64,000 nucleotides of DNA. It comes from Erythrobacter sp. (GTDB lineage: Bacteria > Pseudomonadota > Alphaproteobacteria > Sphingomonadales > Sphingomonadaceae). The stretch is taken from assembly GCA_029937545.1 (NCBI GenBank), contig JAPYPR010000006.1:1-64000 (forward strand), in the 5' to 3' direction. A program made the position numbers and the translations under genes. The number at the start of each line of letters is the position of its first letter. Within the stretch, counting starts at the first letter, position 1. The notes below the pieces were generated by a model that was not told where the DNA came from, made no database searches, and saw only the letters and a list, made by a program, of their open reading frames with translations. Shown here in pieces: positions 1 to 64,000 of the stretch.

Positions 1-72
1 CGTGAATCACATCCTCATCGCGCTGTGAATCCTATTTATGGGTCCGGACCCTAGTCCCGAGCGACATCTAAA

Positions 73-105
73 GGCGGCTATCGTATCTTCGATCGCCGCC
101 TTTTT
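73..105 (+). terminator. Rho-independent terminator for a plus-strand gene upstream of the window
   Basis: An 11-bp stem with one mismatch (73-83 pairs with 90-100) encloses a 6-base loop and is followed directly by five T residues at 101-105. The T tract lies on the plus strand, so it best terminates a gene that ends left of the window. The hairpin also lies just past the 3' end of the minus-strand metallopeptidase gene and may act on it weakly. The only candidate gene tail in front of it is an open frame ending in TGA at 26-28, too short to call. Confidence 0.7.
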
Positions 106-112
106 CGCGCTT

Positions 113-967
113 TCAGCCCAGGTCGGTGATGTTGTCGCACGCCCGGTCGTCGCCTTGCAAACCGAGCTGGAGCGCCTCGCTGCGCTGGCGGCTGGTGCCG
201 TGGGTGAAGTTTTCGCTTGAGACGCGCCCGCCGGTCAGCCGGTCGTCGCCGATCGCGGCTGCCGCCTGCATGCCTTCCTCGATATCGCCTGGCTCGATGA
301 GGTTGCGGTTCTTGCCTGCCCAGACGCCTGCGTAGCAATCGGCCTGCAATTCCATCAGCACGCTAAGCTGGTTTGCCCGCCGCGGGTTCTGCTGCTGCGC
401 GCTGCGGATCTGGCCGGAGATGCCGGTAATTGTCTGGATGTGGTGGCCGTATTCATGCGCCACGACGTAGTAGCGCGCAAAATCGCCGCCGGCGCCGAGC
501 CGTCGCTCAAGCGTATCGTAGAACCCGGTGTCGATATAGATCGTCTGGTCTCCGGGGCAGTAGAACGGTCCCATGGCGGAGCTGCCTCCACCGCACGCCG
601 TCTGCACGCCGCCGCTGTACAGATGCAGCGTCGGCCTCTGGAAGCGGTCCCCATAGCCCTGCTCCCGGAAAACGCGTCCCCAGGTTTGGTCCAGTGAAAG
701 AATGGCATCACAAGTTTCGCGGGCGTAGGGGCCGGTCGTGCACACCTCGTTCTGATCTGTGCTGATCTCGCCTTGTGCCTGCGTACCCTGCTGAACGCTT
801 TCGACGGTCGCCGCAGTCTGCATCGGGTCGAGGCCGAAGACGAAATAGCCAAGCGCTGCGATCACGATCGTCCCACAGCCGACGCCGCCTGCCTTGCCAC
901 CCGGCAAGCCGCCGCCGCTGCTTCCCCTGACATTGATATTGCCGGTGTTGAACGGATTGAGACGCAC
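113..967 (-). CDS. Neutral zinc metallopeptidase, YpfJ family
   Basis: About 284 aa, a YpfJ/KPN_02809-type zinc peptidase (Zn_peptidase, PF04228). The zinc signature HEYGH lies at about residues 171-175, with the catalytic Glu in the motif and a probable third ligand Glu near residue 206 (ELQADCYAG). A Gly-rich N-terminus and one hydrophobic segment near residues 31-46 suggest an inner-membrane anchor with a periplasmic catalytic domain. I chose GTG at 967 because it gives the family-like N-terminus MRLNPFNTGN and follows a GGGGGAAG ribosome site; an in-frame ATG lies four codons upstream at 979. It is transcribed away from the dehydrogenase gene that starts at 1053. Physiological substrates of this family are not established. 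Confidence 0.88.
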   Translation of the reverse strand: MRLNPFNTGNINVRGSSGGGLPGGKAGGVGCGTIVIAALGYFVFGLDPMQTAATVESVQQGTQAQGEISTDQNEVCTTGPYARETCDAILSLDQTWGRVFREQGYGDRFQRPTLHLYSGGVQTACGGGSSAMGPFYCPGDQTIYIDTGFYDTLERRLGAGGDFARYYVVAHEYGHHIQTITGISGQIRSAQQQNPRRANQLSVLMELQADCYAGVWAGKNRNLIEPGDIEEGMQAAAAIGDDRLTGGRVSSENFTHGTSRQRSEALQLGLQGDDRACDNITDLG

Positions 968-1052
968 CGCTTCCCCCATCTATGGCTGCTTTACAGCGCA
1001 CCCCTGGTGCGCGATGGCTCTTGCATTGTCACTACAACGCCCGGAGGCCCAA

Positions 1053-1811
1053 ATGTTTCTTGAAGGTAAGCGCGCGCTCGTCACCGGATCCACCAGCGGC
1101 ATCGGCCTCGCCATCGCGCGGGCGCTGCATGGCGAGGGGGCACAGGTCGTCCTCAACGGCTTCGGCGACGAAGGCGAGATCGCGACCCTGCGCGAGGAAC
1201 TGGGCGGCGCGGCGCATTTCGGCGCCGACCTCACCGATGTCTCGGAGGTAGAGGAGATGATGGCCGATGCGGGCGAGATCGACATTCTGGTCAACAATGC
1301 GGGCGTCCAGCATGTCTCGCCGGTGGAGGATTTCCCGATCGACAAGTGGAACCTCGTTATCGCACTCAATCTCACCGCGGCATTCCACACCACGCGCCTC
1401 GCGGTACCCGCCATGAAGGCCAAGGGCTGGGGGCGGATCATCAATACCGCCAGCGCCCATTCCAAGGTCGCGAGCCCGTTCAAGAGTGCCTACAATGCCA
1501 GCAAGCACGGAATCGCGGGCTTCACCAAGACCATCGCTCTCGAACTCGCCGAGCATGGCGTGACCGCCAACTGCATCAGCCCCGGCTATGTCTGGACCCG
1601 GCTGATCGAGGGCCAGATCCCCGACACGATGAAGGCTCGCGGCCTGTCCCGCGAGGAGGTCATCAACGACGTGCTGCTGGTGAAGCAGGCGACCAAAAAA
1701 TTCGTCCAGCCCGAAGAAGTCGGCGCACTCGCTGCGTTCCTGTGCCGTGACGAAGCGCAGAACGTCAACGGCGCCAACTGGAGCGTCGACGGCGGCTGGA
1801 CGGCGGAGTAG
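1053..1811 (+). CDS. bdhA: 3-hydroxybutyrate dehydrogenase (short-chain dehydrogenase)
   Basis: 252 aa, cytosolic NAD-dependent short-chain dehydrogenase. Visible motifs are TGSTSGIG near residue 10 (cofactor Rossmann loop), NNAG near 82, a catalytic Ser in the ASAHSK segment and YNASK (catalytic Tyr and Lys). The ASPFKSAYNASKHGI stretch and the C-terminal GANWSVDGGW are typical of D-3-hydroxybutyrate dehydrogenase, which interconverts 3-hydroxybutyrate and acetoacetate in ketone-body or PHB turnover. The start at ATG 1053 follows GGAGG at 1043-1047. The same frame stays open upstream to 894, but that part overlaps the divergent peptidase gene and lacks a ribosome site. Assignment to 3-hydroxybutyrate rather than another beta-hydroxy substrate rests on motif resemblance only. 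Confidence 0.9.
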   Translation: MFLEGKRALVTGSTSGIGLAIARALHGEGAQVVLNGFGDEGEIATLREELGGAAHFGADLTDVSEVEEMMADAGEIDILVNNAGVQHVSPVEDFPIDKWNLVIALNLTAAFHTTRLAVPAMKAKGWGRIINTASAHSKVASPFKSAYNASKHGIAGFTKTIALELAEHGVTANCISPGYVWTRLIEGQIPDTMKARGLSREEVINDVLLVKQATKKFVQPEEVGALAAFLCRDEAQNVNGANWSVDGGWTAE

Positions 1812-1817
1812 CCTTTT

Positions 1818-3681
<1,864 letters not shown>

Positions 3682-3728
3682 TGCCCTCTCCAGGCTACGC
3701 TAGCTCCATGCCGAAGCAAGCTCCGCCG

Positions 3729-3791
3729 TCCTCTCCCGAAGTGGGAGAGGAGCGAGCAGTGCACGATGTCCTCTCCCTTCACGGGAGTGGA
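3729..3791. repeat. Two tandem, related hairpins between guaB and the rRNA methyltransferase gene
   Basis: The first hairpin is a perfect 9-bp stem, TCCTCTCCC at 3729-3737 with GGGAGAGGA at 3743-3751, around a GAAGT loop. The second starts with the same TCCTCTCCC at 3769-3777 and pairs with 3783-3791 around a TTCAC loop, with one mismatch. Neither is followed by a T tract, so they are not classic Rho-independent terminators. They may be repetitive palindromes or mRNA-stabilising structures at the 3' end of guaB. Confidence 0.6.
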
Positions 3792-3838
3792 TATGAAGCC
3801 TTGCCAGCGTGCTGGCTAGGCGCAGTTGGAGAGGGGAA

Positions 3839-5017
3839 ATGACGCCTGCCGCGCGAGTCCAGACCGCTATCGAACTGCTCGACGCGATCATCGCCTCCGC
3901 GCGTGCGAAGGGCGCGCCGGCGGACCGCATTCTGGCGGACTGGTTTCGCAACAACCGCTTCGCCGGTTCGAAGGACCGCCGCGCCATTCGCGAGCTGGTG
4001 TTCGGCGCCATTCGCGCCTGCGGGCCGGTGCCGGAAACGGGCAGGGCGGCCATGTTGCGATTGGCGGAGATCGATCCGACAATCGCGCCGCTGTTCGACG
4101 GGTCGAAATACGGACCGTCCGCGCTCGGTGCCGATGAAGCGGCGGCCGAAGGCGGGATTGCGCCGACTTGGCTGGAACAGAAGCTCGCGGCCTCGCAGAT
4201 TGCGGGTGACGAGGCCGCGTTGCTGCTCGACCGTGCTCCGCTCGACCTGCGGGTGAATACGCTCAAGGCCGATCGCGCGACCTTGCGGTTGCCGGTCGAG
4301 AGCCACCCTACCGATGCGCCGAACGGCCTGCGGCTCGAACCCGGCACGCCGGTCGAGCAATGGGAGGCTTTTCGCGACGGCCGGATCGAAGTGCAGGACA
4401 CGGGCTCGCAGATTGCCTGCCTCGCGGTCGGCGCGCAGCCGGGCGATACGGTGATCGACCTGTGCGCCGGGGCGGGCGGCAAGACGCTTGCGCTTGCTGC
4501 AAAGATGGACAATCTCGGCACGCTCGTAGCTGCCGATACCGATCGCAATCGCCTGTCGCGTCTTGCTCCGCGGGCAGAGCGGGCGGGCGCGACCAGTATC
4601 GAAACCCGCCTGCTCGACCCGAAGAAGGAGCGCGAAGCTTTGTCCGACCTGCTGGGCAAGGCCGATGCAGTGCTGGTCGACGCGCCGTGCTCTGGGACGG
4701 GCACGTGGCGGCGCAATCCCGAAGCACGGTGGCGGTTGGACGAGGCCGAGCTGGCGCGCCTCGCCGAGGTGCAGGCCTATCTGCTCGATCTGGCGCGAGA
4801 CCTCGTCCGGCCCGGCGGGCGCGTCGTCTATGTCACCTGTTCGTTGCTGGACGAGGAGGGCGCGGACCAATTCGATGCCTTCCTGGCGCGGCACGGCGAT
4901 CTCGAAGCCCAGCCTCCGGCGCTGCCAGCCGGCCGCCCGCGCGGGAACGGCGTGCGGCTCACGCCGTATCGCGATGGAACCGACGGATTTTTCATCGCCT
5001 GTGCAGGAAGGGCATGA
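3839..5017 (+). CDS. 16S rRNA m5C methyltransferase, RsmB/NOP2/Sun family
   Basis: 392 aa, S-adenosylmethionine-dependent RNA cytosine-5 methyltransferase. The SAM-binding motif DLCAGAGGKT is at about residues 207-216. The two catalytic cysteines lie in DAPCSGTG (Cys near 284) and VTCSLL (Cys near 334), the arrangement that defines this family. The N-terminal region (about 1-140) is helical and NusB-like, as in RsmB proteins. I chose ATG 3839, preceded by GAGAGGGG; the frame is open 10 codons further upstream without a better ribosome site. The most likely target is C967 of 16S rRNA or a neighbouring cytosine, but paralogues with other targets exist and the sequence alone does not separate them. 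Confidence 0.9.
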   Translation: MTPAARVQTAIELLDAIIASARAKGAPADRILADWFRNNRFAGSKDRRAIRELVFGAIRACGPVPETGRAAMLRLAEIDPTIAPLFDGSKYGPSALGADEAAAEGGIAPTWLEQKLAASQIAGDEAALLLDRAPLDLRVNTLKADRATLRLPVESHPTDAPNGLRLEPGTPVEQWEAFRDGRIEVQDTGSQIACLAVGAQPGDTVIDLCAGAGGKTLALAAKMDNLGTLVAADTDRNRLSRLAPRAERAGATSIETRLLDPKKEREALSDLLGKADAVLVDAPCSGTGTWRRNPEARWRLDEAELARLAEVQAYLLDLARDLVRPGGRVVYVTCSLLDEEGADQFDAFLARHGDLEAQPPALPAGRPRGNGVRLTPYRDGTDGFFIACAGRA

Positions 5018-5078
5018 TACCACGCGTGACATGGCCGAAACGTCAGCCCCTGCACGCCGATCCCCGATGGAGACGATA

Positions 5079-5585
5079 ATGCGCTTTGCCCCCGCCGCCG
5101 CTGCCCTTTCCTTGGCTCTTGCCATGACGGCCAGCGTGGGTTGGAGTGCGGAGCGCGATCCCGATCCGCGCGCGGCCATGCTGATCGCCGAGGGGCAGAC
5201 CGCGCTTCAGGGCGGCGATGTGCAGGGCGCTATCGATGCATACGAGGCCGCGCTGGTCGTCGATCCGGGCTACACGCCGCTCTACCTGCGCCTCGCCGAG
5301 GCTGCCCGTGCCGACCGGATGCAGGGCAAGGCCATCAGTTATTACCGCGAAGTGCTGAACCGCGAACCGCGCAATTACGCGGCGATGTCGGGCGAAGGCG
5401 AGGCGCTGCTGGAAAAGGGCGCGCTGGAAAAGGCTCGCGCCAATCTCGCGCGGCTTGAATCGGCGTGCGGCAAGACCTGCCCCGAAACGCAGCAACTCGC
5501 CGCTGCGCTGGCGATCGGCCCGAAGCAGGCGGTGCAGACGGCCGAGGCGACAATCACGCTGGAGCCGCAGCCGCAGTCCAACTGA
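5079..5585 (+). CDS. Periplasmic tetratricopeptide-repeat protein
   Basis: 168 aa with an N-terminal signal peptide (basic MRF, then a hydrophobic Ala/Leu-rich stretch to about residue 22, cleavage probably after GWSA). The mature part contains about three TPR-like helical hairpins: AEGQTALQGGDVQGAIDAY, then YLRLAEAARADRMQGKAISY, then an EALLEKGALEKARANL unit. Such repeats mediate protein-protein contacts. ATG 5079 has GGAG at 5069-5072; another in-frame ATG lies at 5067. It follows the methyltransferase by about 60 bp and is probably co-transcribed. The partner and function are unknown. Confidence 0.75.
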   Translation: MRFAPAAAALSLALAMTASVGWSAERDPDPRAAMLIAEGQTALQGGDVQGAIDAYEAALVVDPGYTPLYLRLAEAARADRMQGKAISYYREVLNREPRNYAAMSGEGEALLEKGALEKARANLARLESACGKTCPETQQLAAALAIGPKQAVQTAEATITLEPQPQSN

Positions 5586-5603
5586 CCGCTTGCCAACCGG
5601 CGC

Positions 5604-6080
5604 TCAGACGAGTTCTCGAAAAGCGTCCAGCACCGCGCGGTAGACGCGTTTCTTGAACGGCACGATCAGCTCTGGCAGATCTTCCGGATCGGCCCATTTC
5701 CAGTCGCAGAATTCGGGCGGGTCGTGCGCCTCGAGGTCGACGTCTGTGTCCGTTCCGGAAAATCGGGCGAGGAACCAGATCTGCTCTTGCCCGCGATATT
5801 GGCCGCCCCACAGCTTGCCCATGAGTTCTTCGGGCAGATCGTAGCGGATCGGTTCCTTCGTGCTGTCGAGCAGGGTAACATGCTCCGCGCGCACGCCGGT
5901 TTCCTCGGCCAGCTCGCGAAGGGCGGCTTCCTGCAAGTCCTCGCCTTCGTCGACGCCGCCCTGCGGCATCTGCCACCAGTCGCCCTCGCGATTGTCGATG
6001 CGGCGGCCCACGAAGACCTTGCCCTGGGAATTCACCAGCATCACGCCCACGCAGGGCCGGTATGCAAGCGGTTCGTTCAC
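5604..6080 (-). CDS. rppH: RNA pyrophosphohydrolase (Nudix)
   Basis: 158 aa. The Nudix box is complete from about residue 41 (GGVDEGEDLQEAALRELAEE), and the N-terminus YRPCVGVMLVN and the DWWQMPQGG segment are typical of RppH. The enzyme removes pyrophosphate from the 5' triphosphate end of mRNA and so starts RNase E-dependent decay; RppH can also hydrolyse dinucleoside polyphosphates. The start is GTG 6080, overlapping the stop of the upstream esterase gene as GTGA, so the two are translationally coupled. Its 3' end faces the TPR gene with an 18-bp gap. Confidence 0.93.
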   Translation of the reverse strand: MNEPLAYRPCVGVMLVNSQGKVFVGRRIDNREGDWWQMPQGGVDEGEDLQEAALRELAEETGVRAEHVTLLDSTKEPIRYDLPEELMGKLWGGQYRGQEQIWFLARFSGTDTDVDLEAHDPPEFCDWKWADPEDLPELIVPFKKRVYRAVLDAFRELV

Positions 6081-7027
6081 TTGTAGCGCTCCACCATCAG
6101 TTTGGTCGCATCGAGAAAGGCTTCCAGATCGCGTTGTCCGCTGGGGATTGCTTTTCGCAAGGTTGTGAAACCGTGAATGATGCCCGGAAATTCGAGATAG
6201 ACGACCTCGGTTCCCAAACTAACCAGGTGCGCGGCATATTCGCGCCCGCTGTCGCGCAAGGGATCGAGGCCAGCGGTGCAGACGACGGTCGGCGGCGTGT
6301 TCGAGCAGTCGCCGACCATCGGCGAGTGGCGCGGATCGTTCGCATCGCCGCCATATTGCTCGGTAAACCAGTTCATTGCTGCGCCGGTCAGCAGGAAGCC
6401 TTCCGCAAAAGCAGCGAGGCTGGAGTGTTGCGACACGTCGCTCGCCACCGGATAGATCGGCGCTTGCACGATCACCGGCACGTCCGCCGGATCGTTCATC
6501 AGCTGGTTGGTGGTGACGATCGTCAGGTTTCCGCCCGCGCTGTCGCCGGTGATGACCAGCCCGGTGATCTCGCGGCCAAGCTCGGCGGGCGATGACGCGA
6601 CCCAGCGGGCCGCCGCCTCGCAATCGTCGGGCGCGGCGGGAAAGGTGTGCTCCGGCGCGAGGCGATAGTCGACCGAGACCACCGGCAGGTCGAGGTGATG
6701 CGAGATTTCGCTACACAGGGCGTGGTACACGTCGAGATCGCCGATCACGAAGCCGCCGCCGTGGATGAAGATTACGCAAGGGCCCGCCGCGCGGCTCTCT
6801 TTCGTATCATAAAAGCGGAGAGGGATATCGCCCGCAGGGCCGGGACAGGTGAGGTCCTTGATCACCGCCAGCTTGCGCGGCTCGCTTTCGGCGACGGCGC
6901 CCAGCGCTTTCATCTGCTGGCGACCCTCGACCGCGCCGACTTCCTCGACGCTCTGCCCGCCCATCTGCTCCAGCATGTCGAGGAAGCCCCGCACATCGTC
7001 GCGGACATAGTGTTCGGTGTCTGCCAT
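6077..7027 (-). CDS. Alpha/beta hydrolase of the hormone-sensitive-lipase-like esterase family
   Basis: About 316 aa. The oxyanion-hole motif HGGGF is near residues 89-93 and the nucleophile elbow GDSAGG near 161-166, the signature of the bacterial HSL (type IV) esterases; a C-terminal GIIHGF segment supplies the catalytic His. It hydrolyses carboxylic ester bonds; the natural substrate cannot be inferred. ATG 7027 is preceded by GGGAG at good spacing, and another ATG lies directly upstream at 7030. Its stop overlaps the rppH start. It is divergent from korA across about 170 bp that should hold both promoters. Confidence 0.88.
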   Translation of the reverse strand: MADTEHYVRDDVRGFLDMLEQMGGQSVEEVGAVEGRQQMKALGAVAESEPRKLAVIKDLTCPGPAGDIPLRFYDTKESRAAGPCVIFIHGGGFVIGDLDVYHALCSEISHHLDLPVVSVDYRLAPEHTFPAAPDDCEAAARWVASSPAELGREITGLVITGDSAGGNLTIVTTNQLMNDPADVPVIVQAPIYPVASDVSQHSSLAAFAEGFLLTGAAMNWFTEQYGGDANDPRHSPMVGDCSNTPPTVVCTAGLDPLRDSGREYAAHLVSLGTEVVYLEFPGIIHGFTTLRKAIPSGQRDLEAFLDATKLMVERYK

Positions 7028-7164
7028 CATTTCTCTCCCATTCTCGTTGCGCTTCGAGACTTACCGTATCGGCTGCGCTTTTCCACCGTGCATTTTCTCG
7101 CTAGCAGAGAATCTTGATTGCGAGAGGATGGGGTGCCTCCTAGGTGCGGCTTCCCAATGGAAAA

Positions 7165-7185
7165 GGCACGCGGATCAGGCGTGCC
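7165..7185. promoter_or_regulatory. Perfect 7-bp dyad just upstream of the korA ribosome site
   Basis: GGCACGC at 7165-7171 pairs perfectly with GCGTGCC at 7179-7185 around a 7-base spacer. It ends about five bases before the AAGGA ribosome site of korA and lies in the divergent esterase/korA intergenic region. It could be a leader hairpin or a repressor operator. No known consensus is matched. Confidence 0.4.
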
Positions 7186-7201
7186 AGACAAGGATTTACG
7201 G

Positions 7202-9220
7202 ATGGCAACAGCCGCCACCACGCCACAGGACGCCGCGTCCTCCATCCCCGATGCCATCGTCGTCCGCTTTGCCGGGGACTCGGGCGACGGGATGCAGCTG
7301 ACGGGCGGCCAGTTCACGCTGTCGACCGCGCTGGCGGGCAACGACCTTGCGACCTTCCCCGATTTCCCTGCCGAAATCCGCGCGCCGCAGGGTACGCTGT
7401 TCGGTGTGTCCGCCTTCCAGATCAACTTCGGCAGCCGGCAGATCAACACCGCGGGCGATGCGCCCGATGTGCTGGTGGCGATGAACCCGGCGGCGCTGAA
7501 GGTGAATCTGGCGGCGCTGAAGCCCGGCGGGTTGATTATCGCCGACACCGGAGCCTTCACGAAGCGCAATCTCGACAAGGCGCATTACGAGGCCAATCCG
7601 CTCGAGGATGATAGCCTCGCCAAATACGACGTGCTGGCCTTCGACATCAGCGAGAAGACGATCGAGGCGGTCAAGCCCTTCGGCCTCGGCAACAAGGATG
7701 CGCTGCGCTCCAAGAACATGTGGACGCTGGGGCTGGCGCTGTGGATGTTCGGCCGCTCGCGCCAGCCGATCCACGACTGGCTGAAGGCCAAGTTCAAGTC
7801 CAAGCCCGACATCGCCGATGCGAATATCGCCGCGCTCGATGCCGGCCATGCCTTCGGCGAGACGGCGGAGCTGTCCGGCCCGATGCGGCAGATGGAAATG
7901 CCGCCGGTCGAGAGTGAGCCGGGCCTCTATCGCACGATTACGGGCGCGGAAGCCGTGTCGCTGGGCCTGGTTGCGGGCGCACAGCTCGCCGAACTGCCGA
8001 TGTTCTTCGGCGGCTATCCGATCACGCCCGCCAGCGCGATCCTCCACCACCTTGCGCGGCTGAAGGAATACGGCGTTACCACTTTCCAGGCGGAAGACGA
8101 GATTGCCGCGATCTGCGCCGCCATCGGCGCGAGCTATGCCGGGCAGCTGGGCGTCACCAGCTCGTCCGGTCCCGGTATCGCGCTGAAAACCGAAGCGATC
8201 GGTCTCGGCATCATGATCGAGCTGCCGCTGGTGATCGTCAATTCGCAACGCGGCGGGCCGAGCACGGGCCTGCCGACCAAGACCGAGCAGAGCGACCTCT
8301 ACCAGGCGGTCTATGGCCGCAATGGCGATGCGCCCATGCCGGTGATCGCCGCGCGCAGCCCGTCGGACGCGTTCGAGGTGGCCATCGAGGCCTGCCGCAT
8401 CGCGACCGAATACATGACGCCGGTAATGCTGCTGACCGATGGCTACATCGCCAATGCCGCCGAGCCTTGGAAAGTGCCGAACCCTGCGGATTTCGAGCCG
8501 TTTCCCGCCCAATTCCTCACCGAACCGCGCGGCGAGCAACTGCTGCCGTACAAGCGCAACGAGAAGGGCGCGCGTCCGTGGATCAAGCCCGGCACGCCCG
8601 GCATGATGCACCGCATCGGCGGAATCGAAAAGCATGAGGAAACGGGCAATATCGACTATTCGCCCGACAACCACCAGCGCATGACCGACCTGCGCAAGGC
8701 CAAGATCGAGAACATTACCGTGCCTGACCAGGAAGTCGCGCTGGGCGAGGCCAACGGCACGCTCGCCGTCGTCGGTTGGGGCAGCACCTACGGCCCGATC
8801 CACCAGGCGGTGCGCCGTAGCATCGCCAAGGGCTGCTCGGTCAGCCACATCCACGTCCGCCATATCTGGCCTCTGCCGAAAAACCTCGGCGAACTGCTCA
8901 AGCGCTTCGACCATGTGCTGGTGCCGGAAATGAATACCGGCCAGTTCAAGACCGTGCTGCGCGACCAGTTCCTCGTCGATGCGCAGCCGCTCACCAAGAC
9001 CAGCGGCCAACCGTTCCAGATTGCAGAGCTGGAAGCGGAGATCGCGAAATATTTCGACGGCATCGAAGGCAATGAGGGCGGCGAGGTTGCAGTCAACGAC
9101 CAGCAGCTTCCCAATCTGGAAGCAGGTCACGACGACGGATCTTATCCCGCCGCCCCTTATCACGGCGACAACGCAACCCCTTCGGGCAAAGGTACCGATT
9201 CCGAGGCAGTAAACCAATGA
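7202..9220 (+). CDS. korA: 2-oxoacid:acceptor oxidoreductase subunit alpha (fused gamma-alpha type)
   Basis: 672 aa. The gamma domain lies at the N-terminus (about residues 18-200, with FAGDSGDGMQLTGGQF) and the pyruvate-ferredoxin-oxidoreductase-type alpha domain follows (GGYPITPASAILH, then SSGPGIALKTEAIGLG and a Gly-rich GGPSTGLPTKTEQ). This is the large subunit of the two-subunit enzymes that oxidatively decarboxylate 2-oxoglutarate or another 2-oxoacid with CoA, reducing ferredoxin. ATG 7202 follows AAGGA; the frame continues 28 codons upstream without support. It overlaps korB by ATGA, so expression is coupled. Substrate preference (2-oxoglutarate, pyruvate or branched-chain) is not fixed by the sequence; 2-oxoglutarate is the usual annotation. 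Confidence 0.9.
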   Translation: MATAATTPQDAASSIPDAIVVRFAGDSGDGMQLTGGQFTLSTALAGNDLATFPDFPAEIRAPQGTLFGVSAFQINFGSRQINTAGDAPDVLVAMNPAALKVNLAALKPGGLIIADTGAFTKRNLDKAHYEANPLEDDSLAKYDVLAFDISEKTIEAVKPFGLGNKDALRSKNMWTLGLALWMFGRSRQPIHDWLKAKFKSKPDIADANIAALDAGHAFGETAELSGPMRQMEMPPVESEPGLYRTITGAEAVSLGLVAGAQLAELPMFFGGYPITPASAILHHLARLKEYGVTTFQAEDEIAAICAAIGASYAGQLGVTSSSGPGIALKTEAIGLGIMIELPLVIVNSQRGGPSTGLPTKTEQSDLYQAVYGRNGDAPMPVIAARSPSDAFEVAIEACRIATEYMTPVMLLTDGYIANAAEPWKVPNPADFEPFPAQFLTEPRGEQLLPYKRNEKGARPWIKPGTPGMMHRIGGIEKHEETGNIDYSPDNHQRMTDLRKAKIENITVPDQEVALGEANGTLAVVGWGSTYGPIHQAVRRSIAKGCSVSHIHVRHIWPLPKNLGELLKRFDHVLVPEMNTGQFKTVLRDQFLVDAQPLTKTSGQPFQIAELEAEIAKYFDGIEGNEGGEVAVNDQQLPNLEAGHDDGSYPAAPYHGDNATPSGKGTDSEAVNQ

Positions 9221-10251
9221 ACGCACCCGTTACAATCGAAACCACGCTCAAGGACTGGGAAACCGACCAGGAAGTTCGCTGGTGCCCGGGTTGCGGGGAC
9301 TATGCCATCCTCAAGGCCGTGCAGCGCACGCTGCCGCAGCTGGGCGCTGATCCGGCGAACACGGTGTTCGTCAGCGGCATCGGCTGTTCAAGCCGCTTTC
9401 CCTATTACATCGAAAGCTATGGCTTCCACACCATCCACGGCCGCGCTCCGGCCTTTGCGACGGGGGCGAAGCTCGCCAATCCCGAGCTCGACATCTGGCT
9501 GGTGACGGGCGACGGCGATGGCCTTTCCATCGGCGGCAATCACCTGATGCATGTGCTGCGCCGCAACGTGAACATGCAGATCATGCTGTTCAACAACGAG
9601 ATTTACGGCCTCACCAAGGGCCAGGCCTCGCCGACCAGCCGCGAGGGCACCAAGTCGCCTTCGACCCCCATCGGCAGCTACGATCACCCGGCTCGCCCGG
9701 CGGCCTTCGCGCTGGGCAGCGGGGCGCGCTTCATCGGGCGCGGCTTCGATGTGTCGAAGCACCTGCCCGACGTGCTCAAGGCCGCCCATGCCCACAAGGG
9801 CGCTGCCTTCATCGAGATCTTCCAGAACTGCATCGTCTACAACAAGGACGTGTTCGACGATTTCGCCGCACCGAAGGGTGCGGAAGATCGCCAGCTGTGG
9901 CTCGAAAACGGCAAGCCCATGCTGTTCGCCAAGGACACCAAGGGCCTCGCGCTGAACCGCGAGACGCTCGGCCTCGAAGTGGTGGATGTGACTGACGGCG
10001 ACTGGGAAAGCGCGGGCGTGATTGTCCACGACGTCACCAACCGCTCGGTCGCGCATATGCTGATCGAAATGCCCTTCGGCCCGTTCCCCATGGCGCTCGG
10101 CGTGCTCTACGACGATCCGCGCCCGACCTTCGAGGATGCGGTAACGGAAGAGCGCGAGCGGGCCAGCGCGGGCAAGGAAGCGAACCTTACCAAGCTGCTC
10201 GGCACGGGACAGACTTGGACGGTCAGTGGGACGGCGCAGGACCCGGTCTGA
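9217..10251 (+). CDS. korB: 2-oxoacid:ferredoxin oxidoreductase subunit beta
   Basis: 344 aa. The N-terminal RWCPGCGDY and the later GIGCSSRFPYY supply cysteines for the single 4Fe-4S cluster of the small subunit. The thiamine-diphosphate motif runs from GDGDGLSIGGNHL through the FNNEIYGLTKGQASPTS segment. With KorA it forms the complete two-subunit enzyme, linking central carbon metabolism to ferredoxin. The start overlaps the korA stop as ATGA. No ferredoxin gene is adjacent, so the electron acceptor must be encoded elsewhere. Confidence 0.92.
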   Translation: MNAPVTIETTLKDWETDQEVRWCPGCGDYAILKAVQRTLPQLGADPANTVFVSGIGCSSRFPYYIESYGFHTIHGRAPAFATGAKLANPELDIWLVTGDGDGLSIGGNHLMHVLRRNVNMQIMLFNNEIYGLTKGQASPTSREGTKSPSTPIGSYDHPARPAAFALGSGARFIGRGFDVSKHLPDVLKAAHAHKGAAFIEIFQNCIVYNKDVFDDFAAPKGAEDRQLWLENGKPMLFAKDTKGLALNRETLGLEVVDVTDGDWESAGVIVHDVTNRSVAHMLIEMPFGPFPMALGVLYDDPRPTFEDAVTEERERASAGKEANLTKLLGTGQTWTVSGTAQDPV

Positions 10252-10345
10252 CCTGACCTGCATCATAATATGAACGATTTCGCCTCCCGATCATTGGGGA
10301 ATGGAAGCATTAGTTTCCATACCATAATTTTGATCGGAGGATTTC

Positions 10346-11062
10346 ATGAAACGTCTGCCGCTTGTGCTGGCACCATCGCTGCTGGCAATCGCCGCCTGCT
10401 CGTCCGAAGATGTCGAGAATACGTCTGTCGACGATGTCGACGAACTGGTCGATGCTGAGGAAGAGTACGATCCGATGACGCGTGAGTACACGCTCTCGGA
10501 GGATGCGCAGGCACGGCGCGACGCTTTCGACAGTGATGCGGACGGCGACGAATACGGCCGCTATCGCGATGAGATCCGAGCCGAGCAAGACACCGAGGAG
10601 AGCATGGCGGCCGAGCGTGAGCGCGAGCAGATGGCCATGAACAATGGCGGTTCCGGTAACCGCTCGACCAATGCGAGTGGCGGTACGTCAGCCAGTGCGT
10701 CTTCGGACAGTGGCGGATCGGGTTCGCAAGGCTCGGCGGCTTCGTCGGCAAACGGCTCGGGCAGCGGTTCTGCCATGCCTACGCGCGATGCCAATACGAA
10801 CATGCGCCGTCGCTCGGAAATGACGTGGTCCTATCTCGACCGCAACGATGACGGGCAGCTTTCGGTGGCCGAATATGCGATCTGGGCGATCCCGCTCGAC
10901 CCGACCGAGCCCGAGCCGAACGATGCCCTCCCGCCCTATGTCGAGGCGGAGGAAATCAACAAGGCGGCGGACAGCTTCTTCTACTACGACCGCGATGGCG
11001 ACACCTATCTCAGCCAGCGCGAATTCACCTCCGCGCGCAGGGGCGAAAACTTCGACAACTGA
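10346..11062 (+). CDS. EF-hand calcium-binding lipoprotein
   Basis: 238 aa. The N-terminus MKRLPLVLAPSLLAIAACSS is a lipoprotein signal with Cys at about residue 18. The mature protein begins with an acidic region, carries a Ser/Gly-rich linker (about residues 110-150) and ends with two EF-hand loops, DRNDDGQLSVAEY and DRDGDTYLSQREF. A third Asp-rich segment near residue 55 (DSDADGDEYGRY) looks like a degenerate loop without the final Glu. A GGAGG ribosome site precedes the ATG. It should be anchored in the outer membrane or periplasm and bind calcium; the function is unknown. It is separated from korB by about 95 bp and probably has its own promoter. Confidence 0.82.
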   Translation: MKRLPLVLAPSLLAIAACSSEDVENTSVDDVDELVDAEEEYDPMTREYTLSEDAQARRDAFDSDADGDEYGRYRDEIRAEQDTEESMAAEREREQMAMNNGGSGNRSTNASGGTSASASSDSGGSGSQGSAASSANGSGSGSAMPTRDANTNMRRRSEMTWSYLDRNDDGQLSVAEYAIWAIPLDPTEPEPNDALPPYVEAEEINKAADSFFYYDRDGDTYLSQREFTSARRGENFDN

Positions 11063-11083
11063 TTGGCCTGCATAGCAGCGAAG

Positions 11084-11105
11084 GGCGGGGGAGCGATTCC
11101 CCGCC
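11084..11105 (+). terminator. Possible terminator hairpin after the EF-hand lipoprotein gene
   Basis: GGCGGGG at 11084-11090 pairs perfectly with CCCCGCC at 11099-11105 around an 8-base loop, 22 bases past the lipoprotein stop codon. The following sequence (GTTATTCG) is only weakly T-rich, so intrinsic termination may be inefficient. The rest of the interval up to 11286 shows no gene. Confidence 0.45.
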
Positions 11106-11286
11106 GTTATTCGATGCGTGACACTTTTCTACCGCGCGCCGAGCGGGTAGCGCTGCTTGCAATGGGCAATTCGATCGCATCGCCGCCGAAATCTTGCAGC
11201 ATTGGAGAAGGCCGAAGATTTTCTGTCCTGGACTGTGGTCCATGCGGTCCATGTCTCCGAATCGGCCTGTCTGCGGATGACGCGCA

Positions 11287-12288
11287 ATGGACAATCTGAC
11301 CCACTCCCTCGTCGGGGTCCTGATCGGGCAGGCGGGGCTCAAGAAGAAGACCGGCCTGGCCATGCCCGCGCTCATCATCGGGGCGAACCTGCCCGATGTG
11401 GATGCGGCGTGCTTCCTGTGGCTCGACGGGGTGGAGCATCTCGGCTTCCGGCGCGGGATCACGCACGGCCCGCCCGCATGGCTGCTGCTGCCACTGGTGC
11501 TGGCGGGGCTGCTCTACGGTTTCGACCGCTGGCAGGCGAAGCGCGGCACGCGGCCCGCAGCGCGGCTGCCCGTGAGCTTCAAATGGCTCTACCTCCTCGG
11601 CTTCATCGGCTGCCTGACGCACCCGGCGCTCGACTGGCTGAACGTCTACGGTATCCGCCTGCTGGAGCCGTTCTCGAGCCGGTGGTTCTACGGCGACACG
11701 CTGTTCATCATCGACGTGTGGCTCTGGGCGCTGATGGGTTTCGCGACATGGTTCTCGCTGGGGCGCGAGAAGCGGGGCGGGGAGTGGCGGCGACCTGCGC
11801 GCGTGGCGATAGCGGTGGCGCTGGTGTATATTGGGGCGAATGGGTTGATTTCTCGGACAGCTTCTTCCGACGTGGGACGTGTGGTCAGCGCTCAAAGTGC
11901 AAGCGAACATGGTACTTTGGTAATAGCCAGTCCCGTTCCATTTGCTTTCTGGGAACGGGAAACGATCTGGGGTGAACTGGCATTCGGAAACCTAGATGCG
12001 CTCGGGCCAATTTACCGGGTTGGTCGCTGGTCCCCTTTTAGGGAACTTGGCCAAGAATCGACGCTACCGCAGCAACCTTGCGCTTGGCTCGAGGAATATG
12101 GCGAGGGCGGGTCCGAGACCGAAGCCTTCCTCTTCTGGTCCCGCGCACCCTTCGCGGAGCAGGCACCCGATGGTTCCGTCCTCTTACGCGATGCGCGCTT
12201 CTACGATCCGCGGGCGCGTGACCGCTTCACCGTCGCGCTGCCCGATGTGGAGTGCGATGCAATAGGCCCGGAACCTCGCCAGCCTTAG
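11287..12288 (+). CDS. Membrane-bound metal-dependent hydrolase, YdjM/DUF457 family
   Basis: 333 aa. The N-terminus MDNLTHSLVG, the GANLPDVD segment, RRGITHG and the HPALDWLNVYG motif are the conserved His/Asp positions of the YdjM-like (DUF457) inner-membrane proteins. Hydrophobic segments lie at about residues 28-45, 60-78, 98-112 and 135-155. The C-terminal half (after about residue 180) is variable, probably periplasmic, and lower in GC around 11850-12050, where a 9-bp inverted repeat (11931-11939 with 11952-11960) occurs. Biochemical activity of the family is poorly known. ATG 11287 has no strong Shine-Dalgarno. Confidence 0.8.
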   Translation: MDNLTHSLVGVLIGQAGLKKKTGLAMPALIIGANLPDVDAACFLWLDGVEHLGFRRGITHGPPAWLLLPLVLAGLLYGFDRWQAKRGTRPAARLPVSFKWLYLLGFIGCLTHPALDWLNVYGIRLLEPFSSRWFYGDTLFIIDVWLWALMGFATWFSLGREKRGGEWRRPARVAIAVALVYIGANGLISRTASSDVGRVVSAQSASEHGTLVIASPVPFAFWERETIWGELAFGNLDALGPIYRVGRWSPFRELGQESTLPQQPCAWLEEYGEGGSETEAFLFWSRAPFAEQAPDGSVLLRDARFYDPRARDRFTVALPDVECDAIGPEPRQP

Positions 12289-12305
12289 ATCGCTTTCCTT
12301 CCAAC

Positions 12306-12397
12306 CCGTTCGTCCTGAGCCTGTCGAAGGACTGCCCTGCTTCCGGCGCGGCGCGGGAGGTGCAAAGCGGCCCTTCGACAGGCTCAGGGTAATCGGG
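12306..12397. repeat. REPIN-like palindromic repeat, copy 1
   Basis: A perfect 17-bp inverted repeat, CCTGAGCCTGTCGAAGG at 12314-12330 and its complement at 12372-12388, encloses a 41-base centre. The element is clearly related to the one at 38562-38654: arms, outer CCGTTCG and central TTCCGGC and GCGGCCC blocks are shared. The arms differ between copies by a compensated change (GCCTG/CAGGC here, GCTTG/CAAGC there). This is a non-autonomous extragenic palindrome of the kind abundant in sphingomonad genomes. Its right end lies about 10 bases before the first sense codon of the photolyase frame. Confidence 0.85.
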
Positions 12398-12407
12398 GGC
12401 GGGGCCT

Positions 12408-13808
12408 ATCTCCGAAGTCCAAATCGTCTGGCTGCGGCGTGACCTTCGCATGAAGGACCAGCCCGCGCTCCATGCCGCCGCGCGGGCAGGGCCGGTGATC
12501 CCGGTCTACATTCTCGATGACGAGCGCGCAGGCGACCGGAAGCTGGGCGGGGCGCATCGCTGGTGGCTGCATCATTCGCTGGAGGACCTCTCGAAAAGCT
12601 ATGGCCGCCGCAATGCGCAGATCGTGCTGCGCCGGGGTGACAGCGCCTCCGTGCTGCAGGGCATAGCGCAGGAAACGGGCGCGAGCGCGATCCACGCGAA
12701 CCGCCACTACGAACCCTGGCACCGCGAGGCCGAGGAAGACCTGCACGATGCGCTGAAGGACAGCGAGTGCGCGCTGGCGCTGCACGACGGCAACTATCTC
12801 CTGCCGCCCGGCACGGCGCGCACCGGCGGCGGCGATCCCTACAAGATCTACACGCCCTTCATGCGGGCGGTGAAGGAGCTGCTGCCCCCGCGCGACGAAT
12901 TGCCCGAGCCGGACACGATCACGCAGCCCTCCGACATGCCGGAGAGCGACGACCTTTCCGACTGGGACCTGCTGCCGACGAAGCCCGACTGGGCAGGGGG
13001 GTTGCGCGATTTCTGGACCGTGGGTGAGGATGCCGCGCACGAGCGGCTCGACTGGTGGGCCGATCACGTCGGCGGCTATGACGACGGGCGTAACCTGCCG
13101 AGCGAGGATGCGACGTCCAAAATGTCGCCGCACCTCCACTGGGGCGAGATTTCGCCGGTCAGCATCTGGCACCGCATGAAAGACATGCGCTCCGACGGGT
13201 GGCAGGTCTACGAGAAGGAGCTGATCTGGCGCGACTATGCCCAGAATGTGATCTGCCAGTTCCCGAAGTATCCGGAAGAAAGCTATCGCGATTACGACGA
13301 GCAGACGCTGTGGCGGAATCCCAATCGCGGCCATGTGATCCAGTCCGAACTCGAGGCATGGCAGCAGGGGCGGACCGGCTATCCGATCGTCGATGCCGGT
13401 ATGCGCCAGCTGTGGCTAACCGGCTGGATGCACAACCGCGTCCGCATGATCGCGGCCAGCTTCCTCATCAAGCACCTGCTGATCGACTGGCGCCATGGCG
13501 AGCGCTGGTTCTGGGACACGCTGGTCGATGGCGATTATGCCAGCAACGGGACCAACTGGCAGTGGGTCAGCGGCACGGGCGTCGATAGCAACATGTTCCC
13601 GCGCATCATGGCCCCGCTCAGCCAGAGCGAGAAGTTCGATGCAGCTGAGTATATCCGCGAATACGTCCCCGAACTCGCCGATCTGGACGACGAACTCATC
13701 CACGATCCCGACGACGAGCACCGTCCGCACGACTATCCGGCCAAGCTGATCGGCCATAAGGAGGCGCGCGAACGGGCGCTGCAGGCTTATCGGGACAGCA
13801 AGTCATAG
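12408..13808 (+). CDS. phrB: Deoxyribodipyrimidine photolyase (cryptochrome/photolyase family)
   Basis: Light-driven repair of UV-induced cyclobutane pyrimidine dimers with FAD. The C-terminal FAD-binding domain has WHRMKDMRSDGWQVYEKELI, then GYPIVDAGMRQLW, WMHNRVRMIAASFL and DGDYASNGTNWQWVSGTG, all classic class I photolyase. The N-terminal antenna domain begins with the conserved strand IVWLRRDLR, which lies upstream of the first ATG (12450) but in the same open frame. The frame is closed by TAA at 12390-12392, and between the two there is no ATG, GTG or TTG. I therefore extend it to ATC 12408 (466 aa; ISEVQIVWLRRDLR); from ATG 12450 it would be 452 aa and lack the first beta strand. See the finding on this start. 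Confidence 0.85.
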   Translation: MSEVQIVWLRRDLRMKDQPALHAAARAGPVIPVYILDDERAGDRKLGGAHRWWLHHSLEDLSKSYGRRNAQIVLRRGDSASVLQGIAQETGASAIHANRHYEPWHREAEEDLHDALKDSECALALHDGNYLLPPGTARTGGGDPYKIYTPFMRAVKELLPPRDELPEPDTITQPSDMPESDDLSDWDLLPTKPDWAGGLRDFWTVGEDAAHERLDWWADHVGGYDDGRNLPSEDATSKMSPHLHWGEISPVSIWHRMKDMRSDGWQVYEKELIWRDYAQNVICQFPKYPEESYRDYDEQTLWRNPNRGHVIQSELEAWQQGRTGYPIVDAGMRQLWLTGWMHNRVRMIAASFLIKHLLIDWRHGERWFWDTLVDGDYASNGTNWQWVSGTGVDSNMFPRIMAPLSQSEKFDAAEYIREYVPELADLDDELIHDPDDEHRPHDYPAKLIGHKEARERALQAYRDSKS

Positions 13809-13849
13809 ACGCTTGAGGATGGCGTCGTCCCGCGGCATAGCGACGCGCG

Positions 13850-15094
13850 ATGGAGATGCAGACCACTCGTCGCGGATGGAGCCTGACCGAAGGGGCGCAG
13901 CGCTTCGTGAGGCGTTCCGGGCTGCTCGCGCGGCTGGTTGCGCCCGGGGTCGAGAAAATTCTCGACCGGATCGATCAGGCGCTGATCTCCGGCACGATCC
14001 ACGGTACGCTGCCGGATGGCACGCCGCGAAAGCTTGGCGGACGCGCGCCGGGGTTCGAATGCACCGTCGAACTGCGCAGCTATAATGCGCTGATGCGGCT
14101 CGCCAGCAACGGTTCGGTCGGGTGGTATCAGGCGTGGGAGGCGGGCGAATGGTGGAGCCCGGATCCCGTTCCGCTGTTCGCGCTGTTCATGCAGCATGCG
14201 ACGCGGTTGGGCGACACTGCGCGGGCGAAGGGTCCTTTCCGCCACGCCCTGAAGCTGGCCCATCTGTTCAACCGCAACACGCATGAAGGCGCGCAGAAGA
14301 ACATCAGCGCGCATTACGACCTCGGCAACGACTTCTACGAGGCGTGGCTCGATCCGACGATGAGCTATTCCTCCGGGCTCGACGTCACGGCGGACGGGCT
14401 GGAGGCGGCGCAGAAGCGCAAGTGGGAGGCGCTGGCGTCACGCATCGGCGATGCCGCCACGGTGCTGGAGATCGGCTGCGGCTGGGGCGCTCTGGCCGAC
14501 GATTTGGCGCGGAGAGGCAGTGACGTCACGGCCATCAGCCTTTCGGGCGAGCAGCTCGACTGGGCGAGGGCATGCCACAGTGATGCCATCGACTTCCGCA
14601 AGCAGGACTATCGGGATACCGACGGCAGCTATGACGCCATCGTGTCGGTTGAAATGGTCGAGGCGCTGGGCCGCGAATACTGGCCGACCTTTATGGACTG
14701 CATCGCCCGCAATCTGAGACCGGGCGGGCGCGCGGCGATCCAGTACATCTCGATCCACGACGACATCTTCGAAGATTACGCGGCGAGTGCCGACTTCATC
14801 CAGGCCTATATCTTCCCCGGCGGCCTGCTGATCCGAACCAGCGAATTCCGCAAGCTTGCCGAAGAGCGCGGCCTGGCGTGGCAAGACCAGCACGATTTCG
14901 GCCTCGATTATGCCGAGACGCTGAAAGCGTGGCGTCAAAACTTCGATGCGGCTGCCCGCGAAGAGCGGCTCCCCACCGGCTTCGACCGCGAATTCTGCGA
15001 ATTGTGGCGCTATTACCTGATGTATTGCGAAGGCGGGTTCCGCGGTGGCGGGATCGAGGTGCACCAGGTTACTCTGGTGAAAGAGGGAGAATGA
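13850..15094 (+). CDS. cfa: Cyclopropane-fatty-acyl-phospholipid synthase family methyltransferase
   Basis: 414 aa. The SAM-binding motif VLEIGCGWGALA is near residue 205, preceded by ISAHYDLGNDFYEAWLDPTMSY in pieces typical of CFA synthases, with QKRKWEAL and the EHI-like VEMVEALG region downstream. The enzyme transfers a methylene group from SAM to unsaturated acyl chains of membrane phospholipids. The N-terminal about 100 residues are the lipid-binding region. ATG 13850 is used because it is the first in frame; the ribosome site is weak. It overlaps the following lipoprotein gene by ATGA. Some members of the family make other modified lipids, so the exact product is inferred. Confidence 0.9.
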   Translation: MEMQTTRRGWSLTEGAQRFVRRSGLLARLVAPGVEKILDRIDQALISGTIHGTLPDGTPRKLGGRAPGFECTVELRSYNALMRLASNGSVGWYQAWEAGEWWSPDPVPLFALFMQHATRLGDTARAKGPFRHALKLAHLFNRNTHEGAQKNISAHYDLGNDFYEAWLDPTMSYSSGLDVTADGLEAAQKRKWEALASRIGDAATVLEIGCGWGALADDLARRGSDVTAISLSGEQLDWARACHSDAIDFRKQDYRDTDGSYDAIVSVEMVEALGREYWPTFMDCIARNLRPGGRAAIQYISIHDDIFEDYAASADFIQAYIFPGGLLIRTSEFRKLAEERGLAWQDQHDFGLDYAETLKAWRQNFDAAAREERLPTGFDREFCELWRYYLMYCEGGFRGGGIEVHQVTLVKEGE

Positions 15095-16284
15095 GGATGC
15101 GAGCACTTCTGGCTTCGACGCTGGCGATTGCGCTGGCGGGATGCGCGACGACTTACGATAGCGATACGCCGGTCGCGGCGGCTCCGGCCGTTACGCAGAG
15201 CATGCCCGAGCAGATGGCGAGCATGGATCCGGGCGACTCGATCCTGTTCTGGGACGATGCGCGCCGCTCGGCGGCCTTCCGCGACATGGAAAGTCTTTTC
15301 CCGGGCCTCGAGGTCGCTCCCGCCAGCAATCCGCGCGTGTTCCGGGAAGGTCCGCCGCTGTCGCGCGACGTGCAGGTCGCCATCCGCGACTTCATGGCGA
15401 AGACGCAGGCTGCGGGCGTGATGGTCCTCGATGACGGCGTCGTCCGGTTCGAGGAATACGGGCTCGGCATGATGCCGGACGATCGCTGGACCAGCTTCTC
15501 GGTCGCCAAGAGCTTCACCTCGACCCTTCTCGGTGCCGCGATCGCCGACGGGTCGATCGAGAGCGTCGATACGCCGGTGACCTCGATCATCCCGGCGCTG
15601 GACGGCACGGCTTACGACGGCGTGACCATCGGCCAGATCGCGACGATGACCTCGGGCGTTGCGTGGAACGAGGATTACACCGACCCGAACAGCGATGTTG
15701 CGCGGATGCTGGCTGCCACGCCGGTTGCAGGGGAATCGCAGGCAGTAACCTATGCGAAAACGCTCGGCCGCGAGGCTCCGGCGGGCGAGAAGTGGGTCTA
15801 CAAGACGCTGGAGACCAATCTGCTCGGTCTGATCGTGGAGCAGGCGACGGGCATGTCGCTCGCAGCCTATGCGGCGGAGAAGATCGTCGAACCCGCCGGT
15901 TTCGAAGGCGGGCTGTTCTGGATGCAGGACCTCACCGGCGGCAACATCGGCGGCTGCTGCCTCTCGCTTCGCCTGTCGGACTACGCGCGCATGGGCCAGT
16001 TCGCGCTGGAAGGCGGCAAGGGCGTGGTGCCGGTTGGTTGGTTCGCGACGGCAGGATCGCCGCTGGTCGGCTTCCCGAACGCGCCGGGCTATGGCTATGG
16101 CTACCAGTGGTGGACCTATCCCGGGGCCTTTGGTGCACAGGGGATCTTCGGACAGGCGATCACGATCGTGCCGGAGAGCAATCTGGTCGTCGCCGTGGTC
16201 AGCAACTGGCCGACCGCAACCAGCAGCGATAACCGCAACGGCTTTCGCGAAGTGGTCGGCAGGATCGCCAAGGATATCGACTGA
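15091..16284 (+). CDS. Serine hydrolase (class C beta-lactamase-like) lipoprotein
   Basis: 397 aa. Lipoprotein signal MRMRALLASTLAIALAGC with the lipidated Cys at about residue 18. The hydrolase core carries the SxxK nucleophile motif SVAKS near residue 149. A later YKTLETN segment corresponds to the Tyr motif, and GYGYGYQWW stands near the third motif. These are features of the beta-lactamase / 6-aminohexanoate-dimer hydrolase superfamily (PF00144). It probably acts in the periplasm on an ester or amide; it is not evidence of antibiotic resistance. The start overlaps the cfa stop (ATGA) behind an AGAGGGAG ribosome site. Confidence 0.87.
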   Translation: MRMRALLASTLAIALAGCATTYDSDTPVAAAPAVTQSMPEQMASMDPGDSILFWDDARRSAAFRDMESLFPGLEVAPASNPRVFREGPPLSRDVQVAIRDFMAKTQAAGVMVLDDGVVRFEEYGLGMMPDDRWTSFSVAKSFTSTLLGAAIADGSIESVDTPVTSIIPALDGTAYDGVTIGQIATMTSGVAWNEDYTDPNSDVARMLAATPVAGESQAVTYAKTLGREAPAGEKWVYKTLETNLLGLIVEQATGMSLAAYAAEKIVEPAGFEGGLFWMQDLTGGNIGGCCLSLRLSDYARMGQFALEGGKGVVPVGWFATAGSPLVGFPNAPGYGYGYQWWTYPGAFGAQGIFGQAITIVPESNLVVAVVSNWPTATSSDNRNGFREVVGRIAKDID

Positions 16285-16291
16285 ATGCAGT

Positions 16292-16322
16292 GGTGGCGGC
16301 GACCGCTAGGGACACCGCCACC
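16292..16322. terminator. Hairpin in the convergent interval after the serine hydrolase gene
   Basis: GGTGGCGG at 16292-16299 pairs perfectly with CCGCCACC at 16315-16322 around a 15-base loop. It lies 8 bases past the stop codon, between two convergent genes. There is no T tract on either side, so it may be a 3'-end stabilising hairpin or weak terminator. The rest of the interval up to 16417 shows nothing else. Confidence 0.4.
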
Positions 16323-16417
16323 GGCAACGAGCACTCAAAACACGGTTCAGGCCGGGCCCTGAGGCCGCTGCCAAAGCGTCGGTGCGGTTGCCTGCCCGAG
16401 AGGTCGTAAACGAAGTC

Positions 16418-16765
16418 TTAGTAGGGGCGGTAGTTTCCGGCCCCGGTATAGCGCGCGATGATGTTGTCGTGGACGATCGGCGAAAGCAGCTCGTTGAATG
16501 CGCAGCCGACCATGCAGTTTTCCCACCACACGACTTGCGCTTGCAGCGATTCGAGACCGGGCAGGGTCAGCCAGCACATCTGCCCTTCGTGCATGCGGTT
16601 GAGCGCCGCTGCGGAGAAGCCCGAGATCGAGAGATCGTGGATGACCGTCTGGAATGCGCGGCCACCCGATGCACGTAGCTGGCCGGGAATGGTCAACTTG
16701 GTGCGCGGTGCGCAGCGGTCTTCCTGAGCGGCAACCAGGTAGCGGTCCTGGGTCTGATAGGTCAT
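16418..16765 (-). CDS. PilZ-domain protein
   Basis: 115 aa, essentially one PilZ domain. The RTKL segment preceded by basic residues, followed by VIHDLSISGFSAAAL, matches the RxxxR and DxSxxG c-di-GMP-binding motifs. The first arginine motif is imperfect, so nucleotide binding is likely but not certain. A late GCAFNELL closes the domain. Such single-domain proteins act as cytosolic c-di-GMP effectors in motility or polysaccharide control. ATG 16765 has GGAAGG at good spacing; a TTG five codons upstream is less likely. It is preceded by about 115 bp that should contain its promoter. Confidence 0.85.
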   Translation of the reverse strand: MTYQTQDRYLVAAQEDRCAPRTKLTIPGQLRASGGRAFQTVIHDLSISGFSAAALNRMHEGQMCWLTLPGLESLQAQVVWWENCMVGCAFNELLSPIVHDNIIARYTGAGNYRPY

Positions 16766-16881
16766 GTCACGCCCTTCCAATGCGAAATTTCCGGCTTTCT
16801 TAACTCCCGCACGCTCGCGAGAGGAATATCCGCAGAATCTCGACTGTCGGGGTTACGAAGTCCTCACCGCACTTGGTTAAC

Positions 16882-17595
16882 TCAACCTTCCACGCGCTCT
16901 CGGTGAAAGCCGTCGAAATCGTTAATTTGCAGTTCGACGAGCCGATTTGCGACCACATCGGGCGATTTGACCGTTTTCGGGTCCTCGCCGGGATAGGCCT
17001 TGGCGCGCATATCCGTCCGAGTCGCGCCCGGGTCGATCAGGGCGACGCGAACCTTGGAAACCTTCTCGACCTCTGCCGCATAACACTCGAGAAGGTTGTC
17101 GAAGGCCGCTTTGGTCGAGCCATAGGCGGACCAGTAGGGGCGGGGGTCGGCGCCGACGCTGCTGGTAAGGCCGTACACACGGCCCGCATCGGCGCGCTTC
17201 AGCAGCGGGTCGAAATTTGCCAGGAGCGCCTGCGTGGCCAGCACGTTGACCGTGATCGCCTGGCTTAACTGCTTGCCGTCGATCTGCGTAACCGGTGTGA
17301 GGGTGGGTAAATAAGCTGCTGAAATCACCAGCGCATCGAGCTTGTCCCAGCGTCCGGCAATAGCCGATGCAAGGCGCGCGATGCCGTCGCTTTCGGCAAG
17401 GTCCACCGGGGCGATCGTCGACTGGCCACCCGCATCGTGGATCGCATCCTCGACCGTTTCGAGCCCGCGCACGTCGCGCGCGGTCAGGACGACATGCGCT
17501 CCGGCGGTGGCAAACGCCTTCGCCGTCGCGGCACCGATGCCCTTGCTCGCCCCGGTGACGAGCACGAGGCGGCCATCCAGCGGCTTATCGCTCAT
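16882..17595 (-). CDS. Short-chain dehydrogenase/reductase
   Basis: 237 aa. The cofactor motif TGASKGIG is near residue 15, VISAAYLP replaces the usual NNAG, and the catalytic region has SSVG with Tyr and Lys in SAYGSTKAA. The C-terminal PGATRTDMRAKAYPGEDP is typical of YciK/FabG-like SDRs in alphaproteobacteria. NAD(P)-dependent carbonyl reduction or alcohol oxidation is expected; the substrate is unknown. The start overlaps the purF stop (ATGA), so it is translated from the purF transcript. Confidence 0.88.
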   Translation of the reverse strand: MSDKPLDGRLVLVTGASKGIGAATAKAFATAGAHVVLTARDVRGLETVEDAIHDAGGQSTIAPVDLAESDGIARLASAIAGRWDKLDALVISAAYLPTLTPVTQIDGKQLSQAITVNVLATQALLANFDPLLKRADAGRVYGLTSSVGADPRPYWSAYGSTKAAFDNLLECYAAEVEKVSKVRVALIDPGATRTDMRAKAYPGEDPKTVKSPDVVANRLVELQINDFDGFHRERVEG

Positions 17596-19064
17596 TCTGC
17601 GGCCTCCACCGGCAAGGTAAGCTGCTGCTGCCGGTCCTCGCGCAGCGCAAGGTCGGTCAGCGAGGTCGGATAATCGCCGGTGAAGCAAGCATCGCAGAAC
17701 TGCGGGCAGGAAGAATTGCGCGGCTTCTCGCCAACGGCGCGATAGAGCCCGTCGATCGACACGAAGGCCAGGCTGTCCGCCTTGATGAATTCGCGCATCG
17801 GCTCGACATCCATCCGCGCGGCGAGCAGCTTGCTGCGTTCGGGCGTATCGACGCCGTAGAAGCAGCTATGCGCCGTCGGCGGGCTGGCGACGCGGAAATG
17901 CACTTCGATCGCGCCTGCATCGCGCATCATCTCGACGATCTGCATCGAGGTCGTCCCGCGCACGATACTGTCATCGATCAGCACGATCCGTTTGCCCTCG
18001 ACCAGCGCGCGGTTGGCATTGTGCTTGCGCTTGACGCCTGCGTGGCGCGCCCCGTCGCTGGGCTGGATGAAGGTGCGCCCGACATAGTGCGAGCGGATGA
18101 TGCCGAACTCGAAGGGAATGCCCGATTCCTGCGCATAGCCGATGGCGGCGGGCACACCGCTGTCGGGCACCGGGATGACGAGATCGGCCTCTATCGGCTT
18201 TTCGCGCGCTAGTTCCGCCCCGATCGCCTTGCGCGCCTCGTAGATGCTGCGCCCGTCGAATACCGAATCCGGGCGGCTGAAATAGACGTGCTCGAAGATG
18301 CAGGGGCGCGGGGCGTGATTGCCGAACGGATGGAGCGAATCGACATTGCCGTCGAAGTCGACCTTGATTACCTCGCCCGGCTCAACCTGGCGGACGAACT
18401 CCGCGCCGACGACATCGAAGGCCACAGTTTCGGAGGCGAAGACGGTCGCATCGCCGATCCGTCCCATCTGCAGCGGGCGGATGCCGAGCGGATCACGGCA
18501 GGCTATCATGCCTTCGGGGGTCATCACGATCAGCGCATAGGCACCCTCGAGCAGGCGCAGCGCGTCGATCAGCCGGTCCATGATCGTGGGATAGCGGCTG
18601 GTCGCGACCAAGTGGATGATGACTTCGGTGTCGCTGGTCGACTGGAATATCGAGCCGCGCCGCACGAGATCGTCGCGCAGCATGCCGGCGTTCGAGATAT
18701 TGCCGTTATGCGCCACGGCGAACCCGCCGCTGGCAAGGTCGGCGTAGAGCGGCTGGATGTTGCGCAGGCCCGATCCGCCGGTTGTGGAATAGCGCACATG
18801 GCCTGCCGCCATCGTGCCGGGCAGCTCGGCGATCGCTTCCTGGCTGGAGAAATTCTCCGCCACATGGCCGATGCCGCGCCGGGTGAAGAATTCCGCACCG
18901 TCGAAACTGGTAATGCCAGCGGCTTCCTGCCCGCGATGTTGCAGGGCGTGGAGGCCCAGCGCGGTTGCGGCGGCAGCATCGGTCGCGTTGATCGCGCCGA
19001 AAACGCCGCACTCTTCGCGCAGCTTGTCGCCATCCTCGTCATGAAACGGGTGGGTAAGGTTCAT
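17592..19064 (-). CDS. purF: Amidophosphoribosyltransferase
   Basis: 490 aa, first step of de novo purine synthesis (glutamine plus PRPP to phosphoribosylamine). The catalytic Cys of the N-terminal glutaminase is at about residue 19 in EECGVFG, so an 18-residue propeptide must be removed, as in Bacillus-type PurF. The PRPP-binding motif is in VLIDDSIVRGTTS. Cysteines at SCFYGVD and SSCPQFCDACFTG match the 4Fe-4S cluster ligands of that class. It is divergent from lolC over about 190 bp and overlaps the downstream dehydrogenase by ATGA. Confidence 0.97.
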   Translation of the reverse strand: MNLTHPFHDEDGDKLREECGVFGAINATDAAAATALGLHALQHRGQEAAGITSFDGAEFFTRRGIGHVAENFSSQEAIAELPGTMAAGHVRYSTTGGSGLRNIQPLYADLASGGFAVAHNGNISNAGMLRDDLVRRGSIFQSTSDTEVIIHLVATSRYPTIMDRLIDALRLLEGAYALIVMTPEGMIACRDPLGIRPLQMGRIGDATVFASETVAFDVVGAEFVRQVEPGEVIKVDFDGNVDSLHPFGNHAPRPCIFEHVYFSRPDSVFDGRSIYEARKAIGAELAREKPIEADLVIPVPDSGVPAAIGYAQESGIPFEFGIIRSHYVGRTFIQPSDGARHAGVKRKHNANRALVEGKRIVLIDDSIVRGTTSMQIVEMMRDAGAIEVHFRVASPPTAHSCFYGVDTPERSKLLAARMDVEPMREFIKADSLAFVSIDGLYRAVGEKPRNSSCPQFCDACFTGDYPTSLTDLALREDRQQQLTLPVEAAE

Positions 19065-19255
19065 CGGGGGCCTGTCCGCGCCAGCAATCGGGATGCGCGA
19101 CCCAATGGCGATGTTACGGCGCGATTACAAGGCCGGTGCGATGAGCGCCGATGGAATGCGCCGGGGCTGTGGCACGATTTCATTGCACAGACAGCTTCGC
19201 CTGCCTAAACGCCTCTCCACCACTCGCGAACACCCTGCGACAGATAAGGGCCGGT

Positions 19256-20497
19256 CTGATCCTCTCTCCTTTCGAATGGACGATTGCCAAGCGTTACCTG
19301 CTACCCGGCAGGAGCGAGGCCTTCATCGCGCTGGTCGCGGGCATCTCCATCACCGTGGTGATGCTCTCGGTGGCCATGCTGGTCATCGTGATGAGCGTAA
19401 TGAACGGGTTTCGCGCCGAATTGCTCGACAAGATCGTGGGGCTGAACGGCCATGCGATCGTGCAGGCCTATGGCGGCAAGATGGAGGACTGGGAGAACAT
19501 CCTCCAGAACGTGCAGGAGACGCCGGGCGTGGTCGATGCCAGCCCGCTGATCGAACAACCGCTGCTGACGAGCTTCAACGGCCGCGTCGAGGCAATCCTG
19601 GTGCGCGGCAATACGACAGAAGACATCACCGACCTCGGCGACAAGGTGGTCAGCGGCAACATCGCCCGGCTGGAACCGGGGGCGAGCCGCGTGGCTATCG
19701 GCGTAAGGCTGGCCGAAAACATAGGCGCGCGCGTCGGCGACACGATTACGATCATCAATCCACAGGGACGCTCTACCCCGTTTGGCACGGTACCGCGCCA
19801 GATCGGCTACGAAGTCGCAGCGATATTCGAAGTCGGCGTCTACGACTATGACGGCGCCTTCGTGGTGATGCCGATGGAAGATGCGCAGACACTACTGCTG
19901 CTCGGCGATACGGTGAGCATGATCGAAGTAACCGTCGAGGACCCGGACGAGGTCGGAGAAATCCTCGAGCCTGTCCAGCGCGCGGTGCAGGGCAGAGCGG
20001 TGGTGGCCGACTGGAAGACGATTAACTCGACCCTGTTCGAAGCTTTGCAGGTCGAACGCGTGGCAATGGCATTCGCCTTGAGTTTCATGGTGTTGGTGGC
20101 GGCGTTCAATATTCTTTCGAGCCTCGTTATGCTCGTACGGGCCAAAACGCGCGACATCGCGATCATGCGAACCATGGGCGCAACACGGCGAAGCCTGATG
20201 AAAATCTTCGTGACGACTGGCTTTACGGTCGGAGCAATCGGCACTGTCGCCGGCCTGATCTTCGGTTTCATCGTCCTCACCTTCCGCCAGCAGATCACCA
20301 CGGCGATCGGCTGGGCGACCGGCGTCGAGCTGTGGGACCCGCAAGTGCGCTTCCTGACCACGCTCCCGTCCAAGACCGATCCGGTCGAAGTCGCGATGAT
20401 CGTCGGCCTGGCGCTGGTGCTCAGTTTCCTTGCCACGCTTTACCCGGCATGGAAGGCGGCAAGCACCGATCCGGTGCAGGTGCTGCGCTATGAGTAG
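19256..20497 (+). CDS. lolC: Lipoprotein-releasing ABC transporter permease, LolC/LolE family
   Basis: 413 aa from the chosen start. The N-terminus ([18 protein letters not shown], then a first transmembrane segment with [20 protein letters not shown]), a large periplasmic domain and three C-terminal transmembrane segments define the LolC/E permease that extracts lipoproteins from the inner membrane for transfer to LolA. The family-like N-terminus begins at CTG 19256, preceded by AAGGG at 5-base spacing. There is no ATG, GTG or TTG at this point, and the nearest upstream ATG (19151) would add 35 residues with no family resemblance. It overlaps lolD by 8 bp. One permease gene suggests a homodimeric (LolF-like) transporter. 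Confidence 0.92.
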
Positions 20498-21176
20498 TCC
20501 CGGCGTGCAACCGGTGGTCGAACTGAAGGGCCTTACGCGGAGCTTCGAGCAGGGCGGCGTGCGGATAGACGTCCTGCGCGGAGTCGATCTGACCGTCCGC
20601 CCCGGAGAGATCGTCGCTCTGCTCGGCCCGTCCGGCTCAGGCAAATCCACGCTGCTCCAGGCGGTCGGTCTGCTGGAAGGCGGGTTCGGAGGCGAAATCG
20701 TCATTGCGGGCCATTCGGCGGAAAAATCCGACCCGCATGCTCGCACGATACTACGGCGCGAGCATCTCGGCTTCGTCTACCAGTTCCACCATCTGCTGCC
20801 CGATTTCGACGCGGTCGAGAACGTGGTCCTGCCGCAACTCGTCGCAGGCACGCCTCGCGGCGATGCCGAAGCAAGGGCCCGTCAGTTGCTGTCGGCGCTC
20901 GGGCTCGAGCACCGGCTCGACCACCGGCCGAGCCAGCTTTCCGGCGGCGAGCAGCAGCGTGTTGCGGTCGCACGCGGGCTCGCCAATCGCCCTGCGCTGG
21001 TCCTCGCCGACGAGCCGACCGGCAATCTTGACGAGGCTACCAGCGACCGCGTGCTCGGCGAATTCCTTGCTCTCGTCCGGGGCGAGGGCAGCGCCGCACT
21101 GATCGCCACGCATAACGAGCGCCTCGCGGCACGGATGGATCGTGTGGTGCGGCTGCACGAAGGCTTGCTGGAATAG
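20490..21176 (+). CDS. lolD: Lipoprotein-releasing ABC transporter ATP-binding protein
   Basis: 228 aa. Walker [10 protein letters not shown] near residue 46, Q-loop [10 protein letters not shown], signature [15 protein letters not shown], Walker [13 protein letters not shown] and the H-loop in ATHNERL are all present. It powers LolC-type permeases in lipoprotein release. The ATG overlaps the lolC stop codon by 8 bases, so the pair is translationally coupled. Confidence 0.95.
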
Positions 21177-21225
21177 GAAACGCAGCGCGGTTTCATCCGT
21201 TGGGCGGGCAAAGGAGATTACCAGT

Positions 21226-21504
21226 ATGACCGATCACCCCAGCACCTACCGCGCCGAAGACACCCACCGCCCGGGCATCCAGTGGAACGACCGCGCCAGC
21301 CTGCACCGCGTGGGCGATGGCGACGGCGTGCTCGATGGTGCCAAGGGCCTGCGGCAGGGCACCTTCGCCGACCTCATCCGCCACATCATGCTGATGAGCC
21401 CAGACGAGCGCGGCGAATATTACATCGAGAAACTGGGCGACCGCGAATATCACGCCGAGGAGATCGCCACGCTGGCAGCGCGCGACGACTTTCCGCGGAG
21501 CTGA
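21226..21504 (+). CDS. Conserved small protein of unknown function
   Basis: 92 aa, soluble and acidic, not assigned to a known family. The sequence contains a GIQWNDRASLHRVGDGDG segment and an amphipathic helix around FADLIRHIMLMSPDERGEYY. An AAGGAG ribosome site at 21211-21216 precedes the ATG. It sits between lolD and the peroxidase gene with short gaps, so it is probably in the same transcript. Codon use looks like that of its neighbours, which supports a real gene. Confidence 0.7.
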   Translation: MTDHPSTYRAEDTHRPGIQWNDRASLHRVGDGDGVLDGAKGLRQGTFADLIRHIMLMSPDERGEYYIEKLGDREYHAEEIATLAARDDFPRS

Positions 21505-21515
21505 GGGATCATCGA

Positions 21516-21995
21516 ATGACCACGATCGCCGATTTCACCGTTACGACCAACAAGGGCGAGGCGCTCGATCTTGAGCGGAAGCTCGGCAAGGTCCTGCTGG
21601 TGGTGAACACCGCCAGCAAATGCGGGTTCACACCACAATACGACGGGCTGGAGGAGCTCTACCAACGCTACGGCGACCAAGGCTTCGAAGTGCTGGCCTT
21701 TCCGTGCAATCAGTTCGGTAAGCAGGAGCCGGGCGATGCCGACGAGATCGAGCAGTTCTGCAAGGTCAATTTCGGCCTCACCTTTCCGTTGATGGCCAAG
21801 GTGGACGTGAACGGTGATGACACGAGCCCGCTGTTCGACTGGATGAAGGCAGAGGCGCCCGGCCTGATGGGCTCGAAGACGATCAAGTGGAACTTCACCA
21901 AGTTCCTGATCGACCGCGAAGGTAATGTCGTGAAGCGTTACGGCCCGGCCGATGCGCCGAAGGGCATTGCGAAGGATATCGAAAAGCTGCTGTAA
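21516..21995 (+). CDS. Glutathione peroxidase (cysteine type)
   Basis: 159 aa. The catalytic tetrad region NTASKCGFTPQY has Cys (residue 36) where selenoenzymes have Sec. FPCNQFG and KWNFTKFLI complete the family signature. It reduces hydroperoxides in the cytosol; bacterial Cys-type members often use thioredoxin rather than glutathione. It starts 11 bases after the small upstream protein and is probably in the lolCD transcript. Confidence 0.93.
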   Translation: MTTIADFTVTTNKGEALDLERKLGKVLLVVNTASKCGFTPQYDGLEELYQRYGDQGFEVLAFPCNQFGKQEPGDADEIEQFCKVNFGLTFPLMAKVDVNGDDTSPLFDWMKAEAPGLMGSKTIKWNFTKFLIDREGNVVKRYGPADAPKGIAKDIEKLL

Positions 21996-22026
21996 CCAGA
22001 CGCTGTCGCCGCACGAAAGTCGCATC

Positions 22027-22347
22027 ATGCTTGCCGATATCAACCAGTGGTTTCTCGCCCTCGGTGCCGAATATGGCGTCAATCCCTACATCTTCGGCGG
22101 GATTTACGTCGGGGCGATTCCCTTCTTCCTGCTCTCGATCGGCTGGCTGGTGAAGCGCGCCCGGGCGGGCAGGTCGACTGCGCTGCCGACCATGCTGGCG
22201 GGGTTCTTTTTCGTGTCCGCGTATCTCTATCTGGCGATTGCGGGACGCAACATTCCGCTGTGGGTCTGGATCTTTTTGGCCGCGCTGGTGATCTATGGCG
22301 CGTTCTCGACGATCCGCGACACGCGCAAGAAAATCCGGGAAGGCTGA
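22027..22347 (+). CDS. Small integral membrane protein
   Basis: 106 aa with three predicted transmembrane helices: about residues 21-42 (YIFGGIYVGAIPFFLLSIGW), 51-70 and 78-95. A basic KRARAGR loop and a basic C-terminus (DTRKKIREG) give the topology. No family recognised; function unknown. It lies 31 bp after the peroxidase gene. Confidence 0.65.
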   Translation: MLADINQWFLALGAEYGVNPYIFGGIYVGAIPFFLLSIGWLVKRARAGRSTALPTMLAGFFFVSAYLYLAIAGRNIPLWVWIFLAALVIYGAFSTIRDTRKKIREG

Positions 22348-22370
22348 TTTCTCCACGCACTGTGGAGAAA
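22348..22370. promoter_or_regulatory. Perfect 9-bp hairpin/dyad upstream of dnaE
   Basis: TTTCTCCAC at 22348-22356 pairs exactly with GTGGAGAAA at 22362-22370 around the loop GCACT. It begins immediately after the stop codon of the small membrane protein and lies 50 bases before the dnaE start. It has T and A ends on both strands, but no T run follows it. It may be a terminator for the upstream transcript or an operator for dnaE. Confidence 0.5.
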
Positions 22371-22420
22371 CAGCGCTGCCGGAGCCTTCCGAATCCACGC
22401 AAAAGGCTTACTTTGCTCGC

Positions 22421-25400
22421 ATGAGCTACAAGCCTTTCGTCCCCTTGCGCGTGCTGTCTGCCTATACGATGCTCGAAGGGGCGATCGATCCCAAGGCGAT
22501 GGCCAAGCTGGCGAAAGAGCGCGGCTTCCCTGCGATCGCGATTGCGGACCGCAATGGCCTCTATGGCGCGGTGATGTTCGCGAATGCGTGCAAGGCTGAA
22601 GGCATCCAGCCGATCATCGGAACGTTGCTGGGCGTCGCGCGCGATGCAGAGGGCAAGCGGGTCGACTACCTGCCGCTCTATGCGCAGGACGAGGCTGGCT
22701 ACGATAATCTCTGCCATCTGGTCTCCAAGGCGCATCTGGAGCGCCCGCTGGAGTTCGAGCCGCATGTCGCGATGGCAGACCTCGAAGGACATACCGACGG
22801 ATTGCTGGCGCTGACCGGCGCGAGCGAGGGCGCAGTGACGAGGTTGCTCGCGGAGGGGCAGCAAAGCCATGCCGAAGCTGCGCTGGACCGGCTGCAGGCG
22901 CTGTTTCCGGACCGCGTCTATATCGAGCTTGCACGGCGCGGAAACGAGGTGGAACAGCGCGCCGAGGAGGCTCTGGTCGATCTCGCTTATGCGCGTGACC
23001 TGCCCCTTATCGCCACCAATCCCGCGAACTACGCCGAACCGCATATGCACAAGGCGCATGACGCCATGCTGTGCATTGCCGGTTCCACCCATGTCGATGC
23101 GGAGGAGCGCGCGCGCTCCAATCCGGAAAGCTACGTCAAAACCTACCATATGATGGACGAGGCGTTCGCCGACCTGCCCGAGGCGGTCGAGAATACGATC
23201 GTCCTTGCGCAGCGGTGCGCCTACGCACCGCCCTATCGCGACCCGATCCTGCCCAGTCTGGCGGGAGATCTGGAGGGCGAAGCGCGGGCGTTGGAAGAGG
23301 ATGCGCGCCAGGGTCTCGAAGCCCGGCTCGAGCCTTATGGCGAAATGTCGGAAGATGACCGCAAGGTTTATTTCGACCGTCTGAGATTCGAAGTCGACAT
23401 CATCAACCAGATGGGTTTTCCCGGCTACTTCCTGATCGTTGCCGACTTCATCAAATGGGCCAAGGAGCAGGACATTCCCGTGGGACCGGGCCGTGGCTCG
23501 GGCGCGGGCAGCCTCGTCGCCTGGGCGCTGACGATCACCGATCTCGATCCGATCCAGCTGGGCCTGCTGTTCGAGCGCTTCCTCAATCCCGAACGCGTGT
23601 CGATGCCCGACTTCGACATCGACTTCTGCGAAACGCGCCGCGGCGAGGTGATCCGCTACGTCCAGCAGAAATACGGCCACGATCACGTCGCGCAGATCAT
23701 CACCTTCGGTAAGCTGAAGGCCCGCGCCGTGCTGCGCGATACGGGCCGCATTTTGCAGATGAGCTACGGCCACGTCGATCGGCTGTGCAAGATGGTGCCG
23801 AACCATCCGACCGACCCCTGGACGCTGCCGCGCGCGTTGAACGGTGCTGCGGACTTCAAGCGCGAATACGACAACGACAACGAGGTGAAGCGCCTCGTCG
23901 ACCTCGCGATGCAGCTGGAAGGCTTCCCCCGCAACTCTTCGACCCACGCGGCGGGCGTCGTGATCGGCGACCGGCCGCTGGCGCAGCTCGTCCCGCTCTA
24001 CCGCGATCCGCGCTCGGACATGCCTGTGACGCAGTACGACATGAAGAATGTCGAAAGCTCCGGCCTCGTGAAATTCGACTTCCTCGGTCTCAAGACGCTT
24101 TCGGTCCTCAAGAAGGCGGTCGACCTGCTCAAGCGGCGCGAGATCGACATCGACCTCTCGACGCTCCCGCTGGACGATCCAAAAGTCTACGAACTGATGA
24201 AGGCGGGCAACACGGTCGGCGTGTTCCAGCTTGAATCGGAAGGTATGCGCCGTACGCTGACCGCCGTGAAGCCGACCAATTTCGGCGACATTATCGCGCT
24301 CGTTTCGCTCTACCGCCCGGGGCCGATGGACAACATCCCGCTATTCGGCAAGCGCAAGGCGGGCGAGGTGGCGATCGAATATCCGCACGCCAAGCTCGAG
24401 GGAATCCTCGCCGAGACATACGGCATCTTCGTTTATCAGGAACAGGTCATGCAGGCCGCGCAGATCCTTGCCGGCTATTCGCTCGGCGATGCCGACCTGC
24501 TGCGCCGTGCGATGGGCAAGAAGGTCCAGGCCGAGATGGACGCACAGCGCGAGCGGTTCGTCGAGGGCTGCAAGGAAGTTTCCGGCATCGAAAAACCCGA
24601 GGCGAATGCGCTGTTCGACTTGATCGACAAGTTCGCCGGCTACGGCTTCAACAAATCCCACGCCGCGGCCTATGCGCTGCTCGCCTATCAGACCGCCTGG
24701 CTCAAGGCGCATTACCCGGAAGAGTTCTTCGCCGCTTCCATGTGCTTCGACATGCATCAGTCGGAAAAACTGGCGGTCTTCGTCGACGACGCTCGGCGTA
24801 GCGGAATCAAGGTACTGCCGCCCGCGCTGAACCATTCCGAAGCAGAGTATAGCGTCGAACAGACCGACGATGGCTATGCCGTGCGCTATGCGCTGGCGGG
24901 CATTCGCAATGTCGGCGAACGCGCGATGGAGGCGATTGTCCATGAGCGGGAAGTAAGCGGGAAATTCGAGAGCTTGCAGGACCTGTTCGAGCGGCTGCCA
25001 AAAGGCTCGATGAATTCGCGTCAGCTGGAGGCGTTGATCTCAGCCGGCGCGCTCGACGAATTCGAGACCAACCGGGCGAAGCTGTTCGCCAACGCCGACA
25101 TGCTGCTGGCTATCGCAGACGCTGCCGAGCGCGAGCGGTCGAGCGGGCAGGCGGCGCTGTTCGGCGGCGACAATGCGGCAAGCGAAGACACGCTCCGCCT
25201 CAAGGATGCCGATCCCTGGCCGCGCGCGGAGCAAATGGCGCGGGAGAAGGAGAACTTCGGCTTCTACTTTGCCGAGCACCCGGTCGAAGCCTGGCGCACC
25301 GTGGCGAGCGCGCAGGGTGCGCGCAGCTACGCCTCGCTGATGGCCAGCGGCGCCCCTACCGGCGGGCGGGCGGGCGCGGTGATGGCGGCCATGGTGGAGA

Positions 25401-25897
25401 AGGCGAGCAAGGGCACCACCAAGCGTGGCAAGCCCTTTATCCGCGCCGATTTCTCGGACAGCTCCGGCCAGTTCAGTGCCGCCTGTTTCGAAGAGGGGAT
25501 GGTCGACCGTTTCCTCGAATGGGCCGATAACCAGACCTGCGTGAAGCTAGACGTCGAGCTCGACAGTCCGAGCCCCGACGAACCGCCGCGGATCACCGTG
25601 CGCGGCGCCGTGCCACTCGATGCAGTGAAGGGCAGCATGGCGATGCTCCTCACCCTCGAAGTCGCGAGCGTAGATGCATTGGCGGAACTTGCCATCGCGC
25701 TTCAAACTGCCGGGCAAGGCGGGGACGAGGTCATTGCCACTCTGCATACCGGCGATGCCGATCCGCCGGTGATGCATCTGGGCCGTACTTTTTCTATCGA
25801 TGGCGAGCTTGCTGAACGCTTGGCAAGCGTGCCCGGACTTGCCAAGGTGCAACTGACCGCGCGACGGGGGAAGGCAAACTTGCGCCTCGTCGCCTGA
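22421..25897 (+). CDS. dnaE: DNA polymerase III subunit alpha
   Basis: 1158 aa, the replicative polymerase (DnaE1 class size). An N-terminal PHP domain (about 1-280), then the polymerase core with GPGRGSGAGSLVAW near residue 355 and the catalytic aspartates in PDFDIDF near 396-402. The C-terminal part carries the helix-hairpin-helix and OB-fold regions. The PHP opening reads PLRVLSAYTMLEG: the His residues of the usual HLRVHSxYS motif are replaced, so PHP nuclease activity is probably lost, as in many proteobacterial DnaE proteins. ATG 22421 fits the family N-terminus, although the frame is open upstream. Confidence 0.97.
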   Translation: MSYKPFVPLRVLSAYTMLEGAIDPKAMAKLAKERGFPAIAIADRNGLYGAVMFANACKAEGIQPIIGTLLGVARDAEGKRVDYLPLYAQDEAGYDNLCHLVSKAHLERPLEFEPHVAMADLEGHTDGLLALTGASEGAVTRLLAEGQQSHAEAALDRLQALFPDRVYIELARRGNEVEQRAEEALVDLAYARDLPLIATNPANYAEPHMHKAHDAMLCIAGSTHVDAEERARSNPESYVKTYHMMDEAFADLPEAVENTIVLAQRCAYAPPYRDPILPSLAGDLEGEARALEEDARQGLEARLEPYGEMSEDDRKVYFDRLRFEVDIINQMGFPGYFLIVADFIKWAKEQDIPVGPGRGSGAGSLVAWALTITDLDPIQLGLLFERFLNPERVSMPDFDIDFCETRRGEVIRYVQQKYGHDHVAQIITFGKLKARAVLRDTGRILQMSYGHVDRLCKMVPNHPTDPWTLPRALNGAADFKREYDNDNEVKRLVDLAMQLEGFPRNSSTHAAGVVIGDRPLAQLVPLYRDPRSDMPVTQYDMKNVESSGLVKFDFLGLKTLSVLKKAVDLLKRREIDIDLSTLPLDDPKVYELMKAGNTVGVFQLESEGMRRTLTAVKPTNFGDIIALVSLYRPGPMDNIPLFGKRKAGEVAIEYPHAKLEGILAETYGIFVYQEQVMQAAQILAGYSLGDADLLRRAMGKKVQAEMDAQRERFVEGCKEVSGIEKPEANALFDLIDKFAGYGFNKSHAAAYALLAYQTAWLKAHYPEEFFAASMCFDMHQSEKLAVFVDDARRSGIKVLPPALNHSEAEYSVEQTDDGYAVRYALAGIRNVGERAMEAIVHEREVSGKFESLQDLFERLPKGSMNSRQLEALISAGALDEFETNRAKLFANADMLLAIADAAERERSSGQAALFGGDNAASEDTLRLKDADPWPRAEQMAREKENFGFYFAEHPVEAWRTVASAQGARSYASLMASGAPTGGRAGAVMAAMVEKASKGTTKRGKPFIRADFSDSSGQFSAACFEEGMVDRFLEWADNQTCVKLDVELDSPSPDEPPRITVRGAVPLDAVKGSMAMLLTLEVASVDALAELAIALQTAGQGGDEVIATLHTGDADPPVMHLGRTFSIDGELAERLASVPGLAKVQLTARRGKANLRLVA

Positions 25898-25919
25898 TAT
25901 ACCGGCGAGAGGAGAGTAT

Positions 25920-27524
25920 ATGTCGTCAGGCGCGATGCAGGATTGGACCATGCGGATTTCGCATGTGATCGACCATGCTGCGAGAGAAGCTTCCAATCGC
26001 GAGATCGTGACCCGCTGGGCCGATGGCAGCGAGACCCGCACCGACTGGGCGGGCATCCACCGCGACGCGCGCAAGATGGCGCAGGCACTGCAGGCGCTCG
26101 GCCTGAAGCCGGGGGACAAGGTCGCGAGCCTCGCGATGAACCATTCGCGCCACCTCGTCAGCTGGTTCGGGGTCGCGGGGATGGGCGGCGTGCTTCACAC
26201 CTGCAATCCGCGCCTGTTCGAGGAGCAGCTGGAATACATCGTCGGCCACGCCGAGGATAAGGTGATGCTCTACGATGCAGCCTTCCAGCCGATCGTCGAC
26301 AAGATGCGCGACAAGTGGCCGACTGTCGAACACTATATCTGCTTCGATCCGCCCGCGGGCAGCGATGCCACGGCTTTCGAAGACTGGATCGGCGAGCAGG
26401 ATGGCGAGTTCGAGTGGGTCGCGGGCGACGAGCGCGATCCCTGCATGATCTGCTACACCAGCGGCACCACCGGCAATCCCAAGGGGGTGCAGTACGAGCA
26501 TCGCTCCACCGTGCTCCACGCACTCGCCGGTTTGCAGCCGAGCACGTTCAATTTAAGCGCGTCCTCGGTCATGCTGCCGATCGTGCCGATGTTCCATGCG
26601 GCCAGCTGGGGCCTGCCCTATGCCGGCGCGATGGCGGGGATCAAGTTCGTGTTCAGCGCAGTCAACGATCCCGCGGTACTCGACGAGATGATGAAGAAGG
26701 AAGACGTGACGGACAGCGCCGGCGTGCCGACCGTCTGGTTGGCGCATTTCCAGTATTGCGACGCGCAGGGAATCGACCTGCCCAAGCTGCGCGCGGCGAC
26801 TATCGGTGGCTCCGCAGCGCCGCGATTCATGATCGAGCGACTGATGAAGAACGGCACCCGCGTCCAGCACGCCTGGGGCATGACGGAAACCTCGCCGATC
26901 GGCACGGTCGGCGGCCCGACGGCGGATTGGGACGAGATGACTTTCGAGCAAAAGGTCGAGAAGACGATGAAGCAGGGCCGCCCCATTTTCGGTGTTGAGC
27001 TGCGCACGGTCGATCTCGACGATCGCACGAAGGTGCTGCCGCGCGATGGCGAAGCCTCGGGCGCGCTACAGATCCGCGGACCGTGGGTGGTGAAGCGCTA
27101 TTTCAAGACCGAAGAAGACGCCCTCACCGCAGATGGCTGGTTCGACACCGGCGACGTCGCGATCCTGCATCCGGATGGCACGATGCAGATCACCGACCGC
27201 ACGAAGGACGTCATCAAGTCGGGTGGTGAGTGGATCAGCTCGGTCGAGCTCGAGAATGCGGCCGTCGGCCACCCCGCCGTTGCCGAGGCGGCTTGCGTGG
27301 GCATCTTCCACCCCAAGTGGGACGAGCGCCCGGTACTGTTCGTGGTGAAGAAAGAAGGTAAGGACTGCACGGCGGAAGAGGTCGTAAACTTCCTCTCCGA
27401 CAAGGTCGCCAAGTGGTGGCTGCCGGATGCGGTCGAATTCGTCGACAACATCCCGCACACCGCCACCGGGAAGATCAGCAAGAAGGACCTGCGCGATCGG
27501 TTCCGCGACTATACGTTCGCCTGA
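25920..27524 (+). CDS. AMP-forming acyl-CoA ligase (medium/long-chain fatty acid type)
   Basis: 534 aa, adenylate-forming enzyme. The P-loop is [11 protein letters not shown], followed by MTETSPIG (A5), GWFDTGDVA (A7), the [14 protein letters not shown] hinge region and the C-terminal catalytic Lys in [12 protein letters not shown]. It activates a fatty acid as acyl-AMP and then acyl-CoA for beta-oxidation or lipid synthesis. Resemblance is to the AlkK-like medium-chain group. A GAGAGGAGAG ribosome region precedes the ATG, 22 bp after dnaE. The acetyltransferase gene follows after 7 bases. Confidence 0.92.
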
Positions 27525-27531
27525 CGCGGCC

Positions 27532-28065
27532 GTGCGTGCCGCGGTGGCGGAGGATGCCGCTGGGGTGCAGGCGATCTACGCACATCACGTCGCGCACAGC
27601 ACGGCGACCTTCGATACCGAGGCTCCGGACACGGCGTTCTGGCGCGAGAAAATTGCGGCGGTCGCTGCGCGTGGCTGGCCGTTTCTTGTGGTAGAAAAAG
27701 ACGGCGAAGTGGCGGGCTATGCCTATGCAACGCAATTCCGCGACCGCGCGGCCTATGTGCATACCTGCGAGGATAGCATCTACATCGCCGATTCGCAGCG
27801 CGGCGCCGGTCTAGGCTCGATCCTGCTGGCGACGTTGGTCGATGCTGCGGGCAAGGCCGGTTTCGAGCAGATGATCGCGGTGATCGGCGGTGGGGCGCCC
27901 GCCTCGGTGGCGCTGCACGGCAAGCTCGGCTTCGTGGAGGCAGGGCGGATGCGGCAGGTGGGCATGAAATTCGGACGGCGGCTCGATACAGTCTACATGC
28001 AGTTCGCCCTGCATAGACAAGCTGCGAGTTTCGCTCGGAAGACCTTTCAAGGAGTGTTCAAATGA
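27532..28065 (+). CDS. GNAT-family N-acetyltransferase (phosphinothricin-acetyltransferase-like)
   Basis: 177 aa. VRAAVAEDAAGVQAIYAHH at the start, TFDTEAPD, FLVVEKDGEVAGYAY and the acetyl-CoA pyrophosphate loop RGAGLGSILL are typical of the PAT/YwnH-like GNAT group, which N-acetylates amines such as methionine sulfone or phosphinothricin analogues; the true substrate is unknown. A C-terminal tail (HRQAASFARKTFQGVFK) exceeds the usual length. GTG 27532 is chosen because the upstream frame overlaps the ligase gene. The stop overlaps the next start (ATGA). Confidence 0.85.
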   Translation: MRAAVAEDAAGVQAIYAHHVAHSTATFDTEAPDTAFWREKIAAVAARGWPFLVVEKDGEVAGYAYATQFRDRAAYVHTCEDSIYIADSQRGAGLGSILLATLVDAAGKAGFEQMIAVIGGGAPASVALHGKLGFVEAGRMRQVGMKFGRRLDTVYMQFALHRQAASFARKTFQGVFK

Positions 28066-28529
28066 CTTGCTTTCGCCCTGTTTTCGCATTGGCCCCGCTG
28101 GCGTTGATCGCCTGCGCGCACGCTGCTTCAGCCGGCACCATCGACGTGTCTAAGACCCCATGGTGCGGCTGCTGCAGCGAATGGATCGAGCGGATGCGCG
28201 ATGCCGGTTTCGAAATGATTGCGCGCGATGTCGAGAACACGGCGCCTGTCGCGGATGCAGCAGGCGTACCCGCCAATCTGCGTAGCTGCCACACTGCGAA
28301 GGTCGGAGGGTATGCGATCGAAGGCCATGTGCCTGCCGAAGACATACGGCGCCTGCTCGACGAGAAGCCGGATGCCGTCGGCCTCGCCGTGCCGGGCATG
28401 CCCATCGGCTCTCCCGGGATGGAGGTGGCAGGGCGCAACCAGACCTACCAGACTGTCCTGATCATGCGTGACGGGAAGCACCGCGTATGGGCGACCCATG
28501 AAGGGACAGCCGAAGCCCACAAGCACTGA
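28062..28529 (+). CDS. DUF411 periplasmic metal-binding protein
   Basis: 155 aa with a signal peptide (MTCFRPVFALAPLALIACAHA, cleavage near residue 23). The mature part has the DUF411 hallmarks: TPWCGCCSEWIERM, LRSCHTAKVGGYAIEGHVP, and GLAVPGMPIGSPGME. The CxCC and SCH residues suggest copper binding, and members often sit near copper-resistance genes, but no such genes are seen here. It overlaps the acetyltransferase gene by ATGA. Confidence 0.9.
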   Translation: MTCFRPVFALAPLALIACAHAASAGTIDVSKTPWCGCCSEWIERMRDAGFEMIARDVENTAPVADAAGVPANLRSCHTAKVGGYAIEGHVPAEDIRRLLDEKPDAVGLAVPGMPIGSPGMEVAGRNQTYQTVLIMRDGKHRVWATHEGTAEAHKH

Positions 28530-28554
28530 GCACGATCGAATACGGAGAGACGAT

Positions 28555-28983
28555 TTGACCAATTACATCGACCCGAGCCGCGCCAACTTCGACGCTTTCA
28601 AGGCCCTCCCGCGCGACGAGCCGATCCACATGCTCAACCTGCTGCTCTATCGCGACCAGGCCGAGTATCCCGAGGGGCACGAGCATCATGGCAACGGCTG
28701 GAGCGGCCGCCGCGCCTATGAGGAATATGGCAAGACCAGTGGCCCGATCTTCCGCCGCGTTGGCGGCTCCATCGTGTGGCGCGGCGCGTTCCAGACGATG
28801 GTGACCGGGCCGGACGAACGGCGTTGGCACGACGGCTTCGTAGCGCATTATCCAAACAGCGGAGCCTTCTTCGAGATGATCAAGGATCCGGAGTACCAGA
28901 AAGCGGTAGTCAATCGGACGGCAGCGCTGGTGGACAGCAGGCTGGTGCGGTTTGCACCGGGTGAGGCGGGTGAGGGGTTCTAG
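28555..28983 (+). CDS. DUF1330 (dimeric alpha/beta barrel) protein
   Basis: 142 aa. HMLNLLLYRDQAEYP near residue 25, YEEYGKTSGPIFRRVGG and FFEMIKDPEYQ are the DUF1330 pattern, a ferredoxin-like fold also found in antibiotic-monooxygenase proteins. No catalytic role is established. The start is TTG 28555, the only start after the previous stop, and it is supported by GGAGAG at 28543-28548. It ends the plus-strand run; the next gene is convergent. Confidence 0.8.
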   Translation: MTNYIDPSRANFDAFKALPRDEPIHMLNLLLYRDQAEYPEGHEHHGNGWSGRRAYEEYGKTSGPIFRRVGGSIVWRGAFQTMVTGPDERRWHDGFVAHYPNSGAFFEMIKDPEYQKAVVNRTAALVDSRLVRFAPGEAGEGF

Positions 28984-29008
28984 GTGACGTTGTTGGGAAG
29001 CGGTAAAG

Positions 29009-29413
29009 CTAGGTAAGTTCTCTCACTTGGATTCGGCCTACGATCTCACCCCATTCGTCGCCATCGAATTCCACGATTTTGCCAATCTGAAAGACCTCGC
29101 GTTCGTTGAAGGTGTCGATGGCACGAGGCTTGGCCAGAGGATCGTTCGCCTTGCACATCACAACATAGCCTGAATGCGAGTCACGGACCGTGTCCAAGTG
29201 TCTCAAGCGCTCACGGTAGCCGAGGTTCTCAGGATTCTCAGCATATCGGCTGTGGTGCGCCAGCCTCACATACTGCTTACCCTGTTTGTTCAACGTTTGA
29301 TCTTGCCAAGCGCGCAGGAATACTCGCTTCCTTGCGCCATCCATGCCGCCCCAAGACCATCGGCTGTTCGCTAGTGGCGCTCCTAGTCTTGCGAAGAAAG
29401 AAGTTATCGACAT
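29009..29413 (-). CDS. Hypothetical protein, lower GC than neighbours
   Basis: 134 aa, soluble, not recognised. It opens with RLGAPLANSRWSWGGMDG and has RKRVFLRAWQD, an Arg/Trp-rich pattern that reminds me of small proteins of mobile or restriction-linked loci, but I cannot name a family. The base composition is visibly lower in GC than the surrounding genes, and the codons are less biased to G/C ends, which suggests recent acquisition. It is flanked by convergent (left) and co-directional (right) genes with only about 20-25 bp gaps. Confidence 0.6.
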   Translation of the reverse strand: MSITSFFARLGAPLANSRWSWGGMDGARKRVFLRAWQDQTLNKQGKQYVRLAHHSRYAENPENLGYRERLRHLDTVRDSHSGYVVMCKANDPLAKPRAIDTFNEREVFQIGKIVEFDGDEWGEIVGRIQVRELT

Positions 29414-29433
29414 CGGGCGATGTTAGAAACCGC

Positions 29434-30519
29434 TCAAAGCAAACGCAACTGCCCGCCCATTGCGGGTGGCCGGAACTGCGTGCAATCGAGCTCGAACTTC
29501 GCCTTGCCGATTCCGGCGCGTTTGCAGGCGAGGCGGAAGCGGGCGCGGAAGAGGTCGGCCCAGACGCCGGTGGGGCGCAGGCGGCTGAAGAAGTTCGGAT
29601 CGTTGTCCTTGCCGCTGCGGATCGACTGGACGATGCTCATCACCTTGTCGCCGCGCCCGGGATAGTGGACCGAAAGCCATTCGCGGAACAGCGGGGCGAC
29701 CTCGTGCGGCAAGCGCAGCGGGATCCAGCCGCAGCTGTCGACGCCCATCGCCGCAGCGCGCTGGACGATCTCTTCCATAAATTCGTCCGTAATTGCCGGG
29801 ATCACCGGCGCGACCGAGCAATGGGTGGGTACGCCAGCTTCGGCCAGTTTGCCGAGCGCCTGCAATCGCTTGGCGGGCGATGCTGCGCGCGGTTCGAGCT
29901 TGCCAGATAACTTCGAATCGAAAGTGGTCACCGACATCGCCACCGCCACCAGCCTGCGCTCGGCCATCTGGGTGAGCAAGTCGAGATCGTCGAGCACGCG
30001 GTCGGATTTGGTGGTGATCGTCACGGGATGGCGCGCGTCGAGGCACACCTCCAGCACAGCGCGCGTGATCCGGTAATCGCGCTCGATCGGCTGGTAGGGA
30101 TCGGTATTGGTACCCATCGCGATCGGCTTCGGACGGTATTTCGGTTTGGCCAGCGTGGCGCGCAATATTTCGGCGGCATTGGGCTTGGCGAACAGCTGTG
30201 TCTCGAAGTCCAGCCCGGGCGACAGGTCGTGATAGGCGTGCGTGGGCCGCGCAAAGCAATAGACGCAGCCATGCTCGCAGCCGCGATAGGCGTTGATCGA
30301 GCGGTCGAAGAAGATGTCCGGCGACTGGTTGAAGCTGAGGATGGTTCTGGGCCGCTCTTCGGTCACATGAGTGCGCAGCTTCACCGGCGGGCCGTCAAGT
30401 GCCTCCATGTGGTCGCGCCAATCACCATCGGTCTCGCGCGTGGCGAGGCCGAAGCGCGTAGGCACGCTGGCCGACTGCGCGCCGCGTCCGGCTATGGCTG
30501 GCTCAAACCGCTTGTCCAT
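29434..30519 (-). CDS. Radical SAM protein, PA0069 / SplB-like family
   Basis: 361 aa. The 4Fe-4S radical-SAM motif is in YRGCEHGCVYCFARPTHAY (CxxxCxxC). Other conserved parts are SPDIFFDRSINAYRG, GTNTDPYQPIE and VTITTKSDRVLDDLDLL, all typical of the PA0069 family related to spore photoproduct lyase. Spore lyase repairs UV damage, but these non-spore homologues have no proven reaction. ATG 30519 gives the usual N-terminus with an Arg/Gly-rich leader. Confidence 0.9.
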   Translation of the reverse strand: MDKRFEPAIAGRGAQSASVPTRFGLATRETDGDWRDHMEALDGPPVKLRTHVTEERPRTILSFNQSPDIFFDRSINAYRGCEHGCVYCFARPTHAYHDLSPGLDFETQLFAKPNAAEILRATLAKPKYRPKPIAMGTNTDPYQPIERDYRITRAVLEVCLDARHPVTITTKSDRVLDDLDLLTQMAERRLVAVAMSVTTFDSKLSGKLEPRAASPAKRLQALGKLAEAGVPTHCSVAPVIPAITDEFMEEIVQRAAAMGVDSCGWIPLRLPHEVAPLFREWLSVHYPGRGDKVMSIVQSIRSGKDNDPNFFSRLRPTGVWADLFRARFRLACKRAGIGKAKFELDCTQFRPPAMGGQLRLL

Positions 30520-30558
30520 GGGTAGAACATAAGCGGAACACGTGAGTCTGTCGAGTGG

Positions 30559-31557
30559 TTAGCCGAGCGAAATCTGCAAACCCGCTCCGCCGAGCCACAA
30601 GCCGATCAGCAAGACCGATTCCCAGCCGATCCCGCCGGGTCCCTGTCGTTCGCGCCGGAGCAGGCCGAGCAGGAGAATGCCCGTCATCAGGATCGATAGC
30701 GAGATCCAGAATACGCTGCGCTCGCTCATCGCATTGTAGATGCTGCCTTCGCGATAGGCGACGTCGCTGGCGGCAATGAACAGCGCGTCGAACATATTGC
30801 CGCCGATGATCCCGCCGACGGCCAGCTGTAACGCACCCTTGCGGACGGCGGCGATGGTAGTGACCAGTTCCGGCAAGGAGGTGACGATGGCGGTGCCCAG
30901 CGCCCCGACGACACCCTGCGATATGCCGAGCCTGCCCGAGAGTTCCAGTCCGGCAGTCCCCACGACATAGCCGCACAAGCCAACCACGGCGACCATGCTT
31001 CCAAAGATCGCGAAAAGCAGAGCCAGGGGCCGCCGGTCATTGCACTCGTCGTCGTCCTCGTCGCGCGTAGCGTCGGTCTTTCGCGGCAGCCACATCGGCC
31101 GCTGCTTGATCCGGTGCGCGTTATGAAGGCCGACGAGATAGACCATGACCAGCACCGGGGTCAGCGGGTTGACTCCGAGGATCGCGAATGGCGGCGATAC
31201 CCAGGCCATGATCGGCAGGATCATGAGAACGATCAGCACCGTCGACTGGCCCAGATTCACCGGGCTGGCTGCTGCGTGCTCCAGATTGACCTTCCGATAG
31301 GCGACATCGGCCACGGCCAGGAACATGGTCTGGGCGGCGATCCCGCCCATCGCGTTGGACACGGCCAGATCGGGCGCGCCGCTCGCCGCTGTACTGGCGG
31401 ATGTGACGATGCCGGCGATGCTCGTGCCTGCGCCCAGCAGCACCGATCCGACCAGCGCTTCGCCGAAGCCGGTGCGGTCGGCCAGCGTGTCTGCCAGCCC
31501 CGCCATGCGCGTACCCACCAGTGCGATGAGTACGGCCGCGCCGCCGAACAGGATCAT
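30559..31557 (-). CDS. Sodium/calcium exchanger-type cation antiporter
   Basis: 332 aa, about ten transmembrane segments in two homologous halves separated by a charged cytoplasmic loop (LPRKTDATRDEDDDECN near residue 160). The alpha-repeat motifs are visible as VGSVLLGAGTSIAGIVTSAS with AVSNAMGGIAAQ, and ALGTAIVTSLPELVTTIAAV with AVGGIIGGNMFD. This is the CaCA superfamily (YrbG-like). Substituted residues in the first repeat leave the transported ion uncertain. It is downstream of moaB by 87 bp on the same strand. Confidence 0.88.
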   Translation of the reverse strand: MILFGGAAVLIALVGTRMAGLADTLADRTGFGEALVGSVLLGAGTSIAGIVTSASTAASGAPDLAVSNAMGGIAAQTMFLAVADVAYRKVNLEHAAASPVNLGQSTVLIVLMILPIMAWVSPPFAILGVNPLTPVLVMVYLVGLHNAHRIKQRPMWLPRKTDATRDEDDDECNDRRPLALLFAIFGSMVAVVGLCGYVVGTAGLELSGRLGISQGVVGALGTAIVTSLPELVTTIAAVRKGALQLAVGGIIGGNMFDALFIAASDVAYREGSIYNAMSERSVFWISLSILMTGILLLGLLRRERQGPGGIGWESVLLIGLWLGGAGLQISLG

Positions 31558-31644
31558 CAGAGTTTGCGTCGAAAAGGCCGTTATCTCGGACAGTTTGCTC
31601 CCCCGGATGCGTGCCCGAAGGACGCGCGGGAGGCCGAGCAGTTC

Positions 31645-32172
31645 CTAGCGTTCGCGCAGCCGGGGCATAAGGTCGACGAAGTTGCAGGGCCGGTTGCGGC
31701 TGTCCAGCTGTTCGGCAAGGATCATGTCCCAGCCATCCTTCACCGCGCCGTTCGATCCGGGCAGGGCGAAGATATAGGTCCCGCGCGCTACCACACCGCA
31801 GGCGCGGCTTTGCACCGTGCTGGTGCCGATGGTCTTGTAGCTGAGCCAGCGGAACAGCTCTCCGAAGCCGGGGATATCCTTGCTTTTTACCCGGTCGAGC
31901 GCCTCGGGCGTCACATCGCGCCCGGTCAGCCCCGTGCCGCCGGTGGTGATGACGCAATCGATGGCCTCGTCGTCGATCCAGCGGTGGAGGTGCGCGGCGA
32001 TCTCCTCGGTGCTGTCACGGCTGATCTCGCGCGTGGCGAGCGTGTGCCCGGCCGCTTCGATCCGTTGGGCTAGCGTGTCACCCGAGGTGTCGTCGGCCAG
32101 TGTGCGGCTGTCCGACACCGTCAGCAGTGCGATGTTGACCGGCTTGAACTCGCGGCTTTCGTCGATAGCCAT
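31645..32172 (-). CDS. moaB: Molybdenum cofactor biosynthesis protein B
   Basis: 175 aa. MoCF_biosynth domain with LLTVSDSRTLADDTSGD at the start, TTGGTGLTGRDVTPEA at the substrate site and the C-terminal FALPGSNGAVKDGWD. MoaB/MogA-type proteins bind or adenylylate molybdopterin. GGAGG lies just before the ATG (32172). It starts 11 bases after the transglycosylase stop and is part of a four-gene minus-strand operon. No other moa/moe gene is in the window. Confidence 0.93.
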   Translation of the reverse strand: MAIDESREFKPVNIALLTVSDSRTLADDTSGDTLAQRIEAAGHTLATREISRDSTEEIAAHLHRWIDDEAIDCVITTGGTGLTGRDVTPEALDRVKSKDIPGFGELFRWLSYKTIGTSTVQSRACGVVARGTYIFALPGSNGAVKDGWDMILAEQLDSRNRPCNFVDLMPRLRER

Positions 32173-32183
32173 TGCGCGCCCTC

Positions 32184-33902
32184 CTACTTGGCCCGGGGGA
32201 ATTGCGGCCAGTCGTTCTCGGCAAGCTCGATCCTGCTGGGCGCAGGGGCTGCGGCCTGTCGCAAATACATCCAGTAATTGCGCATCACGATGGCGACATA
32301 GCTGCGCGTTTCCCAATAGGGCAGCGATTCCATGTAGAGCAGCGGATCGTCCTGGTGGCGAACCTCGCTTTCCCAGCGCGCCACCGGCGTGGGACCGGCG
32401 TTGTAGGCTGCCATAACCTTGGGCAGCTTACCTTGCGTGTAGCGCGCCGACCCTAGCGCTTCGAGCGTACGCTGACCAAACGCCAGATTGACTGCCGGGT
32501 CCTTCAGATCCGCACCGCTGCTCATGTTGATGGAGGCCGCATATTCGCGATATGTGATCGGCATGATCTGCATCAAGCCGATGGCACCGGCCGGGCTGAC
32601 CACGCGCTCGCGAAAGTTCGATTCCTGCAAGGCGTGCGCGAAGGCGAGGGCCGGGTCGATGCGCCACCCGCCGATCGGCTCGCGGAAGGTCACCGGATAT
32701 TTGAGGCTCGGCGGAGAGCCGGTGCGCGGCGGGGCGTTGTACGCCATGAAATTCTGCGTGCCGGTAAGGCCGAGTGCGCGGGCAAGCCTGCCCAGCGCTG
32801 CGAAATCGTCCGGGTCGCCGGTGCGGACCAGCCAGCGCAATGCTTCGTCGGCTTGCTCGCGCTGGCCGATCTCTGCGAGCATGACGGCATTGCGCGCTGC
32901 TTCCTCCCGCGAGAGGCGCTGCCAGTCGTCCTGAGTCAAATCGGGCGTGGTATGCGTATCGGGCAGAGGCTTCCCGAGCCGCTCATGCGCGATCATGCCA
33001 TAGAGCGTGTCCGGAAAGCGCGCTGCGCCACGCAATTGCTCGGCAGCGTCTTCGGGCTGGCGACACCGGACCAGCGCGCGGCCGGCCCAGTAATAGGCAG
33101 CGCTGGACAGCTCCGGATTATGTGCCGCACCTGCACTCCGCCCGAAAGCCGCTGCGGCGCGGGCGCAATCGCCGAGGCGCCATGCGGCAAGGCCCGCTAC
33201 CCAGTCGCCTTCCGCGACCCACGCTCCGCTACCGCCGTTGCGAACCGTCTCCGCGATGGCCGAGGCCTGCGCATCGCGGTTCTCGATGTAATAGCTCCAC
33301 GCGACCCGCTGCCGCCACTCGGCGCGGGCTTCGGACGATAGCGTCGCATCGACCCCGTCGAGCAGGAGGCGCGCGCCGTCGGGATCGTCGTTGCGAATAT
33401 GCCCGAGAATGGCCTCGCTCACCGCTTGCGGCATGGTGCCGTCGCTCACCGTGCGCGGCAGAGTGCGGCGGGTGATGCCGGACTGACGGACGAGGCGCTG
33501 CTCGCGCTGCAGATTGTAGTCCCCTTGGAGCCCGCGCGTCTGGCCGAGCCGGACGATATTCTCGGCATCCGGCAGGTCGCGGTAGTCCGCCAGCCACGCC
33601 TCGATCCGCTCCAGCGGAATCCGCGGGCTTTCAGGATGGAGGTAGTAATGCGCAAGCGCCGCACCGTGCAGCGGCCCGGTCTCGCGTTGCGCCAGAAGGA
33701 TCTCCACCCGGTCCCAGTTGCGCGCATCGATCGCTTCGTAGAGCGAGCCGTAATAGCCGCGATCCTCGGTTGACAGCAGGCGCGGCAGGGCCTCCGCATG
33801 CGCGCGGGTGAAATAGTCGACGCTGCTCTGCTGCGCCGCGGCGGGGGTGGCGGAAAATGCGCCTGCCACCAGGGCGAGCGCGAGTGTCGGTCGTTTCGTC
33901 AT
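32184..33902 (-). CDS. Soluble lytic murein transglycosylase
   Basis: 572 aa. Signal peptide MTKRPTLALALVAGAFSATP with cleavage near AAAQ, then a long alpha-helical superhelix domain (about 30-400). The C-terminal SLT domain has catalytic Glu in ALQESNFRERVVSPAGAIG and LMQIMPITYREYA, with AYNAGPTPV near residue 520. It cleaves peptidoglycan to anhydro-muropeptides in the periplasm, like E. coli Slt70. ATG 33902 overlaps the stop of the upstream glycosylase-like gene (ATGA), so the two are coupled. Confidence 0.93.
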   Translation of the reverse strand: MTKRPTLALALVAGAFSATPAAAQQSSVDYFTRAHAEALPRLLSTEDRGYYGSLYEAIDARNWDRVEILLAQRETGPLHGAALAHYYLHPESPRIPLERIEAWLADYRDLPDAENIVRLGQTRGLQGDYNLQREQRLVRQSGITRRTLPRTVSDGTMPQAVSEAILGHIRNDDPDGARLLLDGVDATLSSEARAEWRQRVAWSYYIENRDAQASAIAETVRNGGSGAWVAEGDWVAGLAAWRLGDCARAAAAFGRSAGAAHNPELSSAAYYWAGRALVRCRQPEDAAEQLRGAARFPDTLYGMIAHERLGKPLPDTHTTPDLTQDDWQRLSREEAARNAVMLAEIGQREQADEALRWLVRTGDPDDFAALGRLARALGLTGTQNFMAYNAPPRTGSPPSLKYPVTFREPIGGWRIDPALAFAHALQESNFRERVVSPAGAIGLMQIMPITYREYAASINMSSGADLKDPAVNLAFGQRTLEALGSARYTQGKLPKVMAAYNAGPTPVARWESEVRHQDDPLLYMESLPYWETRSYVAIVMRNYWMYLRQAAAPAPSRIELAENDWPQFPRAK

Positions 33903-34681
33903 GCGGTCCATTCCAGCCATCGTTGCCACAAATTCGCGCGCCGCGCGGCGCTTCTGGCAATCTGCGAAAAGTCGGGAGCGGCGAGAATGGGCAGGTTCTT
34001 GTCGCCACACTCCAGCACCAGAGGGTCGCGCACGTTTTCGGGTGCGATGTCGAAGAGCGCCAGTTGCGCCCGACCGATCGCGAGCACGCGCTCAGGCGCG
34101 GCGAGCGCCAGATGGTGGCGCGTCACGTCGCCCAGGCCGCGCGCGCCGAGCGAGTTCCATTCCGGCAAGGCCATGGGCGCGGGAAGCGCGCTCGCCACGT
34201 AGACCTCATGCGCGCCAATGCCCATCGCCTGCAGCATGGCGGTGAGAAGCTTGCCCGCGCCGCCGGTCAGCAGACCCTCGGCGTCATCCGGCTCGGGTTG
34301 CGAGACGAGAATGCAGAGTTTTGCTCTCGCGACGCCCCGCGGTGGCACTCGGCGGTCGAGCGATCCCTCGGCCAACGAAGGCTCCGCCATCCACCATTCG
34401 CGAAATTTTTCGAGGCTGCCGGGCCAGTTCTGCCGCACCCCGCCTATTTGTGGGCCTGCGTCCTGCTGCAAGGCGCGCGAGAGCGGTGTCGCGGGCGGAG
34501 GTGGCGGGGCGGCGGGTTTCGGAGCCGCTACGGCATCGTCGCTCTCGGGCTCTGCCAGCCATTCGGTCGGTGTTTCGGAATAATCGAAGTCGACCCCCGC
34601 CTCGCGCCACCACGCGATCGCCCCTTCCAGCGCCTCGGCTGCGTCGAAATCGCGGGTTTCGGGGGTATCGGCCTGCATCAT
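33899..34681 (-). CDS. Uracil-DNA-glycosylase-superfamily protein, probably catalytically degenerate
   Basis: About 260 aa. A variable, Pro/Ala-rich N-terminus (to about residue 75) precedes a domain that resembles family 4 uracil-DNA glycosylases (ILVSQPEPDDAEGLLTGGAGKLLTAMLQAMGI, shown here only as a pattern of the pocket region; then VYVASALPAPM and ERVLAIGRAQLALFD). The usual GEAPGxxED active-site motif and NxVKCRPP motif are degraded, and the four Fe-S cysteines are absent. It may bind DNA without cutting, or have another activity. ATG 34681 is the likely start; TTG 34723 is possible. It overlaps the transglycosylase gene (ATGA) and is divergent from the ETF dehydrogenase gene. Confidence 0.65.
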   Translation of the reverse strand: MMQADTPETRDFDAAEALEGAIAWWREAGVDFDYSETPTEWLAEPESDDAVAAPKPAAPPPPPATPLSRALQQDAGPQIGGVRQNWPGSLEKFREWWMAEPSLAEGSLDRRVPPRGVARAKLCILVSQPEPDDAEGLLTGGAGKLLTAMLQAMGIGAHEVYVASALPAPMALPEWNSLGARGLGDVTRHHLALAAPERVLAIGRAQLALFDIAPENVRDPLVLECGDKNLPILAAPDFSQIARSAARRANLWQRWLEWTA

Positions 34682-34761
34682 CGTGTCGGCGCAGGTCTTG
34701 ACCTCTAACGCCCCAGCAATCAAGGCATCCGCAACACATTTAGCGACGAAAAGAGAGAGAC

Positions 34762-36408
34762 ATGAGCGAACGCGAATCCATGCCCTGCGACGTCGTCATC
34801 ATCGGCGGCGGGGTCGCCGGGATGGCGGCAGCGATCCGGCTGAAGCAGATCAACGAGGATTTGGAAGTCGTCGTGCTCGAGAAGGGCAGCGAAGTCGGCG
34901 CGCATATCCTGTCGGGCGCGGTCGTCGATCCCAAGGCGCTGAACGAGCTGTTCCCGGACTGGCGCGACATGGATTGCCCGATGGCGGAAACGCCGGTGAC
35001 GGAGAATCACCACTGGGTCCTGTCCGGTACTGGCATGTCCGAAATGGCGGAAGTCCTGCTGCCGCCCTTCATGCGCAACGACGGCAATTACACCGGCTCG
35101 CTCGGCAATCTCACCCGCTGGCTGGGCGAGCAGGCCGAGGGGCTGGGCGTGATGGTCTTCCCCGGCTTTCCGGCCGCCGAAGTGCTGTTCGACGACAACG
35201 GCGCGGTGTCCGGCGTGGTCACGCAGGATATGGGCATTGCCGAGGACGGCAGCCAGAAGGGCGATTACCAGCCCGGCATGGAAATCCACGCGAAATACAC
35301 GCTGTTCGCGGAAGGCGCGCGCGGCAACCTCACCAAGAAGATGAAAGCCAAGTTCGACCTGGAGGCGGATTGCCAGCCGCAGGTCTACGGCCTCGGCATC
35401 AAAGAATTGTGGGACATCGATCCCGCCAAGCACGAGCCGGGCCGCGTGATCCACACGCAAGGCTGGCCGCTTAGCGAGACCGGCACCTGGGGTGGCGGCT
35501 TCATCTACCACCAGGCGGGCGGGCAAGTCGCGATCGGCTTCGTCACCGCGCTCGATTACAAGAACCCCTACGTCTCGCCCTACCAGGAATTCCAGCGCTG
35601 GAAGCATCACCCCGATGTCGCCGCGATCCTCGAAAGCGGCAAGCGCGTGGCCTATGGCGCGCGCGTCATCAACGAAGGCGGCTGGCAGTCGGTGCCGAAG
35701 CTCGCTTTCCCGGGCGGCGCGCTGATCGGCTGCGCGGCCGGCTTCGTCAACGTGCCGCGCATCAAGGGCAGCCATACCGCGATGAAGAGCGGGATGCTGG
35801 CCGCCGAAAGCGTCGCCGCGGCGATTGCCGACGGCCATGAGCACACCGAGCTGATGGATTACGATGCGAACCTGCGCGACAGCTGGATCGCCAAGGAACT
35901 CAAGCTGGTCCAGAACGCGCAGCCCGCCGTCGCCAAATGGGGCGAGGACATTGGCACGGTGCTGGCCGGGATCGACATGTGGATGCGCACGCTCAAGATA
36001 GGCCTGCCGATCAGCATGAAGCACCACCGCGATCACGAGATGCTCGAACGCGCGGACCTGCACTCGCCGATCGCCTATCCAAAGCCCGATGGCGTGCTGA
36101 GCTTCGACAAGCTAACCAATGTGAGCTTCAGCTACACCAACCACGCGGAGGACCAGCCGGTCCACCTCAAGGTGCTCGATCGCGAACTCCAGCGCGAAAG
36201 CGAGTTCGAGGTCTTTGACGGCCCTTCCAACCGCTATTGCCCAGCCGGGGTTTACGAGTGGATCGTCGAGGACGGCAAGGAGCCCAAGTTCCAGATTAAC
36301 TCGCAGAACTGCGTCCACTGCAAGACCTGCGACATCAAGGACCCGAACCAGAACATCGAATGGACCACGCCCGAAGGCGGCGGCGGGCCGAACTATCCGA
36401 ATATGTGA
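34762..36408 (+). CDS. Electron-transfer flavoprotein:ubiquinone oxidoreductase
   Basis: 548 aa. FAD-binding DVVIIGGGVAGMAAA at the N-terminus, the quinone-binding region in the middle, and the C-terminal 4Fe-4S cluster ligands in RYCPAGVY and NCVHCKTCDIKDPNQNI. It passes electrons from reduced ETF (fatty-acid and amino-acid oxidation) to ubiquinone at the inner membrane, which fits the acyl-CoA ligase elsewhere in the window. AGAGAGAG precedes the ATG. A single gene of this kind is usual; the ETF subunits are not in the window. Confidence 0.97.
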   Translation: MSERESMPCDVVIIGGGVAGMAAAIRLKQINEDLEVVVLEKGSEVGAHILSGAVVDPKALNELFPDWRDMDCPMAETPVTENHHWVLSGTGMSEMAEVLLPPFMRNDGNYTGSLGNLTRWLGEQAEGLGVMVFPGFPAAEVLFDDNGAVSGVVTQDMGIAEDGSQKGDYQPGMEIHAKYTLFAEGARGNLTKKMKAKFDLEADCQPQVYGLGIKELWDIDPAKHEPGRVIHTQGWPLSETGTWGGGFIYHQAGGQVAIGFVTALDYKNPYVSPYQEFQRWKHHPDVAAILESGKRVAYGARVINEGGWQSVPKLAFPGGALIGCAAGFVNVPRIKGSHTAMKSGMLAAESVAAAIADGHEHTELMDYDANLRDSWIAKELKLVQNAQPAVAKWGEDIGTVLAGIDMWMRTLKIGLPISMKHHRDHEMLERADLHSPIAYPKPDGVLSFDKLTNVSFSYTNHAEDQPVHLKVLDRELQRESEFEVFDGPSNRYCPAGVYEWIVEDGKEPKFQINSQNCVHCKTCDIKDPNQNIEWTTPEGGGGPNYPNM

Positions 36409-36429
36409 GGTGAGACGTTTACGTGCACA

Positions 36430-36942
36430 ATGAATGACTTTGTCACCAGAGCCTCATTGCCGCGGATCATTTCGCTCGCGGGCGCATGTTTATTGTGCGC
36501 GGCTGGTGGTCTTTGGATGGCAGGAATCTTCGGTGAACCCCCGCCATCTAGGCGCTTTTCACCTGAAACGGGCGTGGCGTTTGGATGGTTCGTCGCAGCC
36601 TTTTTCGGGTTGGCTTTTTTCGCCATAGCTAGGCAGCTGTCTAGAGAGTCAGAACTATTGGTTTTGAATGCGCAGGGTCTGAGATCGGCACAATGGTCAG
36701 AGCAAACGATACCTTGGGTAGAACTAGAAGAAGTCTCAACTTGGTCCCATAATAGAAGCGCAAGCATCGTCCTTCATCTCCGTGATCCAAGTCTTTTTCC
36801 GGGGCGAGGTGTACGTGGATGGCTTGCGGGTGTGAACCGGAGCCTCACGGGAGGGGACGTAGCCATCGCCATGACAATTTCCGATAAAACGGTCGAAGAA
36901 ACGCTCAATGCAATCGAGCATTTCCGCGCCGCCGTGCGCTAG
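36430..36942 (+). CDS. Hypothetical membrane protein of lower GC (STM3941-like)
   Basis: 170 aa. Two transmembrane segments (about residues 12-33 and 48-68) are followed by a soluble domain with LLVLNAQGLRSAQWSEQTIPWVELEEVS in pattern, resembling the PH-like domain of STM3941-family proteins; I am not certain of that. The DNA is distinctly less GC-rich than both neighbours, so it looks like an inserted gene between the ETF dehydrogenase and ispE. Function unknown. Confidence 0.6.
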   Translation: MNDFVTRASLPRIISLAGACLLCAAGGLWMAGIFGEPPPSRRFSPETGVAFGWFVAAFFGLAFFAIARQLSRESELLVLNAQGLRSAQWSEQTIPWVELEEVSTWSHNRSASIVLHLRDPSLFPGRGVRGWLAGVNRSLTGGDVAIAMTISDKTVEETLNAIEHFRAAVR

Positions 36943-36956
36943 ATGCCCGCGGTCCC

Positions 36957-37763
36957 GTGCGCGAAACCGCCTTTGCCAAGATCAACCTCGCGCTGCACGT
37001 TCGCAGGCGGCGGGACGACGGCTATCACGAACTCGAAACGCTGTTCGCCTTCGTCGACGCGGGGGATGTGCTGAGTGCCAGCAGCGCCGAGCAGGACAGC
37101 GTGCAGGCGGTCGGGGAATTCGCGGGCGGGCTGGATGATCCGTTCGACAATCTTGTCGCCAAGGCACTGGGCAAGCTACCGCGCGCCGAAGGGCTCGCCA
37201 TCATGCTTGAGAAGAACCTGCCGGTCGCGGCGGGGCTGGGCGGGGGGTCGGCCGATGCCGGGGCCGTGTTCCGCATCGTGTGCGAGCGGTTCGGTCTGCC
37301 CGACGACTGGCAGGAGCGTGCCGCCGCGCTCGGGGCAGACGTCCCGGCCTGTGTCGAGAGCCGCACCTGCATCGGGCGCGGGACGGGGACCGAGCTCGAA
37401 CCGGCGGACGATAGCCTAGCGGGAACCCCTGTGCTGCTGGTCAACCCGCGCCTGCCGCTATCGACCGGGCCGGTGTTCAAGGCATGGGACGGCACCGACC
37501 GCGGGCCGATGCCGTTGGGCGACGCGCGGACCATCGCGTTGGAAGGTCGCAACGACCTCGAAGCGCCAGCCATCGAACTGTGCCCCAAGATCGCCAATGT
37601 GCTCGCCGCAATGCGCGGAACTTCGCCGTTTCTCGCCCGTATGTCTGGTTCGGGCGCGACGTGTTTCGCGCTGTTCGAGAATGAAACAGCGCGGGACCAG
37701 GCCGCGGCACGCATCGCCGCCGACCACCCCGGCTGGTGGCAGATGCAAGGGAACCTCAGATGA
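36957..37763 (+). CDS. ispE: 4-diphosphocytidyl-2-C-methyl-D-erythritol kinase
   Basis: 268 aa, GHMP kinase of the MEP isoprenoid pathway. The N-terminal AFAKINLALHV, DGYHELET and the ATP-binding LPVAAGLGGGSADAGA are diagnostic, with MSGSGATCFALF near the C-terminus. The start is GTG 36957, 14 bases after the preceding low-GC gene. The stop overlaps the following gene as ATGA. Confidence 0.95.
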   Translation: MRETAFAKINLALHVRRRRDDGYHELETLFAFVDAGDVLSASSAEQDSVQAVGEFAGGLDDPFDNLVAKALGKLPRAEGLAIMLEKNLPVAAGLGGGSADAGAVFRIVCERFGLPDDWQERAAALGADVPACVESRTCIGRGTGTELEPADDSLAGTPVLLVNPRLPLSTGPVFKAWDGTDRGPMPLGDARTIALEGRNDLEAPAIELCPKIANVLAAMRGTSPFLARMSGSGATCFALFENETARDQAAARIAADHPGWWQMQGNLR

Positions 37764-38485
37764 TCGACGGCCTTCCGTACCGCCAGGTTGGTATGGACAC
37801 GATCCGCCCCGGCGGATTGATCTGCGTGGCGGACCACGCCTCCAATTTCGTGCCGGAGGGCATCGATCTCGGCATCGATCGCAAGCTGCTGAACGATCAC
37901 ATCGCCGTCGATATCGGAGTGGGCGGCATCGCCGACCGGCTCGCGCGCCGCCACAATATCCCCGCCCATATCGCCACCGTCAGCCGCCTCGTCTGCGACT
38001 TCCATCGCAAGGAAGACGAACCTGCCGTCGTACCGACCGAGAGCGACGGGCACCTGATCCCCGGCAATATCGGTGCCGATGTCGAGAAGCGCCTCGACCT
38101 CTACCACCGGCCCTACCACACTGCGCTGGCGAGCTTCATTGCGGATGCCAGGCCGAAGATTATCATCGCGCTGCACAGCTTCACGCCTAGCCTCGCCAGC
38201 AGCGACGAGGAGCGTCCGTGGGAGGTCGCTCTGCTTTACAATCAGGACAATACGGCAGCGCGTCATGCGATCCGCCTGTTCGGCGAGCAGGGGCTGACCG
38301 TGGGCGAGAACGAGCCCTATTCGGGCAAGCAGCTCAACGCCACGATGGATCGCCATGCGGAGGCGAACGGCATCCCCTATTGCACTGTGGAGATCCGGCA
38401 GGACCAGATCGATACGCCCGCGGGCCAGGCGCGCTGGGCGGTGATGCTGGCCGATGTGCTGGGGCGCGTCGCCTTGGAGGTATGA
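37760..38485 (+). CDS. N-formylglutamate amidohydrolase family protein
   Basis: 241 aa. ICVADHASNFVP near the N-terminus, SRLVCDFHRKEDEP, YHRPYH and IIIALHSFTP are the conserved His/Asp/Glu positions of the N-formylglutamate amidohydrolase family (PF05013). HutG-type members release formate from N-formylglutamate in histidine degradation, but no hut gene is nearby, so the substrate is open. ATG 37760 overlaps the ispE stop and is translationally coupled. Confidence 0.88.
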   Translation: MIDGLPYRQVGMDTIRPGGLICVADHASNFVPEGIDLGIDRKLLNDHIAVDIGVGGIADRLARRHNIPAHIATVSRLVCDFHRKEDEPAVVPTESDGHLIPGNIGADVEKRLDLYHRPYHTALASFIADARPKIIIALHSFTPSLASSDEERPWEVALLYNQDNTAARHAIRLFGEQGLTVGENEPYSGKQLNATMDRHAEANGIPYCTVEIRQDQIDTPAGQARWAVMLADVLGRVALEV

Positions 38486-38561
38486 GGGGCGAAGTTTGCG
38501 CGGGGCCAAGCAAAAGCTGTTTCGCACAGCCTCCGGCGTATTCTAGAACTCTAAGGCCGTT

Positions 38562-38654
38562 CCGTTCGGACTGAGCTTGTCGAAGTCCCGCATTTTTCTT
38601 CCGGCACCGCGCCACAGGTGAAGTGCGGCCCTTCGACAAGCTCAGGGCGAACGG
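38562..38654. repeat. REPIN-like palindromic repeat, copy 2
   Basis: A 24-bp inverted repeat with two mismatches: 38562-38585 (ends CTGAGCTTGTCGAAG) and 38631-38654 (begins CTTCGACAAGCTCAG). The centre is 45 bases long. It is homologous to the element at 12306-12397 along its whole length. It lies between the amidohydrolase gene and ilvD, 30 bases before the ilvD start, so the ilvD leader mRNA may contain its right arm. Confidence 0.85.
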
Positions 38655-38684
38655 GTATCTCGTGTTCGACCAAGAGGAAGACAG

Positions 38685-40541
38685 ATGCCCCAATACCGCT
38701 CCCGCACCACTACCCATGGCCGCAATATGGCGGGCGCGCGCGGTCTTTGGCGTGCGACGGGGATGAAAGACGGCGATTTCGGCAAGCCGATCATCGCGGT
38801 GGTGAACAGCTTTACACAGTTTGTCCCCGGACATGTCCACCTGAAGGACCTCGGCCAGCTCGTTGCGCGCGAGATCGAGGCAGCGGGCGGCGTCGCCAAG
38901 GAATTCAACACCATAGCGGTCGATGACGGGATTGCGATGGGCCACGACGGCATGCTCTATTCGCTGCCCAGCCGCGACCTGATTGCCGACAGCGTCGAAT
39001 ACATGGTCAACGCCCACTGCGCCGATGCGATGGTGTGCATTTCCAATTGCGACAAGATCACGCCGGGCATGCTGATGGCAGCGATGCGGCTGAACATTCC
39101 GGCGGTCTTCGTCAGCGGCGGGCCGATGGAAGCCGGCAAGGTCGTGGTGAAGGGCAAGGAAGTCGCGCTGGACCTTGTGGACGCCATGGTCGCCGCAGCG
39201 GATGAATCCTATACCGACGAGGAAGTGACCGCGATCGAGCAGAACGCATGCCCGACGTGTGGCAGCTGCTCGGGCATGTTCACCGCCAATTCGATGAATT
39301 GCCTGACCGAGGCGCTGGGCCTGTCGCTCCCCGGCAACGGCTCGACTCTCGCGACGCACTCCGACCGCCAGAGCCTGTTCGAGCGGGCGGGGCGGCTCGT
39401 GGTGACTCTGGCCAAGCGCTATTACGAGGAGGACGACGAAAGCGTCCTGCCGCGCACCATCGCCAGTTTCGAAGCCTTCGAGAACGCGATGAGCCTCGAC
39501 ATCGCGATGGGTGGCTCGACCAACACAGTGCTTCACTTGCTCGCTGCAGCGAATGAAGCGGGGGTCGACTTTACCATGGAAGACATCGACCGGCTGAGCC
39601 GCAAGGTGCCATGCCTGTCCAAGGTGGCCCCGGCCAAGAGCGATGTGCACATGGAAGACGTCCACCGCGCGGGCGGCATCATGTCGATCCTCGGCGAGCT
39701 GGAAAAGGCCGGCCTGCTCCACACCGCGCTGCCGACCGTGCACAGCCCCACCATGGGCGATGCGCTGGACGATTGGGATATCGGGCGCACACAGAACAAC
39801 AAGGTGCGCGAGTTCTACTCTGCCGCGCCCGGCGGCGTGCCGACGCAGACCGCCTTCAGCCAATCGCGCCGCTGGGAAGAGCTCGACCTCGACCGCGAGA
39901 ACGGCGTCATCCGCAGCGCCGAGCATGCCTTCAGCCAGGACGGCGGCCTTGCCGTGCTCTACGGCAATATCGCGCGCGACGGATGTATCGTGAAGACCGC
40001 TGGGGTTGATGAAAGCATCCTCACCTTCTCCGGCCCGGCCAGGGTCTACGAAAGCCAGGACGATGCCGTGACCGCAATTCTCACCGGCCAAGTGGTCGAG
40101 GGCGACGTGGTTGTCATCCGCTACGAAGGGCCACGCGGCGGGCCGGGGATGCAGGAAATGCTCTACCCGACCAGCTATCTGAAATCGAAGGGCCTTGGCG
40201 CGGATTGTGCGCTGCTCACCGACGGCCGCTTTTCCGGAGGGACCTCGGGCCTTTCGATCGGCCATGTCTCGCCCGAAGCCGCAGAAGGCGGAGCGATCGG
40301 GTTGGTCGAGGAGGGTGATGTCATCGCCATCGACATTCCCAATCGCAGCATCACGCTGGAAGTTTCCGACGAGGAATTCGATCGCCGCCGCGCCGCGATG
40401 GACGCCAAGGGCGACGACGCTTGGGCTCCCGCTGCTCCGCGCGAGCGCCGGGTGACCGATGCGCTGAAAGCCTATGCTGCGATGACGACCTCGGCGGCGC
40501 GCGGCGCGATCCGCGACGTTTCGCAGATCAGGCGCCGCTGA
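38685..40541 (+). CDS. ilvD: Dihydroxy-acid dehydratase
   Basis: 618 aa, full length. It dehydrates 2,3-dihydroxy-isovalerate and -methylvalerate in branched-chain amino acid synthesis. Iron-sulfur ligands are seen in [12 protein letters not shown] and [17 protein letters not shown], with further signatures [11 protein letters not shown] and [28 protein letters not shown] region precedes the ATG. It follows the second REPIN-like element. No other ilv gene is near. Confidence 0.97.
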
Positions 40542-40579
40542 GGCTTGCCCCGCGCGGCGCGGCGTGGCAGCCGCAGGGT

Positions 40580-40936
40580 ATGAGATTCCGAGCCTCTACC
40601 TACGCTGCCGCCGAAGCGCTGTGTCTTGCGGCAATCCTCGGGGCCTGCTCGGAGGGGCAGGGCGTGGCCGAGGAGGGCGCTGAGCCGGTGCTTTGCGCGC
40701 TGGAAGGCGAGGGCGAGTGGTCCGACGACTGCCGCCTCGAAACCGCACGGGTCGGCGGGGCCAATGTCTTCGTCATTCGCCATCCCGACGGCGGCTTTCG
40801 TCGTCTCGTCGAGCACGGTGACGGTTTCGCCAGCGTCGACGGATTCGAGACTGCGCGAAGCGAAGTCCGCGAGGGAAGGATTTACGTGACCATCGGCGAC
40901 GACCGCTACAATTTCCCGGCGCAGGCGTCGCAGTGA
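40580..40936 (+). CDS. Small putative lipoprotein
   Basis: 118 aa. The N-terminus ends in LCLAAILGACSEG, a lipobox with Cys at about residue 19. The mature part has two further Cys (LCALEGEG and DDCRLE) that could form a disulfide, and a beta-rich C-terminus (VFVIRHPDGGFRRL, then IYVTIGDDRYNFPA). No family recognised. The stop overlaps the nnr start (GTGA). Confidence 0.7.
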   Translation: MRFRASTYAAAEALCLAAILGACSEGQGVAEEGAEPVLCALEGEGEWSDDCRLETARVGGANVFVIRHPDGGFRRLVEHGDGFASVDGFETARSEVREGRIYVTIGDDRYNFPAQASQ

Positions 40937-42318
40937 GTCCGACTGCAGTCCTCAGCGTCGAAGCCATGCGCGCGGCCGAGCAGGCGGCAATGGACACCGG
41001 GACAAGCGAGTGGGAACTCATGCAGCGGGCTGGCAAAGGCGCCGCCCGATGGGTGATGCGGATGGCTGCGGGGCGACCCGTGACTGTGCTCTGCGGTCCG
41101 GGCAACAATGGCGGGGACGGCTATGTCATCGCCGATTGCCTGCATTTGAAGGGCTACAAGGTGCGCGTCGTCGCCCCCGTGGAGCCGGAAAGCGAAACGG
41201 CGCGCAAGGCACGAGCCGCTTTCGAGGGCGAGGTTGTTGGCTGCGCGGCTCTGAGCGATCCGGTCGTGGTCGACTGCTTGTTCGGTTATGGTCTGTCTAG
41301 AAGGGTCGAGGGCGAGTTTGCGACCCTGCTCGAAGAACTCGCCGCAAGCGATTGTTATAAAATAGCTATAGATGTGCCGAGCTCGGTCGAAAGCGATACG
41401 GGATCGGTCCTCGGACCGCTGCCGCACTACGATCTTACGCTCGCGCTCGGTGCCTGGAAGCAAGCCCATTTCCTGATGCCCGCGATTGCCTTGATGGGCG
41501 CATTGCGTTGTGTCCCGCTCGGCCTCGCGCTGGACGAGGCAAACGATCGAATGGCGTCGGTGCCGCGACTGACAGCGCCGGCGGCAGACAGCCACAAATA
41601 TCGGCGTGGGTTACTGGGGGTGGTAGCAGGCGCAATGCCCGGTGCCCCGCTCCTGTCGGCCGAGGCGGCGATGCATGCGGGTGCAGGGTATGTGAAGCTG
41701 GTGAGTGACCACTCGCATCCCGATGCACCGGCGGATCTGGTAATCGAGCAGGACCTTGAGGCCGTGCTCGAAGATGAGCGGATATCGGCAGTGCTGATCG
41801 GGCCGGGTCTCGGGCGCGACCGACGTGCGCGCGACCGGCTATCGAGGGTCTTGCGAAGCGGCCAGCCATGCGTACTCGATGCAGACGCTCTGCACCTCTT
41901 GCGCCCAGACATGCTGAAAGAAATCGACGTCACGAAGCTCTGCCTGACGCCGCATGAGGGCGAGCTTGCGACGCTGTGCGAAAGTTTCGACGTTACGGCG
42001 CAAAGCAAGCTCGACCGCGCAAAGGGGTTGCACGACGTCACCGGAATGACCGTGCTCGCCAAGGGACCGGACACCGTGCTGGCGGGCCGCGAAAGCATGC
42101 GCTTTTTCCCGCGCGGATCGAGCTGGCTCTCGGTGGCAGGCAGCGGCGATGTTCTCGGCGGCATCGTGGCCTCACGACTGGCGGTGCATTCGGACACGAT
42201 GCGCGCTTGCGAGGAAGGCGTCTGGCTGCATCACGAGGCGGCACGGCGGGCCGCCCCGGCTTTCTCGGCAAGCGATCTGGCGAGCGCGGTAAAGCACGCC
42301 ATGGCGGCATTCCTGTGA
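40933..42318 (+). CDS. nnr: Bifunctional NAD(P)H-hydrate epimerase / ADP- or ATP-dependent dehydratase
   Basis: 461 aa. The N-terminal YjeF_N epimerase domain (about 1-205) has CGPGNNGGDGYVIA, and the C-terminal carbohydrate-kinase-like dehydratase domain (about 215-461) has PHEGELATL, VLAKGPDTVL and the SVAGSGDVLGG active-site motif. Together they repair hydrated NADH and NADPH. The GTG start overlaps the stop of the small lipoprotein, and its own stop overlaps the next start (GTGA), so three genes are coupled. Confidence 0.95.
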   Translation: MSPTAVLSVEAMRAAEQAAMDTGTSEWELMQRAGKGAARWVMRMAAGRPVTVLCGPGNNGGDGYVIADCLHLKGYKVRVVAPVEPESETARKARAAFEGEVVGCAALSDPVVVDCLFGYGLSRRVEGEFATLLEELAASDCYKIAIDVPSSVESDTGSVLGPLPHYDLTLALGAWKQAHFLMPAIALMGALRCVPLGLALDEANDRMASVPRLTAPAADSHKYRRGLLGVVAGAMPGAPLLSAEAAMHAGAGYVKLVSDHSHPDAPADLVIEQDLEAVLEDERISAVLIGPGLGRDRRARDRLSRVLRSGQPCVLDADALHLLRPDMLKEIDVTKLCLTPHEGELATLCESFDVTAQSKLDRAKGLHDVTGMTVLAKGPDTVLAGRESMRFFPRGSSWLSVAGSGDVLGGIVASRLAVHSDTMRACEEGVWLHHEAARRAAPAFSASDLASAVKHAMAAFL

Positions 42319-43529
42319 GCGAAGGCGAACCGATCCAGCGCATTGCCGCGCGCGGCGATGGCGTCACGGCCTCCGGTCGTCATGTCACGGGTGGTGTCCC
42401 GGGTGACGTTGTGCAGCCCGACGGAACGCTCGAAGCAGGACCGCAGCATGTCGAACCGCCGTGCCGTCACTTCGCCGTAGCGCAGGATAGGGGCTGCGGT
42501 GGCTGCCAACTGCAGCATGCTGGCGAGGACGCGCTGCGCCAGTTCGTCACCGACCGCGTGCTGCATGCGGCGCAGGGGCAGGGTATCGAGGCGCACGACG
42601 TGCTGCCCACCCATCTTTCGCCGCCGGCGACGCGTCGCCGCGCGACACTGCACGGATTGCGTAAAGGCAAGAGCGCAGCGCTGGGATTCCGAGGAGCGCG
42701 CTCGCACCGGATCGTCGACCTGCGGGAGTGTCCGGTCCTCCTGCCGGAGCTTGCCGCACTGGTGCCCCCGCTAAGGCAGCTTATAGCCGCCTATGCCGAC
42801 CGCCAGCCGGTCGATGTCGAGTTGACGATGGTCGATCAGGGCGTCGATTGCACGATCAAGGGGATCGAGGCCGAGGGCTTGGCAGCTACCGAAGCGCTGC
42901 TCGATTTCGCGCGGGAATGCGGTCTGGCGCGATTGTCGCTCGATCGCGGGTACGGCGCGGAAACCCAGTGGGAGCCGCAACCGGCCACCATCACGCTCGG
43001 CCAGGTTCCGGTCGCTTTTCCGCAGGGCAGCTTTCTCCAGCCGACGGCGGATGGCGAGAATGCGGTGATGCATGATGCCAGGGCATTTCTGGAAGGCGCG
43101 AATACTATTGGCGATCTGTTCGCAGGGCTCGGCACATTCGCATTTGCGCTGGCTGGACCTGCCAAGGTGCTGGCCGTGGAGGCCGCCCGCGATGCGCACC
43201 TCGCTTGCAAAATCGCAGCCAATGGACGCGGCCTGCCCGTCCATGCGATGCACCGCGACCTGTTCCGCAATCCCCTGCAGCCCGATGAGGCAAGTCGGTT
43301 CGGCGCGCTCCTGCTCGATCCGCCGCGTGCAGGGGCGCGAGAGCAGATCGCCCAGATCGCGGCTAGCGAGGCCATCCGAGTCGCCTATGTGAGCTGCAAT
43401 CCGGCCAGTTGGGCGAAGGACGCGCACACGCTGGTCGATGCGGGTTTCCGGCTCGAAAAACTGCGCCCGGTCGGCCAGTTCCGCTGGTCGACCCATGTCG
43501 AGCTGACCAGCTACTTCACCCGCGGCTAG
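42315..43529 (+). CDS. TrmA/RlmD-family RNA uracil-5-methyltransferase
   Basis: 404 aa. A TRAM-like N-terminus (RIAARGDGVTASGRHV), 4Fe-4S cysteines in CRHFAVAQDRGCGGC, the SAM motif DLFAGLGTFAFAL, LLDPPRAGA and the catalytic Cys in VSCNPASWAKD match the RumA/TrmA methyltransferases. It makes 5-methyluridine in 23S rRNA or tRNA; the target cannot be fixed. The start is GTG 42315, overlapping nnr. Its 3' end overlaps that of the convergent XrtA hydrolase by 4 bases. Confidence 0.93.
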   Translation: MSEGEPIQRIAARGDGVTASGRHVTGGVPGDVVQPDGTLEAGPQHVEPPCRHFAVAQDRGCGGCQLQHAGEDALRQFVTDRVLHAAQGQGIEAHDVLPTHLSPPATRRRATLHGLRKGKSAALGFRGARSHRIVDLRECPVLLPELAALVPPLRQLIAAYADRQPVDVELTMVDQGVDCTIKGIEAEGLAATEALLDFARECGLARLSLDRGYGAETQWEPQPATITLGQVPVAFPQGSFLQPTADGENAVMHDARAFLEGANTIGDLFAGLGTFAFALAGPAKVLAVEAARDAHLACKIAANGRGLPVHAMHRDLFRNPLQPDEASRFGALLLDPPRAGAREQIAQIAASEAIRVAYVSCNPASWAKDAHTLVDAGFRLEKLRPVGQFRWSTHVELTSYFTRG

Positions 43530-44302
43530 GCTCTCAGCGCTTCGAGCAATTGCGCTCGGAGCCAGCCATGCGCTGCATCACCCGCATAGGCATGGCCCGC
43601 ATTCGGGCAGCGACGGATGCGCGTATCCGCGCTGTCCCATTGCTCGGCGAAATGCAGGGCGGTGCGGTCGTTTTCGGCGAGCAGTATCGTCACCGGCCCG
43701 AGGAAAGCAGCAAGCCCTTCCCGGGCTTCCTCGGCAAGCGATGAAGGAGCGGGCGGTGGCTGGGTCGCCCGGCCGATGCCACGAACCAGCTTTCCCAAGT
43801 CGACCTTGCCGGTGAGCAGTCGCTTCAGTTCGGCAGGACTGGTCAGCTTGCGGGCATAGCGCGACCGGATAGCGGCGGGCGAGGGTGTGGTGTCGGTTTC
43901 GTCGTCGATCACCCAGGGATTGCTCAACACAAGGGCATCGCACTCGGCACCACTCGTCAGCATGAGCGCGGTTGCCGCATCGCAATTGCCGAAAGCGACC
44001 ACGCGCTCCACCTGCGGGGCGAGAGCGCGAAAGGCGAGCAAGGCTGCCGCGATGTCCTTGCGACACTTGCGATAGCCGCGGTTTTCGCCCTCGCTATCGC
44101 CGATCCCGCGACGATCGAAGCGGAAGACGGGAAAGCCCTTCGCGGCGATCTCGCCGGCGATCCGTGAAGCGCCGTTGAATGCGCCCGCCCGCACCTCGTT
44201 TCCTCCGCTCACCATCAACAGGCCGGTCGTGCCGGGCGCGTTGTCGAGCGTGGCTCCGCAGCGTTTGCCCTGGCATTCGAAGATCAGCGGGAGCCTGCTC
44301 AT
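43526..44302 (-). CDS. XrtA-associated alpha/beta hydrolase 1
   Basis: 258 aa, of the exosortase A system-associated hydrolase 1 type (TIGR03100). SGGNEVRAGAFNG, FRFDRRGIGDSEGENRGY and a late NAGHAYAG (catalytic His) are present. The nucleophile elbow reads GNCDAATAL, with Cys where most alpha/beta hydrolases have Ser, a trait I associate with this family. It is the last gene of the minus-strand arm of the XrtA locus and overlaps hydrolase 2 by ATGA. Substrate unknown; an ester or thioester made by the neighbouring ligase and ACP is a reasonable guess. Confidence 0.88.
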   Translation of the reverse strand: MSRLPLIFECQGKRCGATLDNAPGTTGLLMVSGGNEVRAGAFNGASRIAGEIAAKGFPVFRFDRRGIGDSEGENRGYRKCRKDIAAALLAFRALAPQVERVVAFGNCDAATALMLTSGAECDALVLSNPWVIDDETDTTPSPAAIRSRYARKLTSPAELKRLLTGKVDLGKLVRGIGRATQPPPAPSSLAEEAREGLAAFLGPVTILLAENDRTALHFAEQWDSADTRIRRCPNAGHAYAGDAAHGWLRAQLLEALRA

Positions 44303-44979
44303 GGCAGGTCAATCCGGTCGACAATCATGGCAGCCAGCGCCTGGGCCTGTGCAGGATCGAAGCTGGGCTCCGCGCGCAACCAAAGCGGGCTTCCGCCGAT
44401 TTCTTCCTGCGTTATGGGCAGGTGGTGTGGGGACGTGTTTGATTCGTTCGCGGCCAGCTCGTTCACGAGATCGGGTCCGAACGACCAGCCGGCCAGCGTG
44501 ACGCCTTCTTTGCAACCTCGGGCGATCAGCTCATTTGCAGTGACAGCCTGATTGGCTTCGCGGGCGGATATCTGTCCCGCGCGTGCAAGGCGGGATAGGA
44601 CGGACCTTGGTTTTACAGGCTCGTACGCCCAGCCGGGCAAGTCTCTAGGCGCCACCAGACAGCCGGACCGCACCCCGAGTACATGGGTCGCCTGCACGTG
44701 CGCCGCCGCGCTTGCAGCGGCATCCCGCCAGCCGGAAAAGCTTTGCTTTGCATGCAGAGCAGGGCTTTCGTTGCAGCCGGGCAGATCGGGGCAGAAGCAA
44801 TCGACGCTCGACTGATCGAGAATTCTCATGGTTTCAACGATTTGTCGGCGCATCTTGCTGGCCTCGTCGAACAGCGGCATCACCACCAATAGGCGGTGCT
44901 CGCGCTTGCGATCGAAGCCCAGCAGCATTTCGTCCGCCGTCGCCCCGGAAGGCATCGGGCAGGGCCAGCTGCTATACAC
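44299..44979 (-). CDS. XrtA-associated alpha/beta hydrolase 2, divergent
   Basis: 226 aa. LLVVMPLFDEASKMRRQIV and CFCPDLPGCNES resemble the core of exosortase A-associated hydrolase 2 (TIGR03101), where the usual text is like PFxEExNKxRR and DLxGCGDS. The nucleophile region (VLGVRSGCLVAP) and the C-terminus are degraded, so catalysis is doubtful. The protein is shorter than typical members. The start is uncertain: GTG 44979 is used, with ATG 44955 and ATG 44928 in frame. It lies 8 bases after the acyl carrier protein gene and overlaps hydrolase 1. Confidence 0.75.
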   Translation of the reverse strand: MYSSWPCPMPSGATADEMLLGFDRKREHRLLVVMPLFDEASKMRRQIVETMRILDQSSVDCFCPDLPGCNESPALHAKQSFSGWRDAAASAAAHVQATHVLGVRSGCLVAPRDLPGWAYEPVKPRSVLSRLARAGQISAREANQAVTANELIARGCKEGVTLAGWSFGPDLVNELAANESNTSPHHLPITQEEIGGSPLWLRAEPSFDPAQAQALAAMIVDRIDLP

Positions 44980-44987
44980 TGTGCCGG

Positions 44988-45290
44988 TCAGCTCTCGACC
45001 GTCTTCGCCTCGGCGAAGGCAAGCAGGCCGCCATAGGTTTCGAGCATCTCGCCATCGACATCGTCGTCGTCGATCACGATGTCGAGCCGGTCTTCCATCT
45101 CGGTGAAGAGGCCTGCGACCGCCATGGAATCGAGTTCGGGCAAGTGGCCGAACAGGCCGGTGTTGGCGTCGAAGGCTTCGACCTGGCTCTCTTCCAGCGC
45201 AAGCACATCGCGCAGGATGGCGCGCAGGGTCGTGTCGATGGCGCTGCGGCTCGGCCCAGTCGGCTCTGCTGTGGCGGTCCCGGCGGTCAT
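44988..45290 (-). CDS. Acyl carrier protein of the XrtA locus
   Basis: 100 aa. A four-helix carrier protein with the phosphopantetheine-attachment Ser in PELDSMAVAGLFTEME, acidic helix II and a very acidic IDDDDVDGEML loop. It starts with a Thr/Ala-rich extension. It is dedicated to this locus rather than the fatty-acid-synthase ACP, judging by its divergence. Its likely loading partner is the AMP-forming ligase at 46344, and the acyltransferase immediately upstream may use the charged form. Confidence 0.88.
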   Translation of the reverse strand: MTAGTATAEPTGPSRSAIDTTLRAILRDVLALEESQVEAFDANTGLFGHLPELDSMAVAGLFTEMEDRLDIVIDDDDVDGEMLETYGGLLAFAEAKTVES

Positions 45291-45327
45291 GTAGCTTGCG
45301 TATCCCCTGCTTCGCGAGGCGTTGCCC

Positions 45328-46317
45328 TTAGCGGCGCGAATTGCCGCGTGCAAGGCGGCGCGCCATGGCCTTCGCGATCCGCATCCAGCCGCGGGGCTTG
45401 CGCCAGTCATAGCATTCGAGCCGGAAGCGCGGTCGGACCGTCTCCACCCAATCCCGCTTGTAGGCATCCGAACCGGTGCCGAAGTCGATCAGTTCGACTC
45501 CATCGATGTCGATTGCATGCTCGAACAGCGCCGCGCTCAACGTGGTGCCGGCGGAGAGCGGTTTGGCCGCCTCGGTATGCGCCAGCTTGTGGATGTACGC
45601 CGTCCCGTTCTCGACCGTCCAGAATTGCGCCGCGACCGGGACGCCCTCGGCGCGTGCAATGCCGAGCCGGATGCGGCCCGCTCCGCCTTCCATCCGGGCG
45701 AAGGCTTCGAGGATGTCGGCGCGCTCCTCGGCAGGTTTCCAGCTGTTCCTGTACACGATCCGGTATTCTGCCCACGCCCGCTCGTCGAAATGGGTCAGGA
45801 TTTCGACATCGACTTTCTTCGCCTTGCGCTTGAGCGTCGTCCGCATCGGGCCGGGGCGAGAGGCCCAGTATTCGGCAAAGCTCCTTCCGTCGACATGTAG
45901 CACGTGGTTCTCGTCGGGTTGCTCGCGAAAGACGGCCCAGCCGGCCTTGCGGAAAGCCTGCTCCAGCCGGGAGGCGCTGCCGTCCTCGTCCGGGAGCGGG
46001 GCGAGCGTGATGGCAGAAGCGTGGCTACGCAGATCTTTCGCCATCGCTGTCAGGATTTCATCGACCAGTTCGTCGTCGCGGCCAAGCGGTCTCCATGCGA
46101 AGCTGAACCAGTAGGCTAGGCTTGTCAGGCCGTGACCTGCTGCCATCAGGGGAAGTGCCGCGATCCGGTGTCTGCTCCGTCCGACCACGATAACCGGGTG
46201 GAAACCGCCCTGTTCGAGCAAAGCATACCATTCCGGCCGGTCGAAAGGTCCACGCGCGAACTGGGCAAACTCTTGCAGTTTGCTAACCGTCTCGTGATAG
46301 CTGACCTCGATAGTCAC
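45328..46317 (-). CDS. XrtA-locus GNAT/FemAB-like acyltransferase
   Basis: 329 aa, Acetyltransf_6-like fold with two GNAT halves. RPEWYALLEQGGFHPVIVV, the segment LKRKAKKVDVEI and the C-terminal YIHKLAHTEAAKPLSAGTT and ELIDFGTGSDAYKRDW are typical of FemAB-like proteins in polysaccharide loci. It probably transfers an acyl group from a carrier to an amino group. GTG 46317 is chosen because the frame beyond it runs across the divergent ligase gene. It is first in the minus-strand operon; only 26 bp separates it from the divergent start. Confidence 0.82.
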   Translation of the reverse strand: MTIEVSYHETVSKLQEFAQFARGPFDRPEWYALLEQGGFHPVIVVGRSRHRIAALPLMAAGHGLTSLAYWFSFAWRPLGRDDELVDEILTAMAKDLRSHASAITLAPLPDEDGSASRLEQAFRKAGWAVFREQPDENHVLHVDGRSFAEYWASRPGPMRTTLKRKAKKVDVEILTHFDERAWAEYRIVYRNSWKPAEERADILEAFARMEGGAGRIRLGIARAEGVPVAAQFWTVENGTAYIHKLAHTEAAKPLSAGTTLSAALFEHAIDIDGVELIDFGTGSDAYKRDWVETVRPRFRLECYDWRKPRGWMRIAKAMARRLARGNSRR

Positions 46318-46343
46318 CCGTTCGTCCTCGCTCCGGAGCCTCG

Positions 46344-47858
46344 ATGCCTGATCCCACGCCGTACCCGCTCGATCAACTGACAGAGAGAGGCGATGCACAG
46401 GCCTCTGCGCTGGTGCTGCGGGACCGAACGCTGACCTATGCCAATTTGCGGGAGCGCGTTTCGCTGCTGGCCGGGTGGCTCGCCGGTCGGGCAGAGCCAG
46501 GCGAGCGAGTAGCAAGCTGGGCAGCCAAAGGAGAGCTGACCTGCCTGCTCCCGCTGGCGGCGGCGCGGGCGGGGATGGTTCACGTGCCGATCAATCCGCT
46601 GCTCAAACGCGCGCAGGTCGCACATATCCTGGGCGACAGCGGCGCGGTGCTGCTGATGGGAACGAAATCACGGCTCGCGACACTCGAGGAGGGCGATGTT
46701 CCTTCTCGTTGCGAATTGCTGAAGGAGGGCGCCGTCTTTGCCGAGGCGGGAGAAGCTGCGTCGATGCTCGGGCCATCGCAGCACGATCCCGACGATCTGG
46801 CCGCCATTCTCTACACCAGCGGATCGACCGGGCCGCCCAAGGGCGTGATGCTGAGCCACGCCAACCTGTGGCTGGGTGCCGTTTCGGTTGCGCATTATCT
46901 CGGGATGGCGGCGGACGAAGTGACATTGGCCGTGCTGCCGCTCAGCTTCGATTACGGGCAGAACCAGTTGTTTTCGACATGGTACGCGGGCGGCAGCGTG
47001 GTGCCGCTCGATTACCTCTTCCCGCGCGATGTCGCCAAGGCTTGCGGAAAGCATCGAGTGACGACACTGGCCGGAGTTCCGCCGCTCTGGGTGCAACTGA
47101 CCGAAGTCGAATGGCCGGCTGATGCGATGACGACCTTGCGCCGAATCACCAATTCGGGCGGCGCATTGACTTCACAACTGGTGGAGGACTTGCGGGCTAT
47201 CCTGCCAGAAACAAACATCTTCCCGATGTACGGCCTGACCGAGGCTTTCCGGTCGACCTATCTCGATCCGGCACTCGTTGCGACACATCCGACGTCCATG
47301 GGTCGGGCCATCCCCTTTGCGGAAATCCTCGTCATCGACGACACTGGCGAGATGAGCGGGCCCGGCGAGGAAGGCGAGCTGGTCCATTGCGGGCCGCTGG
47401 TCGCGCAGGGCTATTGGCAGGACGAAGAGCGAACCCGAGAGCGCTTCCGGCCGGCCCCTGCCATGTCCGAATATGGTGGCACGGCGGTCTGGTCCGGCGA
47501 CCGGGTCAAGCGCGACGCCGACGGTTTGCTCTATTTCGTCGGCCGCCGCGATGCGATGATCAAGAGCGCCGGCAACCGGATCAGTCCGCAGGAGTTGGAA
47601 GATGCGGCGCGCGCGACTGGTCTGGTCGCCGAAGCGGTAGCGCTGGGCGTGCCTGATGAAAGGCTCGGTCATACGATCCATCTCGTCGTTCGGGCACAGG
47701 CGGGTGCGCAGGAGGCGCAAGCGTCGCTAGAGAAGGCACTTAAGAGGGATTTGCCGAACTTCATGCAACCGCACACGATCGACTGGCGCGAAACGCTGCC
47801 GTTAAATTCCAACGGGAAGATCGATCGCGCCGCCCTGGCGCGAGAGGTGGGAGCGTGA
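46344..47858 (+). CDS. XrtA-associated acyl-CoA/acyl-ACP ligase (AMP-forming)
   Basis: 504 aa, exosortase A-associated ligase type (TIGR03098). P-loop YTSGSTGPPKGVML, YGLTEAFRSTYLDP (A5 region), the GDRVKRDADGLLYFVGRRD hinge, IKSAGNRISPQELED and the catalytic Lys in NSNGKIDRAAL are all visible. It should activate a carboxylic acid as acyl-AMP and load it on CoA or the ACP encoded across the divergent junction. The stop overlaps the decarboxylase start (GTGA). Confidence 0.93.
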   Translation: MPDPTPYPLDQLTERGDAQASALVLRDRTLTYANLRERVSLLAGWLAGRAEPGERVASWAAKGELTCLLPLAAARAGMVHVPINPLLKRAQVAHILGDSGAVLLMGTKSRLATLEEGDVPSRCELLKEGAVFAEAGEAASMLGPSQHDPDDLAAILYTSGSTGPPKGVMLSHANLWLGAVSVAHYLGMAADEVTLAVLPLSFDYGQNQLFSTWYAGGSVVPLDYLFPRDVAKACGKHRVTTLAGVPPLWVQLTEVEWPADAMTTLRRITNSGGALTSQLVEDLRAILPETNIFPMYGLTEAFRSTYLDPALVATHPTSMGRAIPFAEILVIDDTGEMSGPGEEGELVHCGPLVAQGYWQDEERTRERFRPAPAMSEYGGTAVWSGDRVKRDADGLLYFVGRRDAMIKSAGNRISPQELEDAARATGLVAEAVALGVPDERLGHTIHLVVRAQAGAQEAQASLEKALKRDLPNFMQPHTIDWRETLPLNSNGKIDRAALAREVGA

Positions 47859-49081
47859 AGCCGCTCGGTCCCGTACCGGCGGGTTTCGATGCCGTGAAAG
47901 GCGAACTGGCGATCGGAGGGCAAACGGTCTCCGCCCTGTTCGAGCAGGCCGGCAAAACGCCACTATTTGTCTATTCTCAAGAACAGATCACGCAGCGGAT
48001 CGGCGATCTCCGCCGTGCCATGCCGGATCGGCTCAGAATCAATTACGCGATAAAAGCCAATAGTTTCCGGCCCGTCCTCGAGCACGTCTCGACCCTTGTC
48101 GACGGACTGGACATCGCGTCGGGCGGCGAACTCGAGATGGTCGAGGCGATCGGCTTCCACCTATCCAAAGTCAGCTTCGCCGGTCCCGGAAAGCGGGATA
48201 GCGAACTCGAGGCGGCCATCGCGGCGGGTGTCACATTGAACCTCGAAAGCGCCAATGAGGCGCGGCGGGCGCTGGTTATCGGCGAGCGGCTCGGGACAAC
48301 GCCGCGACTTGCCATCCGCGTGAACCCCGATTTCGACCTCAAGGGCTCCGGTATGAAAATGGGCGGCGGGCCGAAGCCGTTCGGCATCGACGCCAGCCAG
48401 GTACCGGCGCTGGCTCGCGAGATCGTCGAGGCCGACTGCGAGTGGCGCGGCCTGCATATCTTCACCGGCAGCCAGGCGCTTTCGGCCGAGGCGGTCATCG
48501 ACATGCAAGCCAAGGTGCTGGAGCTCGCTGCTCGAATTAACGATGACGCCGGGGTCGGATTGCCGAAGCTTAACATGGGCGGCGGCTTCGGCATTCCCTA
48601 TTTCGCCGGTGACGAGCCGCTCGATATCGCAGCCGTCGGGGCTGCACTGGAAGAGCGCTTCTCCGCTTTGCCCGCAAACCTGCAGGATACGGAGTTCTTC
48701 CTCGAGCTCGGACGGTATCTCGTCGGCGAAGCGGGTGTGTATTTGACCCGCATCGTCGATCGGAAGGAAAGCTACGGCGAGACCTATCTGGTCACCGATG
48801 GGGGCCTGCATCACCAGCTCGCGGCATCGGGCAATTTCGGTACGGTCGTACGGCGGAATTATCCGGTTGCCATCGCCACGCGGTTCGATGCGGAGCCGCA
48901 GGAAGAGGTGAACGTCGTCGGCTGCCTGTGCACCCCGCTCGACCGGCTTGCCGACAAGGCCCACCTCCCGCGCTCCGATGTCGGCGATATCGTCGCCGTT
49001 TTCTGCGCCGGAGCCTATGGCGCTAGCGCATCGCCCAGCGCATTTCTCGGTCAGGGCCCAGCATCCGAAATTCTGATCTGA
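47855..49081 (+). CDS. XrtA-associated PLP-dependent decarboxylase
   Basis: 408 aa, of the exosortase A-associated decarboxylase type (TIGR03099), fold type III like diaminopimelate and ornithine decarboxylases. The PLP lysine is in INYAIKANSFRP, with SGGELEM, HIFTGSQALS, NMGGGFGIPY and the C-terminal FCAGAYGASASP. It probably decarboxylates an amino acid to an amine that is then joined to the activated acid. The start is GTG 47855, overlapping the ligase. About 180 bp follow before the export gene, with a small 5-bp hairpin at 49089-49103 but no clear terminator. Confidence 0.93.
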   Translation: MKPLGPVPAGFDAVKGELAIGGQTVSALFEQAGKTPLFVYSQEQITQRIGDLRRAMPDRLRINYAIKANSFRPVLEHVSTLVDGLDIASGGELEMVEAIGFHLSKVSFAGPGKRDSELEAAIAAGVTLNLESANEARRALVIGERLGTTPRLAIRVNPDFDLKGSGMKMGGGPKPFGIDASQVPALAREIVEADCEWRGLHIFTGSQALSAEAVIDMQAKVLELAARINDDAGVGLPKLNMGGGFGIPYFAGDEPLDIAAVGAALEERFSALPANLQDTEFFLELGRYLVGEAGVYLTRIVDRKESYGETYLVTDGGLHHQLAASGNFGTVVRRNYPVAIATRFDAEPQEEVNVVGCLCTPLDRLADKAHLPRSDVGDIVAVFCAGAYGASASPSAFLGQGPASEILI

Positions 49082-49261
49082 CCGTCGAGTCCCGCTTTGG
49101 GACGGGCCGTGAAAATGAAGGTAAACCAGCGGGAATCAGCCGCTTTGGCGCTGTATGGATAACGCTATATTCACCTTTTGCAGCGCATAGAGCCTGCCAA
49201 ATGGGGTAGACCGGGCGCAGTGGGTGTCCGAAGGCCCCTGATGACCTTTGGGGACCTTTCG

Positions 49262-49903
49262 ATGCGATTGAGCTATACCACCAGGCTGATCGGCGGCTGC
49301 ATGGCCGCCCCGCTTGCCCTGGGTGGCTGCGCCACCACCGGTGACGAGTTGCCGCCTGCGACCTTTGTCGCAATGCAGGAAGGGCCGGGCGAGGAATATG
49401 TCATCGGCCCGCTCGACGAGCTGACAATTCATGTATGGCGCAATCCCGAACTGGGCGCGGAGAAGATCCAGGTCCGCCCCGACGGTCGTGTAACCATCCC
49501 GCTGGTCAAGGACATGCCCGCCGTCGGCAAGACGCCGTCCATGCTGGAGGAGGACATCCGCCTGCATCTCAGCCAGTATATCGAGGATCCGCTGGTTTCT
49601 GTGATCGTCAACGAGTTCGCCGGCACCTTCAGCCAGCAGATCCGTATCGTCGGCGCGACCGAGCAGCCTTCCTCGCTGCCCTACCGCGCGAACATGACCG
49701 TGCTCGACGCGATGATCGCCGTCGGGGGCCTTAGCGAATTTGCCGCCGGCAACCGAGCCAAGCTGATCCGGTTCGACAAGCAGCAGGGCCGCCAGCGCGA
49801 ATATTCGCTGCGGCTGACCGATTTGCTCAAGCGTGGCGACAGCGATGCGAATGTGCTGCTGCAACCGGGTGATGTCATCATCATCCCGGAAAGCACCTTC
49901 TAG
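49262..49903 (+). CDS. XrtA-locus polysaccharide export lipoprotein (Wza-like)
   Basis: 213 aa. Lipoprotein signal MRLSYTTRLIGGCMAAPLAL ending in GGC. The Poly_export domain has YVIGPLDELTIHVWRNPEL and VRPDGRVTIPLVKD, followed by a SLBB-type domain (IRIVGATEQPSSLPY, TVLDAMIAVGGLSEFAAGNRA). It forms the outer-membrane secretion channel for exopolysaccharide (TIGR03027 type). ATG 49262 has GGGGA at 7-base spacing; ATG 49241 is an alternative with AAGG. The preceding 180 bp probably holds the promoter of the export genes. Confidence 0.93.
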   Translation: MRLSYTTRLIGGCMAAPLALGGCATTGDELPPATFVAMQEGPGEEYVIGPLDELTIHVWRNPELGAEKIQVRPDGRVTIPLVKDMPAVGKTPSMLEEDIRLHLSQYIEDPLVSVIVNEFAGTFSQQIRIVGATEQPSSLPYRANMTVLDAMIAVGGLSEFAAGNRAKLIRFDKQQGRQREYSLRLTDLLKRGDSDANVLLQPGDVIIIPESTF

Positions 49904-49918
49904 GGATAATTCGGGGGC

Positions 49919-51439
49919 ATGCAGGAAGTCTTCGACGAGATCCGCAGCGCGCTGCATACGGTGTGGAACCGCCGCTGGCTGGCGCTCGCCGTCGCCTGGG
50001 GCGTATGCATCGTAGGTTGGCTGTTTGTGGCGACCATCCCGAATAGCTATGAAAGCCGCGCGCGAATCTATGTCGAGCTCGACGACGTGCTCTCCAAGCA
50101 GCTCGAGATTTCGGGCGAGGGGCGACAGGCGATCACCAAGGTGCGCCAGACGCTGACCAGCGCCATCAATCTGGAAAAGGTCGTTCGCGCGACGCAATTG
50201 GGCGAGAATGTGAACACCCAGCGCGAGATGCAGTCGGCTGTCGATAGCCTGACCGACCATGTCGGGGTCGTGAGCACCGAGGACAATCTCTTCGAGCTGA
50301 CCGCGACGATCGGCAATTCCTCGATGACCGATGCGGAAAATGCCGCGCTTGCGCAGGACGTGGTGCAGAAGCTCATCGACATCTTCCGCGAGGAAAACGT
50401 CGCGGGCAATCGCGGTCAGGTCGCAGATACGCTCGCGTTTCTCGACCAGCAGCTCGATGAGCGGAAGCAGGAGCTCGAGGCTGCGGAGGCGCGGCGCCTC
50501 GCCTTCGAAGCGCAGAACCCCGAGCTGATCGGCGGCGTCGGCACCGTCACGACGCGGATCAATGCGATGCGCGACGAGATGCGCGACGTCGATAGCGACA
50601 TTGCTGCGGCATCCAGCTCGCTCGCTGCGATCGACGGCCAGATTTCCAGCACGCCGCGCACCATTGCGACGTTCGGCGCCGAGGGCGGCGCGCGCGCAGC
50701 TCTGGCACAGGCCCAATCGCAGCTGTCCGCTATGCGCGCCCGCGGCCTGACCGACAGCCACCCGGATATCCAGGCCCAGCAGCGCCAGGTCGCGTCCCTG
50801 CGCGAGCAGGCGGCGAAGGAACCTTCCGGAGCCGGCGGTGCGGCAAATCCGGCTTACACATCGCTCGTCGCCATGCGGTCGGAGCGTCAGGCGAATTACC
50901 AGGCGCTGCAGGCACGCAAGGCAGCGCTGCAGTCCGATATTTCGCGCCTCATTGCCAACCAGGCGGAAGAGCCTGCCGTTGCCGCCGAGGCCAACCGGAT
51001 CAGCCGCGACTACGAGGTCCTCAAGGACAAGTATGACGAGCTGCTCAAGGACCGCGAGGAAATGCGCCTGCGCGGCCAGGTCGAAACGGAGCGCAGCGCG
51101 TTCCAGTTCGAAGTGATCGATCCGCCGACCGCGCCGACCAAGCCGGCCGCACCCAACCGCCCGCTGCTGCTGGTCGTCGTCCTGCTGGCCGGGTTCGCGG
51201 CTGGGGCGGCCGTGGCTTTCGTGATGGGGCAGGTGCGGTCCAGCTTCACCACCTCCGAAAAGCTCGAACGCGTGCTCGACATGCCTGTCATCGGCACGAT
51301 CTCGCGTTCGATCACGGCGGCCGACCGTCGCCGCCAGCGGGCGCAGCTCAAGAAGTTTTTCGCCGCGAGCGGGGCGTTGGCAGGCGTCTGCCTGCTGCTC
51401 CTCGTCGTGGAAGTCATCCAGGTCGGCTCGGTCGCCTGA
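49919..51439 (+). CDS. XrtA-locus chain-length determinant protein (Wzc/GumC-like)
   Basis: 506 aa, TIGR03007 type. A first transmembrane helix (about 20-40, WLALAVAWGVCIVGWLFV), a large periplasmic region with coiled coil (residues about 160-400, rich in Glu/Arg/Gln heptads) and a second transmembrane helix around 420-440 after the Pro-rich PPTAPTKPAAPNRP. A further hydrophobic segment lies at the C-terminus. It sets polysaccharide chain length and couples polymerisation to export. It lacks a kinase domain, which is supplied by the next gene. Confidence 0.93.
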   Translation: MQEVFDEIRSALHTVWNRRWLALAVAWGVCIVGWLFVATIPNSYESRARIYVELDDVLSKQLEISGEGRQAITKVRQTLTSAINLEKVVRATQLGENVNTQREMQSAVDSLTDHVGVVSTEDNLFELTATIGNSSMTDAENAALAQDVVQKLIDIFREENVAGNRGQVADTLAFLDQQLDERKQELEAAEARRLAFEAQNPELIGGVGTVTTRINAMRDEMRDVDSDIAAASSSLAAIDGQISSTPRTIATFGAEGGARAALAQAQSQLSAMRARGLTDSHPDIQAQQRQVASLREQAAKEPSGAGGAANPAYTSLVAMRSERQANYQALQARKAALQSDISRLIANQAEEPAVAAEANRISRDYEVLKDKYDELLKDREEMRLRGQVETERSAFQFEVIDPPTAPTKPAAPNRPLLLVVVLLAGFAAGAAVAFVMGQVRSSFTTSEKLERVLDMPVIGTISRSITAADRRRQRAQLKKFFAASGALAGVCLLLLVVEVIQVGSVA

Positions 51440-51448
51440 GGGGGGAAT

Positions 51449-52507
51449 GTGTCAGTGAACAAGCCCACCAAGATCACGCCGCCGAAAAAGCAGGGCAAAC
51501 CGGATCGCGCATCGCTGCTCGAACGGGCGAGTGGAGCGTTCGGCCTCGACAATCTGCGGCCGGCCGGTGTCCCGAAAGGCCTCGACAGCGACAAGGCGAA
51601 GAAATTCGCGCCCAAGCGTGCCGCATCGGAGGCTTCGCCGGAGCCAACGCCGAAGCGTCGCGCGTCGGACTACATCGGTGAGAAGGCCGAGTCTGCTCCA
51701 GCAGCTGCTCGACCACCGGTGGCCAGCCCTGTCGCACCTGAACCCGAGATTCCTTCGGTCCGGTTCAACGGAGAAAAGCGAGAGGTTGTCCGCTCTTTCC
51801 TCAGCGAGCAGGGCCTGATCGATCCCGACGGCGGGGCGTCCACGCTGCTGGAAGAATTCCGCATCGTGAAGCGCCAGGTGCTAGCTGCCGCCAAGGCCGA
51901 AGCCAGCGCGACTGCGCGCCGGGTGCTGATTTGCTCGCCGCATCCCAATGAAGGCAAGACTTTCTGCGCGCTCAATCTCGCGATCGCCATGGCAGCCGAA
52001 CGGGATACCGAAGTGCTGCTGATCGATGCCGATTTCGGCAAGCCTTCGATCATGGCGAAGCTCGGATTGGACGCAGGCAAGGGCTTCATGGACGTGCTGG
52101 CTGACCCTTCGACCCATGTCGAAGATTTCGTCGTCGGTACGGACATCCCCGGCCTGTGGGCTTTGCCGGCCGGCGAACGCACCGGGCGCGACAGCGAATA
52201 TCTTGCCAGCGAACGCACCTGGGAAGTGCTCAACCGCCTGACCCGCGGTGCGCCGAACCGCTTTGTCATCTTCGACAGTCCGCCTGCCTTGGCTGCAACT
52301 CCGGCAGCCGAGCTGGCCAAGCATGTCGGCCAGGCGTTGCTCGTCGCGCGCAGCGATCAGACGGGGCGCGCTGCCTTGGAAGACGCTGTCGACCTGCTGT
52401 CCGCATGTCCGGACATCAAGCTGTTGCTCAACGACACCACGTTCAGTCCGAGTGGCCGCCGCTTCGGCAGTTATTACGGCTACGGGGAGTCATCCCATGA
52501 CCGGTAA
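51449..52507 (+). CDS. XrtA-associated tyrosine autokinase (CpsD/CapB-like)
   Basis: 352 aa, TIGR03018 type. A basic, Pro/Ala-rich N-terminal about 120 residues precedes the BY-kinase domain: Walker A LICSPHPNEGKTFCALNLA, Walker A' LLIDADFGKPS and Walker B VIFDSPPALA. The C-terminal Tyr cluster reads SYYGYGESS. It phosphorylates itself and controls the chain-length protein. GTG 51449 follows GAGGGGGA; a second GTG lies two codons on. It overlaps the outer-membrane-protein gene by 11 bp. Confidence 0.93.
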   Translation: MSVNKPTKITPPKKQGKPDRASLLERASGAFGLDNLRPAGVPKGLDSDKAKKFAPKRAASEASPEPTPKRRASDYIGEKAESAPAAARPPVASPVAPEPEIPSVRFNGEKREVVRSFLSEQGLIDPDGGASTLLEEFRIVKRQVLAAAKAEASATARRVLICSPHPNEGKTFCALNLAIAMAAERDTEVLLIDADFGKPSIMAKLGLDAGKGFMDVLADPSTHVEDFVVGTDIPGLWALPAGERTGRDSEYLASERTWEVLNRLTRGAPNRFVIFDSPPALAATPAAELAKHVGQALLVARSDQTGRAALEDAVDLLSACPDIKLLLNDTTFSPSGRRFGSYYGYGESSHDR

Positions 52508-54164
52508 GACGTGGTTCGCCCTGGCAACTCTCGCTCTCGTGGGCGCGTTGCCCGTGGCAAGCCCGGCCATGGCGCAGCAAAGTCGCGAAGCCGGTGCCGA
52601 TGAGGCAGAGAGTCGCTCGGAAAGCCGCGGCTCGCGCCGCACCCGGATCGATCCCTATATCGAGGCGAACACCATCGCCAATTGGCAGATCACGCCGGGC
52701 GACGATGTGCTGACCTACACACAACTTGCCGCAGGCGTCGACGCCTCGGTGCAGGGGCGTAACACGGGCGCTGCCGTATCGCTGCGCTACGAGCGGAACT
52801 TCGCCCACCAGTCCGACGGTGCCGATTCCGACACGCTGACCGGCATCGCCCGGGGCTACGCTTCGGTCGTTCCGAATGTCCTGACAATCGAGGCCGGGGC
52901 GCTCGCCACGCGGACAAGCGTCGATGGCTCGGGCCGCTCGATCATCGCACCTTTGGCTGCCGACGATCTCACCACCCAGACCTACTCGGTCTACGCCGGT
53001 CCGACGCTGCAGACGCAGATCGAGGGCGTGGATGTCTCCGCCAATTACCGGATCGGCTATACGCGGGTCGATGGCCCGGACCTCATCGCCGCCGGTGGCC
53101 AGCCGGTCGATATTTTCGACGAGAGCGTCAGCCACAGTGCCAATGTGCGCGCCGGGATCGCCCCGGGACGGGTAGGGCTGCCGGTCGGCGTGGGAGCCGG
53201 TGCCGGCTTCTACCAGGAAGACATCTCCAACCTCGATCAGCGCGTCCGCGACGTTTACGTTCGCGGCGACGTCACGGTGCCGGTCACGCCCACACTCGCG
53301 GTGGTTTTTGGTGCAGGGATCGAGGACGTCGAAGTGTCCAGCCGCGATGTTCTGCGCGATGCGGACGGCGATCCAGTGCTCGGCAACGATGGCCGCTTCA
53401 TCACCGACGAAAGCAGCCCGCGCACCATCGCCTACGAGGCGGACGGGCTGATCTGGGACGTCGGCGTGATCTGGCGTCCGAGCAGCCGCACCGAATTGCA
53501 GGCGACTTTCGGCCACCGTTACGACAGCGAAACCTTCTATGGCAGTTTCACTTGGAGTCCGAGCAGCCGCAGCACCCTGGGCATCGGCGTTTACGACAGC
53601 ATCCAGGGTTTCGGCGGCCGCCTGAACAATGCGCTGGCTGCGTTGCCGACCGATTTCGAGGTCGTCCGCGACCCCGTGACGGGCGACATCACCGGCTGCG
53701 TGAACAGCCTCGACGGGCTGGGCTGCATCGACGGTGCGCTCGGTTCGGTGCGGTCCTCGGTCTTCCGCGGGCGCGGCGTCGCGGTAAGCTACACACATGA
53801 GATGGGCCGAACTGTGGCCGGGATTGGTGCCGGATACGACCGTCGCCGCTTCATCGGCGCTCCGGGCACGATCCTCGAACTCGCCGACGGGATCGTCGAC
53901 GAAAGCGTGTATGTCACGGCCAATCTTGCAGGGCCGTTCGGCCGCGGCAATTATGCGCTCAACACCTACGCCAACTGGTTCGAAAGCGGTGCCAGCTCGC
54001 TCGGCGATGCCTTCACGCTCGGCACGTCGGCTTCCTATACCGAACAGGTATGGCGCAATCTCTCGGCACGGGCCGCGGTGGCGCTCACCATGATCGATCC
54101 CGAAGCATCCCCCGACGAGTTCCTCACCGCCTCCGCGCTGCTCGGCCTGCGCTACGACTTCTGA
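52497..54164 (+). CDS. XrtA-associated outer-membrane beta-barrel protein
   Basis: 555 aa, TIGR03016 type. Signal peptide MTGKTWFALATLALVGALPV with cleavage near AMAQ, then repeated amphipathic beta strands (YTQLAAGVDASVQGRN, AVSLRYERNFAH, GIARGYASVVP) and a C-terminal strand ending LLGLRYDF with terminal Phe, typical of Bam-inserted barrels. It probably forms the outer-membrane pore or cap of the XrtA polysaccharide system. ATG 52497 lies within the end of the kinase gene, behind GGGGAG. Confidence 0.9.
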   Translation: MTGKTWFALATLALVGALPVASPAMAQQSREAGADEAESRSESRGSRRTRIDPYIEANTIANWQITPGDDVLTYTQLAAGVDASVQGRNTGAAVSLRYERNFAHQSDGADSDTLTGIARGYASVVPNVLTIEAGALATRTSVDGSGRSIIAPLAADDLTTQTYSVYAGPTLQTQIEGVDVSANYRIGYTRVDGPDLIAAGGQPVDIFDESVSHSANVRAGIAPGRVGLPVGVGAGAGFYQEDISNLDQRVRDVYVRGDVTVPVTPTLAVVFGAGIEDVEVSSRDVLRDADGDPVLGNDGRFITDESSPRTIAYEADGLIWDVGVIWRPSSRTELQATFGHRYDSETFYGSFTWSPSSRSTLGIGVYDSIQGFGGRLNNALAALPTDFEVVRDPVTGDITGCVNSLDGLGCIDGALGSVRSSVFRGRGVAVSYTHEMGRTVAGIGAGYDRRRFIGAPGTILELADGIVDESVYVTANLAGPFGRGNYALNTYANWFESGASSLGDAFTLGTSASYTEQVWRNLSARAAVALTMIDPEASPDEFLTASALLGLRYDF

Positions 54165-54177
54165 TAAGGACGCAGCA

Positions 54178-55377
54178 ATGTACGAAGAATATTACGGCTT
54201 TCGCGAGCGACCTTTCCAGCTGACGCCCGACCCGGCGTTCTATTATGAAAGCGTCACGCACAAGAAGGCGTTGAGCTATCTCGGCTACGGCCTCAACCAG
54301 GGCGAAGGCTTCGTCGTCATCACCGGCGAGGTCGGTTCCGGCAAGTCCACGCTCGTCGCGCATCTGAAGGAAAAGCTCGATGACGAGCGGATGACGGTGG
54401 GCGAAGTCGTGACCAGCGCGCTGGACGACGACGAGATGATCCACGTCGCCGCGCGCAGCTTCGGCCTCGACATCGAAGGCGGCGACAAGGCAGCGGCGCT
54501 CGCTGCGATCGAGCTGTTCCTGCACGAGGAAGCGCGCAACGGCCGCCGCGTGCTGCTGATCGTGGACGAAGCCCAGAACCTCTCCATCGGCGCCCTCGAA
54601 GAGCTGCGCATGCTGTCGAACTTCCAGCTCGGCTCGCATCCGCTGCTGCAGACGCTCCTGCTCGGGCAGCCCGAATTCAAGCACCTGCTCGCACAGTCGG
54701 AAGAGCTTGAGCAGTTGCGCCAGCGCGTCATTGCCGCGCATCATCTCGAACCGATGCAGCCGGGCGAAATCGCGCCCTATGTGGAACATCGCCTCGAACA
54801 TGTTGGATGGGACGGCAATCCCGAGATCGACGGCGGCATCTGGGTGAAGCTGCACAAGGCGACGGGCGGCATCCCGCGCAAGATCAACCAGGTTATGACC
54901 CGCCTGCTGCTGATGGGTGCGGTGGAGGAACAGTCGGTCCTCGAAGCCGACATGCTCGAAGCGGTGCTGGAAGAGATGAACGGCGACAACTCGCCGGAGG
55001 CCCGAAGCGAGACGGTCGCCAAGCCGCGGCCCGACCGCGATCTCCCCGCTGCGGAGGCCATTGCCCGTGCGCGCAGCGAACCGGCGCAACGACCGTCAGC
55101 CAGTTCGGAAGCGCGCGACAAAGGGCTGCTCGACCACCAGATCGAAGCCATCGAGAAGGCTTTTGCGGAACGCGACCAGCACATGGCTGCGATGCGCCTC
55201 GAGGTGCAGAAACTTGCCGCCTTGCGCGATCAGGCAAGCGGCGCGCTGCCGCAGGATGCCGAAAAGCGCCTCGAGGCGATCGAACGGCGCCTCGACGAGC
55301 AGGAACAATCGCTGCGACATGTGCTCACGATGATGATAGACTATTTCGAGAGCCAGGCGACGCGCGCAGCGGCCTGA
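54178..55377 (+). CDS. XrtA-associated AAA ATPase
   Basis: 399 aa, TIGR03015 type, related to ExeA/GspA. MYEEYYGFRERPFQLTPDP at the start, Walker A GEVGSGKST near residues 50-58, Walker B LLIVDEAQNL near 124-133 and a sensor-like LRMLSNFQLG. The C-terminal third (about 290-399) is charged and likely a coiled coil. It may organise or power the export complex at the inner membrane. It starts 13 bases after the barrel gene. Confidence 0.93.
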   Translation: MYEEYYGFRERPFQLTPDPAFYYESVTHKKALSYLGYGLNQGEGFVVITGEVGSGKSTLVAHLKEKLDDERMTVGEVVTSALDDDEMIHVAARSFGLDIEGGDKAAALAAIELFLHEEARNGRRVLLIVDEAQNLSIGALEELRMLSNFQLGSHPLLQTLLLGQPEFKHLLAQSEELEQLRQRVIAAHHLEPMQPGEIAPYVEHRLEHVGWDGNPEIDGGIWVKLHKATGGIPRKINQVMTRLLLMGAVEEQSVLEADMLEAVLEEMNGDNSPEARSETVAKPRPDRDLPAAEAIARARSEPAQRPSASSEARDKGLLDHQIEAIEKAFAERDQHMAAMRLEVQKLAALRDQASGALPQDAEKRLEAIERRLDEQEQSLRHVLTMMIDYFESQATRAAA

Positions 55378-55394
55378 CACGTCGGGAGGGGCCG

Positions 55395-56267
55395 GTGACA
55401 CAGCATAGTATCGTCAACGGCCTGTCGGTCGATGTCGAGGATTGGTTCCAGGTGGGCGCCTTCGAACACACGATCAAGCGTGAGGACTGGGATTCGCTCC
55501 AGCTGCGGGTAGGCGACAATGTCGCGCGCATCCTCGACCTGTTCGACACCGCCGGAGTCAAAGCCACCTTCTTCACTTTGGGCTGGGTGGCACAGCGCAA
55601 TCCTGCGGCCATGCGCGCCATCGTTGAACGCGGGCACGAACTCGCCAGTCATGGCTTCGACCATACGCGCGTGTTCACCTTCACCCGGCAGGAATTTGCC
55701 GAAGACCTCGCCAAGGCGCGAGCCATTCTGGAGGACGCGGGCGGGGCGGCAATCACCGGCTACCGCGCACCGAGCTTTTCCATCGACGCCCGCAACTCCT
55801 GGGCGCACGAGGTGCTGGCCGAGCACGGCTATGCCTACTCTTCCAGCGTCGCTCCGGTAATCCATGATCACTACGGTTGGCGCGAGGCACCGCGGTTTGC
55901 ATTCAATCCCGTACCCGGAAGCGATCTGGTCGAGATACCGGTGACCACCGCAGTATTTCGCGGTCGCCGCCTGGCTGCGGGCGGCGGCGGGTTCTTCCGC
56001 GTCCTGCCATATGCCTTCAGTCGCTGGGCCATCCGGCAGGTAAACCGGCAGGATCGTCGTCCAGCGGTCTTCTACTTCCATCCATGGGAAGTCGATCCGG
56101 ACCAGCCGCGGGTTGCCGGAGCGCCCATGCGCTCGCGCCTGCGGCACTACACCAATCTTTCGCGCATGGAGGACAAGCTGTCCGACCTGCTCGGCGAATT
56201 TGCTTGGGGCCGGATGGACGAGCTGGCCGCGCGAGAGGCCGCGCATAGTCTCGACTGGGCGGCATGA
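55395..56267 (+). CDS. XrtA-associated polysaccharide deacetylase with DUF3473
   Basis: 290 aa, TIGR03006 type. NodB-fold deacetylase with metal ligands in SVDVEDWF (Asp near 13) and ASHGFDH (His near 86 and 90), then TGYRAPSFS. The C-terminal DUF3473 region has FYFHPWEVDPDQPR. It should remove N-acetyl groups from a surface glycan. GTG 55395 follows GGGAGGG, 17 bases after the ATPase gene. It overlaps the FemAB gene by ATGA. Confidence 0.93.
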   Translation: MTQHSIVNGLSVDVEDWFQVGAFEHTIKREDWDSLQLRVGDNVARILDLFDTAGVKATFFTLGWVAQRNPAAMRAIVERGHELASHGFDHTRVFTFTRQEFAEDLAKARAILEDAGGAAITGYRAPSFSIDARNSWAHEVLAEHGYAYSSSVAPVIHDHYGWREAPRFAFNPVPGSDLVEIPVTTAVFRGRRLAAGGGGFFRVLPYAFSRWAIRQVNRQDRRPAVFYFHPWEVDPDQPRVAGAPMRSRLRHYTNLSRMEDKLSDLLGEFAWGRMDELAAREAAHSLDWAA

Positions 56268-57322
56268 ACGCGCCGGTGTCGCATAGTGCCACGCTGCGTG
56301 CGGTCGATTTCGGCGATGCGGCCGAAGTCGCACGGGTCGAGCGCTTCGTGGCCGAGAACGGCGGCAGCGTCTTCCAGCGCCCTCTTTGGCTATCCGCCAT
56401 CGCAGAGGGCACAGGCAATCCGGCACACGGAATCGTTGTCGAGCGTGGAACTACATCGGGCTGGCTCCCGCTGACCCTCGTCCATTCGCCGCTGTTTGGG
56501 CGCGCGCTCGTATCGAGCGGATTCGGAGTTGGCGGTGGAATGCTGGTTTTGCGGGCGCGCGACGTCGAACTCCTCGCCCAAGCTGCCAGCGAACTGGCCG
56601 GGCGCCTGTGTGTACCGAGCATCGAATTGCGCGATGCGGTTGCGCCCGACGCGTGGGATACGATCGCAGGAAAGCACGCCAACTTCGCGCGCGATCTTGC
56701 GGAAGACGACGACGCACAGCTGCTCGCCATCCCGCGCAAGGCCAGGGCGGAAGTGCGCAAGGGCCTCGCCAACGATCTGAACATAACCGTCGGCAACAGC
56801 GAGCAGGACCGCGCGTGGCATTATGCCGTCTATTCCGAAAGCGTGCACAACCTCGGCACGCCGGTCTTCCCGCGCAGTCTGTTCGACGCTGTGCTCGACC
56901 GGTTCGGCGACGATGCCGATATCCTCACCGTGAGACACGGCGGGACTCCCACCGCGAGCGTACTGTCGCTCTATCATAACGGCACCGTGATGCCTTTTTG
57001 GGGCGGCGGGACCTTCGCCGCCCGTCGCCTCCGCGCAAACGAGCGCATGTATTACGAGCTGATGCTCCACGCGCGGCGTAGGGGTTGCACGCGCTTCGAT
57101 TTTGGCCGCTCCAAGACCGGTAGCGGTCCATCCAGCTTCAAGAAGAACTGGGGCTTCGAGCTCGAACCGCTTGTCTATCGCAGCTGGAGCGCGCCGGGCA
57201 GCGAGGCGCGCAACATCGACCCGACCGATGCGGGCTATTCCGCTAAGATCGAACTGTGGAAGCGGCTGCCGCTCTCGCTCGCCAACCGGATCGGCCCCGC
57301 CATCGCGCGCGGTCTCGGCTGA
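56264..57322 (+). CDS. XrtA-associated FemAB-like protein
   Basis: 352 aa, TIGR03019 type. FVAENGGSVFQRPLWLSAI near the N-terminus, a GFGVGGGML pocket segment, IPRKARAEVRKGLAN and the C-terminal FDFGRSKTGSGPSSFKKNWG are characteristic. FemAB proteins transfer aminoacyl or acyl groups; in XrtA loci the acceptor is unknown. It overlaps the deacetylase gene (ATGA), so the two are coupled. A second FemAB/GNAT-like gene of the locus lies at 45328 on the other strand. Confidence 0.92.
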   Translation: MNAPVSHSATLRAVDFGDAAEVARVERFVAENGGSVFQRPLWLSAIAEGTGNPAHGIVVERGTTSGWLPLTLVHSPLFGRALVSSGFGVGGGMLVLRARDVELLAQAASELAGRLCVPSIELRDAVAPDAWDTIAGKHANFARDLAEDDDAQLLAIPRKARAEVRKGLANDLNITVGNSEQDRAWHYAVYSESVHNLGTPVFPRSLFDAVLDRFGDDADILTVRHGGTPTASVLSLYHNGTVMPFWGGGTFAARRLRANERMYYELMLHARRRGCTRFDFGRSKTGSGPSSFKKNWGFELEPLVYRSWSAPGSEARNIDPTDAGYSAKIELWKRLPLSLANRIGPAIARGLG

Positions 57323-57336
57323 GGGCGCCGCTGGCC

Positions 57337-58560
57337 ATGGGCGACATCCTGTTCCTAGCGCACCGCGTCCCGTTCCCGCCCGATCGTGGCGACAAGATCC
57401 GTTCGCACCATCTCCTCAGGGGGCTAGCGCGCCTCGGGCGGGTGCATGTCGGGACGTTTGCTGAAACGGAAACCGATCTGGCACAGAAGGGCGTGCTGGC
57501 CGACATTGCCAAGACCCATGCCCTGATCGAGCGCAGCAAGCCGCTACCGGTTGCGGGCATTCAGGCGGTGCTCGCCAACAAGCCGGTGAGCCTTGCGGCA
57601 TTCCAGCATGAGGCCATGCGCCGCTATGTCCACAAGACGCTTTGCAACCACCGCATCGACACGATCTTCGTTTTCTCGGGACAGATGGGGCAATACATTC
57701 CCGACAATTATCATGGCCATCTCGTGGTCGATTTGTGCGACGTCGATAGTGCCAAGTTCGCTGCCTATGCGAAGGCGGGGCAGCGAAAGTGGCTCAACGG
57801 TCGCGAGGCGCGGTTGCTGGCGCGCGAAGAGGCGCGTCTAGCGCACCGTGCCGACCGCCTGCTGCTGATCAGCAGCGCCGAAGCAAATTTGCTCGCGTCC
57901 AATCTCGACAGTCTCTCCGGCACGGACATCCGCTCACTCGGCAACGGGATCGACGCTGATTTCTTCGACCCCGTCGGCGTGGCCGGACAGGAAGAACTGG
58001 TCGAGGCCGAGGACCCGCAGATCCTGTTCACCGGGCAGATGGACTACGCGCCCAATATTGCTGCGGCCGAGTGGATGATCGACGCGGTGATGCCGCGATT
58101 GCGCAAGCGCTTCTCCCGTGCCCGATTCCACATCGTCGGCCGGGCACCGACGGCTGCGCTGAAAGCCCGCCACGGGGAGTCGGGGACGCGCGTGTGGGGC
58201 GAGGTGCCCGATGTTCGCCCGTTCCTGAAAGCCGCCGATATCGTCGCCGCACCGCTGATGATCGCGCGGGGCGTCCAGAACAAGGTGCTCGAAGCGATGG
58301 CGATGGCGCGGCCGGTACTGCTGACGCCGGGCGCGGCGAACGGCATTGAGGCGGAGAGCGATGTGCACTTTGCGGTTGCCAAGCCCGATCCCGGTCTGTG
58401 GGTCGAGCGGATTGAACAGCTTGCGAGCGATGTGGCGGCAGCACGCGGCATGGGAGTGGCGGCGCGCCGGTTCGTAGTCGAGAATATGAGCTGGGACAGC
58501 GTCTATGCGCAGCTCCCGCAAATCCTCGCTCCAGTGAAGGCGGGACAAGATGCCACCTGA
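57337..58560 (+). CDS. XrtA-associated glycosyltransferase, TIGR03087 type
   Basis: 407 aa, GT-B fold of glycosyltransferase family 4. ILFLAHRVPFPPDRGDKIR at the N-terminus is the TIGR03087 signature. The donor-binding half has ILFTGQMDYAPN and the late GVQNKVLEAMAMARPVL. It probably adds a sugar to the exopolysaccharide repeat unit. ATG 57337 is 14 bases after the FemAB gene. The last 11 bases overlap the exosortase gene. Confidence 0.93.
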   Translation: MGDILFLAHRVPFPPDRGDKIRSHHLLRGLARLGRVHVGTFAETETDLAQKGVLADIAKTHALIERSKPLPVAGIQAVLANKPVSLAAFQHEAMRRYVHKTLCNHRIDTIFVFSGQMGQYIPDNYHGHLVVDLCDVDSAKFAAYAKAGQRKWLNGREARLLAREEARLAHRADRLLLISSAEANLLASNLDSLSGTDIRSLGNGIDADFFDPVGVAGQEELVEAEDPQILFTGQMDYAPNIAAAEWMIDAVMPRLRKRFSRARFHIVGRAPTAALKARHGESGTRVWGEVPDVRPFLKAADIVAAPLMIARGVQNKVLEAMAMARPVLLTPGAANGIEAESDVHFAVAKPDPGLWVERIEQLASDVAAARGMGVAARRFVVENMSWDSVYAQLPQILAPVKAGQDAT

Positions 58561-59539
58561 CATCGCTCTCGATGCTGCGCCTGCAAGAGCGTGGAGCTAT
58601 CGACTTGTTCAGCTTGGACTGGTGTGGCTGCTGCTGTTTGTCGTGACCTTCGAAGAGTGGGCGCAAATGGCCCACCAGTGGTGGAACATCGACACCTACA
58701 GCCACATCCTGCTTCTCCCGGCGATCATCGCATGGCTGGTCTGGATCAAGCGCGACGAGCTTTCTGCATTGGTCCCCGAAGGCTGGTGGCCAGCGCTTGG
58801 ATGGTTCGTGGCGGGGTTTCTGTTGTGGCTCGGCGGTCGTGCGCTCGAGATCAACCTGTTCGCACAGGCCGGCGCAGTGATGACGTTTCAGGCGGCCGCC
58901 ATCGCGCTGCTGGGCTTGCGGGTGAGCCTGATCCTTACGCTCCCGATCGCCTACTCGTGCTTCCTGGTCCCTTTCGGCGACGAGATCATTCCGCAGTTGC
59001 AGGCCATCACCGCGCATCTCGCGACTTGGCTAACGGAAGCGAGCGGCGTGGCCATGGTGGCCGACGGCATCTACATCGACACGCCTGCTGGCCTTTTCAT
59101 CGTAGCCGAAGCCTGTTCGGGTGTGAAATTCCTGATCGCGATGGTGACGTTGGGCATGCTCGTCGCCTTCACCTGCTTCGAAAGCTGGAGCAGGCGCGCG
59201 TGGCTCATGCTCGCGTGCGTCATCGTGCCGATCATCGCCAACGGCATCCGCGCCTGGGCAACCATCTTCATCGCGCAGTATGTAGGCGCGGAGGCCGCCG
59301 GGAGCTTCGATCATATCGTTTACGGCTGGTTCTTTTTCGGCATCGTTATCGCGCTCGTCATCGGCGTCGCCTGGCGCTGGTTTGAGCGTGATCCGGAGGA
59401 TGCCGGCTGGTCGCTCGCCGAGATCGAGGCGATGAGTACCGTAGCGGCGCTGGAGCGAAATACCATTTCGGCGAGCCTCATCGTCGCAATCATGCTCGCT
59501 GTCGCAATCGCCTTTGCTGCCGCCGCGCGCCTCGGCTAG
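58550..59539 (+). CDS. xrtA: Exosortase A, short form without EpsI domain
   Basis: 329 aa, about eight or nine transmembrane segments. The catalytic residues of exosortases are present: Cys near 189 (AEACSGVKFL), Arg near 234 (NGIRAWATIF) and His near 255 (FDHIVYGWFFFG), plus DTYSHILLLP near 48-57. Exosortases cleave and anchor proteins with a PEP-CTERM tail. Many XrtA proteins are fused to a C-terminal EpsI domain of about 200 residues; this protein ends after a final hydrophobic segment (SASLIVAIMLAVAIAFAAAA), so that domain is missing. It overlaps the glycosyltransferase gene by 11 bp. Confidence 0.95.
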   Translation: MPPDIALDAAPARAWSYRLVQLGLVWLLLFVVTFEEWAQMAHQWWNIDTYSHILLLPAIIAWLVWIKRDELSALVPEGWWPALGWFVAGFLLWLGGRALEINLFAQAGAVMTFQAAAIALLGLRVSLILTLPIAYSCFLVPFGDEIIPQLQAITAHLATWLTEASGVAMVADGIYIDTPAGLFIVAEACSGVKFLIAMVTLGMLVAFTCFESWSRRAWLMLACVIVPIIANGIRAWATIFIAQYVGAEAAGSFDHIVYGWFFFGIVIALVIGVAWRWFERDPEDAGWSLAEIEAMSTVAALERNTISASLIVAIMLAVAIAFAAAARLG

Positions 59540-59550
59540 GAGGCCGGCCC

Positions 59551-61449
59551 ATGTGCGGGATCGCGGGTATTTTCCATTACGAGACGGTGAAGCCGGTCGA
59601 TCCCAAGCGGGTCGAAGCGATGACGAATGCGCTCGCACATCGTGGCCTCGACGGCGCGGGCGTCTGGACCGCCCTGGGCGTAGGCCTCGGCCATCGGCGG
59701 CTTTCGATCATCGATCTCGCCGGATCGCCCCAGCCGATGCATTCGGCTGACGGGCGCGCGGTCATCGTCTTCAACGGCGAAATCTATAATTACCGTGAGC
59801 TACGCCGCGAGCTAGAGCAAGGCGGGGCGCAATTCCGCACTGGTGGCGACACGGAAACAATCCTTGCCGCATGGCAGAAATGGGGGCCGCGATGTCTCGA
59901 TCGGCTCGACGGCATGTTCGCCTTTGCACTCTACGATTGCGAGACCCGCCAGTTATTCCTCGCGCGCGACCGGCTCGGGGTAAAACCGCTCTACATTGCG
60001 GAACTGCCGGGAGGCGCGCTGGCCTTTGCGAGCGAACTCAAAGGCCTGCTGGCCAATCCGCTACTCAGGCGGACGATCGACCCGCTGGCGATCGAGGATT
60101 TCATGACCTGGGGCTATGTGCCGGACCATCGCGCGATCCTGCGCGGAGTTAGCAAGCTTCCGGCGGGGCATTACCAGCTGCTCGGGCACGGTCGCACACC
60201 GGCCGCGCCGGTGCAGTGGTGGGACGTAAGTTTCGCCGAGCGGTCGAGGGGCTCGCAGCAGGATCACTCCGCCGAATTGCTGCACCTGATGCGCGAGGGC
60301 GTAACCGGCCGCATGGTCGCCGACGTGCCGCTCGGCGCGTTCCTCTCGGGCGGGGTAGACAGTTCGTCCGTCGTGGCGCTGATGAGCGAGGCGAGCGCGC
60401 ACCCTGTCACCAGCTGCTCCATCGGGTTCGACGTGGCGGGCGTGGACGAGACGGCGCATGCCCGAAAAGTGGCGGAGCTATTCCGCACCGATCATCACGA
60501 GCGAATCGTGTCGGCCGACCAGTTCGACGAGATCGATCGCATAGCGGCCATCTTCGACGAACCGTTTGCCGATGCGAGCGCATTGCCGACGCTGCGCGTA
60601 TGCGAACTGGCGCGAGAGCACGTCACGGTGGCGCTGTCGGGCGATGGGGCGGACGAGGCGCTGGCAGGATACCGCCGCCAGCTGTTTCACGCGCGGGAAG
60701 AGCAAGCTCGGGCAGTTTTGCCGCAGGCTTTGCGAAACCCTGTTTTCGGCGCTGTGGGGCGCGTCTGGCCCAAGGCAGACTGGGCGCCGCGTCCGCTGAG
60801 GGCCAAGGCGACCCTGCTGTCGCTCGCCCAGAGTGGCGAGGCGGGCTACGCGCGCGCGCTCGCCATTCTCGCGCCCGAGCAGAGAGCGGCAATCTATGGC
60901 GAGGCGATGATCCGTGACCGGGGCGAATATCGGGCGGAGCAGCCGTTCGAGAAGCTGATGCGAAGTGCGCCAGCGCGTAGCGGGCTGGACCGCGCGCAAT
61001 ATGCCGATCTCAAGTTCTGGTTGCCCGGCGACATCCTGACCAAGACCGACCGCACCAGCATGGCCGTCGGCCTGGAGGCGCGCGAGCCCTTGCTCGACCA
61101 CCGCTTCATCGAATTCGCCGCGCGCCTGCCGCATCGCCAGCGCATTCGCGGCACAACCGGCAAGTGGCTGATGAAGCACACGATGGAGCGCTACTTGCCG
61201 GACGACATCCTCTATCGCCCGAAGCAGGGCTTCGTGACTCCCATCGCCGATTGGTTTCGCGGACCGCTGGCGGATACCGCGCGTTCTGTTGCATCAAGCG
61301 AACTGCTCGTCGGGAGCGGATGGTTTGCCCGCAAGCCGCTCGCGCAGCTGGCGGAGGCGCATATCGCGGGCCGGTCCGACAATGCCCGCGTCTTGTGGCA
61401 ATTGTTGATGCTGGAACGTTCGCTGCGACACCTGAGGCCGAGCGGCTGA
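59551..61449 (+). CDS. XrtA-associated amidotransferase (asparagine-synthase-like)
   Basis: 632 aa, TIGR03108 type. MCGIAGIFHYE exposes the N-terminal catalytic Cys of a class II glutaminase after Met removal. RLSIIDLAGSPQPMH and FNGEIYNYRELRREL continue the glutaminase. The synthetase domain has the ATP-pyrophosphatase loop LSGGVDSSSVVALM. It probably amidates a carboxyl group, perhaps of a uronic acid in the polysaccharide. GGAGG precedes the ATG. It is the last gene of the plus arm; the convergent zapE gene ends 7 bases away. Confidence 0.93.
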   Translation: MCGIAGIFHYETVKPVDPKRVEAMTNALAHRGLDGAGVWTALGVGLGHRRLSIIDLAGSPQPMHSADGRAVIVFNGEIYNYRELRRELEQGGAQFRTGGDTETILAAWQKWGPRCLDRLDGMFAFALYDCETRQLFLARDRLGVKPLYIAELPGGALAFASELKGLLANPLLRRTIDPLAIEDFMTWGYVPDHRAILRGVSKLPAGHYQLLGHGRTPAAPVQWWDVSFAERSRGSQQDHSAELLHLMREGVTGRMVADVPLGAFLSGGVDSSSVVALMSEASAHPVTSCSIGFDVAGVDETAHARKVAELFRTDHHERIVSADQFDEIDRIAAIFDEPFADASALPTLRVCELAREHVTVALSGDGADEALAGYRRQLFHAREEQARAVLPQALRNPVFGAVGRVWPKADWAPRPLRAKATLLSLAQSGEAGYARALAILAPEQRAAIYGEAMIRDRGEYRAEQPFEKLMRSAPARSGLDRAQYADLKFWLPGDILTKTDRTSMAVGLEAREPLLDHRFIEFAARLPHRQRIRGTTGKWLMKHTMERYLPDDILYRPKQGFVTPIADWFRGPLADTARSVASSELLVGSGWFARKPLAQLAEAHIAGRSDNARVLWQLLMLERSLRHLRPSG

Positions 61450-61456
61450 GGCCAGG

Positions 61457-62572
61457 TCAGTCGGCGAGGCCGTGTCCGCGGGCCATGTACTCGGCGCTTT
61501 GCATTTCCTTGAGGCGGCTGACCGTGCGCTCGAACTCGAACGACCCTTCGCCGGCGGTGTAGAGGTCTTCCGGTTCGGCAGCCGCGGTGGCGAACAGTTT
61601 GACGTTGTTCTCGTACAGCGCGTCGATCAGCTTGGTGAAGCGGATGGCCTCGTTCTGGTTGTCGGGCGACATGGCGGGGATGCCGACCACGATTACGCTG
61701 TGATAGGCATGGGCGATCGCGAGATAGTCGGCCGCGCCACGGTTCTCGCCGCACAGTCGCTTGAAGCTGAAGACGGCGACGCCCTTGAAACTCTTGGGCA
61801 CATGCAGCGTCCGCCCGCCTCCGAGGTCGAGGGTGCCCGACGGCACATGCTCGGCATCCTCCGGCTTGTAGTCGGTGAGGCGGAAGAACGCCTCGCGCAC
61901 TTGCGCGGTCGCTTCGTCGCCGAGCGGCGAGTGCCAGGTGTCGATATCGCCCAAGCGGTCGAGCCGGTAATCGGTCGGGCCGTTGAGCGGCAGCACATCG
62001 AACTCGGCCTCGACCAGGTCGATGAAGGGCAGGAAGAGCGAGCGGTTGAGCCCGTCCTTGTAGAGATCGCGGGGAGGGCGGTTGCTGGTGGTGACCACGG
62101 CAAGCCTCTCGTCGCAGATCAGTGCGGTGAACAAGCGGCTCATGATCGCGGCATCGGCGGTGTTGGTGACCACCATCTCGTCGAAGGCGAGACAGCGGAC
62201 GTCCGTCGCGATGTCGCGGGCGACCTTGCCTGTCGGATCGCCCGGATCGGTTTCGCGCCGTTCGCGCATGCGGCGGTCGACCTCGAGCATGAACTCGTGG
62301 AAGTGGACGCGGCGCTTCTGCCCGATCTCGAGTGTCTCGACGAACAGATCCATCAGCATGGACTTGCCGCGACCGACGCCGCCCCACATGTAGACGCCCT
62401 GCGGCCGCGTTTTGCGCCCACCGAACAGTTGGGACAGGAGGCCGCCGGAACTTTCGGAGGTCAACTCGCGCTGCAGCTTGTCGAGCCGTTCCGCAGCGCG
62501 GCGCTGATCCGCGTCCGAGCGCAGCTCGCCGGCTTCGACGAGCCGCTCGTAACGAGCGAGCATACCGCTCAT
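61457..62572 (-). CDS. zapE: Cell division ATPase ZapE (AFG1 family)
   Basis: 371 aa. Walker A GGVGRGKSMLMD near residue 64, VHFHEFM, Walker B LAFDEMVVTN and the SNRPPRDLYKDGLNR segment define the AFG1/ZapE family, which interacts with the division ring and helps clear damaged membrane proteins. It commonly lies near the sdh/mdh genes in alphaproteobacteria, as here. The ATG overlaps the thioesterase stop (ATGA). Confidence 0.94.
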   Translation of the reverse strand: MSGMLARYERLVEAGELRSDADQRRAAERLDKLQRELTSESSGGLLSQLFGGRKTRPQGVYMWGGVGRGKSMLMDLFVETLEIGQKRRVHFHEFMLEVDRRMRERRETDPGDPTGKVARDIATDVRCLAFDEMVVTNTADAAIMSRLFTALICDERLAVVTTSNRPPRDLYKDGLNRSLFLPFIDLVEAEFDVLPLNGPTDYRLDRLGDIDTWHSPLGDEATAQVREAFFRLTDYKPEDAEHVPSGTLDLGGGRTLHVPKSFKGVAVFSFKRLCGENRGAADYLAIAHAYHSVIVVGIPAMSPDNQNEAIRFTKLIDALYENNVKLFATAAAEPEDLYTAGEGSFEFERTVSRLKEMQSAEYMARGHGLAD

Positions 62573-63036
62573 TGCGGGGTCGGGCGGCGGTGCATCTTCT
62601 TCACGATGCCGGAGAAGCTGGCGACGGTGTGGTCCTCCTGCTCGACCGTCCCGCGCACGAACACCATGCTGCCGGTCTCGCGCACGATCTCGCACACCGC
62701 ATCGAGCGGGCGGCCGGGCTGCCCGCCGCCGACGAACTGGGTGGAGAGCTCGACCGTCACCGAAGGGCCGGCATTGCCGCTGCCGATCGTGTGCATGGTC
62801 GTGAACAGGCTGATGTCGATCAGCGACAGCGTGACCGCGCCGTGGATGATACCCTGCAGGTTCTCGTGTCGCCGTTCCGGGAACATGCGCAGGCGCGCCT
62901 TGCCATCATCATCGACGCGCGTGATGAGCTTACCCATCACCGCCCCGTTGAACAGCGACTGGTCCTTCAGGTTCCAGTGCCGCCAGCCCGGATTGTCCGG
63001 GTCAGGCCCGTGATCGAAGACCTCGTCCGACAGCAT
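62569..63036 (-). CDS. PaaI-family hotdog thioesterase
   Basis: 155 aa. Hotdog fold with NLQGIIHGAVTLSLIDISLF (HGG-like HGA at the active site), SVTVELSTQFVGGG and the C-terminal FVRGTVEQEDHTVASFSGI, as in acyl-CoA thioesterases of the PaaI family. The substrate is unknown. ATG 63036 is chosen because its codon lies in the TAATG left by the inserted element (63039-63304); the frame is open to 63111 only because of element sequence. It overlaps zapE by ATGA. Confidence 0.85.
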   Translation of the reverse strand: MLSDEVFDHGPDPDNPGWRHWNLKDQSLFNGAVMGKLITRVDDDGKARLRMFPERRHENLQGIIHGAVTLSLIDISLFTTMHTIGSGNAGPSVTVELSTQFVGGGQPGRPLDAVCEIVRETGSMVFVRGTVEQEDHTVASFSGIVKKMHRRPTPQ

Positions 63037-63038
63037 TA

Positions 63039-63304
63039 GACCCTGCCCCACGGGGCCGGATGCATCTGGATTGCGCCGTAAGGCTGCGCGGGTAGGCGCG
63101 TCGCGCAGCACGGGCCATTTGCCCGCGCCAGCGATGCAACGCAGTCACGCAGCCTTACAGCGCAACCGCGAAGCGGCGGGCCGACTTTGGTCCAGCGCTG
63201 CGTTGCTCGTCGGTCACTGTGTGAGAGCATGGCTCCCTCCTCGCGCCTGTCGCTGAACCAAAATCGGCTCCGTCCAGACATATTCGGCTCCGTGGGGCAG
63301 GGTC
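63039..63304. mobile_element. MITE-like element with terminal inverted repeats and TTA duplication
   Basis: The 266-bp interval begins GACCCTGCCCCACGG (63039-63053) and ends with the exact complement (63290-63304). The inverted repeats extend to about 31 bp (63039-63069 and 63274-63304) with 26 matches; the five differences are all transitions. TTA flanks both sides (63036-63038 and 63305-63307), as expected of a 3-bp target duplication. Inside are an 18-bp inverted repeat with one mismatch (63071-63088 and 63148-63165) and a direct repeat TCGGCTCCGT (63264-63273 and 63284-63293). No transposase is encoded. Removing the element plus one TTA restores a TAATG overlap between sdhB and the thioesterase gene. 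Confidence 0.7.
63071..63165. repeat. Internal inverted repeat (possible structured RNA) in the MITE-like element
   Basis: TTGCGCCGTAAGGCTGCG at 63071-63088 pairs with 63148-63165 with a single mismatch. The 59-base centre contains a smaller hairpin with CGGGC and GCCCG arms around 63111-63125. If transcribed from the sdhB promoter, this would form a stable branched structure in the intergenic mRNA. Confidence 0.6.
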
Positions 63305-64000
63305 TTAGATCGCGCGTTCGGCGATCATCTTCTTGGTTTCGGCGATCGCCTTGGCGGGCGAGAGGCCCTTGGGGCAGACGTTCGCGCAGTTCATGATCGT
63401 GTGGCAGCGATAGAGGCGGAAGGGGTCCTCCAGCTGGTCGAGCCGCTCGCCAGTCATCTCGTCGCGGCTGTCGGCCAGCCAGCGATAGGCCTGCAGCAGG
63501 ATCGCCGGGCCGAGGAACTTGTCGCTGTTCCACCAATAGCTGGGGCAGGCGGTCGAGCAGCAGGCGCACAGGATGCACTCGTAAAGCCCGTCGAGCTGCT
63601 CGCGCTGCTCGGGCGACTGGAGCCGCTCCTTGCCACTCGGCGTGGTCGAGACGGTCTGCAGCCAGGGGCGGATGCTGGCGTATTGCGCGTAGAAATGCGT
63701 GAAGTCGGGCACGAGGTCCTTGATCACATCCATGCTCGGCAGCGGAGTGATGCGAATTTCGCCCTTGAGGTCCTCGATCGCCGTGGTGCAGGCGAGGCCG
63801 TTCTTGCCGTTGAGATTCATCGAGCACGAGCCGCAGATGCCCTCGCGGCAGGAGCGACGGAAGGTCAGCGTCGGATCGATCTCGTTCTTGATCTTGAACA
63901 AGGCGTCGAGAACCATCGGGCCGCAATCGTCGAGGTCAAGCTCGAACGTATCGTAGCGCGGGTTTTCGCCGGTGTCGGGATCGTAGCGGTAGATCTTGAA
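63305..64000 (-). CDS. sdhB: Succinate dehydrogenase iron-sulfur subunit, 5' end beyond the window
   Basis: The last 231 aa are visible; about 25-30 N-terminal residues lie past 64000. Ligands for the 2Fe-2S cluster are in [18 protein letters not shown] with the next Cys in LACTTAI. The 4Fe-4S and 3Fe-4S ligands are in [16 protein letters not shown] and [15 protein letters not shown]. It carries electrons from SdhA to ubiquinone in complex II. The stop codon TAA (63307-63305) is part of the TTA duplication that flanks the MITE-like element. Confidence 0.97.

Follow-up and report, generated by a model that had tools for sequence, protein, structure and literature searches.

The 266-bp interval between sdhB and the thioesterase gene in the window, by which we mean the whole 64,000-nucleotide stretch of DNA analysed here, is an insertion, and it is probably one member of a widespread and seemingly unnamed family of small mobile elements that are defined by their fold. 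A search with the thioesterase protein found it in 59 of 60 genomes of the genus, including the genome that holds the window, and of the 58 others with a match, 29 were used to read the sdhB/thioesterase junction. The junction was empty in all 29 of these relatives; the sdhB stop codon lies 271 bases from the thioesterase start in the genome of the window, whereas in the others the alignment starts 4 to 27 bases after the stop. These empty junctions, together with the presence of family members at other genes in other genomes, bear out the earlier note on this DNA, which had taken the interval for an inserted element. On the minus strand sdhB ends in TAA and the thioesterase gene begins in TAATG, and the note had proposed that deletion of the element plus one TTA restores an overlap of stop and start. 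The arithmetic of this deletion is correct; however, an ancestral TAATG was seen in none of the 29 relatives, so the restored overlap is not a state observed at the junction. The four closest relatives have ATC-TGA-c-GTG, and the junctions of the remaining relatives vary (TGATGG, TGATCCC, TAAGGTGG, and others). Either the stop and start were mutated before the insertion or the site was altered afterwards. TA, here TAA, lies on both sides of the element, and with closest empty alleles reading TGAcGTG the duplicated target is not directly visible. In one relative (G063, locus L203) the junction reads TAA-AGACCTGTC-TAG, which is longer than that of several close relatives and resembles two element tips fused; our guess is that it might be the deletion scar of a similar element.

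Rereading of the window sequence confirmed the perfect 15-bp inverted repeats at 63039-63053 and 63290-63304 and the TTA on either flank (63036-63038 and 63305-63307). The five transition-type differences described for the extended arms were also present, but the arms pair over 33 bp instead of about 31 bp (63038-63070 with 63273-63305); on the minus strand this pairing comprises 28 Watson-Crick, 2 G.T, and 3 A.C pairs. We refer to the minus strand, which is the sense strand of both sdhB and the thioesterase gene, as the core strand of the window element. Its predicted fold has an energy of −179.1 kcal/mol compared with −116.2 ± 5.2 for shuffled sequences (z = −12.2; 0 of 200 shuffles), and the plus strand gave z = −10.2 against its shuffles. 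These arms form just one of four helices, the outermost, and the four are designated P1, P2 with the core, P3, and P4 (Table 1). Recognised domains occurred only in the two flanking genes; the open reading frames of at least 61 amino acids that touch the interval were taken as mechanical, with no recognised gene in the element. Both flanking reading frames were intact, with gene ends that agree with those of relatives. A promoter inside the element, which the note had suggested, was not supported, as a simple consensus scan found no sigma-70-like promoter there. One terminator-like site was placed immediately outside the element by a consensus scan.

Table 1. Coordinates of the window element, its helices, and the flanking genes
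Feature	Position	Strand	Remarks
Whole element, 266 bp	63039..63304	minus	268 bp with the outermost A/T pair (63305/63038) included
sdhB, iron-sulfur subunit, 3' part in the window	63305..64000	minus	Fer2_3, Fer4
TAA, sdhB side	63305..63307	minus	stop codon of sdhB; also the left repeat of the insertion site, TA or TAA
P1 outer stem, 5' arm, 33 nt	63273..63305	minus	first base belongs to flanking TTA
P2 (stem A), 5' arm	63251..63271	minus	R1 match 63177-63271
Conserved core GGCGCGAG...inner hairpin...GACGAGCAACG	63201..63247	minus	
P2 (stem A), 3' arm	63177..63197	minus	R1 match 63177-63271
P3 small hairpin CCGCTTCGCGG	63166..63176	minus	
P4, 5' arm	63148..63165	minus	
P4 terminal hairpin (GGGC/GCCC)	63111..63125	minus	
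P4, 3' arm	63071..63088	minus	
P1 outer stem, 3' arm	63038..63070	minus	last base belongs to flanking TTA
TAA, thioesterase side (within TAATG)	63036..63038	minus	right insertion-site repeat
4HBT thioesterase gene	62569..63036	minus	domain match

The note had regarded the element as a MITE of a family that it could not name. A single MITE family whose ends stay fixed was not supported: members of the family differ in arm sequence and keep their self-complementarity and an internal core. A host family with fixed ends was rejected, as no second copy of the ends was found. Neither blastn nor a search with the end pattern gave a further exact place for the window ends in the genome of the window (a draft of 105 contigs), and when up to two mismatches were allowed the pattern gave 17 matches there, including the element's own two, versus 13 for the reversed control. 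When blastn was run against 61 genomes (this genome and 60 relatives), matches occurred in eight; beyond the element itself and short matches, there were four partial matches at 69-76% identity, whose outer arms differ in letters yet are complementary to each other. Shared by these partial matches was an internal motif consisting of GGCGCGAG, 28 bases, and GACGAGYAACG. Four weak matches of 28-42 bases (L002, L007, L008, and L009) were rejected, as by eye they resemble one conserved coding stretch and not elements. The core pattern GGCGCGAG...GACGAGYAACG was present at 13 places in 8 of the 60 genus genomes and at none in the reversed control, and R1, a covariance model spanning the 97 columns of the core, matched 27 places in 9 of the 60, with 12 in G073 and 6 in G074. 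With R1 we also found a second, divergent copy in the genome of the window (G000, contig C46), which has an Alpha-E gene on one side and a transglutaminase-like gene on the other and whose ends differ from those of the window element. This second site was read at 30 loci, of 57 genomes; it was filled in three (G000, G078, and G035) and empty in 27, where the junction was TGATG in 26 and TAATG in one. Both copies in this genome are located at near-touching stop and start codons.

The family extends well beyond the genus. An exact-core scan of a named genome collection gave at least 117 stretches, some of which will be chance matches and many of which come from MAGs, in gamma-, alpha-, beta-, and deltaproteobacteria, Acidobacteria, Verrucomicrobia, Planctomycetes, Chitinophagales, Elusimicrobia, Actinobacteria, and others. 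A simple search found an inverted repeat spanning 150-335 bp around 83 of the 130 core places listed, and the spans fell mostly into two length classes of about 157-169 and 265-285 bp; examples outside Proteobacteria were in Elusimicrobia (L060 and L086), Chitinophagales (L052 and L069), and Verrucomicrobiota (L088 and L103). At an E-value of 1e-4, R1 identified carriers in at least 73 of 398 evenly drawn Pseudomonadota genomes, this one included, the counts being lower bounds because no more than 10 candidates were scored per genome and stricter filters were applied. Thirty-seven of the 73 carriers belong to one family (f43) and the remainder are spread across 17 other families. Three Thiodiazotropha genomes contained 192, 97, and 189 ends of the local type (reversed control, 0), which corresponds roughly to 50-100 copies per genome if the ends come in pairs. 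Some Thiodiazotropha end pairs (G084:C11:46276-46342 and G086:C10:169583-169660) span only 67-78 bp and consist of arms without a core. Eight of the ends listed for G084 are no farther than 200 bp from where a contig starts, and elements of this family may therefore break assemblies. Among the shorter forms, L183 (G073:C12:44146-44236) lacks the P2 3' arm, P3, and P4 but retains the two outer arms and most of the core, and is a natural deletion derivative; L118 (4888-5004), from an alphaproteobacterial MAG, has a total length of 103 bp, with the core flanked by one long stem (about 26 bp) and no separate outer arms seen, and is possibly a minimal family member. Searches of plasmids with the whole window element and of phages with a 51-base core query gave no match; four plasmid records matched the core of a Thiodiazotropha copy. 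Rfam gave no match to the window element at E 1 or to the elements at seven further family loci at E 0.05. A literature search on the motifs, ends, and hosts of the family, covering titles and the starts of abstracts and few subscription journals, found no description of it. In our reading the elements probably form a widespread family of small mobile sequences that are non-coding and apparently unnamed.

The folded shape of these elements is conserved. In alignment A2, for which 54 rows were taken from 121 candidate places partly by stem complementarity so that the percentage paired is inflated, 81.1% of the cells in stem A and the inner hairpin were paired, as compared with 47.2% in shuffled and at most 46.8% in slid alignments. 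There were 482 cells changed on both sides, and 0 of 500 shuffles reached four of the five measures used; 261 of the 500 did reach the fifth, which counts the pairs changed on both sides. In alignment A4, consisting of 24 full-length elements of the long class hand-picked within this and neighboring genera and including three orthologues, 91.8% of the cells were paired in the four-helix layout, versus 65.1% after shuffling, with 533 double-change cells versus 155; no shuffle of 500 reached any of the five measures, and double changes were found at 75 of the 85 pairs. The orthologues of the second copy provide an example, as G035 differs from G000 and G078 by a double change of C-G to G-C in P1. 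The family is defined by its fold more than by its end sequence, most letters being unconserved. In a palindrome, strand-switch correction of the DNA can likewise produce covariation, which is therefore no proof of a working RNA.

In 68 of the 103 elements, each of the two ends had TA no more than a few bases away, as compared with 2.4% for random pairs of 8-mers. Near-identical copies in G073 have the flanks CTA/GGGTCC..GGACCC/TAA, CTA/../TAG, and TTA/../TAG, which differ outside TA, so that TA is the common part; YTAR-like flanks were found in many copies. The base after TA was a purine in the copies read, and a stop codon at the site is therefore restored. The elements are mostly intergenic, with an open reading frame assigned across the element in 10 of 83 by a crude caller. 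Together with the empty sites, TA at both ends points to insertion at TA; of the 3-bp duplication described in the note, TAA is indeed present on both sides here, but the ends of other copies suggest a repeat of 2 bp, TA. Such ends, and the loose consensus of the arm tips, roughly RGRSYC, are also what we would expect of an ordinary IS630/Tc1-type MITE, in which a transposase supplied in trans binds the duplex ends and moves the element by cut-and-paste at TA, the arms matching because one protein binds both and the inside being passive. IS630-family elements insert at and duplicate TA, and a title cited in the same source gives CTAG as a favored site (PMC2170065); RUP has been proposed to move with IS630-Spn1 (PMC2229807). 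However, there was no match to DDE_3, the IS630-type domain, in the genome of the window; DDE_3 was present in only one of the nine element-bearing genus genomes (G073), whose three DDE_3 loci, of about 3 kb each, had no matching ends; and DDE_3 was rarer in carriers (12 of 73) than in other Pseudomonadota genomes (102 of 325). A resident IS630 partner was rejected on these grounds, and the IS with the same ends that the note had envisaged was not found, DDE_3 being the one family looked for. In addition, the arms vary between copies within one genome and remain self-complementary, and a conserved core with covarying P2 and P4 contradicts a passive inside, so that we regard an ordinary IS630/Tc1-type MITE as somewhat unlikely. 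Genes for Y1_Tnp were commoner in carriers (52 of 73 versus 160 of 325), but we did not build on this link, as 37 of the 73 carriers are in f43, 19 carriers have neither gene, the genome of the window has no match, and the association is confounded by shared ancestry.

Arms that match themselves and differ between copies would also be produced if strand-switch correction or gene conversion kept them complementary and the folded form had no function. Counts of G.T and A.C pairs on the core strand bear on this reading and on the question of which strand acts. An outer-arm scan covered 157 loci, several of which represented the same element twice, and 103 elements were kept after selection by arm score and length (140-340) and removal of repeated arms; their outer arms contained 136 G.T versus 53 A.C pairs. 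Stem A likewise had 66 G.T to 39 A.C in columns 2-21 and 57 to 17 in columns 4-19. In A4 the corresponding counts were 47 to 20 for P1, 21 to 2 for P2, 2 to 11 for the inner hairpin, 2 to 2 for P3, and 5 to 28 for P4, where the A.C excess lies mainly in columns 158-160; the near balance when these helices are summed, 77 to 63, counts in favor of DNA-level maintenance. The P1 and P2 counts hint that the core strand acts as a single strand, the strand test being mixed overall, and one-sided cytosine deamination would look like the P1/P2 excess of G.T. Maintenance at the DNA level alone leaves unexplained why the core and the mismatch columns are conserved, why lengths are nearly constant, and why G.T is in excess in P1 and P2; we consider this reading distinctly unlikely. 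The orientation of the elements relative to neighboring genes showed a weak tendency (40 to 27 upstream and 42 to 31 downstream) with a crude caller that misread the window locus, and was dropped as evidence because it was too noisy. That the interval is a fixed, non-mobile regulatory region of the sdh operon, for which its very stable structure might speak, is extremely improbable given its absence from the junction in all 29 relatives read and the location of the relatives' copies at other loci. The family might instead be a distant branch of an ERIC superfamily, with the same core layout (AAGGCG..GCGAG..GGAGC(hairpin)GTGAC..GAGC..AACGC), TA ends, intergenic location, and transcription. A real ERIC copy aligned with R1 in the same register, and its mean alignment score to 54 cores was 28.1 as against 23.6 ± 1.8 for shuffled sequences, with 18 of 1000 shuffles as high; when the comparison was confined to the interior, mononucleotide shuffling gave 35 of 2000 as high and dinucleotide shuffling 49 of 2000. 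R1 nevertheless did not recognise ERIC significantly (7.1 bits, E 0.57), an unrelated palindrome in the same locus scored 15 bits, and a second ERIC locus lacked such a full-length match; moreover, the ERIC locus matched Rfam V_AS5 below the cut-off, and elements at seven family loci matched nothing. With about 2% of shuffles scoring as high, the sequence likeness is suggestive only, and we view kinship with ERIC as possible but doubtful.

We therefore favor, as the probable reading, a copy of a fold-defined mobile family at the sdh junction, and we propose the following sequence of events. A trans-acting enzyme would insert the element at TA, often within YTAR; where the target lies in a TAA or TAG stop codon, the stop would be restored and both neighboring genes left intact. 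In the sdh operon the element would be cotranscribed in the core-strand sense, and the mRNA between sdhB and the thioesterase start would then carry a very stable four-helix structure. By replacing a nearly contiguous stop and start, this structure would most likely uncouple translation or alter the processing or stability of the transcript. We infer these RNA-level effects on the sdh transcript by analogy with ERIC and Correia elements, for which effects of this kind have been reported (PMC2229807, PMC10969869). A broader scheme, which we consider rather unlikely, would make the family part of a cross-phylum superfamily in which the mobility enzyme recognises the folded strand, the ends drift as long as the arms pair, the GGCGCGAG/GACGAGYAACG loop is the binding site, and ERIC is the enterobacterial branch.

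ERIC-like palindromic repeats are usually described clade by clade, and the route by which small palindromic repeats transpose is named as a question for the future in a review (PMC2229807). One conserved core in 18 Pseudomonadota families, with matches in other phyla, offers a comparative handle on that transposition, since comparison shows which parts are constrained (the core, the helix lengths, and the pairing) and which part is free (the arm sequence). The family would also add to operons a structured insertion, often at stop codons, that has no match in Rfam.

In integron attC sites and in REP/BIME, structure counts more than sequence. The analysis gave no link of the present family to integrons or to RAYT, and the genome of the window has no Y1_Tnp match. 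The RUP elements of pneumococcus are similar in inserting at TA, encoding no protein, and having many copies (PMC2229807), but RUP ends resemble those of a resident IS630 element, whereas no such partner was found for the window family. The Correia, or NEMIS, elements of Neisseria, to which the family is likened by description only, share TA ends, 24-bp terminal inverted repeats, transcript hairpins, and a short and a long class (PMC2229807). A real E. coli ERIC copy (L249 359-482) matched Rfam V_AS5 (RF02818) with 46.9 bits, below the gathering score of 96. ERIC, also known as IRU or RU-1, is described as 127 bp long and reported in Enterobacteriaceae and Vibrionaceae (PMC2229807, PMC10969869), and it is like the window element in being a small palindrome with TA ends that is mostly intergenic and forms a long stem in transcripts (PMC2229807). 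The two possibly share core motifs as well; the window family, unlike ERIC, comes in lengths of about 160 or 270 bp, with arms that vary freely and exact-core matches in other phyla.
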